Origin: Campylobacterales bacterium
GTDB taxonomy: Bacteria; Campylobacterota; Campylobacteria; Campylobacterales; JALSKU01
DNA: 49,584 nucleotides
Assembly (NCBI GenBank): GCA_027044945.1
Contig: JALUBK010000062.1
Location: forward strand, 1 to 49,584
Direction of reading: 5' to 3'
Below are positions 1 to 49,584 of this stretch, piece after piece. Position numbers and translations under genes: made by a program. Position 1 is the stretch's first letter. Every line of letters starts with the position of its first letter. The notes beneath the pieces were generated by a model. It did not search any database, was not told the DNA's origin, and worked only from the letters and a program-made list of their open reading frames with translations.

Positions 1-134
1 TGTGAAATAACTTGGTCTGCGGCTTCTTGGAGATTATCTCTGTCAAATCTGGGTATAAATGTTGCAGCTAATATACCTGAAACTACTATAACAAAAACGA
101 GTTCTAACATTGTAAATGCTTTCTTATTTTTCAA
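1..134 (-). CDS. Type IV pilin-like protein, partial (3' end outside window)
   Basis: The first 44 codons of a prepilin-like gene run off the left edge. The start is a TTG at 132-134, preceded by AAAGGA five bases upstream. The translation begins MKNKKAFTMLELVFVIVVSG, a short basic leader followed by the class III (type IV prepilin) cleavage region and hydrophobic N-terminal helix. Cleavage would leave Phe at +1 and Glu at +5. The second residue of the mature site is Thr-Met, as in the three pilin-like genes at 17456-18919, so it belongs to the same local family of pseudopilins. Such proteins serve type II secretion, type IV pili or DNA uptake; the C-terminal domain that would tell which is not in the window. 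It lies downstream of aclA on the same strand but is separated from it by a strong hairpin. Confidence 0.85.
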   Translation of the reverse strand, partial: MKNKKAFTMLELVFVIVVSGILAATFIPRFDRDNLQEAADQVIS

Positions 135-173
135 AGCAAATCCTTTAATTATTAACTGACCTTATACCACTTT

Positions 174-203
174 AATAATGGAGAAGTATCCTTCCCCATT
201 ATT
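174..203 (-). terminator. Stem-loop between aclA and the pilin gene, probable terminator
   Basis: Positions 174-186 pair with 191-203: eight base pairs, one A-C mismatch, then four more pairs around a TATC loop. It lies 15 bases past the aclA stop. There is no long U-tract after it on the minus strand, so it may be an RNA-stabilising or attenuating structure instead. An ATTATA (minus-strand TATAAT preceded by TGA, an extended -10) at 201-206 overlaps its base and could be the pilin promoter. Confidence 0.5.
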
Positions 204-217
204 ATATCATAAATATT

Positions 218-2035
218 TTATATCTCTTCTGCTTCTTCAACATCATATAAAATATCATCCATAGGATGTCTATACATAGGCATAGCAAGTCTTTTTTCGT
301 CAAGTATATGACCAATAAAACCTATGCTTCTTCCCACAATAAAGAAAGCATTTAAAGTTCCGCTTTCTATAAATTCGTTTATCTCTTCTTCACTATATCC
401 CAAAGCTCTCCACATATCTACCATAAGGATGCCGATAGTTCCATCAACATTTAAGATAAGATTATCTTTTTTACTTGTTGTGAGCTGTTCAACTTCTAAA
501 GCATAATTTAAAAGTAAAGTCTCAGGAAAATACTCTTTTGCAAATTTTTTAAGTCCTTCAACCCTTTTATCAGGATTTCTTAATGATTTTATCCTGTGTC
601 CGATACCAGGGATCGGAATACCTTGTTTTTTCATATAGCTTAAAAATTGTGCCGGAGTTAAATTGTTGTCGTTTGCATATTTAAAATATTTTGCGGCTCC
701 GTCTATCGCACCACCAAATCTTGGTCCAATTGTTAAAAGTCCAGTTACAAGTGCTTCTACTACACTTTTTCCAGCCCTTGCTGTTACTTTTGCATTATGA
801 GCTCCACTAACTGCTGGACCATGATCAGCTACTGTTTTTATAACAGTTTCTATAAAATCACTTGCCCATCTTGGATATTGTTTTTTAAACCATAAAAGTG
901 CTATAACATCACCGATAGTTTTACCGGTATCTGGAGTAGCAACCGAACTTATAGGAAAACCTGCATAAGTTGCTTCTTCACCTCTATCGTCACTAATAGT
1001 GCAAATAAAGTTCTTTGGTCTTCTATTGTTTGAAAAAGTTTTAACAACCGGTTCTTCTATCTCGGTTATAACTCCTTCATCTTTTAGTTTATTATAAACT
1101 GCATTGATAGTTTTTGGAAGGTCATTAAAGCTTTCTGGCACATAAAAACCTGCTTCTCTCATGGCAGCATTTTTAGCAATTGCTGTTTCTCTATCTGCAT
1201 TTGCACTAGCACCTGCATGACCAAATTGAACTCCAGAGCTAAAATGTTGAGCGATAGTTCCTATACACCAAGCTATGATAGGCTTAGTAATCTTGCCCTC
1301 TTTTACCGCTTCGATGACTTTATATTCTTCAGTTCCACCAACTTCTCCAAGAAGTATCATATATTTTACTTGAGGATTATCTTGCATTCTAAGAAGATTA
1401 TCTATAAAAACGGAACCAACAAATCTATCTCCGCCTATTGCAACACCTTCGGCAATACCGTCGGCATTTAAAGCAATAATATTTGACATTTCGTTAAACA
1501 ATCCACCACTTCTTGTAACCAAACCGCAACTTCCAGCACGATTGAGCTTTGAATTGATAATATTTTCTATGGTTCCACCAATATTTGCTATTTTAAAAGC
1601 TCCTGGAGCTATTGCACCAACGGTAGCAGGTCCTATAACAGTAACCCCAGCATCTTTGGCAGCTGCATTCATAGTTCTTGCCATTCTTTCAGGAATTCCT
1701 TCAGCAGTTACCATAATAGTTTTAAACTGTCCTTTTAATCCAATAGCCTCCATGGTTACATCATAAGCAGTTCTAAATGATCCAAAGTTTAAAAGAACAT
1801 CAGCATTTGGAAAATCTTTTGCTGCCTGGGTTGTGCTTTTAAAAACCGGTATCATAACTTCATCGTTGCCATAAAAGAATTTTTCAAATTTGTTATTACT
1901 TGTAGGAGCAACAATGGCTGCAACTGATGGTTTTTTTCTATCAATAGTATAGTCATAATCGAGCATTCTTTGGATAGCAGTTTTATTGTTATTCCAAAAT
2001 ATTGCCTGTGTATCTTTTGTAAATAATGCGCCCAT
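218..2035 (-). CDS. aclA: ATP citrate lyase, large (alpha) subunit
   Basis: AclA, with AclB, cleaves citrate to acetyl-CoA and oxaloacetate using ATP and CoA. This closes the reductive TCA cycle for CO2 fixation in the cytoplasm. The 605 residues match the usual length of about 600. Residues 1-330 are a succinyl-CoA synthetase alpha-like CoA-binding and ligase part. The phospho-acceptor is His273 in FGHAGASAN. Residues 340-600 form a citrate-synthase-like lyase domain with ADHGPAVSGAHN at 403-414 and PGIGHR (His480) at 476-481. The start ATG (2033-2035) has the very strong site GGAGGAGAAATAAA, which lies inside the end of aclB. The aclB stop is one base upstream, so the subunits are translationally coupled. 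No key residue is missing. Confidence 0.97.
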   Translation of the reverse strand: MGALFTKDTQAIFWNNNKTAIQRMLDYDYTIDRKKPSVAAIVAPTSNNKFEKFFYGNDEVMIPVFKSTTQAAKDFPNADVLLNFGSFRTAYDVTMEAIGLKGQFKTIMVTAEGIPERMARTMNAAAKDAGVTVIGPATVGAIAPGAFKIANIGGTIENIINSKLNRAGSCGLVTRSGGLFNEMSNIIALNADGIAEGVAIGGDRFVGSVFIDNLLRMQDNPQVKYMILLGEVGGTEEYKVIEAVKEGKITKPIIAWCIGTIAQHFSSGVQFGHAGASANADRETAIAKNAAMREAGFYVPESFNDLPKTINAVYNKLKDEGVITEIEEPVVKTFSNNRRPKNFICTISDDRGEEATYAGFPISSVATPDTGKTIGDVIALLWFKKQYPRWASDFIETVIKTVADHGPAVSGAHNAKVTARAGKSVVEALVTGLLTIGPRFGGAIDGAAKYFKYANDNNLTPAQFLSYMKKQGIPIPGIGHRIKSLRNPDKRVEGLKKFAKEYFPETLLLNYALEVEQLTTSKKDNLILNVDGTIGILMVDMWRALGYSEEEINEFIESGTLNAFFIVGRSIGFIGHILDEKRLAMPMYRHPMDDILYDVEEAEEI

Positions 2036-2036
2036 T

Positions 2037-3353
2037 TTATTTCTCCTCCAATGCTATACGAACTATCTCTGTTACATGTGTCTGCGGACCATAAACTTCC
2101 ATATAAAGTCCCAATCTATCTGCTGCTTCTTTTATATCTTTTAAACCTTTTTTATAGTTAGGTCCACCTCGTCTAACATATATTTTTGTTCCGACTTCTT
2201 TTAATTTGTCAGCATATTTTTCAAATGCTTGGATAATACCTGTAAAAGTTTTGGCAACATCAGTAAAGTTTGCAATAGCACCACCGATGATGAGTATTTT
2301 GCCTCTTCCTTTAGGATCTTTGTGCCTTGTCATGAGATCAAAAATAGTTTCGGCATAAAAAGCTGTTTCGGCAGTTGTTGGACCTCCGCTATATTCTCCA
2401 TAATTTGCAAGCTCATTAACATCAGTCATGTCCGCAATAGTATCAGCATAAACAACACTTGCTCCACCACCTGCAACCATAGTCCAAACTCTTCCCATAG
2501 GATTTAGTATGGTAAGTTTTAAACTTGCTCCGCTTTTTGCATCGGCTGCTGCGATAGCCTCTTCTTCAGGAGTTTTTTTATCCATTCCAAATGCAGTCGG
2601 AAATTCTATTTCTCCCCATTTGTCTTTCATCATAAATCCTGCTGTATCATCAAGTCTTGCAACAAGATCAAGAATATGCATATTGTTTTCTATAATAACT
2701 AAAGGATTTATCTCTAAATATGCAAAATTCAAATCTCTATAAAATTTAAAAAATTGTTTAGCAAAAGTTGTAAAAATTTCTTTTTTATCCGCAGGAATAT
2801 CTTGAGGAATATTTGCTCTTATTAGATGCTCAATATCTTCTTCACTGAAATTTATAGGAACAACAGCTTCATTTACTTTTTCTTCCCATCCCTCTTCTAC
2901 TTCCATTCCACCTTCAGATGACATATATAAAACATCATTTTCTCCAACTGTAGTCGCAGAAATATAATATTCTTGATCTTGTGAATGAGGAGTAAAAGGC
3001 TCAACAATAAAATGAGTCAAAATACCTTCTTGTCCAGAAATCAAAAGAGTTTCATGGGAACTTTTTTCATCTATCCAATTTGCAGCATCATTCAGTGTAA
3101 CATCGCCTGGTTTATTTACTTTAAAAAGAACCAATCCGTTTTTACCTCTTTTTCCAAATAACATATCAGGCTTTACAACCAAAGGCTTTTGGCTTAACCA
3201 CTCAAAACCATGCTCTTTTGCTTTTTCTTTTAATTCATCTCCACTGCTTACTAATACTGACTGAAAATCATACTTGAATCCACTAAAATATTCATTCCAG
3301 TGTTTTGCAAATATCTTTTTACCGTCATATTCGCGTATTGCTCTTTGAGCCAT
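2037..3353 (-). CDS. aclB: ATP citrate lyase, small (beta) subunit
   Basis: This is the ATP-grasp subunit of ATP citrate lyase and the usual marker gene for the reductive TCA cycle in this phylum. Of its 438 residues, 1-240 form the ATP-grasp part, with KPDMLFGKRGK at 61-71 and YLEINPLVI at 212-220. Residues 260-438 are the succinyl-CoA synthetase beta-like part. Near the C-terminus, GPQTHVTEIV resembles the citrate-binding loop of the human enzyme (ETHMTAIV). The start ATG follows AAGGAG. It is the first gene of a two-gene operon and has its own sigma-70 type promoter 30-60 bases upstream, fitting strong, independent expression of a central carbon-fixation enzyme. Confidence 0.97.
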   Translation of the reverse strand: MAQRAIREYDGKKIFAKHWNEYFSGFKYDFQSVLVSSGDELKEKAKEHGFEWLSQKPLVVKPDMLFGKRGKNGLVLFKVNKPGDVTLNDAANWIDEKSSHETLLISGQEGILTHFIVEPFTPHSQDQEYYISATTVGENDVLYMSSEGGMEVEEGWEEKVNEAVVPINFSEEDIEHLIRANIPQDIPADKKEIFTTFAKQFFKFYRDLNFAYLEINPLVIIENNMHILDLVARLDDTAGFMMKDKWGEIEFPTAFGMDKKTPEEEAIAAADAKSGASLKLTILNPMGRVWTMVAGGGASVVYADTIADMTDVNELANYGEYSGGPTTAETAFYAETIFDLMTRHKDPKGRGKILIIGGAIANFTDVAKTFTGIIQAFEKYADKLKEVGTKIYVRRGGPNYKKGLKDIKEAADRLGLYMEVYGPQTHVTEIVRIALEEK

Positions 3354-3384
3354 ATCTGCTCCTTATTTTAAAAATATATTTTTT

Positions 3385-3414
3385 ATTATACAATAAAAGT
3401 ATATAAATATTCAA
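3385..3414 (-). promoter_or_regulatory. Sigma-70 type promoter of aclBA
   Basis: On the minus strand, TTGAAT (3409-3414), an 18-base spacer and TATAAT (3385-3390) lie upstream of aclB. The predicted transcript starts about 25 bases before the ATG. This is the best -35/-10 pair in the window; most other genes here show only a -10. Confidence 0.7.
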
Positions 3415-3443
3415 ACTTTTTAATGCTCTTTTATAAAGGAATA

Positions 3444-4643
3444 TTACAAATTGTGTATTTTAGAAACATATATCTTGAAAACTGGTTTATGATAGTAACT
3501 TATAGTAACATTTTTAGCATTTTTTATTTTATGAGTTGTAATAAAATAATCATTTCCCTTTTTTATTCCATAAAATTTTAATCTCAATAATAATTTATTA
3601 TTATCAGAATTAATTTTGGTTATATTGTTGTTTTTTAAATAATTTGCTAACTCTTTTACAAAATCATATCTGTATGTAAAATGATCAGAAGGTTTTTTTA
3701 TAAATAAATATAAAGGTTTGTTAAAATAAATAGCAATAAAATTAAACACTAAAAAGAACATGGTAAGAAAAAAAAATAATTTATGCCAATATCTAAGTTC
3801 AGGTATTCTGATACGATAACTTGATAAAAAAGTTTTAACCATCAAAGGAATAGCAATAACAGCGAAAGGAGCAAAATCTTCTATAATAATTTTTTGTCTG
3901 ATAGATAAAAATAATGAAAAAATAAGTGAAACAAAAGAGATGAACCATAAAATATTTTTTTCTTCTTTAACAAAAATTCTATATTCGGTATAAACAAAAT
4001 ATAAAAAAACCAAAGGAGAAAAAATAGCCATATAAACGGCTAAAGTTTCCAATAAATAATTTTTTGGCTTACCTTCGACATCAAATCCCCATAAATACAT
4101 ACTTAAACCAAAAAGAGCAATACAAAGATATAAAAGATTGTTATCCTTTTTATAAATTGAGTAAAAAATTAAAGACAAATAAAGCACAGAAAAAGAGTTA
4201 TCTACAAATAAAGAAAATATTAAAACAGAAAAAGAAAGAAATCTTTTTTTTTGCTGATATAAATATATAAATAATAAAGTAAAAAATATAACAAATTCAG
4301 AATCATTAACAATCAAAGCTGCACTATTTATTCCAGGTAATAAAATATAAATAATAACAGATAAAACTCTATCTGCTTTTCTTTTTAAATATTTTTTGCT
4401 AATTTTATAAAGCAAAACAGTGCTAAGTAGATGAAAAATGACAAAAGGAAGTTTTAAAGCATAATTATTTTGTCCAAATATACTTGTAGAATATTTAACA
4501 ATATAATGGATAAAATTTTTTCCATTAAAAAATATATTTGCTTCATTATAACTTATAGATAATGTCGATATGCCATATAATAAAAACAGCAAATCAATAA
4601 ATAATATAATAGATATTAAAAAAGTTTCATTTTTGCAAGTCAT
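3444..4643 (-). CDS. Membrane glycosyltransferase, GT-C fold (GT39/ArnT-like)
   Basis: A 399-residue integral membrane protein with about nine to ten hydrophobic segments and a short soluble C-terminal tail (from about residue 330). The first loop after the first helix has SYNEAN (around residues 31-36), where GT-C enzymes carry the catalytic acid (usually DE or NE). It is followed by the family-typical ALKLPFVIFHLLS. Such enzymes move a sugar from a polyprenyl-phosphate donor to lipid or protein at the membrane. It overlaps the pabA/trpG stop by ATGA (4640-4643) and has no Shine-Dalgarno of its own, so it is coupled to that gene although no pathway link is evident. Lower identity to any well-known member and the high Lys/Phe/Ile content make the substrate unpredictable. 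Confidence 0.7.
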   Translation of the reverse strand: MTCKNETFLISIILFIDLLFLLYGISTLSISYNEANIFFNGKNFIHYIVKYSTSIFGQNNYALKLPFVIFHLLSTVLLYKISKKYLKRKADRVLSVIIYILLPGINSAALIVNDSEFVIFFTLLFIYLYQQKKRFLSFSVLIFSLFVDNSFSVLYLSLIFYSIYKKDNNLLYLCIALFGLSMYLWGFDVEGKPKNYLLETLAVYMAIFSPLVFLYFVYTEYRIFVKEEKNILWFISFVSLIFSLFLSIRQKIIIEDFAPFAVIAIPLMVKTFLSSYRIRIPELRYWHKLFFFLTMFFLVFNFIAIYFNKPLYLFIKKPSDHFTYRYDFVKELANYLKNNNITKINSDNNKLLLRLKFYGIKKGNDYFITTHKIKNAKNVTISYYHKPVFKIYVSKIHNL

Positions 4644-5212
4644 AATTTCAAAAAATTATCCAATATTTCATGCCCATATTCGCTTAAAATTGATTCTGGA
4701 TGAAATTGAACACCATAAATATCATATCCTTTAATTTGTAAAGACATAATTTCATTATCATCTTTACTGTGTGAAGTAATTTCAACAATATCGGGTAAAT
4801 TATCTTTTTGGACAACCAAAGAATGATATCTAGTAGCTCTAAATTCTTTTGGCAAACCTTTAAAAATAGGGCTAGAGATATCTTCTTGGACTATCATAGA
4901 AGTTTTACCATGCATCATATTTTTAGCTCTTATAACTTTTCCTCCAAAACTTTGTGCAATAGCTTGATGCCCCAAACAAATACCAAGTATTGGCTTGATG
5001 CCTTTAAAATAATCAATAACTTCCAAAGATATCCCAGCCTCATTTGGTGTTGCAGGACCGGGAGAAATAATAATTTTTTCAGGATTTAACTTTTCAATCT
5101 CTTTAACACTCATATCATCATTTCTAATAACTTTTAAATCAGCCCCCAATTCTTTAGCATATTGAACTATATTATAAGTAAAACTATCATAATTATCTAT
5201 CATTAAAATCAT
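4640..5212 (-). CDS. pabA: Aminodeoxychorismate/anthranilate synthase glutamine amidotransferase subunit
   Basis: A class I glutamine amidotransferase of 190 residues that supplies ammonia to a chorismate-using partner, for either folate (PabB) or tryptophan (TrpE). The triad is visible: nucleophile Cys79 in GICLGHQ, and His171 and Glu173 in GVQFHPES. The oxyanion loop PGPATPNEAG is at 51-60 and RYHSL is at 128-132. The start ATG has AAAGG seven bases upstream and overlaps the mqnE stop by four bases (5209-5212). The partner subunit is not in the window. Next to mqnE, which also serves a chorismate-derived pathway, it may be shared between folate and tryptophan synthesis. The symbol pabA rather than trpG is a guess. 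Confidence 0.88.
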   Translation of the reverse strand: MILMIDNYDSFTYNIVQYAKELGADLKVIRNDDMSVKEIEKLNPEKIIISPGPATPNEAGISLEVIDYFKGIKPILGICLGHQAIAQSFGGKVIRAKNMMHGKTSMIVQEDISSPIFKGLPKEFRATRYHSLVVQKDNLPDIVEITSHSKDDNEIMSLQIKGYDIYGVQFHPESILSEYGHEILDNFLKL

Positions 5213-6276
5213 TCATAAACCTTTAATTCATTATATAAACTATCTCTTTCAACTGGAATAAAACCACTATCTTTTATAAGATGAATAAATTCTTCGAGCT
5301 TTAAACCATTTGCACTTTTTGCTCCAGCAGCTGAATTTATAGACTCTTTTTCTATAGTTCCGTCCAAATCATCTGCTCCAAATTCTTGCGCTACTAAAGA
5401 TAAATTTACAGTTGAAGTTACCCAATAAGCTTTAATATGCGGAACATTATCCAAAAGCAATCTTGAAATAGCATAAGTTTTTAATATTTCTTGTGAAGTT
5501 GGAAAATTTTTAACCTCTAAATAATTATTTTCTTTTTGATAGATTAACGGAATAAAGGCATTAAATCCACCTGTTTTATCTTGAAGTTCTCTAACCCTCA
5601 TCATATGATCTATCCTATTTTCTCTATTTTCTATATGACCAAAAAGCATCGTAACATTACTTTTTCTTCCTCTTTCATGCCAAAGTTGATGTATTTTAAA
5701 CCAATTATCTGAACTTACTTTACCTTTACAAATTTTTGCTCTAACTTTTTCATCAAATATTTCAGCTCCTCCTCCTGGCATAGAATCAACTCCATTTTTT
5801 ATCATTAAGTCAATCATTTCGTCATAACTTAGATTGTTTGATTCGCTCAAAAAATTAACCTCAGCTGCAGTTAAAGCTTTTATATGAATTTTGGGATACA
5901 ACTCTTTAATTTTTCTAAAAGCACCAAGATACCAATCAATCCCCGCTTTTTCATTATGAGCAGAAACAATATGCAACTCTTTTGCTCCATGACTTATAGC
6001 TTTTTTAGCTATTTCCAAAATTTCTTCATGTGTCATTGTATAAGGGTTTGGATTTTTCCTATGTGCTGAAAATGCACAAAATTTACATATATCTTTACAC
6101 TCATTTGTTGGATTTATATGTCTATTTATATTAAAAAAACTTTTTTTACCATATAATTTTTCTCTTTTTTTATTTGCCAATTCTCCTAATGTAAAAAGAT
6201 CCATATCATATAATTTTACAGCCTCATTAAAATTTATTCTTTGATTGTTTTTGATTTTTTCTATTATTTTATCCAT
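5209..6276 (-). CDS. mqnE: Aminofutalosine synthase, radical SAM (menaquinone synthesis)
   Basis: MqnE joins the enolpyruvyl benzoate made by MqnA to S-adenosylmethionine, giving aminofutalosine in the futalosine route to menaquinone. The 355-residue protein has the radical-SAM cluster motif CKDICKFC (Cys60, Cys64, Cys67; CX3CX2C), then HIVSAHNEKAGIDWY, and SMPGGGAEIF, the last typical of MqnE rather than MqnC. NPTNEC just before the cluster also fits MqnE. The start ATG follows AGGT. It is first in an operon with pabA/trpG and a glycosyltransferase. Campylobacterota use this menaquinone route instead of Men enzymes, supporting the taxonomic reading. Confidence 0.93.
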   Translation of the reverse strand: MDKIIEKIKNNQRINFNEAVKLYDMDLFTLGELANKKREKLYGKKSFFNINRHINPTNECKDICKFCAFSAHRKNPNPYTMTHEEILEIAKKAISHGAKELHIVSAHNEKAGIDWYLGAFRKIKELYPKIHIKALTAAEVNFLSESNNLSYDEMIDLMIKNGVDSMPGGGAEIFDEKVRAKICKGKVSSDNWFKIHQLWHERGRKSNVTMLFGHIENRENRIDHMMRVRELQDKTGGFNAFIPLIYQKENNYLEVKNFPTSQEILKTYAISRLLLDNVPHIKAYWVTSTVNLSLVAQEFGADDLDGTIEKESINSAAGAKSANGLKLEEFIHLIKDSGFIPVERDSLYNELKVYE

Positions 6277-6302
6277 TTTTTACCTATTTCTATTTTTTTT
6301 AG

Positions 6303-6337
6303 ATTATACCAAAATTTAAAATATATATAGATATAAT
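6303..6337. promoter_or_regulatory. Divergent promoter region between mqnE and the phosphoribosyltransferase
   Basis: On the minus strand, an extended -10 (TGG followed by TATAAT at 6303-6308) lies 27 bases upstream of mqnE. On the plus strand, TATAAT at 6332-6337 serves the 6370 gene, giving a leader of roughly 26 bases. No -35 consensus is clear for either. Confidence 0.55.
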
Positions 6338-6369
6338 ATTAACTATTTTTTTATTGTTTGGGAGAAAAT

Positions 6370-6810
6370 GTGATATTTTATGGATATGATGAATTTAGCA
6401 AAGATGTAAAAATAATAGCAGAAAAATTAAAAGATTACAAATGTGACAGCATTGTTGCCATTGCCAGAGGGGGCATGACATTTGGACATTTTTTGGCAGA
6501 GCATTTAAATATTAGAAATCTTTATTCTTTAAACTCTATACATTATGATGATCAAAATAAACTTGATTATATTAAAGTTTATAATATTCCAAATCTTTCA
6601 AAAGCAAAAAAAGTTGTTATTGTGGATGATATTATTGATAGTGGAGAAACTATGCATGAAATAACCAAGCTTTTAAAAGAAAAATTTCCAGCAGTCCAGT
6701 TTAAAAGTGCAGCTATTTTTTACAAACCAAATTCCATTATAAAACCTGATTTTGCGGTAAAAGAAGCAAAAGACTGGATAGAATTTTTTTGGTCAAAAGC
6801 CAAAAATTAA
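6370..6810 (+). CDS. Phosphoribosyltransferase family protein (Gpt/HPRT-like)
   Basis: A type I phosphoribosyltransferase of 146 residues. The PRPP-binding loop VVIVDDIIDSGETM is at 82-95, and IARGGMTFG at 31-39 is the usual PPi-loop region. It most likely adds ribose phosphate to a purine base (xanthine, guanine or hypoxanthine) in salvage; the exact base cannot be read off. I start it at GTG 6370, five bases after GGAGA. A TTG at 6358 is in frame but would place that ribosome site inside the gene. It heads an operon with glnD (12-base gap) and glmS. Confidence 0.82.
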   Translation: MIFYGYDEFSKDVKIIAEKLKDYKCDSIVAIARGGMTFGHFLAEHLNIRNLYSLNSIHYDDQNKLDYIKVYNIPNLSKAKKVVIVDDIIDSGETMHEITKLLKEKFPAVQFKSAAIFYKPNSIIKPDFAVKEAKDWIEFFWSKAKN

Positions 6811-6822
6811 AAAGGCAAAATA

Positions 6823-9363
6823 TTGAAAAAAAATTTATCTCCATTAGTGGAAAATTTGATAGAAAAAAACAATAATGATTTTGAAGTTTCTAAAGAGATA
6901 AAAGATGATATAAAAAACTATCTTAGTTCGCTAGAAGATGTTTTTAAAAAAAGGCAGGGAAAAGATTTTTTAGTAAAGCATACAAGAAAGATTGATGAAT
7001 TTATTACAGTTATATACAATTATGTTTTAAGAAAATTTTTTAAAGAATATCTTCCTTTTAAAAGTCAAATTCCTTTAAGTTTAAGTGCTTTGGGAAGTTA
7101 CGGCAGGGAACAACTTTGCATATATTCAGATATTGATTTAATGATAATTTATGAAGATATTCCAGGTTACAATATAGAGCCTATCATAGAATCAATGTTG
7201 CATATATTTTGGGATGCGGGACTAAAACTAGGGCACAGAACACACAAAATAAATGAACTTTTTGAGGTCGCCAAAAAAGATATTACTATTAAAACTGCAT
7301 TAATAGAAGCCAGATTTTTATGTGGTTCAAAAATAACTTGGATAAAAGCAGAAAAAGAGTTGATTAAAATAAGAAAATACAAACAAAAAGAATTCATTTT
7401 ATCTTTAGAAAAATATAATCAAGAAAGATATAAAAAATTTCAATTAAACATGGAACCAAATATAAAAGATGGAGTTGGAGGTCTTAGGGATGCTAACTCT
7501 CTTTTTTGGATTGCAAATATCTTATACAATGTTCAAAATATTAGAGAATTAATTCCAAAATATATAAATGAAAATGAATTTAAAGAATACAGAATAGCAT
7601 TAGAATTTTTATTTAGATTAAGATCTGCTTTGCATTTATCAAGCAAAAGGAAAAATGATATTTTAAATTTGGAAAATATACCTGAAGTTGCAAGATTGCT
7701 AGGATTTAAAGACAATAGATTTAAAAATGCACAAAATCAATTGGTAATTCAAACATTACAATCTCTTTGGACAATTAAAATTACAACAAAAATTATTATA
7801 AAAAAATTAACAAAAAAAATCCTTTTTGAAAAAGAAAATATTGTGCCACTAAGAAACGGATATTTAGGAAAAAGTCTATATAAATGTGATAATAAAATTA
7901 TAGCAAATATGAATAAAAAAAGTGACACATATATAAACATGTTAAGAGGATGCTCCTTATTTCAAAATGAAAATTATGAATTTGATACAGGTTTTATAAG
8001 TTATCTCAAAAAAACTAAATTTAATAGGAAAAATATAAAAGAAATATATAGACTAAAAAAAGAAATGTTTTTTAAAAATTATCAATTTTCTCTTTTTTAT
8101 GCTTTTTTTAAAGCCAATATATTGCAAGAAATTTTTACACCATTTGAAAAAATAAAAAATCTCCCACAATTTGGCGGTTATCATAAATATCCTGTAGATA
8201 TTCATTTATTAAAAGCACTTTATTTTTTGGAAAATATAGAAGATAAATTTATAAAAAATATATTTACAACTTTAGACAATGAAAAAAAAGCTTTATTGAG
8301 ATTGGTGATTTTCTTACACGATGTTGGTAAAGGAAGAAAAAAAGACCATAGAATTATAGGAGCTAAAATCTTTAAAGAACAGGCAAAAAAACTTAATTTT
8401 TCACAACAATTGATAGATATGGGAGTTGTTTTAATAAAAAATCATACCCTCATGAATGAAGTTGCCACAAGAGAAGATATTTATAGCGAAAAGGTCATTT
8501 TATCTTTTATATCAAAATTAAAAAATGTTAAAATATTAAAAATGTTATATATTTTAACTTATTGTGACATGAAAGCTGTTAATGACAGGCTTTATTCATA
8601 TTTTTCAGCATCACTGTTAAAAGAACTTTATCAAATATCTTTATACTCATTCGAAAAAGAAGAATTGATAGACGAAACCTCAAGAAGATTGAGAAAAGAA
8701 GCAATTTTGAAAAAACAAGAAGATTTTATTATTCTTCCTAAATTTATGCAAAAAAGAATATTATCTATAAAATCAAATATTTTTTTAATCAAGCATAAAA
8801 CACAACAAATTCTCGATATTGCAAAATGGGCAAGTTCGCTACAAGAGAAAGAATATGCTTATAAAATAGACATGACAAATCATTTAAGTATTGCTATCAT
8901 AAGAAAAAATGAATTAAACATAGGTTATTTACTCGGAAAATTAAGTTCATTCAATGTAGTCAATATGGATATTTTTAAACTTTTTGATGAAATAAAATAT
9001 TTTAAAATAGATTTTTTAGAAAATATAGAAAAAGATGAAATGCTTTTTATAAAAGAAATTTTAGACAAATCTTTTGATATGACAATTAAAGTAAAATATA
9101 AAATTCCAATTGTTGAATCTAAAAATTTAACTTTTGACTGTGAACATTCAAAAACTTATGCTAAAATGATACTTAAAGCAAAAGATCAAAAAGCATTAAT
9201 GGCTCATGTTGTTTCCATTTTTGATAAATTTGGAATAGATATTGCAACCGCTAAAATCCAAACCATAAGAAATAAAGCTTATAATCTTTTTTTGGTAGAA
9301 AAAAACGGTAATTTTTGTAATTACATAGATAAAATAAAGGAAGAAATATGTGTGGCATCGTAG
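6823..9363 (+). CDS. glnD: PII uridylyltransferase / uridylyl-removing enzyme
   Basis: GlnD senses glutamine and adds UMP to, or removes it from, the PII protein, setting nitrogen control. The 846 residues are close to the E. coli length of 890. Residues 91-105 carry the nucleotidyltransferase signature GSYGRE...DID. An HD hydrolase domain has His499-Asp500 in FLHDVGKGRKKDH. Two C-terminal ACT domains lie at about 683-760 and 773-846; the first is the less typical. The start is TTG at 6823, with only a weak AAAGG upstream. The gene overlaps glmS by 16 bases, suggesting that nitrogen sensing and glutamine use for amino sugars are made together. Confidence 0.92.
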   Translation: MKKNLSPLVENLIEKNNNDFEVSKEIKDDIKNYLSSLEDVFKKRQGKDFLVKHTRKIDEFITVIYNYVLRKFFKEYLPFKSQIPLSLSALGSYGREQLCIYSDIDLMIIYEDIPGYNIEPIIESMLHIFWDAGLKLGHRTHKINELFEVAKKDITIKTALIEARFLCGSKITWIKAEKELIKIRKYKQKEFILSLEKYNQERYKKFQLNMEPNIKDGVGGLRDANSLFWIANILYNVQNIRELIPKYINENEFKEYRIALEFLFRLRSALHLSSKRKNDILNLENIPEVARLLGFKDNRFKNAQNQLVIQTLQSLWTIKITTKIIIKKLTKKILFEKENIVPLRNGYLGKSLYKCDNKIIANMNKKSDTYINMLRGCSLFQNENYEFDTGFISYLKKTKFNRKNIKEIYRLKKEMFFKNYQFSLFYAFFKANILQEIFTPFEKIKNLPQFGGYHKYPVDIHLLKALYFLENIEDKFIKNIFTTLDNEKKALLRLVIFLHDVGKGRKKDHRIIGAKIFKEQAKKLNFSQQLIDMGVVLIKNHTLMNEVATREDIYSEKVILSFISKLKNVKILKMLYILTYCDMKAVNDRLYSYFSASLLKELYQISLYSFEKEELIDETSRRLRKEAILKKQEDFIILPKFMQKRILSIKSNIFLIKHKTQQILDIAKWASSLQEKEYAYKIDMTNHLSIAIIRKNELNIGYLLGKLSSFNVVNMDIFKLFDEIKYFKIDFLENIEKDEMLFIKEILDKSFDMTIKVKYKIPIVESKNLTFDCEHSKTYAKMILKAKDQKALMAHVVSIFDKFGIDIATAKIQTIRNKAYNLFLVEKNGNFCNYIDKIKEEICVAS

Positions 9364-11156
9364 GATATATTGGCGAACAAGAAAAAAAGAAAATCATACT
9401 TGATGGATTGAAAGAACTTGAATACAGAGGATACGATAGTGCTGGAATGGCGGTATTAAAAGATGATGAAATAACTCATTTTAAATCAGTCGGCAAACTT
9501 GAAAATTTAGCAAAAAAAACAAAAGATTTTGAGAGTATCGGGTTTGGACTTGCAATAGGTCACACAAGATGGGCAACACACGGAAAACCTACAGAATTAA
9601 ATGCTCATCCGCATTTTGGCAAATTTTCTTATATTGTTCATAATGGGATTATAGAAAATTATCAAGAGATAAAAAAAGAATTAATTTCAAAAAAATATAA
9701 TTTTTTATCACAAACAGACAGTGAAGTAATTGTTCATCTTTTTGAAGAAAATTTAAAAGAAAATGAACCTTTTATAGCTTTTGAAAAAACTATTAATACA
9801 TTACAAGGAACATATGCAATACTTCTTATGACAAAAGCCGAACCAAATAAAATATTTTTTGCAAAAAATTTAGTCCCTTTAATTATCGGAAAAAATGATA
9901 AAAAAGAGGTATTTTTTGGCTCAAGCGATACTCCTCTTATTGGTTTGGCAAAAGATGTTATTTATTTGAATGATAAAGATTATGGGTATGCACAAAAAGA
10001 TAATATTGTTATTTATAATGGAAAAAAACCAAAATCTTTAGAATGGAATAAATTATCAATAAGTAAATTATCAGCACAAAAAGATGGATATAGATTTTTT
10101 ATGGAAAAAGAGATATATGAACAAAGTTCAATTTCTAATGAAACTTTAATGGGTAGAGTCCTGAAAGATGACATAAAATTTGAAAATTTAGAGGAGTCTT
10201 TTTTTGATGATATAAATGAAATAAAAATATGTGCCTGTGGAACAAGTTTTCATGCAGCACTCACCTCATCTTATCTTTTTGAAAGAATATCAAAAATCAG
10301 AGTAAGTGTAGAAATTGCAAGTGAATTTAGATATAAAGAATCTCTGCTTCAAAAAGGAACACTATTTATTGTCATAAGTCAAAGTGGTGAAACAGCAGAC
10401 ACATTACAAGCATTAAAAATAGCAAAAAAAGCAGGTTTAAAAACTTTAGCAATTTGCAATGTAGATAATTCTTCTATCGTTAGAATAAGCGATAAAACTT
10501 TACTAACAAGAGCAGGAATTGAAAAAGGGGTGGCAAGCACAAAAGCTTTTACAACACAAATATTAGTTTTATGGATGCTTTCATTAAAATTGGCAAAAAA
10601 CAAAGGAAAAATATCAAAAGCTTTTTTAGAAAATGAGATTAAAAATCTTTTAAAAGTCCCTACTGTTTTAAAGGTTGATGAAAAAATTCATGAAAAAATA
10701 AGAAGGCTTTCAAAAAGATATCTTCACGGGCACGGATTCTTTTTTATAGGTAGAGACATTTTCTATCCATTGGCATTAGAGGGTGCATTAAAATTAAAAG
10801 AGATAAGTTATCTTCATGCTGAAGGATACCCCTCTGGTGAGATGAAACATGGTCCTATTGCACTAGCAGATAGCGAACTTTTCACGGTTGCATTGATGCC
10901 TAAAAATACTCTTTATGAAAAAACAAAAAGCAATGTTGAAGAATTAAGTGCAAGAGATGCAACTATACTTGCTATCAGCCCAAAAACTTTTGATATTGCT
11001 GATGATTTTATAAAAACAAAAGATCATGATCATCCTATGCTCGAATTTCTTGAAATGGGTGTAATATTGCAACTATTGTCTCTTGAAATTTCTATAAGAC
11101 TTGGAAATGATGTTGATATGCCTAGAAATTTAGCCAAAAGCGTTACCGTGGAATAA
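9348..11156 (+). CDS. glmS: Glutamine-fructose-6-phosphate aminotransferase
   Basis: GlmS makes glucosamine-6-phosphate from fructose-6-phosphate and glutamine, the entry step to peptidoglycan and LPS amino sugars. The 602 residues (E. coli 609) begin MCGIVGYIG; Cys2 becomes the N-terminal nucleophile after Met removal. The class II amidotransferase domain covers about 1-220, followed by two SIS domains (about 280-410 and 450-590). CGTSFHAAL and SQSGETADTL mark the first, and the canonical tail LAKSVTVE ends the protein. The start ATG follows AAGGAAG inside glnD. No glmS ribozyme is seen upstream, as expected with no leader between glnD and glmS. Its 3' end overlaps the convergent comEC by 14 bases. 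Confidence 0.97.
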   Translation: MCGIVGYIGEQEKKKIILDGLKELEYRGYDSAGMAVLKDDEITHFKSVGKLENLAKKTKDFESIGFGLAIGHTRWATHGKPTELNAHPHFGKFSYIVHNGIIENYQEIKKELISKKYNFLSQTDSEVIVHLFEENLKENEPFIAFEKTINTLQGTYAILLMTKAEPNKIFFAKNLVPLIIGKNDKKEVFFGSSDTPLIGLAKDVIYLNDKDYGYAQKDNIVIYNGKKPKSLEWNKLSISKLSAQKDGYRFFMEKEIYEQSSISNETLMGRVLKDDIKFENLEESFFDDINEIKICACGTSFHAALTSSYLFERISKIRVSVEIASEFRYKESLLQKGTLFIVISQSGETADTLQALKIAKKAGLKTLAICNVDNSSIVRISDKTLLTRAGIEKGVASTKAFTTQILVLWMLSLKLAKNKGKISKAFLENEIKNLLKVPTVLKVDEKIHEKIRRLSKRYLHGHGFFFIGRDIFYPLALEGALKLKEISYLHAEGYPSGEMKHGPIALADSELFTVALMPKNTLYEKTKSNVEELSARDATILAISPKTFDIADDFIKTKDHDHPMLEFLEMGVILQLLSLEISIRLGNDVDMPRNLAKSVTVE

Positions 11157-12411
11157 GAATTATAAATTTCAAGAAAAAAAGCAGTGCCTCAAAAATAAGC
11201 ATATATAAAAATATTTTTTTGTATATAGATAGCAGTGAAGTTACTATGTATGTCAGTAAAAACCATAGTGGAGTTTTTACTAACACTGCTATGGTATGAA
11301 AATCAAGGAGTTTTAACACCATACTATCGAGCAAACCTCCCTCTTTTATAATATGCAAAAACAACTCTAACGGATAAAATAAAACAAAAATCATTGATAA
11401 AATTGGCGATAATAACTGAGATAAAGCAAATGTCGAAAAGATATAATGAACGATTGGTTGCATCAAAATATATACCCAAAAGTTAATTAGTATAAAAATT
11501 TTCCAAGGCTTTAAATCTTTGAAATAATGTAAAAATAAAAATATATAGAACACTCCTGAAACAGAAAACCAAAAGGATATGCTAAATAAAAGCGAAGGAT
11601 AAAATGCCAATAAAATCATTATAGTTAAAAAAAGAGTTTCAAAAGAAAGGATTTTTATATGTCTAATATAAAATATATAACCTATTATCAACATGGTAAA
11701 TGCTCTGACCAAAGAGGGAATAAATCCAACAAGATAAAGATATAAAAAAAGAAGAAAACTACTCAATATTATCAAATCAAGCATTCTATTTCTGTATGGA
11801 AAAAATCTATCTTGAAAAAATTTATAAATTGGAGTCAAAATAAGAAAAATCAAAAAGGATATAACTCCAAGATGAAATCCACTAATAGCCACCAAATGAG
11901 AAATACCAAGAAGTTGAATCTTTTTTCTTAAAACTTTACTTATTTTTTCTCCTAAAAACAGTGCACAAAATAATTCTTTTGTTGTATTATTTTTATGCTG
12001 GGAAGATATAAAATTTGATATTTTATCTTTTAAAAAATAAGATTTCTTTGATACCTTTTTTATGCGATAAATAGAAGTAAAAAAGCCTTTTAAATATTTA
12101 TAAAAAGATAATTTTTTTGTATTTATTTTACAATTTATTATTTCATTTTGTAAATTTTGTAGATTTTTATGCCAACTAATTCCAAAAAATTTAATCCCAT
12201 TATTAAACTGCAGTTTTAAAAGAGTGTAATGTTTTCCTTTTTTTGTTATTTTATTGTATTGATTTAAAACTTGCAAAGTAGCATTTTGATAATTTGATTT
12301 TTTTAACTCTTTATAATCTTGATATTTTAAGAAATTATTACTACAAAAGACAAAAAATAAAAAAAGAGTTAAGATAAAAAAATGTTTTTTATTTAACTCA
12401 AGCTTTTCCAA
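11143..12411 (-). CDS. comEC: ComEC/Rec2-family DNA uptake channel, short form
   Basis: A polytopic inner membrane protein of 422 residues resembling the competence domain of ComEC, which moves single-stranded DNA into the cytoplasm. The family core GISHLVAISGFHLGVISFLI is at about 167-186. SLVRAFTMLIIGYI and SFWFSVSGVFYIFLF follow. Residues 40-120 resemble the short periplasmic N-terminal part. The C-terminal metallo-beta-lactamase-like domain of larger ComEC proteins (700+ residues) is absent, as in H. pylori and Campylobacter, so this is not a truncation. It starts at TTG 12411, one base after the dnaB stop, with AGGA inside dnaB. The 3' end runs 14 bases into convergent glmS. Confidence 0.88.
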   Translation of the reverse strand: MEKLELNKKHFFILTLFLFFVFCSNNFLKYQDYKELKKSNYQNATLQVLNQYNKITKKGKHYTLLKLQFNNGIKFFGISWHKNLQNLQNEIINCKINTKKLSFYKYLKGFFTSIYRIKKVSKKSYFLKDKISNFISSQHKNNTTKELFCALFLGEKISKVLRKKIQLLGISHLVAISGFHLGVISFLIFLILTPIYKFFQDRFFPYRNRMLDLIILSSFLLFLYLYLVGFIPSLVRAFTMLIIGYIFYIRHIKILSFETLFLTIMILLAFYPSLLFSISFWFSVSGVFYIFLFLHYFKDLKPWKIFILINFWVYILMQPIVHYIFSTFALSQLLSPILSMIFVLFYPLELFLHIIKEGGLLDSMVLKLLDFHTIAVLVKTPLWFLLTYIVTSLLSIYKKIFLYMLIFEALLFFLKFIILIPR

Positions 12412-12412
12412 G

Positions 12413-13834
12413 CTATATTCCTGCAGGAATATCTATCTTTGCTTCTTTAATATCTTCATAAGTAATTTCTGTAGGAATTTCTCCTTTATCAACAAATTTC
12501 GTGCAACTTTTTTGAAAAACAAGATCAGCCACACCTACTGGGCCATTTCTATTTTTTCCTATGATTATTTCAGCATCTTCTTCTGGTTTGGAAAAAAAGT
12601 TACTTTTATACTCTTTACCTTCTTGTCTTGCTTTCATCTCTTTTTCTTTTTCTACTCGTATTTTATATACATCGTCTCGATAAACAAACAATATAAGATC
12701 AGCATCTTGTTCTATCGCACCACTTTCTCTCAAATCGCTAAGCATTGGTCTTTTATCGCTTCTACTTTCCAATGAACGATTCAATTGAGAAAGTGCAATA
12801 ATAGGGATATTTAACTCTCTTGCCAAAAGTTTTAAGCCTCTACTTATTTCAGAAACTTCCAAATGTCTATCTTTATTTCCGCTAGAACTCATTAATTGTA
12901 AATAATCAATAATCGCCAAAGAAATCTCAGGATGATTTGTTTTTAGTTTTCTAAGTTTGCTTCTAACATGGTGAATATCAATCAAACCATTATCATCTAC
13001 AAAAAGTTTTGACTTACTCATCTCATCCATAGCATTAGAGAGTCTGCTCCACTGATCATCATCCAAATCACCTATTTTCAATTTTTGCATAGGTATAGAA
13101 GTAATCGAGCTTAACATTCTTATCATTAATTGTTCTGCTGGCATTTCAAGAGAAAAGATTGCAACTCCGAGTTTGTCTTTTAAAGCTTTTTCGGCCAAAT
13201 TTAAAGCAAAACTTGTTTTTCCCATAGCAGGTCTCGCGGCTACAATAATCAAATCGCCCTCTCCAAATCCAGTTGTCAATTCATTTAATTTTTTAAAACC
13301 TGTATCAACACCGACGACACCTTGATTTCCTCTTTTTTTCATCTCTTCTATATGTTTTAAAGTAGCATCAACAACTTCAGGAGAATCTCTAAAATCACTA
13401 CTGTGAGCTTCCGTTGTTATTTTATAAAGTTTTTGTTGAATTAAATCAACTACTTCGTTTGAAGGCAAATCTTTTTCAACGGCTACCTCTTTTATGTCAC
13501 TAGTTAAAACAACCAATTCTCTTTTGATAGATTTATCTTTAATTTCATCAATATAAGCAGAAGTATTTGAAAGAGGATTTGTTGTTAAAATATCCAAAAA
13601 AGCATTTTCATCAAGTTTATTTTTTTGTTTTAAAATTTTTTTCAAAAATTCTTCATCTATTGGTTTATCATCTCTTTCACACTCTATCATTGCTTCAAAA
13701 AGATATCGATGAAAAGGAAAATAAAAATCTTTAGGTTGCAATTTTTCTGCCACACCTTCAAAAGTCATTGGATCAAAAATAATAGAACTAAGTAAAGTTT
13801 TTTCAAGATTTACACTATTTAAAGCATCAAACAT
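12413..13834 (-). CDS. dnaB: Replicative DNA helicase
   Basis: The hexameric helicase that opens the replication fork. With the start used here it has 473 residues. An N-terminal helical domain (1-105) precedes a RecA-like motor with Walker A PAMGKTS (202-208), Walker [11 protein letters not shown], and the arginine-rich [15 protein letters not shown] segment. I choose ATG 13834 (MFDALNSV) because AAGGAG lies six bases upstream. A start at 13861 would overlap ispG by 35 bases and lacks such a site. The chosen start overlaps the ispG end by eight bases. No intein is present. Confidence 0.95.
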
Positions 13835-14894
13835 TATCCATCTCCTTGGCAGCTTTTTCAACTTCCATCACAAATCTATCCACCAATTCATTTTCACTTA
13901 GTTTTGCTATAATTTCACCTTTTTTTATGATAAGCCCACTATTTTTACCATAAGCTATCGCTACATCAGCACTTTTGGCTTCTCCTAAAGCATTTACAGC
14001 ACAACCCATAACAGATACATTTAAAGGAACTTTGATATGAGCAATTCTTTTTTCTATTTCGGCAACTGCTTTTACAAGATCTACTTCAATCCTGCCACAA
14101 GTAGGGCATGAAATGATATTGACACCCTCTTTTGCAACTCCACTATCTTTTAGGATGGCTCTTGCAACTTCTATCTCTTTTTCAAGTTCGCCTGTTATAG
14201 ATATTCTCATGGTATCTCCTATGCCTTCTAACAAAAGAGAGCCAAGTGCAATGGAGGATTTTACAGTAGAATGAAAAAGAGTTCCAGCTTCTGTAACACC
14301 CAAATGAAAAGGACAATCCACTAAAGGTCTTAACATTTTATATGCTTCAACAGTCCTTTGCACATCACTAGCTTTTAGTGAAACTTTAAAATTGGTAAAA
14401 TCCAAATCTTCAAGATATTTGATATGATAAAGAGCAGATTCCACCATACTTTTTGCACTTTGACCATATTTATTTTCAAACTGTTCTTCCAAACTTCCAG
14501 AATTTACCCCAATCCTAATAGAAATATTTCTATCTTTACAAGCTTTCACAACTTCTTTGACTCTGTTTTTATCTCCAATATTGCCCGGATTTATTCTGAT
14601 ACAATCCACACTTTTAGCCGCTATCAAAGCAAAGCGATAATTGAAATGAATATCAGCCACCAAAGGAAGTGAACTTCTTTTTTTTATCTCTTCTAAAGCA
14701 TAAGCATCTTCATAATCTGGCACTGCAACACGAACTATATCACACCCCGCAAAATGAAGTCTTCTTATCTGCTCTAAAGTCGCTTCTTTATCAGCAGTTT
14801 TACTAAATGTCATAGACTGAACACTAATAGGCGCATCACCACCAACTGCCACATCTCCTACATATATTTTTCTTGTTTTATATCTTTTTATCAT
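13827..14894 (-). CDS. ispG: 4-hydroxy-3-methylbut-2-enyl diphosphate synthase
   Basis: IspG carries out the reductive ring opening of methylerythritol cyclodiphosphate in the non-mevalonate isoprenoid pathway. The 355-residue bacterial short form has a TIM-barrel half ([14 protein letters not shown] at 22-35) and a 4Fe-4S half with Cys263 and Cys266 (SCPTCGRIE) and Cys298 ([11 protein letters not shown]). The ATG at 14894 lies inside the last codons of the HepT toxin gene (17-base overlap), so this essential gene is translated downstream of, and probably coupled to, a toxin-antitoxin pair. It overlaps dnaB at its 3' end. Confidence 0.96.
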
Positions 14895-15264
14895 TTTTTA
14901 TATCTTTTTTTATTAAATATAGAGTCTCAATGACTCCATCTATATGTTTAGCGCAAATTGAATAAATTATTTCTGCATCAATATCAAAATAGTGATGAGA
15001 GATAAAATCTCTTATTCCTTTAATCTTTTTCCAGTTTACTTGAGGATATTTTATCAATAATTTTTTATCAGTTATTTTATCTATATTTTTTAAACTCTCC
15101 CCTATGGCTATTAATTTGATACAAATACTATCAAGCTTTTCTTGTCCTATTTCAGTATCACAAAAATCTTCAATACATTTTGCATATTTGCATTTATTTT
15201 TAATCTCTTTAGAAGCTTCTATAATTTGAGACAATATATCTAAAATCAATATAGTATCAGACAT
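14878..15264 (-). CDS. hepT: HepT-like ribonuclease toxin (DUF86), type VII toxin-antitoxin
   Basis: A 128-residue all-helical HEPN protein. The catalytic motif RX4HXY is intact as RDFISHHY (Arg85, His90, Tyr92). In characterised pairs HepT cuts RNA, and MntA silences it by adding AMP to the Tyr of this motif. I start at ATG 15264, five bases after GAGGG; an in-frame ATG at 15276 overlaps the ribosome site. The first eight bases overlap the mntA end and the last 17 overlap the ispG start. That places it between two housekeeping genes, a likely insertion of accessory DNA. Activity is inferred, not shown. Confidence 0.88.
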
Positions 15265-15547
15265 AACTACCCTCATTTAAAATTCTTTTTTTTAAGTATG
15301 GATTCATTCTCTTTCTTAATCTCACCAAGTCAACTTTTATATTTAACTCTTTTTCTATCTCATCTTTCAAATCATAAAGTAAAAAATAATCACTCTCTTT
15401 GGTATCGATTGCTAAATCCAAATCACTGTTTGTATTTTGCTTATCTTTTGCAAATGATCCAAAAATAATCATCTTTGAGATTCCATATTTTGCTTTAAAA
15501 TCATTTTTTCTATGTGAAAGATATTGCATTACATCCTTTTTTTGCAT
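15257..15547 (-). CDS. mntA: MntA-like nucleotidyltransferase antitoxin, type VII toxin-antitoxin
   Basis: A minimal nucleotidyltransferase of 96 residues with the antitoxin signature GSX10DXD: Gly30-Ser31 and Asp42-x-Asp44. A third acidic residue sits in KVDLVRL. In known pairs it AMPylates and so inactivates the HepT partner. I start it at ATG 15547 because AAGGGA lies six bases upstream; the frame is open to 15589. A TATAAT (minus strand, 15579-15584) just beyond the priA stop may be its own promoter. The order antitoxin-toxin with eight bases shared is typical. Confidence 0.87.
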   Translation of the reverse strand: MQKKDVMQYLSHRKNDFKAKYGISKMIIFGSFAKDKQNTNSDLDLAIDTKESDYFLLYDLKDEIEKELNIKVDLVRLRKRMNPYLKKRILNEGSYV

Positions 15548-15578
15548 AGCAATTCCCTTAAGTAATAATTTTATCATT

Positions 15579-15584
15579 ATTATA
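15579..15584 (-). promoter_or_regulatory. Candidate -10 of the mntA-hepT-ispG transcript
   Basis: The minus-strand hexamer is TATAAT (ATTATA at 15579-15584), just past the priA stop (15596-15598), in a 48-base gap. It would give a leader of about 25 bases before mntA. No -35 box is evident. Confidence 0.4.
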
Positions 15585-15595
15585 CACAAAAACAG

Positions 15596-17377
15596 TTAAG
15601 AAAAAGATATGGGATCTATATCTATTTCTATATGTGGTTGTTTGCATCTTGATATAGTTTGTAAAAGAGCTTTTGATGAAGTGGATCTTAAAAGAATATT
15701 GTATCTAAAACGAGAAGCTATTTTTTTTATATTTGCTTCACCATATCCTACTATTTCTACCTCTTTTTGAAGATTTTGTTGCAAACATTGAATACTTTCT
15801 TGCATAATATTTTTTGCTTTATCCTCGTTTTTATCGGATATCAAAAGCCTTGCCAATTTTTTATATGGAGGATATAAATCTTTTCTATATGTTAATTCAT
15901 CTTTTAAAAAAGATTCATAATCGCTTATATATTTTTTAAAAAATTCTTCATTTGAGGTTTGAATTACTACTTTACTTTCACCATTTCTTCCGCTTCTTCC
16001 TGCTATTTGCACTGCCAAAGACAAGGCATTTTCTCTTGCTTTAAAATCACTTTGAGACATTATGCTATCAATTCCCAAAATCACCGAAAGCCCTATACCA
16101 CTGTAATCATGACCTTTGCTAAGCATTTGAGTTCCTATAAGCACATCTATGTCACCATCATTGAACTCTTTTAAAACTCTATTTAATTCTTTTGTGCTTT
16201 TTATAGCATCTCTATCAAATTTAGCTATGTTTGCTTTGGGAAAAATATTTGAAACTCTTTCTTTTACCTCTTCTGTCCCCATTCTAAAAGAGCCAAGATG
16301 TTCGCTTCCGCATTTTGGACATTTTTTTACAATAGGCTCACTGTAACCACAATAATGGCACACAAGTGCATTTTTATCTTTATGAAGACTCATTCCAACT
16401 GAGCAAAAAGGACAAGTTACACAAGAACCACAATCAAAACAATTAATATATTTAAAATTTGCTCTTGTTGGCACAAAAATAATAGCTTGTTTTTTTTCTT
16501 GCAATATTTTTGATAATTCATTGATAATATTTTGTGATAATTCTTCAGAGTTTTTTTCATATATAAATTCTTTTTTTAAACCTGCGAAACTACCTTTTAG
16601 CCTAAAATATGGATATTTTTGATAACTGTTTAAAGTTGGAGTAGCAGACCCTAACACAACTTTAGCTTTTAAAATTTTTCCAAAATAAACAGCTAAATCT
16701 CTTGCATTATATCTTGGTCTATTGTTTGCTTTATAACTATTGTCATGCTCTTCATCAACTACTATAAGTCCTATATCTTTAACCGGCAAAAACAAAGCCG
16801 ACCTAGCTCCTGCTATAATTCTAATATTGCCATTTTTTAAACCTTGAAGTATCTCTTCTTTTTTCTTTTTGGTAACTTTTGAGTGCCAAAGGGCTACTTT
16901 TTTTCCAAAAACTGCTTTAAGCCTTTTTTGCATTTGAGGAGTCAAAGCAATCTCCGGCATCAAAAAGATAATATTTTGTCTATTTTTTAGAGTATCGCTG
17001 ATAAGTTTTATATAAATTTCTGTTTTTCCACTTCCTGTATCTCCAAAAAGTAAAGAAATATCGTGATTTTTGAGAAATTCATAAGCTTTTTGTTGTTCGC
17101 TTGAAAGTGTTGCAACAGTAAAATCTTCATCTTTTTGATAATTTATTTTTTTTGCATCTTTAAAAAAAGGTAAAAACAAAGCAAAAGCTTCACCTAATGA
17201 ACACATATAATAAGAACTTATAAATTTTGCAATTTTTTGATAATAAAGAGGAAAATACAAATCCAAAACTGTTTTTATCTCTTTTGTTTTAAATATGGGT
17301 TGTTTTACTTTTTCTAATATAACAGCTTTACAAATTTTATTCCTAAGTGAAACTTCTATTATCTCACCGTTTTGCAA
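15596..17377 (-). CDS. priA: Primosomal helicase PriA (true start probably 23 codons upstream)
   Basis: PriA reloads the replisome at stalled forks. Visible motifs are Walker A GDTGSGKTEIY, the box LIVVDEEHDNSYK, and a cysteine-rich zinc region (CFDCGSCVTCPFC, CHYCGYSEP, CPKCGSEHLG). The window gives 593 residues from the first canonical start, TTG 17377, which has no ribosome site. The same frame stays open upstream to 17446 and encodes NYYEVSILGSPLESLTY, which looks like the conserved start of the PriA DNA-binding domain. With it the protein would be 616 residues, near H. pylori PriA (about 619). An AGGAAG site precedes an ATA codon at 17444-17446, so a rare ATA start is possible. It follows the pilin stop at 17456 directly. 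Confidence 0.93.
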   Translation of the reverse strand: MQNGEIIEVSLRNKICKAVILEKVKQPIFKTKEIKTVLDLYFPLYYQKIAKFISSYYMCSLGEAFALFLPFFKDAKKINYQKDEDFTVATLSSEQQKAYEFLKNHDISLLFGDTGSGKTEIYIKLISDTLKNRQNIIFLMPEIALTPQMQKRLKAVFGKKVALWHSKVTKKKKEEILQGLKNGNIRIIAGARSALFLPVKDIGLIVVDEEHDNSYKANNRPRYNARDLAVYFGKILKAKVVLGSATPTLNSYQKYPYFRLKGSFAGLKKEFIYEKNSEELSQNIINELSKILQEKKQAIIFVPTRANFKYINCFDCGSCVTCPFCSVGMSLHKDKNALVCHYCGYSEPIVKKCPKCGSEHLGSFRMGTEEVKERVSNIFPKANIAKFDRDAIKSTKELNRVLKEFNDGDIDVLIGTQMLSKGHDYSGIGLSVILGIDSIMSQSDFKARENALSLAVQIAGRSGRNGESKVVIQTSNEEFFKKYISDYESFLKDELTYRKDLYPPYKKLARLLISDKNEDKAKNIMQESIQCLQQNLQKEVEIVGYGEANIKKIASRFRYNILLRSTSSKALLQTISRCKQPHIEIDIDPISFS

Positions 17378-17455
17378 AAAGATTTCGCTTTTATAAGTTA
17401 AACTTTCAAGAGGAGACCCTAGGATCGAAACTTCATAATAATTTATTTTTACTTC

Positions 17456-17917
17456 CTATTGTAGCAGATTGGAACATTGTGGTTTGGAATGATTACAATC
17501 AAAACTTCCTGTGCTATTATTGTAAGTAAAACTTGCATTTTTATCTTGAGTTATAAAAAAAGCATATTGGTTGTTTGCTGTTTTTACCCAGTGTCCATCC
17601 ATTCCTATTTTGGAATAAATTGGATATTGCAATATATTTGATTTATTGCCATCATTAAAATAAAAAAGTTTTTGATTGTTTACATTATAAGTATTAACAT
17701 TATCCAATACACTTGGATATGGAGGATATATGCCATGTAGCATATTTCTTGATTTTTGCAAAGATATACCATTTCTTATAGCTGATACTTGACTTTTTCC
17801 TTTAACTATTACAGCATCAGTTCTTGTTACCATCAGTTTTGGCACAGCAACAGCTGCTAATATACCAATAATTACAATAACAAAAATAAGTTCAACCATC
17901 GTAAAAGCTTTTTTCAT
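17456..17917 (-). CDS. Type IV pilin-like protein
   Basis: The 153-residue protein begins MKKAFTMVELIFVIVIIG: a short basic leader, Phe at the cleavage site, Glu at +5 and a hydrophobic helix. The globular part has the C-terminal cysteine pair FDCNHSKPQC, a likely disulfide loop as in type IV pilins and some pseudopilins. It is third of three tandem genes with almost the same first 35 residues and unrelated C-termini. The stop is followed at once by priA. GGAAAT precedes the ATG. The role (pilus, type II secretion or DNA uptake) is open. The comEC and priA neighbours are not proof of a link. Confidence 0.88.
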   Translation of the reverse strand: MKKAFTMVELIFVIVIIGILAAVAVPKLMVTRTDAVIVKGKSQVSAIRNGISLQKSRNMLHGIYPPYPSVLDNVNTYNVNNQKLFYFNDGNKSNILQYPIYSKIGMDGHWVKTANNQYAFFITQDKNASFTYNNSTGSFDCNHSKPQCSNLLQ

Positions 17918-17932
17918 TTTGGTATTTCCTTT

Positions 17933-18385
17933 TTAGTATTTAATAGTATTTCCACTTAAGCGAACTTTATATAAACTTGGATTAACCTCTTTTTGAAGAT
18001 ATTGACAAAGTTTGTTTGTAGTGCTAACATTGCTAACATTTAAGTCATCATTAGTTTCACTATGAATAACTTCCAACTTTATACAATCAACTCCACCCAT
18101 TTTTATGATGCTTTGATTTGCTTCACTACAATTTGCTTCATTTGAAGAAGCTAATTTAGAAAGAGAGTTTGACATTTCGCAAAGGTTACTTTTTGTTGTT
18201 TGTTGAGATACTGCATAAGATGTTATTTCACTTATAGCATTTCCTATATCCATCATCATAGTAGAAACTCTAGCATCATCTCTTGTAGCCATCATTTTTG
18301 GTATCACAACAGCCGACAATATGCCTATAATAACAATAACAAAAATAAGCTCTATCATGGTAAAAGCAGATCTTTTGCCTTTCAA
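17933..18385 (-). CDS. Type IV pilin-like protein
   Basis: The 150-residue protein has leader MKGKRSAFTMIELIFVIVII, then the helix and PKMMATRDDAR. The start is TTG 18383-18385 with a weak AAGG upstream. Cysteines at about 68, 85, 101 and 127 could form two disulfides after export. The N-terminus closely matches its neighbours (PKLMATRTDAK in the 18440 gene), so the three probably arose by tandem duplication, while the globular part has diverged. It is separated from the gene before it by a perfect 12-bp hairpin, which may lower its expression. Confidence 0.87.
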   Translation of the reverse strand: MKGKRSAFTMIELIFVIVIIGILSAVVIPKMMATRDDARVSTMMMDIGNAISEITSYAVSQQTTKSNLCEMSNSLSKLASSNEANCSEANQSIIKMGGVDCIKLEVIHSETNDDLNVSNVSTTNKLCQYLQKEVNPSLYKVRLSGNTIKY

Positions 18386-18404
18386 ATATGCAACCTTAGG
18401 GTTT

Positions 18405-18432
18405 AAGATAAGGGAAACAATTCCCTTATCTT
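18405..18432 (-). repeat. Perfect 12-bp inverted repeat between pilin genes
   Basis: Positions 18405-18416 (AAGATAAGGGAA) pair exactly with 18421-18432 around an ACAA loop. It lies eight bases beyond the stop of the first pilin gene. There is no U-tract on the minus strand, so it is more likely an mRNA end-protecting or partial-termination hairpin than a full terminator. Confidence 0.7.
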
Positions 18433-18439
18433 TTGGCTA

Positions 18440-18919
18440 TTAAAATTTTACACTACTTCCTGTAATTGTAAAATTTTGATCAGGAATTCTTGCTTCTACA
18501 CCTTTGCATATAGCTCCACTGCCTATACCATCTACTTGCATAGTTGTATCATTTATATCTATTGCGATACAATTTTCAGGATTCCCACTATCATCTTGAG
18601 TTTTTATTATTCCTTCAACTGTAGTTCCTGGAAGACTTGTTACAATAAAAGAGGTATTTGAGTCAAATGCTTTACCTTGTGCTTCCATAGCTTTAAGAAC
18701 TTGAGACATTTTTGTAATATTGTCATCAAGCTTACCTTGTGAAGTTACATATGCAGGAATTTCACTTATAGCTGAAGATACTTCTTGTGATACTGCCGAA
18801 ATTTTAGCATCTGTTCTTGTTGCCATTAATTTTGGAATGGCTACTGCTGCCAATATACCTATGATAACTATGACGAAAATCAATTCGATCATTGTAAAAC
18901 CACTTCTTCTGTTTTTCAT
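18440..18919 (-). CDS. Type IV pilin-like protein, first of the cluster
   Basis: I start this 159-residue protein at ATG 18919 (MKNRRSGFTMIELIFVIVII) because AAGGAG lies seven bases upstream; the frame is open for 14 more codons. After the N-terminal helix come PKLMATRTDAKIS, a helical stretch and a beta-rich globular domain with two cysteines (NCIAID and AICKG). Being first after the promoter and followed by a stabilising hairpin, it is the best candidate for the major subunit of this set. A distinctive feature is the 5' leader stem-loop at 18942-18965. Confidence 0.88.
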   Translation of the reverse strand: MKNRRSGFTMIELIFVIVIIGILAAVAIPKLMATRTDAKISAVSQEVSSAISEIPAYVTSQGKLDDNITKMSQVLKAMEAQGKAFDSNTSFIVTSLPGTTVEGIIKTQDDSGNPENCIAIDINDTTMQVDGIGSGAICKGVEARIPDQNFTITGSSVKF

Positions 18920-18941
18920 TTGAGACTCCTTAAGTTTTTTT

Positions 18942-18965
18942 ATAAATGACACACTTGTCATTTAT
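18942..18965 (-). promoter_or_regulatory. 5' leader stem-loop of the pilin cluster
   Basis: A perfect 10-bp stem (ATAAATGACA with TGTCATTTAT) and a 4-base loop. With a -10 at 18974-18979 the transcript should start near 18967, so the hairpin would sit at the extreme 5' end of the mRNA, a known way to protect abundant transcripts from decay. Confidence 0.55.
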
Positions 18966-18973
18966 TTGTTAGT

Positions 18974-18979
18974 ATTATA
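18974..18979 (-). promoter_or_regulatory. Candidate -10 of the pilin-priA run
   Basis: TATAAT on the minus strand, about 55 bases upstream of the first pilin ATG, in the 91-base gap after the ZapA-like gene. No -35 consensus. Confidence 0.5.
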
Positions 18980-19010
18980 AAGTTATATTCTTTAATCTTT
19001 TCTTAAAATT

Positions 19011-19217
19011 TTATAATTTTTCATTTATTTTATCTATCTCTTTCTCTAAAAGAAATTTTTCATAACTTTTTTGCACATATGCACTAAGTAAAGTTTTTAT
19101 ATCATTATTTCCTTTTGTAAAAGTTTCTTCCAACTCTTTTTCAAAAATAGAAGCAAACTCTTCGCTCACTGATATATCATATCTTTTAGCTGCTATTGAG
19201 ATAGATAACTTTTTCAC
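19011..19217 (-). CDS. Small ZapA-like protein
   Basis: A 68-residue protein with a ZapA-like layout: a short beta segment (KKLSISIAAKRYDISVSEEF) followed by a long helix rich in Glu and Lys. ZapA proteins bundle FtsZ at mid-cell. The match is from pattern only and the protein is shorter than E. coli ZapA (109 residues). It shares ATGA (19214-19217) with the coiled-coil gene before it, and the two look like a ZapA/ZapB-style pair. Confidence 0.55.
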   Translation of the reverse strand: MKKLSISIAAKRYDISVSEEFASIFEKELEETFTKGNNDIKTLLSAYVQKSYEKFLLEKEIDKINEKL

Positions 19218-19450
19218 CTGCCCAATACTTCCTCTATTTTACTTAAAATCTCATCTCCTTCAAGATCACTTATGGATACTTTTTCTTCCAATTTTTTTAT
19301 ATGAATATCTTTAGCATCGTTACTGGCTTTTAGTGTGGCAATTTCATTTTTCAATTTTTCACTTTCCTCTTTTAAGTCTTTATAATTTTTTAAAAGCTCA
19401 TCTACTTTTTGACTTAAAAGTTTTATTTTATTTGTTTCTTCAAATAGCAT
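19214..19450 (-). CDS. Small coiled-coil protein, possibly ZapB-like
   Basis: A 78-residue, highly charged protein predicted to be one continuous coiled coil (KIKLLSQKVDELLKNY and on), ending EILSKIEEVLGR. I start at ATG 19450 because GAGGG lies six bases before it; the longer open frame to 19603 runs antisense into uvrB and has no ribosome site. It is paired with the ZapA-like gene. The function is inferred only from shape and partner. Confidence 0.6.
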   Translation of the reverse strand: MLFEETNKIKLLSQKVDELLKNYKDLKEESEKLKNEIATLKASNDAKDIHIKKLEEKVSISDLEGDEILSKIEEVLGR

Positions 19451-19474
19451 TTTTACCCTCAATAATAAAATTTT

Positions 19475-19482
19475 AGTATAAT
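19475..19482. promoter_or_regulatory. Overlapping divergent -10 elements (uvrB and small coiled-coil gene)
   Basis: TATAAT at 19477-19482 reads toward uvrB (leader about 29 bases). TATACT at 19475-19480 reads on the minus strand toward the 19450 gene (leader about 18 bases). They share four bases within the imperfect palindrome GTATAATGATAC, so polymerase probably cannot use both at once. Confidence 0.5.
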
Positions 19483-19517
19483 GATACCAAAATTTTATTA
19501 AAAATGGAGAATAGCAA

Positions 19518-21491
19518 GTGAAAAAAAGATTTGAATTGGTTAGTAAACTTGCCCCAAGAGGAGACCAACCAAATGCCATAGATAAACTTTCGATGAGTAT
19601 CAAAAGAAAAAATAAATATCAAACTCTAGTCGGAGTAACTGGAAGTGGAAAAACTTTTACAATGGCAAAAATCATACAAGAAACCAATCTTCCAACACTT
19701 ATCATGACTCATAATAAAACTCTTGCAGCTCAACTTTATAGTGAATTTAGAGGATTTTTTCCAAATAATCATGTAGAATATTTTATCAGTTATTATGATT
19801 ATTATCAGCCTGAGGCTTACATACCAAGAAGAGATCTTTTTATAGAAAAAGATAGTTCCATCAATGCCGAACTTGAAAGATTGAGACTTAGTGCCACTGC
19901 TTCACTTTTGAGTTATGATGATATTATATGTGTAGCTTCAGTGTCAGCCAATTATGGACTAGGAAATCCTAATGAATACAAAAAAATGGTTCAAAGTATA
20001 GAAGTCGGCGAAGAATTAAATCAAAAAAAGTTACTTTTAAAACTTGTAGATATGGGATACAAAAGAAATGATAATTTTTTTGACAGAGGTGATTTTAGAG
20101 TTAATGGCGATGTGGTAGATATATTTCCAGCATATAAAGAAGACGAAGCTGTGAGGATAGAATTTTTTGGAGATGAGGTTGAAAGTATTTATTATTTTGA
20201 TATTTTAACAAACAATAAAAAAGAAAATAAACTCAAAAAAATAGTTATATATGCAGCAAATCAATTTATAGTTGGGCAAGATAGATTAAAAATAGCCATG
20301 AAGGGGATCGAAGAGGAACTTGGGGAAAGATTGAATTATTTTAAGAAAGAAAATAGAATGGTTGAATATCAAAGATTGAAACAAAGAGTGGAATTTGACC
20401 TTGAAATGATGGAAAGCACGGGAGCTTGTAAGGGTATTGAAAATTATGCTAGATATCTCACAGGTAAAAAACCAGGCGAAACTCCTTACTCTTTATTTGA
20501 TTATTACGAAACAAAAGGGGAAGATTATCTTTTGATAATTGATGAATCCCATGTAAGTTTGCCTCAATTTAGAGGAATGTATGCAGGAGATAGAAGCAGA
20601 AAAGAAGTTTTAGTCGATTATGGTTTTAGACTTCCTTCGGCATTAGACAACAGACCTTTAAAATTTGATGAATTTATCTCAAAAAATCATCAGTTTTTAT
20701 TTGTCAGTGCAACACCAAATGAATATGAGCTTAACCTCTCAGGCAAAAATATAGCCGAACAAATCATAAGACCAACAGGACTTCTTGATCCTGAAATAGA
20801 AATAATGGATAGCGAGTATCAAGTAGAAAAACTGTTTGATGAAATTAAAAAAAGAGTTGAAAAAAAAGAAAGAGTTTTGGTAACAACTTTGACAAAAAAG
20901 ATGAGTGAAGAGTTGAGTAAATATTATATTGAACTTGGACTAAAAGTTAAATATCTTCATAGCGATATAGATGCAATTGAAAGAAATCAAATAATAAGAG
21001 GCTTGAGACTCGGAGAATTTGATGTTTTGATAGGCATAAATCTTTTAAGAGAGGGGTTGGATTTACCTGAAGTTTCTCTTATAGGCATTCTTGATGCAGA
21101 TAAAGAGGGGTTTTTAAGAAGCGAAACGGCTCTTGTGCAAACTATGGGAAGAGCAGCAAGAAATGTTAATGGTAAAGTTATCATGTTTGCAAAAAAGATA
21201 ACCCATTCGATGCAAAAAGCTATAGATATAACAAAAAAAAGAAGGGCTTTACAAAAAGCTTACAATAAAAAATACGGAATTGTCCCAAAAACTACGATAA
21301 GAAAAATGGATGAAAATCTAAGACTTGAGGATTATACTAAAACAAAACCAAAAAAAGAAAAAATCCCAGCAAGTGAAAGAGTTAAAATAGTAAAAGAACT
21401 TAGAAAAAAAATGATAGAAGCAGCAAAACAATTAGAATTTGAAGAAGCGGCAAGGCTAAGAGATAAAATAGCAAGTTTAAATAAAGAATAA
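19518..21491 (+). CDS. uvrB: UvrABC excision nuclease subunit B
   Basis: UvrB verifies DNA damage and loads UvrC in nucleotide excision repair. The 657 residues are close to the E. coli 673. Walker A is GVTGSGKT with Lys45, as in E. coli. The beta-hairpin is [12 protein letters not shown] (about 92-103). The box is [10 protein letters not shown], the motor-end motif is MGRAARN, and the C-terminal UVR motif [16 protein letters not shown] binds UvrC. It starts at GTG 19518, after GGAGAA eleven bases upstream. uvrA and uvrC are not in the window. Confidence 0.97.
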
Positions 21492-21495
21492 TTTA

Positions 21496-21504
21496 TGATA
21501 TAAT
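21496..21504 (+). promoter_or_regulatory. Extended -10 promoter of ppk
   Basis: TGA followed by TATAAT at 21499-21504, five bases past the uvrB stop, with a leader of about 24 bases to the ppk ATG at 21535, which has GGAGAGAA. Confidence 0.55.
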
Positions 21505-21534
21505 TAATGGATAACTTACAATGGAGAGAAATAA

Positions 21535-23631
21535 ATGACCAATCTAAATAATCCGAAATATTATATAAATAGAGAACTTTCTTGGCTAAAATTTAATAGC
21601 CGAGTATTAGCTCAAGCTACTTTTGAACATCTTCCTCTTTTGGAAAGATTAAAATTTTTAGCCATATATGCAACAAATTTAGATGAATTTTACATGATAA
21701 GAGTTGCTGGATTGAAACAATTATTTTCTGCTAGAATTGTGGAAAGCGGTCCTGATAGATTGACACCACTTCAACAATTAAGAGAAATAAGAAATTATTT
21801 GAATAATGAAAAAAAACAACTTATCGTAACTTATAAAAATATAATAAAAGAATTAGAAAAAGAGAATCTTTTTATACAAAAATATAATGAATTAGATGAA
21901 AAATTGCAAAAACAAGCAGATGAATATTTTATCGAGCACCTTTTTCCTATCGTAATACCAATAGCAGTTGATTCGACTCATCCTTTTCCTCATTTAAACA
22001 ATCTTAGTTTTGCACTTGCGGTTAAACTCACAGAAGAGGAAAATCAAAATGAAACAAAATTTGGTATGGTTAGAATATCAAGAATGCTTCCAAGATTTAT
22101 TCAACTTGACGATAATCATTATATAACTATAGAATCTCTTGTTGAAAAACATATTCAAAATCTTTTTCCAGGTTTTATAGCACAAAGTGTTTTATCTTTT
22201 AGAGTTACTAGAAATGCCGATATAGTCATAGAAGAAGAGGAAGCAGATGATTTTATGGAAATACTTGAGCAAGGTCTTAAACTAAGAAAAAAAGGAGCTT
22301 TTGTTCGACTTGAAATATCTAGCAATCCAGATAGCGAAATCCTTGAATTTTTAAATTCTCATCTTAAAATATTTCCAAGAGATATATATAGATATGATAT
22401 TCCTCTCAACTTGGGAACTCTTTGGCAAATAGTCGGAAATCAACATTTTGCTCACTTAACAATAGAGCCAAATAAACCTAAAATGCTACCTCCTTTTGAA
22501 GAAAATAGATCTATATTTGATACTATAGAAAAAGGTGAAGCCATCTTAGTTCATCCTTATGAAAGTTTTGAGCCAGTTACCAGACTTATTCAAAGTGCTG
22601 CAAAAGACCCAAAAACACTCTCTATAAGAATGACACTTTATCGTGTTGAAAAAAATTCACCTATTGTTGCGGCTTTAATAGATGCTGCAAATAATGGCAT
22701 ACAAGTTACTGTAATGGTGGAACTTAAAGCTAGATTTGATGAAGAAAACAATCTCGTATGGGCAAAATCTTTAGAAAAAGCAGGAGCTCATGTTGTTTAT
22801 GGAATCAGCGGTTTTAAAGTTCATGCCAAAATAACACAAGTCATTAGAAAAATAGATAACAAATTAAAATTTTATATACATTTAGCAACAGGAAATTACA
22901 ACGGAGCCACTGCAAAAATATATAGCGATATAAGCTTTTTTACCTCTAGAAGTGAAATAGTAACAGACAGCACAACATTTTTTCACATTTTAACAGGGTT
23001 TGCAAAAAAACAAAGATTGAAATATCTTAGCATGTCTCCAACACAAATAAAGCCAAAACTCTTAGGAATGATTAATAACGAAATATCTTTTAAAGAAAAA
23101 GGTAGAATCATATTAAAAGCAAACTCTTTGGTAGATCAAGATATTATAAAAGCACTTTATAAAGCTTCCATAGAGGGAGTAAAAATAGACTTGATCATAA
23201 GAGGTATTTGCTGCTTGAAGCCAAACATTAAAAATATAAGTGAAAATATTAATGTTATTTCTATTGTTGGAAAATATCTCGAACATGCAAGAATTTATTA
23301 TTTTGAACATTCTACTCCAAATATATATATTTCAAGTGCTGATTTGATGCCTAGAAATCTTGAACGAAGGCTCGAATTAATGTCTCCTATTGAAGATATT
23401 AAATTGTCTCATACTCTAAAAGAAATTTTGGATTTGCAATTAGCCGATAATGAGCTTAGTTGGGAACTTCAAGAAGATGAGAGATATATCAAAAAAGAAA
23501 AAAAAGATAATCAACCCATAAATTCTCATGAAATTCTTGAAAACTATATCAATAAAATATATAAATCATTTTATAAAGTCAGGACAAAAAGAGGTGCGAA
23601 TTTAGCAAGAAAATTTTTAAAAGAGAATTAG
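21535..23631 (+). CDS. ppk: Polyphosphate kinase 1
   Basis: PPK1 makes long-chain inorganic polyphosphate from ATP, reversibly, at the membrane. The 698 residues include the N-terminal ...[13 protein letters not shown] segment, and [12 protein letters not shown]. The phospho-acceptor His430 lies in SGFKVHAKI, matching E. coli His435, and the second active-site His584 lies in [10 protein letters not shown], matching His592. [15 protein letters not shown] near the end is family-typical. It is followed at nine bases by the carbonic-anhydrase-like gene, so the two share a transcript. Polyphosphate supports stress survival in this phylum. Confidence 0.96.
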
Positions 23632-23640
23632 GAGATCAAA

Positions 23641-24162
23641 TTGATACAAGCATACAATAAAATTTTACCAACTTTAAGAAAAAATGTTTTTATAGCAAAA
23701 AGTGCTGAAGTTATAGGAAAAGTTTCCATAGACGATGACAGTTCTGTATGGTTTGGATGTGTCATAAGAGGTGATGTAAATTATATAAAAATAGGCAAAA
23801 GAGTAAATATTCAAGATTTAAGTATGATTCATGTTACACACCCATCACCTTCAAATATCGAAGGAAATCCAACTATCATAAAAGATGATGTTACAATAGG
23901 ACACAAAGTAATGCTTCATGGTTGTTTGATAAAAGAAGGTTGTTTAATAGGCATGAACAGCACAATACTTGATGGTGCTATAATAGGTAAAGAGTCCATT
24001 GTAGGAGCTAATTCTCTTGTAACAAGCAATAAAAAATATCCTCCAAGATCACTTATAATAGGCTCTCCGGCAAAAGTTGTAAGAACTTTAAATGATGAAG
24101 AAGTCAAAGAACTTCATGATTCTGCTAAAAGATATGTTGATTATAAAAACAATTACTTATAA
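23641..24162 (+). CDS. Gamma-carbonic anhydrase-like hexapeptide-repeat protein
   Basis: A 173-residue left-handed beta-helix protein of the PaaY/YrdA/CaiE group. Repeats of the [LIV]GXXXX type run from about 25 to 145. The three zinc-type histidine positions of gamma carbonic anhydrases can be picked out: IHVTH (His78 or His81) and IGHKVMLHG (two His, near 100-106). The N-terminal motif SSVWFGCVIRGDVNYIKIG matches the family. The start is TTG 23641 after AGGAGA. Whether it hydrates CO2 is unknown; many members are inactive or bind metal without that activity. Confidence 0.82.
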   Translation: MIQAYNKILPTLRKNVFIAKSAEVIGKVSIDDDSSVWFGCVIRGDVNYIKIGKRVNIQDLSMIHVTHPSPSNIEGNPTIIKDDVTIGHKVMLHGCLIKEGCLIGMNSTILDGAIIGKESIVGANSLVTSNKKYPPRSLIIGSPAKVVRTLNDEEVKELHDSAKRYVDYKNNYL

Positions 24163-24166
24163 TTGT

Positions 24167-24184
24167 TACTAAAAATTTGTAGTA
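24167..24184 (+). terminator. Weak stem followed by a T-tract
   Basis: A five-base stem (TACTA with TAGTA) and 8-base loop are followed by TTTTTATTTTTTC. It sits between the convergent gene at 24162 and the dnaQ-like end at 24188. The stem is weak. Confidence 0.35.
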
Positions 24185-24187
24185 TTT

Positions 24188-24967
24188 TTATTTTTTCTTT
24201 TTTTTCTTTTTATTTGGATTTGAAAAGAAAATTAAATCTTCGGTAGTTTTTATATCTTGCGGAAGATTATTTAAAGAAGTTTTCAAAATCATTAATGCAC
24301 TCAAAGCATCGGCATAAGCTCTATGATGATCACCTATGTTAATATTTAATTTTTCTTTTAAATAAGAAAGTCCGTATTTTTCTGATTGTATTGTTTTTTT
24401 TGCTAAATTAATTGTGCATAATTTTCTATTTAAAAGTTGTTGATGACCATATTTTTCTAAAGATTGAGATATAAAATTATAATCAAAATTAACATTATGG
24501 GCTATAAAAACACAATTAGACAAAAAATCTCTAAAATCTCCTAAAACATTTCTTATTTTTGGTGCATTTTTTAAATCATTTTTTGAGATATGAGTTATTT
24601 TTTCTATATATTCTGGAATAAAATCACAATAAACAAAACTGTTAAATTTATCTACAATTTCATTATTTTGATATTTTATTGCCCCTATTTCTATAATTTG
24701 ACTGTTTTTTGGACTACTTCCATTTGTTTCTATATCCACAATGCAATATGTATCTTTTTGAAAATTTGTCCATCTGCTTTTTGTATATAAAATTTGATCT
24801 TTTTCAACTGTATCTATACCGTTAGAACAAATAAATTCCAAAGCATTATTATATTCGTTATTATTGATAATCAAAGAACAGTCTTTGCAGTCTTTTATAA
24901 AATTATCTTTTGTTATTCCCTCTTTAGATGCCATTTTATCAATAGTTTTATCCAATTTATCTTTCAT
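24188..24967 (-). CDS. dnaQ: DnaQ-family 3'-5' exonuclease (DNA polymerase III epsilon-like)
   Basis: A DEDDh exonuclease of 259 residues that would proofread for the replicative polymerase. Residues 1-65 are a helical extension; the nuclease follows. Exo I is CIVDIETNGSSP, Exo II is AHNVNFDYNF, and the catalytic His-Asp is in HHRAYADALSA. The C-terminus ends in seven lysines. It overlaps trpF by 11 bases and is the last gene of a run beginning with an HDOD gene. An rpe-dnaQ link also occurs, from memory, in C. jejuni (Cj0451-Cj0452), which favours the polymerase subunit over a generic exonuclease. Confidence 0.85.
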   Translation of the reverse strand: MKDKLDKTIDKMASKEGITKDNFIKDCKDCSLIINNNEYNNALEFICSNGIDTVEKDQILYTKSRWTNFQKDTYCIVDIETNGSSPKNSQIIEIGAIKYQNNEIVDKFNSFVYCDFIPEYIEKITHISKNDLKNAPKIRNVLGDFRDFLSNCVFIAHNVNFDYNFISQSLEKYGHQQLLNRKLCTINLAKKTIQSEKYGLSYLKEKLNINIGDHHRAYADALSALMILKTSLNNLPQDIKTTEDLIFFSNPNKKKKKKK

Positions 24968-25568
24968 TATTTTTTACTGCTTCCATAAAATATTTTATTT
25001 TTTTAAAATCTTTTTTACCTTTTTCTTGCTCAACTCCACTGCTAACATCAAAACCATAAAAACCATATTTTTTTAATTCATATATATTTTGATAGTTAAG
25101 CCCTCCTGCCAATATAAATTTTGAGCAATCAATACCATCAAACCATTCTGTTTTTATCTTTTTTCCTTCTCCGCCATAATTTTTTACAAAGGCATCTACC
25201 AAAACATATTCATTTTTAGGAATTTTTAATAAATCTTCTTTTGTTTTTATTCTAAACACTTTTATATAGGGAAATTCTAAATCATTATATAAACTTTCTT
25301 TAGCTTCAAAATGAATTTGAGATAAAGTTAATTTCGTTTCTTTAAAAATAGAATTTATCTCATCAGCTTCAACATTAACAAACAATCCAACTTTATGAAC
25401 AAAAGGAGGAAGATTTTTTATAATTTCTTTAGCATTTTCTGGCGAAATATATCTTGGAGATTTTTTATAGAAAACAAATCCCAATGCATCTGCTCCAGCC
25501 TCACAAGCTATAAGAGCATCTTTCAAATTTGTTATGCCACAAATTTTTACTTTTGACAAGTTACTCAT
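24957..25568 (-). CDS. trpF: Phosphoribosylanthranilate isomerase
   Basis: TrpF isomerises phosphoribosylanthranilate to the ribulose form in tryptophan synthesis. The 203-residue TIM barrel has the catalytic base Cys10 in KICGIT, the acid Asp in VLVDAF, and phosphate loops LAGGLN and GFDVSSGVE. One strand usually reading VQLHG is SQIHF here. The gene shares ATGA with rpe upstream. Other trp genes are absent, so it is separated from its pathway except for the amidotransferase gene at 4640. Confidence 0.93.
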   Translation of the reverse strand: MSNLSKVKICGITNLKDALIACEAGADALGFVFYKKSPRYISPENAKEIIKNLPPFVHKVGLFVNVEADEINSIFKETKLTLSQIHFEAKESLYNDLEFPYIKVFRIKTKEDLLKIPKNEYVLVDAFVKNYGGEGKKIKTEWFDGIDCSKFILAGGLNYQNIYELKKYGFYGFDVSSGVEQEKGKKDFKKIKYFMEAVKNNER

Positions 25569-26206
25569 ATATTTTTTAAACTTTCAATCGCTTTTTTATA
25601 ATCATTTTTAAAAACATAACTTCCTGCGACTACTACATCAACTCCTGCTTTTTTTAAATCATATATATTTTTATCATTTACACCACCATCAACTTCAATA
25701 AGTGCATTCGAACCTTTTTTTACAAGCAATTTTTTCAATCTTTTTGCCTTTTCTAAAACTGATGGAATAAATTTTTGACCACCAAAACCAGGATTTACAC
25801 TCATCAAAAGTATCATGTCAAGATTATCAAGTAAAAATTCCACACTTTCAGGTGGAGTTGAGGGATTTAAAGCTATTGCAGATTTAATACCCAAATCTCT
25901 AATATGTTGCAAAAGTCTATGAGGATGCTTCTCTTCTTCAATATGAAATGAAATATACTTTGGTTTCAAAGGAGCAAACAAATCAACAAAAAAAGTATTA
26001 TTTTGCACCATTAAATGAATATCTAATGGCTTTGTTGCCACTTTTGCTATACTTTGAACAACAACTGGACCAAATGTTAAATTTGGCACAAAATGACCAT
26101 CCATAACATCTATATGAATTTTATCTGCTCCAGCTTCACAAATATTTTTTACCTCATCTTCTAATCTTCCAAAATTACTTGAAAGCATACTTGGTGCTAC
26201 TAACAT
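25565..26206 (-). CDS. rpe: Ribulose-phosphate 3-epimerase
   Basis: Rpe interconverts ribulose-5-phosphate and xylulose-5-phosphate. The 213-residue TIM barrel shows HIDVMDGHFVPNLTFGP (metal and proton-shuttle site), VNPGFGGQKF and EVDGGVN. The start ATG follows AGGAGA at the end of the upstream gene, eight bases away. Full length, nothing missing. Confidence 0.96.
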   Translation of the reverse strand: MLVAPSMLSSNFGRLEDEVKNICEAGADKIHIDVMDGHFVPNLTFGPVVVQSIAKVATKPLDIHLMVQNNTFFVDLFAPLKPKYISFHIEEEKHPHRLLQHIRDLGIKSAIALNPSTPPESVEFLLDNLDMILLMSVNPGFGGQKFIPSVLEKAKRLKKLLVKKGSNALIEVDGGVNDKNIYDLKKAGVDVVVAGSYVFKNDYKKAIESLKNI

Positions 26207-26214
26207 ATTTCTCC

Positions 26215-27600
26215 TTATCTGCTTAAAAAAAGTTTTAATACTTCACCATCAAAATCCAAATCCACTAAAACACCTTTTCTATTTCCAAAAAATGTCAATG
26301 CTTGTTCTTTGGAGCTAAAAACTCTAGGCAATGTTATTTCGGATTTAATTTTATGCAAAATAAAATTTGATTTAATTTTTGAAGCTACTATATTTGAATA
26401 TTCAGCCATTCCATCTAATATTTCTTCTTCATTATTTGTGTCATTTAAAAAAATTTTACAACACTTCAAAAGAAGTTTTTTAGAAAATACCATTGTTACC
26501 AATACATTTATTTCTCCATAAACTCCGATAGTTGATATAATATATTCTTTATCATCTAAAGATAATTTATCCATTTTCACACTTATTTTTTTACCTGTTT
26601 TTTGCGAAAGCATTTCTGTTATATGCATACTAATATCTACAAAAGTATTCAAATTTGATATTACATTTTTTGTCAATTTATAGTTTTTATCAGGAACCAT
26701 TCCTCCACCTAAAGCTTCTTTTTGAATATCTTCATCAGATTTAAACTCTTCCATATTTTTATAAAGAATTATACCCGAATCTTCAAGGTCATTTTTTAAT
26801 TTTTCGCTTATTTTTTTATCATCTACTCCAATCATGCAAAATGTAGTTCCGTATTCTGCTCCTGCGGTTGAAAGCTTTGCTAAAAAATTAATCCCGTGAA
26901 TATTCATAGAAGAGACTTTTGTTATATCAAAAACAAAAACTTTAAATCCTATAATTAAAAGATTGTTGTGATATTTCAAATCAAACTTTTGAGAAATAGT
27001 AGAATCTATAAAATTACCCAAATTATAAAAGATAATATTATTATTTATATAAATATTTACTTTTGATTCTGCATTTGCTATATAAGAATTATGTATAATT
27101 ATACCATATTTTGTATATTCTTCTTTTTTCTCAAGAAATTCATTTTTATTTTTGGCAACATAAGGTTTATATCCAACTTCATATAGCTCTATTGCTAATT
27201 GATTTTTTTGATCACTATCTTCTTCATAAACTAAAATCTTTTTTTCAAAATCTATATTTTTATTAAAAAATAAATTTAATACTTTTAGATTTTCGAATAA
27301 AGAAAAATCCAAATTATTATCAAACATCGATAAAATTGTTTTATATTTTTTCTCATCATATTCACACAAGCCTATCGGACAATGAATTTTATTTTGTATC
27401 TGTTTAAGCGAATCTGTAATAATAGAAAGTCCTTTTTTGTTAAAAAATATAATTTTTTTAAAAGAGACAAATACGGCTTCAGGCTTTTTTGAAACAACAA
27501 AAGAGATATCATTTGGCTCTATGATAGATTCGGCATTCACACCATCTAAAAAACCTTGTGAAGTAAAAATAGCTATATTATTTTTAAAAACAGGTCTCAT
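26215..27600 (-). CDS. STAS / receiver-like / STAS / CheX-type phosphatase protein
   Basis: A 461-residue signalling protein. Residues 1-110 look like a STAS fold. Residues 118-180 look like a receiver with its aspartate position changed (IIIHNSYI). Residues 205-285 are a clearer STAS domain (SSMNIHGINFLAKLSTAG). Residues 300-461 resemble CheX. The CheC/CheX phosphatase signature DxxxExxN is intact: Asp396, Glu400, Asn403 in DGMAEYSN. If active it would dephosphorylate CheY-P and so set flagellar switching. It shares ATGA with the HDOD gene upstream and lies eight bases before rpe. The domain calls are by eye; the CheX part is the firmest. Confidence 0.65.
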   Translation of the reverse strand: MRPVFKNNIAIFTSQGFLDGVNAESIIEPNDISFVVSKKPEAVFVSFKKIIFFNKKGLSIITDSLKQIQNKIHCPIGLCEYDEKKYKTILSMFDNNLDFSLFENLKVLNLFFNKNIDFEKKILVYEEDSDQKNQLAIELYEVGYKPYVAKNKNEFLEKKEEYTKYGIIIHNSYIANAESKVNIYINNNIIFYNLGNFIDSTISQKFDLKYHNNLLIIGFKVFVFDITKVSSMNIHGINFLAKLSTAGAEYGTTFCMIGVDDKKISEKLKNDLEDSGIILYKNMEEFKSDEDIQKEALGGGMVPDKNYKLTKNVISNLNTFVDISMHITEMLSQKTGKKISVKMDKLSLDDKEYIISTIGVYGEINVLVTMVFSKKLLLKCCKIFLNDTNNEEEILDGMAEYSNIVASKIKSNFILHKIKSEITLPRVFSSKEQALTFFGNRKGVLVDLDFDGEVLKLFLSR

Positions 27601-28388
27601 GATAACTCAACTATTTTACTAAAATCTTCATAAATATCTTGCACAAATCCAATATCAAATTCTACAAAATCATTAATTCCTGCTTCAATATATTCTGGTT
27701 TTGAAATTTCATAAAATACTAAAAGATGAAGATATTTTGCCAATTTCGAATACATTGTTTCATTATTAATTTTTTTTGAAAAATAATCAATAAATTTGAT
27801 TGATTCTTTGTTTAATTCCCATTTTATACATATTTGTTTTAATATATCAAATATTGTAAGTCCGCTTATTTTATACAGTATTTCATCATAACTGATGGAT
27901 TGGGACTCTTTTAACAAAATTATATCTTCATAATTTTCTTCAAAAATTTCTTCACACACCACCAAAGACCCAGGAATTAACGATACAACAGAAGATATAT
28001 AAATATGATTATAATTTAAATGATTTAATATTTTATTCCAATAGAATATTAAATTCGATTGCAAAAATTGAAAATCGGTATTATTTATCTTAAAAACTTT
28101 CCATTTTTTTGGAAGTATCAAAGAAGCATAATAAGCATTTACAATTTGAGAAGCTCTTTCTATCCCTAAAATACTAAATATCTGTTTTACATCTTTTACA
28201 TAATTAGTAAAACCAAATATAGGTTTATTTATAATATTTATAAGATAATTTGAAAAAGCCAAATCCAAAGAAGCTTCATAAGAAGCTTTCGTTAAATCGC
28301 CCTCTTCTAAATAAAAAGCACACTTTCGGACATTTTCAGGAATAGCAGGTATATTTTTTAAAAACTTATCAATTTTTTCTTTTATCAT
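27597..28388 (-). CDS. HDOD-domain protein
   Basis: A 263-residue protein with an HDOD fold over about residues 1-190: FLKNIPAIPENVRKCAFYLEE, then helices with ILGIERASQIVNAYY. HDOD proteins lack HD metal residues and act as scaffolds in signalling, often beside chemotaxis or second-messenger genes. I take ATG 28388 as start. A TTG at 28436 is also in frame but would put the start inside the probable promoter. It is the first gene of the run HDOD, CheX-like, rpe, trpF, dnaQ. Confidence 0.72.
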   Translation of the reverse strand: MIKEKIDKFLKNIPAIPENVRKCAFYLEEGDLTKASYEASLDLAFSNYLINIINKPIFGFTNYVKDVKQIFSILGIERASQIVNAYYASLILPKKWKVFKINNTDFQFLQSNLIFYWNKILNHLNYNHIYISSVVSLIPGSLVVCEEIFEENYEDIILLKESQSISYDEILYKISGLTIFDILKQICIKWELNKESIKFIDYFSKKINNETMYSKLAKYLHLLVFYEISKPEYIEAGINDFVEFDIGFVQDIYEDFSKIVELS

Positions 28389-28455
28389 AATATGAATTTT
28401 ATCTTTTATTTTATAAAATATTGTTGAATTAAGCAAGATTTTTGTTATTTTTCAA

Positions 28456-28461
28456 TATAAT
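28456..28461 (+). promoter_or_regulatory. -10 of rpmB
   Basis: TATAAT at 28456-28461 in the 98-base divergent gap, with a leader of about 20 bases containing AAGGAAA before the rpmB ATG at 28487. No -35 consensus. Confidence 0.55.
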
Positions 28462-28486
28462 TGCTAAAAAATTTTAAGGAAATATT

Positions 28487-28675
28487 ATGGCAAGAAGATG
28501 CGCAATCAGTGGCAAAGGACCTGCAGTAGGCAATAATGTAAGTCATGCACACAATAAAACAAAAAGAAGATTTTTACCAAATCTTAGAACAATTAGAATT
28601 ACATTAGAAGATGGCACCAAAAGAAAAATCAAAGTAGCCGCTTCAACACTTAGAACAATGAAAAAAAATTCATAA
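28487..28675 (+). CDS. rpmB: 50S ribosomal protein L28
   Basis: The 62-residue L28 shows [20 protein letters not shown] and [13 protein letters not shown], the family's N-terminal and central segments. A single Cys at position 5 occurs, without a full zinc-ribbon set, so it is the C-minus form. AAGGAAA precedes the ATG by seven bases. It heads a plus-strand set with a K+ channel 41 bases downstream, an order that also exists in H. pylori (HP0491-HP0490, from memory). Confidence 0.97.
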
Positions 28676-28716
28676 ATTATAGTATCCACAAATAGTTTCC
28701 AAAAGGAGGTTTTAGA

Positions 28717-29838
28717 TTGAGTATCATCTCAAAGATTAAACACCTCCTAAATTGGAAAGAATCTCGAAAACCACTTGTCAATTTAGATATTGAATTATAT
28801 CAGCAATTAGCTCCGCTTAGACTACCATTAATTTTAACTGTTTTATTAATGATGTTCGGCACATTAGGCTATATGGCGATAGATAATTTTTCTCTTATGG
28901 ATGCTATATATCAAACAGGTATAACTTTCACAACTGTCGGATATGGAGAAATAGAACCTATATCACAATTCGGTCGTATTTTTACTATTACACTTATTAT
29001 TGTTGGATTTGGAATTTTTTCTTTTTCCGTCGGTATTTTAATAGAAGTTATCAACAAAGGAAAACTTTTAAAAATTCTCAAGGAGAGAAGTATGTTGTAT
29101 AAAATTGCTAGATTGGATAACCATTTTATTATTTTTTATCATAATAATTTTACTATAGAATTATCTAAACAATTCATGGAAAACAATATTCCTTTTGTAG
29201 TGGTGGACGATGATAAAGATTTGGAACAAAAGGCAAAAAAATATAAATATTCATATTTTGTAAATGAAAATCCTCAATCAAACAATGCACTTTTAAAATC
29301 ATATTTATCGAGTGCAAAAGGCATCATTACTCTTTCTCCAAATATTGCAGAAAATATTGCCATGATTTCAACTGTTAGACTTTATGAAAAAGAATTGAAA
29401 CGAAAAAATCCTTATCAAGTAATAACATATGCAAAAGATACAAGCGAAATAGACAAATTAAAAAAACTAGGAGCAGATAATGTAATCTCTCCCGCAAAAC
29501 TTTTGGCACAAAGGATTGGTGCACTTAGTGCTAGACCTGATATGCAAAATATGCTTGAAGAATTTTTATACAAAAAAAACAAAACTCTTGATATAGAAGA
29601 AATTCAAATTCCAAATTATTCTTGGCTTAAATTTAAAAAAATAAAAGATGTAAAATTGAGAAATATTTTAAATGTTAGCATAATAGGGATCAAAGATAAA
29701 AATGGAAGATTTCTACCTATTCCAAATGAAGATACTATCTTGTTAGGCGAATCAACATTATTGGTTGCGGGAGCAAGTAAAAATATATATTTAGCAAAAC
29801 AATATATAAACAAAAAACAACAACCTACTAAAAAATAA
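28717..29838 (+). CDS. Potassium channel with RCK (TrkA-N) domain
   Basis: A 373-residue two-helix K+ channel with membrane segments at about 35-56 and 84-112. The selectivity filter is TTVGYGEIEP (Thr73-Val-Gly-Tyr-Gly). A cytosolic RCK N-lobe (130-245) and C-lobe (285-365) follow. It resembles HpKchA of H. pylori. The start is TTG 28717, after the near-perfect AAGGAGGT. The RCK N-lobe lacks an obvious GxGxxG; it reads IIFYHNNFTIELS, so ligand may differ from NAD. Confidence 0.9.
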   Translation: MSIISKIKHLLNWKESRKPLVNLDIELYQQLAPLRLPLILTVLLMMFGTLGYMAIDNFSLMDAIYQTGITFTTVGYGEIEPISQFGRIFTITLIIVGFGIFSFSVGILIEVINKGKLLKILKERSMLYKIARLDNHFIIFYHNNFTIELSKQFMENNIPFVVVDDDKDLEQKAKKYKYSYFVNENPQSNNALLKSYLSSAKGIITLSPNIAENIAMISTVRLYEKELKRKNPYQVITYAKDTSEIDKLKKLGADNVISPAKLLAQRIGALSARPDMQNMLEEFLYKKNKTLDIEEIQIPNYSWLKFKKIKDVKLRNILNVSIIGIKDKNGRFLPIPNEDTILLGESTLLVAGASKNIYLAKQYINKKQQPTKK

Positions 29839-29847
29839 GGATTTTTT

Positions 29848-31035
29848 ATGTTTCAAATTTTTTCTTTAAAAAACGGATTGGATAATGTGAAAGGATTTTA
29901 TTCACAAGGCATTAATGCAGGATTAAAAAAAGATAAAAATGATATAGCTTTTATATACAGCGAAGAAGAGTGCGATGTAAGTGCTTGTTTTACTTCAAAT
30001 ATTTTTCAAGCTGCACCAATAAAACATTTTAAAAAATATCCAAAAGATTTTAAAACAAATTTTATTCTTATAAATTCAAAAAATGCAAATGCTATGACTG
30101 GATCTAAGGGGGTAGAAGATATAGAGGAAATATTGCAAAATTTAAACCAATACAATCCAAATATCAAAAACCCTATCATGAGTTCAACTGGTGTTATCGG
30201 TTATAGATTGCCCAAACAAACGATTATAAACTCTTTTAAAAAATTTGATTTTCAAAAAAAAGACAGTAACGGAACGGCACAAGCCATTATGACAACAGAT
30301 ACTTTCAAAAAAGAGATAGCTTTTGAAGTAAAACTTGAAAATGGCAAATCTTTTAATATTGCAGCTATTTGCAAAGGGGCTGGTATGATAAATCCCGCCA
30401 TGGCAACGATGCTTTGTTTTATTATAACTGATGCAAATATTCCCAAAAAAGATATGGATACTTTTTTAAAAGATGCAGTTAAAGATTCGTTTAATACTAT
30501 TAGTGTAGATGGAGACACATCAACAAACGATACAGTTCTTTTATTTTCTAATAAAAAAAGTGGAGTATATGAAAAAAATGCTTTTTATGAAGCATTACAT
30601 CTTTTAACCAAAGAATTGAGTATGCAAATATTAAAAGATGGTGAAGGAGCAACAAAAGTAGTAGCTTTTGAAGTAAAAAATGCAAAAACTTATGAAGATG
30701 CAAAAAAAGCTGCTTTTGCACTTAGCAATTCACTTTTGGTTAAAACTGCACTATTTGGAGAAGATCCAAATTGGGGAAGAATTGCTTCAACCATAGGAGC
30801 AAGTCAAATAGAGTGCGATGAAGAAAAATTGACTATAAAGTATGATAATATCATTGTTTATGGAAACGGAACAAAGCAGATGAATAAAGAGTTAGAAGAA
30901 AAAGCTTATAAAATTATGAAACAAGACAGTTTTAAAATAAGTTGCAATTTAAACATGGGTTCACAAACATACACTGCTTACGGATGTGATTTAAGTTACA
31001 AATATGTTCAAATTAATGCTGAGTATAGAAGCTAA
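29848..31035 (+). CDS. argJ: Glutamate N-acetyltransferase / amino-acid acetyltransferase
   Basis: ArgJ recycles acetyl from N-acetylornithine to glutamate (and often from acetyl-CoA) in arginine synthesis. The 395-residue precursor self-cleaves at Thr187 in INPAMATML, which becomes the N-terminal nucleophile of the beta chain. Other motifs are KGAGM (176-180), GDTSTNDTV and GEDPNWGRI. The gene lies nine bases after the K+ channel gene. Length is normal. Confidence 0.96.
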   Translation: MFQIFSLKNGLDNVKGFYSQGINAGLKKDKNDIAFIYSEEECDVSACFTSNIFQAAPIKHFKKYPKDFKTNFILINSKNANAMTGSKGVEDIEEILQNLNQYNPNIKNPIMSSTGVIGYRLPKQTIINSFKKFDFQKKDSNGTAQAIMTTDTFKKEIAFEVKLENGKSFNIAAICKGAGMINPAMATMLCFIITDANIPKKDMDTFLKDAVKDSFNTISVDGDTSTNDTVLLFSNKKSGVYEKNAFYEALHLLTKELSMQILKDGEGATKVVAFEVKNAKTYEDAKKAAFALSNSLLVKTALFGEDPNWGRIASTIGASQIECDEEKLTIKYDNIIVYGNGTKQMNKELEEKAYKIMKQDSFKISCNLNMGSQTYTAYGCDLSYKYVQINAEYRS

Positions 31036-31053
31036 TTTTAATCGATTTATAGA

Positions 31054-31059
31054 TATAAT
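31054..31059 (+). promoter_or_regulatory. -10 of the DUF465 gene
   Basis: TATAAT at 31054-31059 after argJ, with a leader of about 20 bases containing AAGGGAGA before the ATG at 31086. Confidence 0.5.
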
Positions 31060-31085
31060 TTAAAAAAAATAACAAGGGAGAATAT

Positions 31086-31313
31086 ATGCTACACGAATAT
31101 AGAGATATAGTTAGCAAATTAAAAATGGAAAATGCTCATTTTGCAAAAATTTTCGAAAGACATAATGAGCTTGACAGTCAAATAAAAGATGTTGATGAAG
31201 GCAGAGAATATATGAGCGATGTTGATCTTGATAAATTGAAAAAAGAAAAATTACAATTAAAAGATGAAGCTTATGCAATGATTATGGAATATAAAAAAGA
31301 ACATAATTTATAA
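31086..31313 (+). CDS. YdcH/DUF465 family small helical protein
   Basis: A 75-residue, all-helical, highly charged protein matching DUF465 (YdcH). The N-terminal MLHEYRDIVSKLKMENAHFAKIF and the loop around HNELDSQI fit the family pattern of two antiparallel helices. No function is established. It has its own promoter and AAGGGAG ribosome site and is the last plus-strand gene before the long minus-strand run. Confidence 0.85.
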   Translation: MLHEYRDIVSKLKMENAHFAKIFERHNELDSQIKDVDEGREYMSDVDLDKLKKEKLQLKDEAYAMIMEYKKEHNL

Positions 31314-31335
31314 AAAAGAGGAGTTAAAGCTCCTC
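31312..31335 (-). terminator. Intrinsic terminator of the 31-46 kb minus-strand run
   Basis: On the minus strand a six-base stem (GAGGAG with CTCCTC, 31318-31335) and 6-base loop are followed directly by TTTTTT at 31317-31312. The stop codon of the glycosylase gene lies in the loop, so the terminator is built into the gene's end. Confidence 0.82.
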
Positions 31336-31962
31336 CTTAGCATATTCTACAATCTTTCCATGAAATCTTGCAAATATTTCGTTGATAGTTTTTTCTTCTT
31401 GATAAATTTCATATATTTTTTCTAAATTTGATAAAATTCCATCTTCCATCCAATCTTTTAATTCATCATATTCTTCAAAATTATATCCAAATTTTCTAAG
31501 TAATTTCGCACTATAATTATCTACCACAAAAACTTCTCTTTCACAAGCATAGCACAAAATAGAATCACTACTTTCTTTGCCCAATCCTTTTTGTTTTAAA
31601 AGCCATTCTCTATTTACATTATTTTTAAAAGTTTTAAAATTACCAAAATCTTTAAGGATATTAATTGAAAGCAATTTAATTCTTTTAGCTTTTGTGTTAT
31701 AAAATCCACTTGGCTTAATAAGAGTTGCCAAAAATTTTGCATCACAATTTGACAAAGATTTCAAATCCAACAAAGCATTTGTTTTTAAGTTTTCAAGAGC
31801 TTTCTCAACTTTGTGCCACTTGGTCTGCTGAGTCAAAATTGTCCCCACTACCACTTCAAAACTTTTACTATTTGGCCACCAAAGAGGATCATGAAGCTCT
31901 TTTAAATAACCTTTTTCAATTTTTAAAAATTTAAACAATTCAAAACTGTTGCTTATTTGCAT
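31324..31962 (-). CDS. 3-methyladenine DNA glycosylase, MagIII-like (HhH-GPD)
   Basis: A helix-hairpin-helix glycosylase of 212 residues that removes alkylated bases. The hairpin is LLKQKGLGKESSDSILCYA (121-139), and the catalytic-type Asp148 lies in VFVVDNYS. WWPNSKSFEVVVGTILTQQTKW (28-49) resembles H. pylori MagIII. It lacks the C-terminal Fe-S cysteines of endonuclease III, so I favour the MagIII branch over Nth. It is the last gene of the long run, 34 bases after the secreted NlpC-like gene. Confidence 0.8.
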   Translation of the reverse strand: MQISNSFELFKFLKIEKGYLKELHDPLWWPNSKSFEVVVGTILTQQTKWHKVEKALENLKTNALLDLKSLSNCDAKFLATLIKPSGFYNTKAKRIKLLSINILKDFGNFKTFKNNVNREWLLKQKGLGKESSDSILCYACEREVFVVDNYSAKLLRKFGYNFEEYDELKDWMEDGILSNLEKIYEIYQEEKTINEIFARFHGKIVEYAKEEL

Positions 31963-31996
31963 AATTATCCTTTTATCTAAGTTAAAAAGAATTTTA

Positions 31997-32656
31997 TCAA
32001 CGAATTCTACCTATATAAATAGAAATTTTTTTATGCCGAATTTGTATATATCCATCATGTAAAAATATATATCCATACCCCACTCCACTATGAATTCTGC
32101 TATCATTTTTATGTAAATGCATAGTAGAATCAGCTACTTTCAAAATCCATTTATTTTTTTGCTTTTTTGGAGCATCAAGTGCTATAAAAACATGACCTGT
32201 ATTTTGCCTTCTTATACATTTATGGTGCTTAAATTTAATACATTTTGTAAGATAAATTATTTTATTTTGATTTTTACATCTTTTTGGAATTATACAATCA
32301 TATAATTTATAAGCAATAATATCACCTTTTTGAATATCTTTAACAGAATTTATAATTTTAAATTCTTTAAAAGTATGATTTTTAAAAAAATCTACATAAT
32401 CACTTGCTAAAACTCTATAGCAAGAATGTTTGGATTTTCTAAGCATTTTTTGATAAAGTAAAGGATTTACACTATTTATTATATAGTCCACAAATCCGCT
32501 ACAATCAACAAATATTTTATCTTTTGAAATAACAAATCCATTTCTATAATGACGATATTTTGTTTGTTTTAAATTCGATAAAACTTCTATAGTCTTGATG
32601 TATATTGTATTTGCATATAAATTAACAATAAAAATTAAAAGTAACATTATTTTCAT
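31997..32656 (-). CDS. Secreted NlpC/P60-like cysteine hydrolase
   Basis: A 219-residue protein with a short signal peptide (MKIMLLLIFIVNLYANT, likely cut after Ala15). The nucleophile Cys52 lies in FVDCSGFVDYI and the general base His155 in NTGHVFIAL, as in NlpC/P60 peptidases. Residues 118-150 form an unusual insertion with four cysteines (121, 127, 139, 147), perhaps two disulfides. Such enzymes cut peptidoglycan stem peptides or amide bonds in the periplasm. It starts one base after the YmdB-family stop (TAA-A-ATG), in an operon with other cell-wall genes. The third catalytic residue is not obvious. Confidence 0.7.
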   Translation of the reverse strand: MKIMLLLIFIVNLYANTIYIKTIEVLSNLKQTKYRHYRNGFVISKDKIFVDCSGFVDYIINSVNPLLYQKMLRKSKHSCYRVLASDYVDFFKNHTFKEFKIINSVKDIQKGDIIAYKLYDCIIPKRCKNQNKIIYLTKCIKFKHHKCIRRQNTGHVFIALDAPKKQKNKWILKVADSTMHLHKNDSRIHSGVGYGYIFLHDGYIQIRHKKISIYIGRIR

Positions 32657-32657
32657 T

Positions 32658-33470
32658 TTAATATTCTTTAAAAACCTCAGTTATTGTCATTTTATCTCTA
32701 TCATTATATATTTTTATTTTTTTTGCATCTATACATTTTCCATTAGTTATTTTCAAAATAATTATTTGAAAAATTTTTTTACAACTTTTTGGTATATCAA
32801 AAGAGGATGACAAAGCTGTAGTAAATCTTTGAATAGGGGCTTTTTTATCCATACCTATAATACCATCTCTACAACCAGTAAGTCCTACATCGCTAACAAA
32901 AAATGTTCCTTCGTCTATCACCATATCATCTGTTCCAACATGAGTATGTGTTCCACATATTGCAGATACTTTTCCTTTTAACATGGATAAAAGTGTAGCT
33001 TTTTCACTTGTGGCTTCGGCATGAAAATCTATAAAAATATTTCTTATTCCTTTGGCATCAAGATCATTTACAACTTTTTGAATATATAAAAATGGATTTT
33101 CAACCATAGGCATAGTAAAATATCCCATGAGATTAATTATAGCTAATTTTTCATCTCCAACTGTGGCATATCTCAAACCTGTTCCAGGAGTTCCAGGAGG
33201 ATAATTTATAGGTCTAATTATCGGTAAAGTATCCAAAAATGGAATAATATCTTTTTTATCCCAGATATGATTTCCACCTGTTATAAAATCAACTCCATAG
33301 CTCAAAAGCTCATTTGCATTTTTTTGACTCAAACCAAAACCATGGCTCGTATTTTCCCCATTTGCAATCACTAAATCAATTTTATATTTTTCTTTCAACG
33401 ACGAAAGATATTTTTTAAGCATCTCTCTTCCTGGTTTGCCAATAATATCACCGACAAAAGATATTCTCAT
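32658..33470 (-). CDS. ymdB: YmdB/TIGR00282 family metallophosphoesterase
   Basis: A 270-residue calcineurin-like phosphoesterase. All the family metal ligands can be placed: Asp8, Glu39, Asn40, Asn67, His68, His150, His175 and His177 (GTHTHVGTDD). The family hydrolyses 2',3'-cyclic nucleotides in vitro and affects biofilm in Bacillus; its role in Campylobacterota is unclear. It shares ATGA with mfd (33467-33470), a pairing with DNA-repair coupling that is not mechanistically explained. Confidence 0.9.
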   Translation of the reverse strand: MRISFVGDIIGKPGREMLKKYLSSLKEKYKIDLVIANGENTSHGFGLSQKNANELLSYGVDFITGGNHIWDKKDIIPFLDTLPIIRPINYPPGTPGTGLRYATVGDEKLAIINLMGYFTMPMVENPFLYIQKVVNDLDAKGIRNIFIDFHAEATSEKATLLSMLKGKVSAICGTHTHVGTDDMVIDEGTFFVSDVGLTGCRDGIIGMDKKAPIQRFTTALSSSFDIPKSCKKIFQIIILKITNGKCIDAKKIKIYNDRDKMTITEVFKEY

Positions 33471-36430
33471 TTTATCTCCTTATATACAGCTTTGATGATA
33501 TCATCATCATCTTTGCTTCTTGCTTTTATCTCTTTTTTATTTCCATTAGCAAAAACAAAAGAGATATTTTGCTGATAACTCGAAATAAGAGAAATATCTT
33601 TTTTCAATGCCATTATTTTAATACATATAATATCTAAAAATCTTCTACTAACCTCATCAATTTCGCCAAATCTATCATTTAATTCATCTTCTATTTCATA
33701 TACTTCACTCAAATTTTCACATTTACCCAATCTTCTATATATCTCCAATCTCAATCTATCCTCACGAATATAAATATCATTTATATATGCACTTACCGCC
33801 AATTTAATATTAACCTCTTTTTTCTTTATAGTTTTTTTATTTAAAAGTTCATTTATGGCATCTTCAAGCATTTTAAGATATTGAGAATATCCTATATTTT
33901 TTATATGTCCGCTTTGAGCTTTTCCTATCAAATTTCCCCCGCCTCTGATCTCCAAATCATGGTAAGCCAAAACAGAACCGCTTCCTAAAAAAGAATTGCT
34001 CTCAAGAGCCATAACTCTTTTTTTTGCCGTTTCATTAAGATTTTGCTTATCACTCACCAAAAGATAGCAATATCCTTCATTTTTACCCCTGCCGACTCGC
34101 CCTCTTAATTGATGCAAATCAGCAATACCAAATCTATCTGCATTTTCTATAATAATAGTATTTACATTTGGTATGTGGAGACCGGATTCTACAATAGAAG
34201 TCGAAAGAAGTATTTCATATTCTCCTTTTTCAAAAAGAAGCATCTCCTTTTCCATCTCTGATGAATTTATTTTGGAATGAAGTGTTAAAATCTTTAAATT
34301 AGGTAATAATTCTTTTAAATATCTTTTTCTATCCTCAATAGTTGAAATTCTATTATGAACAAAAAATATTTGCCCTTTTCGTCTTAATTCTCTTAAAATA
34401 ATCTCTTTTAAAATAGATTTATTAAACTCTTTTACAAAAGTTCTAACTCCTTGTTTGTTCTGAGGAGGAGTTAAAAGCTTGGAATATTGCTTTATGGAAG
34501 AAAGAGCCATGTTTAAACTTCTAGGTATCGGTGTGGCACTCATGGATAAAATATGCACATTTTTAGAAAATTTTTTTAATCTCTCTTTTTGTTTTACTCC
34601 AAATTTATGCTCTTCGTCTATCACCAAAAAAGCAAGATTTTTAAACTTTGCATTAAAAAGAGCATGCGTTCCTACTACAATTTTTATTTTTCCATCTTTT
34701 ATCCCATCCATAGTTTCTTTTTTTTCTTTTGCTTTAATAAATCTATCAATCCTATAAACATTAATACCAAATTTTTCAAATCTCTCTTTAAGTGTTTTAT
34801 AATGTTGGTTTGCCAATAATGTTGTAGGAGCTATTAAGGCACATTGATAACCGTTTTTAACCGCCAAAAACATTGCATTCATTGCAACTTCTGTTTTTCC
34901 AAATCCCACATCTCCACTCAAAAGCCTGTCCATGACTTTGCCACTTTCGAAATCTTTGCAAATATCATTTATCGTTTCAACTTGATCAGAAGTATAAGCA
35001 AAACCGGAACTTTGTTGAAAAAGTTTAAGCTCACAAATATCACTTTTTATAATAGTTGCATTCTCAAGCTCTCTCTTGGCTGCTACATTCACTATCTCTT
35101 TCGCTATTTCAAATAATTTTTCCTTAACTTTTTCTTTAAGTTTTGCAAAACTACCCTTTCCAAGCCTGTCAACAATAGCCAACGAACCACTATCGCCAAT
35201 ATATCTATCTATTTTATCTATATTTTCAACAGGCAAAAGAAGTTTGTCATTATTTTGATAAAGAATTTGAATAAAATCTCTTTTTCTTCCCAAAACAGAT
35301 ATATTTTCAAGATTTTTAAATATTCCTATACCATAATCTTCATGAACTACATAATCACCGACTTTTAATTCATCCAAAATAATATGACTTATTTTTCTTC
35401 TTTTCTTGCTTATTTCTTTATTTAAAGAAACAATAATTTCTTTGGAACTCATAATATTAACAATATTGCTATTTTTTAAAATATGGGAATAATATTTTTC
35501 ATCAAGATTTGAATTTTTTGTAATAGCATCATTTTTTGATAAAATAGTTATCTTTTTATTTGGATGAAACTCTAAAAGTGAATTTATATCTACAACTTCT
35601 ATATCTTTATATATTTTTGGAGAATCAATTATCTTAGCAAATTTTCTAATATCTAAAATATCAGGGTTAAAACTTTTTATTTCCATAAATTCATTATCAA
35701 TTTTATCACACAAAAAAGTATTAAAAAGTTTTGGATAATAAACTCCAAGTTCATCCAAACCCCACAACCAAAGTGAATTTATATCTTTTACAAAACTATC
35801 TGTTTCTATTTTTTCTATTTTTTTTGATATTTGCTCAAACTCTTCTTTACTAAAATCAAAAGTAGCAGGTATTATATCAATCTCTTCCAACTCTTCTTTT
35901 ATACTTTTTTGTGATTGAACTTCAAAAAATCTAATACTTTCTACTTCATCATCAAACAAAGATATCCTAATTGGTTTGCTTTGATTAATTGAAAAAACAT
36001 CGATGATGTCGCCCCTAAAAGATACTTCTGCTTTTTCTTCAACAATATCTACAAAAGTATATCCCCATCTAAAAAATTTTTCTTTTAAATCATTTAATTT
36101 AATTGTATCAGCAAAATGAATAGTTTTTTTTGTAAAAAGTTCTTTTTGTGGCAAAGGATATAAAAGCGAACAAAAAGGAGAAATTATTATTTTTTTATTT
36201 TTTTGATTATGATAATAATTGCTAAGAGAAGATATAAGATCATCAATTTCATGTTTATATGCTCTTAAATCATCACCCTTGCTCACCCTTATCTCAGGCA
36301 AAACATAAGTTTTATATCCTAAAAGCTCTGTAACATTTTTTATTTCTTGGGATTCTTTTTCATTTTTGGTTAATAAAAGCCCATTTTTTAAAATATTATT
36401 TTTTAAAAATTCATAAATTTTTGCTTGCAC
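33467..36430 (-). CDS. mfd: Transcription-repair coupling factor
   Basis: Mfd removes RNA polymerase stalled at lesions and recruits UvrA. The 987 residues comprise a UvrB-like N-terminal part, the polymerase-interacting domain (LKVGDYVVHEDYGIGIF, about 350-366), a RecG-like motor with Walker A GDVGFGKTEVA (about 505) and box FLVIDEEHKFGVKQKE, and the TRCF tail. It is shorter than E. coli Mfd (1148), as in relatives. The start is GTG 36430, overlapping the bactofilin gene by 20 bases, with no strong ribosome site, so coupling is likely. Confidence 0.96.
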   Translation of the reverse strand: MQAKIYEFLKNNILKNGLLLTKNEKESQEIKNVTELLGYKTYVLPEIRVSKGDDLRAYKHEIDDLISSLSNYYHNQKNKKIIISPFCSLLYPLPQKELFTKKTIHFADTIKLNDLKEKFFRWGYTFVDIVEEKAEVSFRGDIIDVFSINQSKPIRISLFDDEVESIRFFEVQSQKSIKEELEEIDIIPATFDFSKEEFEQISKKIEKIETDSFVKDINSLWLWGLDELGVYYPKLFNTFLCDKIDNEFMEIKSFNPDILDIRKFAKIIDSPKIYKDIEVVDINSLLEFHPNKKITILSKNDAITKNSNLDEKYYSHILKNSNIVNIMSSKEIIVSLNKEISKKRRKISHIILDELKVGDYVVHEDYGIGIFKNLENISVLGRKRDFIQILYQNNDKLLLPVENIDKIDRYIGDSGSLAIVDRLGKGSFAKLKEKVKEKLFEIAKEIVNVAAKRELENATIIKSDICELKLFQQSSGFAYTSDQVETINDICKDFESGKVMDRLLSGDVGFGKTEVAMNAMFLAVKNGYQCALIAPTTLLANQHYKTLKERFEKFGINVYRIDRFIKAKEKKETMDGIKDGKIKIVVGTHALFNAKFKNLAFLVIDEEHKFGVKQKERLKKFSKNVHILSMSATPIPRSLNMALSSIKQYSKLLTPPQNKQGVRTFVKEFNKSILKEIILRELRRKGQIFFVHNRISTIEDRKRYLKELLPNLKILTLHSKINSSEMEKEMLLFEKGEYEILLSTSIVESGLHIPNVNTIIIENADRFGIADLHQLRGRVGRGKNEGYCYLLVSDKQNLNETAKKRVMALESNSFLGSGSVLAYHDLEIRGGGNLIGKAQSGHIKNIGYSQYLKMLEDAINELLNKKTIKKKEVNIKLAVSAYINDIYIREDRLRLEIYRRLGKCENLSEVYEIEDELNDRFGEIDEVSRRFLDIICIKIMALKKDISLISSYQQNISFVFANGNKKEIKARSKDDDDIIKAVYKEIK

Positions 36431-36803
36431 TGTCTTTATCTATTTCTAATTTTTTTTCATCATCTTTTTTAAATTGACTTTCTCCTTCAAAAATAGTATC
36501 TGATTCTATCATTAAGTCTTTGGCAATAATTTTTCCAAACACTTTACCGCCTTTCAAAAGTTCAACACTATCACAATCAGCTTCACCTTCTAAAACTCCA
36601 CTAACTATTAATTTTTTTGCATTAAGCTCTCCTTTTATTTTGCCACTTTTTCCAATGCTTATGATATTGTTTGATATTATTTTACCACTTATTTCTCCGT
36701 CTACATGAAGTCTGCATTTCAAATCAAAATTACCATCTATTTTCGTGCCTGATGCAATAATGGTTGTATTTGACTCTGTATCGCTCTTATTAAAGATTGC
36801 CAT
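36411..36803 (-). CDS. ccmA: Bactofilin (CcmA-like)
   Basis: A 130-residue bactofilin (DUF583), a beta-helix polymer that scaffolds cell-wall enzymes and cell shape. The core spans about 12-112: repeats such as IDGNFDLKCRLHVDGEISG and KLIVSGVLEGEADCDSVELL fill it, with short disordered ends. Its start has AAGGAG with good spacing, inside the last 67 bases of the M23 peptidase gene. In H. pylori CcmA works with the neighbouring Csd1/Csd2 peptidases to make the helical shape, so the same is inferred here. Confidence 0.92.
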   Translation of the reverse strand: MAIFNKSDTESNTTIIASGTKIDGNFDLKCRLHVDGEISGKIISNNIISIGKSGKIKGELNAKKLIVSGVLEGEADCDSVELLKGGKVFGKIIAKDLMIESDTIFEGESQFKKDDEKKLEIDKDSASKNL

Positions 36804-37660
36804 TTTACTCTCCTTACTTTTTTAAAAATATGATTAAAATCTTTTCTGTTCCATTTTATAAAATAATAGGGATTTAAAAATCTTTGGATATACATAATTC
36901 CATAATGCAAATGCGGTCCTGTTGAAAATCCAGTGCTTCCTGTATATCCTATAACTGATCCTTTTCTAACAAATTCCCCTGCTCTAACTGCAACTTTTTT
37001 TAAATGTCCATATAATGTTTTAAAACCAAAATTATGATCAATTATGATAAGATTTCCATATCCGCTTCTTTTGCTATATCCTGCAAACTCTACAATACCA
37101 TCAGCAGGTGCATAAATCTTTTCACCTATTTTAGCTCTTAAATCAATCCCCGCATGAAACTCTTTTTTATGAGAGATAGGGTTGATTCTCCATCCAAATT
37201 TTGATGTAATTCCTCTATTTTTTACAGGAAATCCATTTGGAATATTTCTTAAAAATTCTTTTCTTTGAAGAGATGTTATTTGAAGTAAATTAATTCTCTC
37301 ATTAGTTGTTTCATTCGCATCACTTTTTAACCCCATTGATGCTTCAAGATCAGAAATTTTATCATTAATTTCTTCTAATTTCTCACTTTTTAAATTAATT
37401 TTATTTTGTAAATTTTTTATTTTTAATGATAGAATTTCATTTTTATCTATTAACTCTTTTGCCTGTTTTTTATAAATCTGTTTTGTTATTTTTATATCAT
37501 TTATTTTAAGTGTTAAAAATTTTATCCAAATAATGCCAAATACAATCAATACAGCAATAGCTAAAACAAGATATAAAAAAATTTTTTTTATAATTTGTCT
37601 CACCGTATAATGTTTTGAACCATTTATATCAGAAATGATAATCGTTAATTTATTTCTCAT
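36737..37660 (-). CDS. M23 family peptidoglycan endopeptidase (Csd1-like)
   Basis: A 307-residue inner-membrane-anchored LytM/M23 protein with a short cytosolic N-terminus, a transmembrane helix (26-48) and a coiled coil (50-110). The periplasmic peptidase carries zinc-type His169-x3-Asp173 (EFHAGIDL), His219 (YGHLKK), and His250 and His252 (GPHLHYG), so it should be active. The basic C-terminal tail lies in the bactofilin overlap. H. pylori has two such genes (csd1, csd2) here; this window has one. AAGGAAATATA precedes the ATG, which overlaps folC by 11 bases. Confidence 0.9.
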   Translation of the reverse strand: MRNKLTIIISDINGSKHYTVRQIIKKIFLYLVLAIAVLIVFGIIWIKFLTLKINDIKITKQIYKKQAKELIDKNEILSLKIKNLQNKINLKSEKLEEINDKISDLEASMGLKSDANETTNERINLLQITSLQRKEFLRNIPNGFPVKNRGITSKFGWRINPISHKKEFHAGIDLRAKIGEKIYAPADGIVEFAGYSKRSGYGNLIIIDHNFGFKTLYGHLKKVAVRAGEFVRKGSVIGYTGSTGFSTGPHLHYGIMYIQRFLNPYYFIKWNRKDFNHIFKKVRRVKWQSLIRAIQSQIQPLLHQARK

Positions 37661-38816
37661 TATATTTCCTTAAAAATTCTTCTGCTACAGAAAAAGAACC
37701 AAATACTAAATATTCTTCATCATTTTTTATTTTTGAAAAAGTTTTATATTCAATATCTAGTTTATTTAAACATTTTTGTAAAATTTCTCTTGAGATAATT
37801 CTTTGTTTATTAATTGGCAATATTTCTACATTTTTTATAATTGGCTTCAAAATAGAAAGTATTTTACAAAAATCTTTATCTTTATAGCTATTATATATTA
37901 AAGTAATTTTTTTGTCGCTAAAATATTTTTGCAAAGCATTTGCCGCTAAAATATTATGCCCAACATCTACAATAATATTATCTTTTATTTTGTGACATCT
38001 TCCGAAAAATTCCAAATCATTAAACTTTTGCATATCTATTTTAAAATTAAAAAATTTCAAAGCCGACACAGCTAAAGATAAATTTTCTCGAAAAAATAAA
38101 GGTAATTTTTTTGCTAAAATATATTTATCTATAAAAATATTATCTTTTTCAGACAAAAAATCTTCATAAGAAAATATATTTACATGTTTTGTTTTCTGGA
38201 GTTTTTTAGCACAATTTAGGACTTCTTTATGCTTTTGAAAACCCAAAATAGCATCTTTTGTAATACTTCTCATCTTTGTGCAAGCAATTAAATCAATACT
38301 TTTCCCCAACATTTCTTGATGATCATAGTCTATATGAGTAATTAGAGTCAATTTTTTTTCAAAAATATTAGTAGCATCAAATTCTCCTCCAAGACCCGCT
38401 TCCAAAATTATATAATCACATTTTTGAAAAAGATATATAGCCATTAATGTAGTATATTCAAAATAAGATATTTCACTCAATTCTTGGTTTGTTAATATTT
38501 TTTGCAAATAAGCATGTGCTTGTTCTAAAAAATTATCATCAATATTTTTTCCATTAAGCCAAATTCTTTCATTAAAATTTAGAATATGAGGAGAGCTATA
38601 ATGCCCTACTTTCAAACCCATCTTATATAAATACCAAGATATAAACCTACCGGTAGTTCCTTTTCCATTTGTTCCAACAATATGAATAATTTTAGGAATT
38701 GTAAAATACGAACTGATTCTTTTCCACAATCTTGGCATTCTAGTATAATCTATTTTATCATTATTAAATAATGGTTTTTTCTTTAAAAAATTATTAAAAG
38801 AATTCAAGAAAAACAA
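37650..38816 (-). CDS. folC: Folylpolyglutamate / dihydrofolate synthase
   Basis: FolC adds glutamates to folate. A Mur-ligase-type ATP site IIHIVGTNGKGTTG (around 43-56) is present, with YTRMPRLWKRI upstream and LEAGLGGEFDATN and THIDYDHQEMLG after it. The 388 residues are normal for the group. The start is TTG 38816, or TTG 38807, which has AGGG ten bases away; both lie in the last bases of the cyclase gene. Coupled to the M23 gene at its 3' end. Confidence 0.92.
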   Translation of the reverse strand: MFFLNSFNNFLKKKPLFNNDKIDYTRMPRLWKRISSYFTIPKIIHIVGTNGKGTTGRFISWYLYKMGLKVGHYSSPHILNFNERIWLNGKNIDDNFLEQAHAYLQKILTNQELSEISYFEYTTLMAIYLFQKCDYIILEAGLGGEFDATNIFEKKLTLITHIDYDHQEMLGKSIDLIACTKMRSITKDAILGFQKHKEVLNCAKKLQKTKHVNIFSYEDFLSEKDNIFIDKYILAKKLPLFFRENLSLAVSALKFFNFKIDMQKFNDLEFFGRCHKIKDNIIVDVGHNILAANALQKYFSDKKITLIYNSYKDKDFCKILSILKPIIKNVEILPINKQRIISREILQKCLNKLDIEYKTFSKIKNDEEYLVFGSFSVAEEFLRKYNEK

Positions 38817-40342
38817 ACCCTATTTCTACCGTTTTGTTTTGCTTTATATAACATTTCATCAGCTTTTTTTATAGTTTCTTCAAGAGATTTATTATTTTTT
38901 CTTTCGCTTACACCGATACTAACTTTAACATCAATTCTGTCATTTTTATACAAAAATTTAAAGTTAGCTATAATATCTTTTATTTTATTGGCAAATTCAA
39001 CCGCATTTTGCAAATGTGTATTTGGAAGAACCATTAAAAACTCTTCGCCACCATATCTTCCTACAAAATCCATTTCTCTTGTAAATTTTTTTAAAATTTT
39101 TCCAAGAGCAGATAAAACAATATCTCCAGCATCATGTCCATAAGTATCATTAACCATTTTAAAATGATCTATATCCACAAAACAAACAGAATAATCAATT
39201 TTATATCTTGTATATCCACTTTCAATTTTTTTAAGCTCTTCATCTAATGCTCTTCTTGAAGCTAATTTTGTTAAAAAATCTTTTTTGCTCTCTTTTTTCG
39301 CCATTATTAAAGCTTTTTCCAATTTTTCATTTCTTGTTTTTAGACTTCTAATAATCTTTTGATTTTCGATCATTTTATCATTCAAAGTTCTTGTTTCATA
39401 TTCTAATGAATCAGTAATATTAAGAAGTTTTGTTTGTATCATTTCAAAAGAATCAGCTTGAAAATTAATATTCTCTAATTCATTTCTTACTTTTTTGACA
39501 TTTTTATTGCTAGAACTACTGACGGCAATAAGAGAAATTAATTTTTTTTCAATTTCAAGTAAAATTTTATCTACTTCACTTATTTTCTTTTTCATCTCTT
39601 TTTTATCAAGCTCAACTCTTTTTTTAATCATATTTTTAATATCATCTTGAATAGAATCAGTAGCTAAAATTTCAGGAGAATTTCTTAATTCATAACTAAT
39701 CGAAGCCAAATCATCATCAATGCTTGAAGCAATTGAAGGAGACAGGGTAGCTATAATTAAAGGAGCTAATTTTTTATATATTGCTTGGTCGTTATTATTA
39801 TTAAAACATTTAACAATTCCATTAACAAATTTTTCCAAATCAGTTTTATCAACAGTGCAATATGCATCAATTTTTTTCAAAAAACTATCATCATAACTTG
39901 TTACAAAATCAAACCATTTATCTTTTAAAGTATTTATGCTTTTAAGATCATTTTTAGTTTTTAATTTTTCCAAAGAATAATTTGACAAATCGGTTGCTTT
40001 TTTATTGTGCAAGACAGCAATACTTTGCAAAATTCTTCTTGCCAATACATACATAGCTTCCAAAATTTCTGAAGTATCTGATTTTAAACTTCTACTTAAT
40101 CTTGAAGATAAAAACATAAACAATTCATCTAAATTTTTAACTTTAAAATTTGAAATCTCTTGCTTCAAAGAAGCATCTAATTTTTCAATATATTTATCAA
40201 GTTGTCTGCACTCTTCTACGATAAGACCATTTTCTTTCGCTACTTTACAAAATACTTCATGATAATTTAACGGAGTCCAAACTTTTTTTTGAGATTGCAT
40301 TTGTTTAATAGCTTCTCGTATAATATCATTAATTTTTGCCAT
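38804..40342 (-). CDS. Diguanylate cyclase (GGDEF) with helical sensor region
   Basis: A 512-residue protein. The C-terminal 165 residues are a GGDEF domain with active-site GGEEF (431-435) and the inhibitory I-site REMD (422-425, RxxD five residues upstream), so it should make c-di-GMP with product inhibition. Residues 1-310 are soluble, helical and without membrane segments, with a coiled coil near 280-340; I recognise no sensor fold. I start at ATG 40342 (MAKINDII) because AAGGA has proper spacing; an ATG at 40351 abuts it. It lies between folC and lptE-like, where H. pylori has nothing. Confidence 0.88.
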   Translation of the reverse strand: MAKINDIIREAIKQMQSQKKVWTPLNYHEVFCKVAKENGLIVEECRQLDKYIEKLDASLKQEISNFKVKNLDELFMFLSSRLSRSLKSDTSEILEAMYVLARRILQSIAVLHNKKATDLSNYSLEKLKTKNDLKSINTLKDKWFDFVTSYDDSFLKKIDAYCTVDKTDLEKFVNGIVKCFNNNNDQAIYKKLAPLIIATLSPSIASSIDDDLASISYELRNSPEILATDSIQDDIKNMIKKRVELDKKEMKKKISEVDKILLEIEKKLISLIAVSSSSNKNVKKVRNELENINFQADSFEMIQTKLLNITDSLEYETRTLNDKMIENQKIIRSLKTRNEKLEKALIMAKKESKKDFLTKLASRRALDEELKKIESGYTRYKIDYSVCFVDIDHFKMVNDTYGHDAGDIVLSALGKILKKFTREMDFVGRYGGEEFLMVLPNTHLQNAVEFANKIKDIIANFKFLYKNDRIDVKVSIGVSERKNNKSLEETIKKADEMLYKAKQNGRNRVCFS

Positions 40343-40874
40343 TTTTTTCATCCTTTTTTATAGCACCCAAAATAGATATTTTGGAAACAAATTCAGAAAT
40401 CGCTTTATATGATGAAAATTTTATCGCTTCAAATTTTTTAGTATCCGAAATAACACTATTTGGTTCTATAGAAAAATCATAACTTCCATCTACTGTAAAA
40501 CTATTTTGTCGTCCTGTTTTATCAATATATTTAATATCCAATGAAACTTCAGCTTTATATGATATGATGTATCCATCTTTATTATATGCTATTGGTTTAA
40601 AATATATATTATTAAATTTTACATATAATTGGCTATCAGCATAGATTTTTTTAGCCACTATTTTAGATTTGAATTTCGATACAATAGCCTCATTGATAGC
40701 ATCTTTAACAAGGACAGAGTTTTCAGGATTTTGTATATCCATCAATACTTTGGCATAAATTTTATCACCCAAAACCATTTTTTCATAATAAGAAGACGGT
40801 TTATACCCACATCCTATTATCATAAACATAGAAACAATAAGCATAAATATTTTAATTCTCATAATTTTACTCAT
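40329..40874 (-). CDS. LptE-like outer-membrane lipoprotein
   Basis: A 181-residue lipoprotein. The signal peptide ends in the lipobox MIIGC with Cys22; Gly at +2 does not suggest inner membrane retention. The remaining domain is beta-rich (ADSQLYVKFNNIYFKPIAYN and on) like LptE, which plugs LptD for LPS export. Position before leuS matches H. pylori HP1546, described as LptE-like (from memory). GGAGAAAG precedes ATG 40874. It overlaps the cyclase by 14 bases. Confidence 0.72.
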   Translation of the reverse strand: MSKIMRIKIFMLIVSMFMIIGCGYKPSSYYEKMVLGDKIYAKVLMDIQNPENSVLVKDAINEAIVSKFKSKIVAKKIYADSQLYVKFNNIYFKPIAYNKDGYIISYKAEVSLDIKYIDKTGRQNSFTVDGSYDFSIEPNSVISDTKKFEAIKFSSYKAISEFVSKISILGAIKKDEKNGKN

Positions 40875-40892
40875 GTTTCTTTCTCCTTGTTT

Positions 40893-43340
40893 TCACTTTA
40901 TAACTAAATTGACAAGTTTATTTGGAATATATATCTCTTTTATTATATTTTTTCCATCAATCCATTTAAATACTTTTTCTTTTGCTTTTTTTATTATTAT
41001 ATCTTTTGTCAAATTTGTATCTATTTCAATTTCATCTCTTTTTTTACCATTAACCGTAATAACAATTTTAACACTATTTTCATCAAAAACTTCTTTTATT
41101 ATTTCTATATTTCTGAAATTTTTTCTTTCAAAAAGCTTATCGCTAAGTTCCCAGCAAACATGAGGAATTATAGGCTCTAAAATATTTAATATTATATAAT
41201 ATCCTTCACTCCATACATTATTATTATTTTGAGCATTTAGTGCATTTAGTGCTTCCATGCAAGAAGCTATTAATGTATTGAAACTATAATCTCTATCATA
41301 AGTTTGTTTTGATTTTTTTAAAGCCTCATAAACTTTTTTTCTAGCAAACTTTTCTTCTTTGTTTAAACTATTGTGATCAATCAAAACCAAAGAATCCATT
41401 TTACTGGCATTATTTGATCTTTCATACAATCTTTTTATGAATTTAAAAGCACCCTCTACTGCATTATCATTCCATTCCAATTCTTTTTGAGGAGGTGCCG
41501 CAAAAAGTATAAAAAGTCTTGCAGTATCAGCTCCATATTTACCAATAATATCATCAGGATCAACAGTATTTCCTTTTGATTTACTCATTTTAGAACCATC
41601 TTTTAAAACCATTCCTTGAGTTAAAAGTCTTTCAAAAGGTTCATCTACATTAATATATCCCAAATCTCTTAATGCTTTTGTAAAAAATCTTGCATATAAA
41701 AGATGTAAAATAGCATGTTCAATTCCACCAATATATTGATCTACATTCATCCAATAATCTATATCTTCTTTGTCAATTCCTACTTCTTGCCACTTCGCAG
41801 GATTGGTTGCATATCTTAGAAAATACCAACTTGATTGCACAAATGTATCAAGAGTATCAGTTTCTCTTAAAGCATCTTCTCCACATTTTGGACATTTACA
41901 ATATTTCCAAGTAGGATGTGTTTCTAATGGATTTCCTTCGCCTGTTATCACTATATCATCGGGCAAAGAGATGGGTAAATTTTCAATTTTTTCAGGAACC
42001 AATCCGCATTTTGAACAATGAACAAAAGGAATAGGAGCACCCCAATATCTTTGTCTGCTAACTCCCCAGTCTCTTAATTTGTAATTTATCTCTTTTTTTC
42101 CTAAATTTTCTTTTTCAAAATAAGAGATGATAGCCTTTCTGGCTTCTTTACTTTTTAATCCACTAAAATCTTCGCTATCAACAAGTTCTCCATCTTCGCA
42201 CAAAGGACCATCTGTTTTCATTTTTTTTAACGGTTTAATAACATACTTAACAGGTAAATTATATTTTTGAGCAAATTCATAATCTCTTTCGTCATGAGCT
42301 GGGACAGCCATAACCGCTCCACCACCATATCCAATAAGAACAAAATTGGCAACCCAGACAGGGATTTTTTCTTTTGTAATAGGATGCAAAACATCAATCT
42401 CAAGACTAACACCTTCTTTATCTTGCATAGATCTTTCTTTTTCACTCAAATTTTGCATATTTTTAATAATTGCTATTTTTTCTTCACTCAATAATTTATG
42501 CTTTATGATATATTTTACGATTGGATGTTCTGGAGCTAATGCAGAATAACTTATTCCAAAAATAGTATCAGCTCTTGTTGTAAAAACTTCATATCTATCA
42601 AATTGATTTGATAATTTCTTTTTAGAATCTTCGCTTAATTCAAAATCAAAACTAAGACCTTCGCTTTTCCCTATCCAATTTTCTTGCATTTTTAAAACTT
42701 GTGGAGGCCATTTCCCTTCCAATGTTTTTAAACTTTCCAATAACTCTTCGGCATATTTTGTAATGGCTATATAATATCCGGGCATCTCTTTTTGTTTTAC
42801 TTCGTTACCGCATCTCCAACAACATCCATTTTCAACTTGTTCATTAGCTAAAACAGTTTGGCAACTTTCGCACCAGTTTACAGTGCTTGATTTTCTATAC
42901 ATTAACCCTGATTCAAACATTTTAATTATATACTCTTGTTCAAATTTTGTATAAATCGGATCACTTGTAGCAAATTCTCTTTTTTTGCTAAAAGATAATC
43001 CTAAACAATCAAGTTCTTTTCTCATATAATCAATATTTTCATAAGTCCATTTTTTTGGATGAAGATTATTTTTTATAGCAGCATTTTCAGCAGGCATACC
43101 AAAACTATCCCATCCTATGGGGTGAAGAACATTAAACCCTTCTTTTCTGGCATTTCGAGCTATTGCATCACCAATAGAATAATTTCTAACATGCCCCATA
43201 TGTATCCTACCACTAGGATAAGGAAACATACTTAAAATATATTTTTTCTTTTTCTTTTTATTGTCTTCAGGCTCAAAAGAGTTGTTTTCACTCCAAAATT
43301 GTTGCCATTTTTTTTCAATTTTCTTAGGGTCATAATGCAT
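40893..43340 (-). CDS. leuS: Leucyl-tRNA synthetase
   Basis: A class I synthetase of 815 residues that charges tRNA-Leu. The HIGH motif is HMGH at 47-50 and the KMSKS loop [10 protein letters not shown] is near residue 582. An editing domain lies around 220-410 ([17 protein letters not shown] and ERDYEFA). A four-cysteine zinc-type patch WCESCQ...CCWRCG precedes it, and another CSKCG...CPKCG is present. It is normal in length. AAGGAGAAAATTTT precedes the ATG. Confidence 0.97.
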
Positions 43341-43352
43341 AAAATTTTCTCC

Positions 43353-43691
43353 TTAAAACTCTTCTCTTGTTTTTGCTACTTCAACAATGGTCAAAGCTAT
43401 TGAAAATATATTAGCCACAACTGCACCTATAGCAAGAGACATTGCCATAGTTTTATCATGATAAATTTCAAAAAATATAAATGCTGGGATAAGATGCAAA
43501 TCAGCCACAAGAGAACTGGCAAACATTTCTGCTGAAAGAATATTTTTTACCCCTATTTTTAAAAGTGTTGAAACAAGATTTATACTTGCGGCCACAAATA
43601 AAGATACACCATTATCTACATACAAATATCCTGCTATCGTAGTTAAACTCATCAATGTAAAAAATATATAACTAACTTTGCCCCAATTCAC
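43353..43691 (-). CDS. DUF6394 family membrane protein
   Basis: A 112-residue protein with four hydrophobic segments (about 8-24, 27-47, 60-75, 83-105), of the DUF6394 kind found beside secF in Campylobacterota (HP1548 in H. pylori, from memory). Its function is unknown. I start at GTG 43691 (MNWGKVSYIF), six bases after AGGAG; the TTG at 43697 abuts the ribosome site. Conserved neighbourhood with the Sec translocon suggests, but does not show, a secretion or membrane-insertion role. Confidence 0.75.
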   Translation of the reverse strand: MNWGKVSYIFFTLMSLTTIAGYLYVDNGVSLFVAASINLVSTLLKIGVKNILSAEMFASSLVADLHLIPAFIFFEIYHDKTMAMSLAIGAVVANIFSIALTIVEVAKTREEF

Positions 43692-43709
43692 AAACAACTC
43701 CTATTATTT

Positions 43710-44681
43710 TTATATCATTCCTCTTTCGTATTGCTCTCTCATCTTCTCTTTTTCAGCTTTTAATTTTTCTTTCTGTGCCATTCTTTTCTTAAAACTTTCA
43801 ATATCAAACCCAAGCCATTTTAAAAGTGGAGATGCCACAAAAATAGAGCTATAAGTCCCAACAACAATTCCGACTAAAAGAGTAAAACTAAATCCGATTA
43901 TTATTTGTCCTCCGAACAAATAAAGAGTAAGAACAACAAAAAATGTTGTTAAAGAAGTTAAAACTGTTCTTGATAAAGTTTTAGAAACAGAATCGTTTAT
44001 TATCGAAAAAAGATTATATTTTTTAGCACCATGTATTCCTTCTCTAATTCTATCAAATACAATAATTGTATCATTTAAAGAGTATCCCATGATAGTTAAA
44101 ATTGCTGCCAAAGTATCAAGATTGACATTTATTCGAAAAAGAGCAATAGCCCCCATTGAAATAGATACATCATGAACTAAAGCTAAAACAGAAGCAACGG
44201 CAAATCTCCATTCAAATCTAAAGGTAACATATATTAAAATTGCCGCAATAGATAAAATCATAGCCATTATACCTTTTTCTCTTAACTCTCCGCCAACTTT
44301 CGGACCTACAATATCTACTCTTCTAATTTTATAATTTCCTGTGCCTTTTAAAAGCTGTCTAACTTTATCACCCATATCTTCCTTGACCGATATCGAACTT
44401 TTTGCAAAACGAATAATGACTTCATTGTTTGAACCAAATTTTGTAATAGATGCATTTTTAAAAGCCTTATCTTTGCTAATACTTTTTCTTATCAGTTTAA
44501 TAGGTGCTGCTTTTTTATATCTTACTTGAACAAGAGTTCCGCCCGTAAAATCAAGACCATAGTTTAACCCTTTTGTTGCTAAAAGAACATAAGATGTAAG
44601 CACAAAAATAATGGAAATAGAGATAAATATCTTGCTTTTTCCCATAAAATCATATACTTTGTCTGTTTTAAATACTTCCAT
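43710..44681 (-). CDS. secF: Protein translocase subunit SecF
   Basis: SecF, with SecD, uses the proton gradient to pull proteins out of the Sec channel. It has 323 residues from ATG 44681, one base shared with the secD TAA (TAATG), with AAGG upstream. An earlier in-frame ATG at 44705 would lie in secD without a ribosome site. Six membrane helices are expected; motifs seen are LNYGLDFTGGTLVQ (SecF signature) near 39-52 and GYSLNDTIIVFDRIRE. A charged C-terminal tail ends in MREQYERGMI. Confidence 0.95.
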   Translation of the reverse strand: MEVFKTDKVYDFMGKSKIFISISIIFVLTSYVLLATKGLNYGLDFTGGTLVQVRYKKAAPIKLIRKSISKDKAFKNASITKFGSNNEVIIRFAKSSISVKEDMGDKVRQLLKGTGNYKIRRVDIVGPKVGGELREKGIMAMILSIAAILIYVTFRFEWRFAVASVLALVHDVSISMGAIALFRINVNLDTLAAILTIMGYSLNDTIIVFDRIREGIHGAKKYNLFSIINDSVSKTLSRTVLTSLTTFFVVLTLYLFGGQIIIGFSFTLLVGIVVGTYSSIFVASPLLKWLGFDIESFKKRMAQKEKLKAEKEKMREQYERGMI

Positions 44682-46276
44682 TATTTTACCTTTATTCCGA
44701 ACCAAAGTTTTGTATTTTTAGTTCTTTGTATAATTGATGTTAAAGATTGATAAATACCATGAGTTCCAAGAATTGCAGTTAGCATTGAAGCCAAAATACC
44801 TATACTCATAGTGATAGAAAATCCTTTAATAGGACCTGTTCCATAAGCATATAAAACAACTGCTGAAATCAAAGTTGTAATATTTGCATCTACAATAGCA
44901 CTCATTGCATTTGCATATCCTTTTTCTATGGCAACTGCCATACTTTTGCCTTCTCTTAAAAGTTCCCTTATTCTTTCATTGATAATAACATTTGCATCCA
45001 CAGACATACCAACAGTCAAAACAATTCCAGCCATTCCAGGAAGTGTCAAGGTGGCTCCAAAAAGAGCCATAATTGCTATGATAATCAAAAGATTTACTAC
45101 AAGTGCAATATCAGCTATAATACCAGCATAACCATAATAAAGTATCATAAAAAACACAACCAATACAAATCCACTTATAAGTGCTATCAAACTTTCTCTT
45201 ATACTGTCTGCACCCAAAGATGGTCCTATGCTTCTTTTTTCCAATAATTTAACAGGAGCCAATAATGCTCCGCTTCTAAGAGCTATAGCCAAATCATGAG
45301 CTCCTTGAACAGAAAAACCACCACTAATTTGCCCATTTCCTCCACCTATTCTTTCTTGGATTACAGGAGCTGAATAAACTTTATTATCAAGAACAATAGC
45401 TAAATGTTTGCCTATTGATTTAGCAGTAAAATCACCAAATATCTTAGCTCCTTCACTGTTTAATGAAAAATCGATAACAGGTTGATTCATTTTATCAAAT
45501 CCTACTTTTGCATTTGTTAACATACTTCCATCAAGTATAGGAACTGCTTTTACAAGATATTTTTGTTTTGGATTTTTTACATTTGGAAGAATTATATCTC
45601 CATAACTTGCTGCTTGTTCTTGAGTTAAATTATAAACTTGATCAGCTCTTTGCTCATCAACAGCCATCAATTGCAAATGTGCAGATTTTGCTATAAGATT
45701 TCTTGCTCTTTGTTCTTGTGCTTGATTTTTGATACCAGGAAGTTCAACTAAAATTTTATCTTTACCTTGTCTTTCTACAGTAGGATCAGAAAGGCCAAAT
45801 TGATCAAGCCGATTTCTAATAGTATCGACCGCTTGTTTTACGGCATACTTTTTTGTAAGTTTTATCTCTTTTTTGCTCAAAGTAATATTATATGTAATCA
45901 TATCTTTACCTCTTTTTTTAGAGATAATAACTCCAGGAATTTTTTGAATCATTTGATCCATTTTCTTTTCTTCGCTTGTATCAAGCAAAATAAAATTAAC
46001 TCCATTTGCTTTCGCTCTTAAAGAATCTATAACAATATCATTATCATCACTAAAATATTTTATACTTGAAGCAATTGATTTATATTTAGACTTTATAGCA
46101 TCTTTAGTATCAACTCCTAAAAGCATATGAAGCCCACCTTGTAAATCCAAACCCAATTTAATTTTAGGACCTTTCATAGATGGAATGAAACTCGGAATCG
46201 ATAAAGCGATCCCGACTATCATAGTAAATATGAAAATTATAATCCTATAATTCCATATACTTTTGCTTTTATTCAT
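44681..46276 (-). CDS. secD: Protein translocase subunit SecD
   Basis: A 531-residue SecD with one N-terminal helix, a large periplasmic P1 domain and five C-terminal helices. LGLDLQGGLHMLLGVD (about 41-56) is the family mark; GMSVDANVIINERIRE lies in helix 4-5. Normal length for the phylum. It overlaps yajC by eight bases and secF by one, forming yajC-secD-secF as in most bacteria. Confidence 0.97.
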   Translation of the reverse strand: MNKSKSIWNYRIIIFIFTMIVGIALSIPSFIPSMKGPKIKLGLDLQGGLHMLLGVDTKDAIKSKYKSIASSIKYFSDDNDIVIDSLRAKANGVNFILLDTSEEKKMDQMIQKIPGVIISKKRGKDMITYNITLSKKEIKLTKKYAVKQAVDTIRNRLDQFGLSDPTVERQGKDKILVELPGIKNQAQEQRARNLIAKSAHLQLMAVDEQRADQVYNLTQEQAASYGDIILPNVKNPKQKYLVKAVPILDGSMLTNAKVGFDKMNQPVIDFSLNSEGAKIFGDFTAKSIGKHLAIVLDNKVYSAPVIQERIGGGNGQISGGFSVQGAHDLAIALRSGALLAPVKLLEKRSIGPSLGADSIRESLIALISGFVLVVFFMILYYGYAGIIADIALVVNLLIIIAIMALFGATLTLPGMAGIVLTVGMSVDANVIINERIRELLREGKSMAVAIEKGYANAMSAIVDANITTLISAVVLYAYGTGPIKGFSITMSIGILASMLTAILGTHGIYQSLTSIIQRTKNTKLWFGIKVK

Positions 46277-46541
46277 CTATTTTCTTTGCTATATATTCTC
46301 TTGATATTTTAACAAAATTCTCATCATTAAGCTTAACTTTGATAAAATCTTTTTCAGGTTTTATTACTTCGCAAATAAGCCCACCGTTTGTGATAATTTT
46401 ATCACCTTTTTTTAGAGCTTCAAGCATCTCTTTATGAGCTTTTGCTTGTTTTTGCTGTGGTCTTATAACCAAGAAATAAAATATACCAAATAAAACAATA
46501 AGTGGCAACAATGAAGTTAAAATATGACCCCCGTTTTGCAT
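46269..46541 (-). CDS. yajC: Preprotein translocase accessory protein YajC
   Basis: A 90-residue single-span protein. A membrane helix at about 9-26 is followed by FLVIRPQQKQAKAHKEML and GDKIITNGGLICEV, both typical. The ATG at 46541 follows AAAGGATTTGC. The 5' end overlaps the longest possible lnt frame on the other strand. It is first in the long minus-strand run. Confidence 0.96.
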   Translation of the reverse strand: MQNGGHILTSLLPLIVLFGIFYFLVIRPQQKQAKAHKEMLEALKKGDKIITNGGLICEVIKPEKDFIKVKLNDENFVKISREYIAKKIDE

Positions 46542-47788
46542 GCAAATCCTTTAAGTTAAAATTTTTAAAGAGTTATTTTAACACTTTTTACATAATAAAA
46601 GGCTTGAGTATTGCATTTTTTTTATCTTTTTTTATATATCTTTCATATTTTCACATTAATTCACTATTGATAAATACTATTTTTGGAATTATTGGCTTAT
46701 ATTTTTTTATTTTAGAAAAAAGAGAGATAAATTTTTGGAGTGGTTTTTTTGTAGGAATTTTTTGGTTTTATTGGATCAGTTTAAGTTTTAGATATTACCA
46801 TCTAAATTATCTTATTCCTTTTGTTATTTTTGGCATCGCTTTTGTTTATGGACTTTTTTTCTTCTTTATTTCTTATTTTAAAAATCCTTTCATCAGAGCA
46901 TTTTTGCTTCTTATTTCATCTTATATTCATCCTTTTGAGTTTTCTTGGTTTAAACCTGAATTAATTTTTACAGAAAGTTATATAGGTATTACAAAATGGC
47001 AATTTGCAATCATCCTCTTTGCTATTTCTGCGACAATTTATTTTTACGATAAAACAAAGAAGAAGGCTTACTTTTTATTTCTTTTATTAAGCATATTTGC
47101 ATTTAATTTTCACACATTTCATCAAAAAAAATTACCTTTTAAAATATATCTTTATGATGCAAGACTTCCTCAAAATATCAAATGGAATCCAAAATATACC
47201 CAAAAAATTATATCAAATAATATAAAACATATAAAACAGGCAATAAAAGAAAAAAAAGATATAATTATTTTAAGCGAAACTGCATTTCCTCTTTGTTTAA
47301 ATAAAGATATACAGTTAAAGTATCTTTTAAAAAAACTCTCTAAAAAAATAGTTATCGTCACAGGAGCTTTAAATAAAGAAAAAAATGGATATTATAACTC
47401 TGCATATTATTTTATAAATGGTAAAATGACAATAATTAACAAAGTAGTTTTAGTTCCTTTTGGAGAAAAAATACCTTTGCCTAAATTTTTAGCCCACATA
47501 ATAAATAAAATATTTTTTGACGGTGCTGAAGATTTTAAAACAGCAAAAAAAGCAACTTCTATAAAAATAAAAGGTGTAAATTTTACAAATGCTATTTGCT
47601 ATGAAATTACTGAAAATATTATTTATAAAAATCATCCCAAATATATAATAGGAATTAGCAATAATGGTTGGTTTACTCCTTCAATTGAACCAACTTTACA
47701 AAATATACTTATAAAATTTTATGTCCAAAAATACCATGTTTGTATTATTCATTCTGCAAACATGGGTATAAGCGGGGTGTTTTTTTAG
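46502..47788 (+). CDS. lnt: Apolipoprotein N-acyltransferase
   Basis: Lnt adds the third acyl chain to lipoproteins at the inner membrane. About six N-terminal helices are followed by a nitrilase-like domain. Numbered from 46502, the triad is Glu259 (LSETAFP), Lys314 (NKVVLVPFGE) and Cys366 (NAICYEI). The C-terminus ends soon after SANMGISG, about 90 residues earlier than in E. coli, which would lack the last helix; relatives are also short. The start is uncertain: ATG 46502 or 46511 puts it inside yajC, while TTG 46604 (LSIAFFLS) has a badly spaced AAAAGG. I keep the longest frame because FLKSYFNTFYIIKG before 46604 looks like real coding sequence. Confidence 0.83.
   Translation: MATMKLKYDPRFACKSFKLKFLKSYFNTFYIIKGLSIAFFLSFFIYLSYFHINSLLINTIFGIIGLYFFILEKREINFWSGFFVGIFWFYWISLSFRYYHLNYLIPFVIFGIAFVYGLFFFFISYFKNPFIRAFLLLISSYIHPFEFSWFKPELIFTESYIGITKWQFAIILFAISATIYFYDKTKKKAYFLFLLLSIFAFNFHTFHQKKLPFKIYLYDARLPQNIKWNPKYTQKIISNNIKHIKQAIKEKKDIIILSETAFPLCLNKDIQLKYLLKKLSKKIVIVTGALNKEKNGYYNSAYYFINGKMTIINKVVLVPFGEKIPLPKFLAHIINKIFFDGAEDFKTAKKATSIKIKGVNFTNAICYEITENIIYKNHPKYIIGISNNGWFTPSIEPTLQNILIKFYVQKYHVCIIHSANMGISGVFF
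46575..46583 (-). promoter_or_regulatory. Candidate extended -10 of the yajC run
   Basis: On the minus strand, TGT followed by TAAAAT (46575-46583) lies 34 bases from the yajC ATG. It is inside the N-terminal coding region of lnt as drawn. No -35 consensus. Confidence 0.4.
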
Positions 47789-47799
47789 TTTTTTTAATA

Positions 47800-47805
47800 T
47801 ATAAT
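47800..47805 (+). promoter_or_regulatory. -10 of the GAPDH-like gene
   Basis: TATAAT at 47800-47805, just past the lnt stop and a T-rich tract, 25 bases from the ATG at 47830. No -35 consensus. Confidence 0.5.
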
Positions 47806-47829
47806 GGAAGTTTAAAAATAGGAGAACAC

Positions 47830-48771
47830 ATGATAAAAGTCGGCATAAATGGTTTTGGCAGAATCGGAAGAGTATTGACAAGACTTATTTTAAAAAGTAA
47901 AGATTTCAAACTTCTCGCCATCAATGATATATATGATAATAATATGAGAAAATATTTATTCGAGCATGACAGTGTTTATGGCTCTACAAACTATAATTTA
48001 GATAAAGTTAGATTGTTGTCTCAACCAAATATTAAAGATATACCTTGGCAAGATGTTGATATAGTTTTTGAATGTAGTGGGAAATTTTCAAAAAAAGAGG
48101 AGTTAGACTATCATTTAAAAAATGGTGCAAAAAAAGTTATACTTTCAGCTTTTTCAAATTCTATTCCTATTTATATATGTGGTTTTAACGATAATCTTTA
48201 TAAAAATGAAAATATCATATCAAATTCAAGTTGCACAGCAAATTGTGTAGTTCCGATTTTACATATAATAGATAAAAACTTTGGAGTTGAAAAATGCAAT
48301 ATAACAACTGTTCATAGCTGGACAATAGACCAAAATCTTCTTGATAATAAAAATAAAGATTTAAGAAGAGCTAGATCAGCTCCAAATAATATCATCCCAC
48401 TTGATAGCAATGTTGCAAATGCAACTTCTTTTGTTATGCCTCATTTAAAAGGTAAATTATATTCTAAAAGCATTAGAGTTCCTATTGCAAACGGAGTTAT
48501 TATAGATTTGCATATAAAACTTTCTAAAAAAACAACTTTAGAAGAAATTGTAAATAAACTTGAAAAAAATATAAATAAAAATATAAATTTTATTTCAGAA
48601 GAAGAGATAGCATCTAGTGATATAACAGGCACTAAATATTCAGCAATTATAGATAAAAATTTAATACACTTAAACGGAGGAGATTTTTTACAATTATTTT
48701 TATGGCAGGATAATGAGATGGGATATACACACAGATTGTTGGATTTGGGAAGAAAAGTAGTTAAAAAATGA
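47830..48771 (+). CDS. Glyceraldehyde-3-phosphate dehydrogenase family protein (Gap or Epd)
   Basis: A 313-residue dehydrogenase of the GAPDH fold. The NAD site is INGFGRIGR (6-14) with Asp33. The catalytic pair is Cys135 (SNSSCTANC) and His162 (TTVHSWTIDQ). It is shorter than usual (about 331) and lacks the STGAAK phosphate loop: after NIIP it reads LDSNVANAT, closer to erythrose-4-phosphate dehydrogenase (VDTKLA). WQDNEMGYTHR replaces WYDNEWGY. It could therefore make 4-phosphoerythronate for vitamin B6, or be a second GAPDH. I start at ATG 47830, after AGGAGAA; the frame is open to 47740. It shares ATGA with bioD. Confidence 0.8.
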   Translation: MIKVGINGFGRIGRVLTRLILKSKDFKLLAINDIYDNNMRKYLFEHDSVYGSTNYNLDKVRLLSQPNIKDIPWQDVDIVFECSGKFSKKEELDYHLKNGAKKVILSAFSNSIPIYICGFNDNLYKNENIISNSSCTANCVVPILHIIDKNFGVEKCNITTVHSWTIDQNLLDNKNKDLRRARSAPNNIIPLDSNVANATSFVMPHLKGKLYSKSIRVPIANGVIIDLHIKLSKKTTLEEIVNKLEKNINKNINFISEEEIASSDITGTKYSAIIDKNLIHLNGGDFLQLFLWQDNEMGYTHRLLDLGRKVVKK

Positions 48772-49415
48772 TAAAAAAAACTATTTTTGTTACAGCTACA
48801 AACACAAATGTAGGAAAAACTTTTGCAACACTTTTGTTACTTGAAGAGTTTAGCAAAAAAGGATATAAGGTTGGAGCTTTTAAACCAATTGAAACAGGAG
48901 TTAAAGAAGAGCCTGAAGATGCAAAAAAACTTTTGGAAAAATCAAAAAAACTAAATCCTGCTTTTAAAAATATAACAATCGAAGAAATTGCTCCTATAAC
49001 TTTTGAATTACCTGCGGCTCCTTTTGTTGCAAAAAAAAATACAAAAATTGATTTTGAAAAAATAAAAAAATGCTTTGAAAAAATAAAAAATATATGCGAT
49101 ATCGTAATAATAGAAGGAGCAGGAGGCCTTTTGGTTCCTGTTGAAAATAACTTTTTCATGATTGATTTTATAAATTTCTTCAATGCAACTGCTTTACTTG
49201 TTACTCATAACAAACTTGGATGTATTAACGACACTTTACTTTCTTTAAATTTATTAAATCAAAGACAAATAAAATATTTGTGGTGCATCAATAATATAAC
49301 AGATGAAAAAACATTTTCTATTGTTTCTTTGCCTTATTATAAAAATAAATTTAAAAATATTTATTGTCTTCAAAAAAATATTCAAGCTTTAACATATTCC
49401 TTGCTATTTAATTAA
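48768..49415 (+). CDS. bioD: Dethiobiotin synthetase
   Basis: BioD closes the ureido ring of dethiobiotin with CO2 and ATP in biotin synthesis. The 215-residue P-loop protein has TATNTNVGKTFAT (9-21), FKPIETGV, and VIIEGAGGLLVPV with the Mg-binding Glu. It overlaps the dehydrogenase gene by four bases. Other bio genes are not in the window. Biotin is needed by carboxylases of the reductive TCA cycle. Confidence 0.94.
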   Translation: MIKKTIFVTATNTNVGKTFATLLLLEEFSKKGYKVGAFKPIETGVKEEPEDAKKLLEKSKKLNPAFKNITIEEIAPITFELPAAPFVAKKNTKIDFEKIKKCFEKIKNICDIVIIEGAGGLLVPVENNFFMIDFINFFNATALLVTHNKLGCINDTLLSLNLLNQRQIKYLWCINNITDEKTFSIVSLPYYKNKFKNIYCLQKNIQALTYSLLFN

Positions 49416-49438
49416 ACAATCCTTTATAAATAAAATCA

Positions 49439-49444
49439 TATAAT
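49439..49444 (+). promoter_or_regulatory. -10 of petA
   Basis: TATAAT at 49439-49444 between bioD and petA, 24 bases from the ATG at 49468, which has the strong AAAGGAGG. No -35 consensus. Confidence 0.5.
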
Positions 49445-49467
49445 ATTTGCAATAAAAAGGAGGAAAA

Positions 49468-49584
49468 ATGGCCATAGAAAAAAGCAGAAGAGATTTTCTA
49501 GGAATTGCATTTGGAAGTATGGCAACAGTAGGTGGTATTTTAGCACTTGGTGCCATGAAAGATACATGGGATCCAATACCTAGT
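49468..49584 (+). CDS. petA: Rieske iron-sulfur subunit of cytochrome bc1 complex, partial (5' end only)
   Basis: The first 39 codons of a gene cut by the right edge. The translation starts MAIEKSRRDFLGIAFGSMAT, with a twin-arginine signal (SRRDFLG) and one hydrophobic helix, then AMKDTWDPIPS. This is the pattern of Rieske proteins in Campylobacterota, where petABC encode the bc1 complex. The cluster-binding domain is outside the window, so this rests on the N-terminus alone. Confidence 0.82.
   Translation, partial: MAIEKSRRDFLGIAFGSMATVGGILALGAMKDTWDPIPS

Follow-up and report, generated by a model that had tools for sequence, protein, structure and literature searches.

Control of phosphorylated CheY (CheY~P) is unusual in Campylobacterota, in which CheZ, CheX and CheV occur together. 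In CheX, an acidic residue enters the active site of the receiver domain and an asparagine orients the attacking water molecule (PMC3035606). F3-class Campylobacterota encode a stand-alone CheX upstream of fliNO, a CheA with an extra receiver domain is a marker of this class, and Arcobacter and Nitratiruptor are among the lineages reported to lack it (Mo et al. 2022, PMC9321776). Furthermore, mutation of several motility HDOD proteins alters swimming (PMC11004494, PMC11813219); no molecular partner of these HDOD domains turned up in the literature that we searched.

Here we describe a 461-residue protein in which a CheX domain follows two STAS domains and half a receiver domain, encoded beside a cognate HDOD protein in a 49,584-nucleotide stretch of contig JALUBK010000062.1 from a Campylobacterales bacterium (the whole stretch is hereafter referred to as the window). 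Searches of the open literature on CheX with HDOD and/or STAS, and on CheX domain architecture, returned no description of a STAS–CheX protein, and surveys of Campylobacterota signalling, whose main text covers CheX or STAS, mention neither the STAS–CheX protein nor HDOD there. We therefore found no paper, in the open literature searched, on this HDOD-coupled, four-part signalling protein, which adds a further phosphatase-like protein to CheY~P control in the phylum. We propose, at about even chances of being right, that it is an accessory CheX-type response-regulator phosphatase of Campylobacterota chemotaxis that is regulated through its STAS domains and its HDOD partner and has become a pseudophosphatase in one branch.

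Gene order at the locus

The STAS–CheX gene occupies positions 26215 to 27600 of the minus strand and shares an ATGA with its upstream partner, the cognate HDOD gene (27597 to 28388, minus strand), whose product has 263 residues counted from the ATG at 28388; a further in-frame TTG lies at 28436. Across the phylum, the open reading frame (ORF) of the STAS–CheX protein shows about 22–70% identity, and is therefore not a chance reading frame. Directly after it lies rpe (25565 to 26206), a ribulose-phosphate 3-epimerase gene by sequence, and the conserved neighbours trpF (24957 to 25568) and a dnaQ-like exonuclease gene (24188 to 24967) complete the order HDOD–STAS/CheX–rpe–trpF–dnaQ, all on the minus strand. 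No chemotaxis genes were found among the window ORFs scanned. A preliminary description of this DNA had placed the pair, joined by the ATGA, upstream of rpe–trpF and apart from chemotaxis genes; both ORFs and their overlap were confirmed, and the gene order and, among the ORFs scanned, the separation are correct.

Elsewhere on the minus strand of the window, two-subunit ATP citrate lyase genes (218 to 3353) fit a reductive TCA-cycle autotroph, and three adjacent genes with type IV pilin-like N-methylation motifs (17456 to 18961) lie upstream of a priA-like gene. A HepT-like ribonuclease gene (14878 to 15276; PF01934, 2.4e-15) stands just upstream of gcpE, with no antitoxin gene recognised for it among the window ORFs scanned.

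Domain architecture of the STAS–CheX protein

The AlphaFold2 model of the protein, based on a 59-sequence alignment (mean pLDDT 85.1, pTM 0.60), and the accompanying searches delineate STAS1 (residues 1 to 115; 27256 to 27600), a half receiver (residues about 119 to 175; 27076 to 27246), STAS2 (residues 181 to 297; 26710 to 27060) and a C-terminal CheX domain (residues about 311 to 461; 26215 to 26670, including the stop codon), all on the minus strand. Pfam detected CheX at residues 354 to 447 (7.4e-11, 42.4 bits; cut-off 27) and STAS at residues 181 to 261 (7.9e-7, 29.3 bits; cut-off 22.6). By sequence, STAS1 gave a weak match only (TIGR00377, E 0.006), and in the model it has the complete STAS secondary-structure order. 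A Foldseek search against the PDB ranked Thermotoga maritima CheX first (1xko_A, E 4.6e-9, TMt 0.77), the matches also including CheX of the CheX–CheY complex (3hzh), the CheC/FliY structures 1xkr and 4hyn and, at lower ranks, the STAS domains of SpoIIAA/RsbV. Pfam and Foldseek thus each match both CheX and STAS and agree with AlphaFold and the profile searches on the CheX-like and STAS-like regions recognised earlier.

The receiver-like stretch is modelled as β-α-β-α-β only, rather than as a complete (βα)5 fold. It had been described as a receiver with a replaced phospho-aspartate, which applies to the window protein (His170), but the receiver fold is present only as its first half, and Glu or Asp occupies this position in 40 of the 59 aligned family members. 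Because the second half is absent, phosphorylation of this segment is unlikely in any of the 59.

STAS2 is the most constrained domain, with 24 of its 117 positions invariant. Both STAS phosphosites are replaced, N54-K-K-G57 standing for D-S-S/T-G in STAS1 and N233-I-H235-G236 for D-S-S-G in STAS2, and no variation is seen at N54, G57, N233 or H235 across the 59-sequence alignment. A search of the genome for an RsbW/SpoIIAB-type kinase gave no HATPase_c_2 match above the Pfam cut-off (best 1.6e-4, in a 438-residue frame). With neither a phosphosite nor a kinase above the cut-off, partner switching by the STAS domains was rejected, and the earlier term 'STAS-regulated' is unsupported in its classical sense of Ser/Thr phosphorylation.

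Retention and loss of the catalytic site

The CheX domain carries the signature D396-x3-E400-x2-N403, exactly where the preliminary description had placed a DxxxExxN motif. In a profile search of PDB sequences, E400 and N403 align with the ExxN of T. maritima CheX, and both residues are present in all six genomes examined of the window's genus. These sequence features make phosphatase activity of the window protein plausible. Across the family, scored without the broken gene of genome G243, family f10 has lost ExxN in 37 of its 38 members and the four-domain proteins of f20 (relatives of Sulfurospirillum arcachonense) in three of three; every other lineage examined keeps it intact.

In f10, 31 of the 37 copies without ExxN still have an adjacent HDOD gene, and the f20 four-domain proteins share an identity of 0.46–0.47 with the window genus in their STAS domains and of only 0.28 in CheX. 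The loss of ExxN with HDOD kept and the drift of CheX in f20 therefore show that the phosphatase part and the STAS/HDOD parts are separable. Since whole lineages lose ExxN while still encoding both the protein and the cognate HDOD, phosphatase activity cannot be the universal function of the family; lineages that have naturally lost the catalytic Asn provide a ready-made comparison between enzyme and pseudo-enzyme.

These losses, together with the finding that STAS2 rather than CheX is the most constrained domain, count against an accessory phosphatase. The losses with HDOD kept, the drift of CheX in f20 and the resemblance, seen by Foldseek, of the CheX fold to the FliM middle domain favour a mainly non-enzymatic protein that serves as a scaffold or for titration. 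In this reading, joint action would lie with HDOD and the STAS module, and CheX would only bind a receiver or a C-ring partner. Such a role seems unlikely to us, given that nearly all other lineages, among them subfamily B (below), retain the D/E/N residues despite very long evolutionary distances, and that the window's own copy is intact.

Distribution and subfamilies

Among 298 Campylobacterota genomes, each at least 90% complete, 108 contain the STAS–CheX family, 93 in the four-domain form and 15 only in a three-domain form without STAS2. A contig scan of a named collection was seeded with a narrower alignment, the family-wide one being too diverse; its best 80 loci have titles that are Campylobacterota or unassigned, and Sulfurimonas, Sulfuricurvum, S. 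arcachonense, Hydrogenimonas and many vent metagenome-assembled genomes are among the loci listed. No match occurred in plasmids or viral contigs, and a mobile or plasmid origin was rejected.

A tree of 98 proteins splits into subfamilies A and B (SH-aLRT 98). Subfamily A (68 entries), to which the window protein belongs, comprises all HDOD-linked members and those with HDOD elsewhere in the genome or lost, whereas subfamily B (30 entries) is never HDOD-linked, always has ExxN and includes both four- and three-domain forms. A paralogue with three domains (STAS–half receiver–CheX; about 355 residues; loci L025, L160 and L205–L220) is encoded by f20 and by a small number of f16 genomes. It invariably has ExxN and never lies beside HDOD; in genomes G185 and G215 it accompanies an ExxN-lost four-domain copy.

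Subfamily A nearly always lies upstream of rpe–trpF–dnaQ, and rpe stands beside the HDOD/STAS–CheX pair in 75 of the 80 named loci. Such a neighbourhood could be read as that of a metabolic or DNA-related regulator of the rpe–trpF–dnaQ operon with no role in motility. However, the presence of the gene follows FliM and CheW (below), and its f15 members lie between pabB-like and aroE-like genes and its f13 members beside a ruvX-like gene (neighbours read by eye), and we regard this reading as very improbable. Because other lineages hold the gene elsewhere, the conserved carbon/tryptophan neighbourhood is probably not functional and a metabolic role tied to rpe/trpF is unlikely; rpe is probably a conserved neighbour outside the mechanism.

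The HDOD partner

The partner protein matches Pfam HDOD (1.5e-5, 25.0 bits; cut-off 22.9), and its all-helical model (pLDDT 92.4) retrieved Campylobacter jejuni Cj0248 (1vqr), 3hc1 and SadB (9qzk) in Foldseek. It lacks the HD dipeptide and thus has an HDOD fold without the HD metal site. The pairing with HDOD, proposed earlier from the window alone, extends to the subfamily: the cognate HDOD gene is directly upstream of subfamily A in all 79 named loci whose contig reaches that position, and 65 of the 66 genomes with a cognate HDOD have an intact full-length partner, the remaining one (G243) having a broken copy. In G243 (locus L204), the STAS–CheX gene is interrupted by stops and a change of frame, through decay or an assembly error, and the cognate HDOD looks intact elsewhere in the genome. 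Generic HDOD paralogues are also present in the window genome, on contigs C63 and C40, the latter (L228, 747 to 1568) lying two genes, one of them uvrA-like, from the cheX–fliN locus.

Evolutionary distances of HDOD covary with those of the partner's domains (partial rank correlation 0.41–0.62), comparably to the covariation among the protein's own domains (0.50–0.59). From the gene pairing and this covariation, we infer that HDOD binds the STAS–CheX protein. Because the correlation is highest with CheX (0.62), HDOD may dock on that domain rather than on the STAS domains; the comparison carries no significance test and in itself says nothing on which domain is bound. The strictly paired partner provides a testable target for the motility effects of HDOD proteins.

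Association with flagella and chemotaxis

The family occurs in 108 of 265 genomes with FliM and in none of 33 without it (Fisher p 1.3e-7, uncorrected for phylogeny). It is likewise missing from all 28 genomes with a divergent FliM, which may represent lineages, Arcobacter and Nitratiruptor among them, that are reported to lack the F3 class. As 157 FliM-containing genomes have no family member, flagellar motility in general does not require the family. Within genus g16, all 14 genomes with CheW contain the family, whereas the three without CheW (G043, G055 and G270) do not, and these three keep FliM and 12–18 receiver domains. Genome G194, also without CheW, has kept a STAS–CheX copy that has lost ExxN and HDOD and sits on a long branch, a pattern that, as expected, fits decay of the gene. 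The family is thus associated with the chemotaxis system by co-occurrence with CheW and FliM, without physical clustering. The tie to motility suggested in the preliminary description accordingly has comparative support, but none from the window itself, where no chemotaxis gene lies nearby. Since the HDOD/STAS–CheX pair is found only in flagellated species across the phylum, it probably provides an extra control on swimming direction.

The window genome has FliM, a cheV–cheA–cheW cluster on contig C58, arranged as in the F3 class, and, beside fliN on contig C40, a stand-alone CheX of the published type (42742 to 43092). Identity of the window gene with the published F3 CheX was ruled out, as both are present and the window gene is at a different locus, upstream of rpe and not of fliN–fliO.

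Proposed mechanism

In the accessory-phosphatase model, Glu400 and Asn403 of the CheX domain would enter the active site of a receiver in its phosphorylated state, CheY~P being the most probable candidate, and accelerate hydrolysis of the phosphate, in addition to the genome's stand-alone CheX. The two non-phosphorylatable STAS domains would form a fixed docking and regulatory module, and the co-made HDOD protein, by binding the STAS–CheX protein, would set its activity or cellular location, with control presumably running from HDOD to the phosphatase. In the branch that has lost ExxN (Campylobacteraceae-like genomes and S. arcachonense relatives), the complex is probably a binding-only pseudophosphatase.

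The target could instead be another receiver: CheV, the receiver expected in an F3-class CheA, serving as a phosphate sink, or a response regulator outside chemotaxis. The stand-alone CheX is already available for CheY, and contig C58 encodes a 781-residue CheA together with a CheV-like gene; an extra-receiver CheA marks the F3 class (PMC9321776). However, the solved CheX complex is with CheY (3hzh) and we see no sequence evidence pointing to another target; we accordingly give this alternative a low probability. Returning to CheY~P as the target, a more specific version, which we put forward tentatively, is that the HDOD/tandem-STAS module reads a signal and tunes CheY~P through the fused CheX domain, the protein of one lineage having switched during evolution from an active phosphatase to a non-hydrolysing, CheY~P-binding pseudophosphatase. 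If true, the module would give Campylobacterota chemotaxis a signal-input branch that has not been described before.

Comparison with known systems

The window CheX domain has the same fold as CheX of T. maritima (1XKO) and of the Borrelia CheX–CheY3 complex (3HZH), with the ExxN residues aligned residue for residue. Whereas known CheX proteins are single domains of about 155 residues, here CheX is the C-terminal part of a 461-residue STAS/half-receiver protein. CheC, which has two catalytic motifs, and FliY, which has a FliN tail, share the CheX-superfamily fold, but neither has STAS domains, unlike the window protein. The F3 CheX beside fliNO resembles the window gene in its phylum, its CheX motif, its scattering away from cheVAW and its co-inheritance with flagella. 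The N-terminal half shares the STAS fold with the anti-sigma factor antagonists SpoIIAA/RsbV, from which it differs in having no phosphorylatable Ser/Thr, and in a genome with no RsbW-type kinase above the cut-off. Finally, the partner has the HDOD fold in common with the motility HDOD proteins C. jejuni Cj0248 (1VQR), GsmR, SadB (9QZK) and PSPTO_4229, and is distinguished from them as a separate, closer-knit family tied to one partner.
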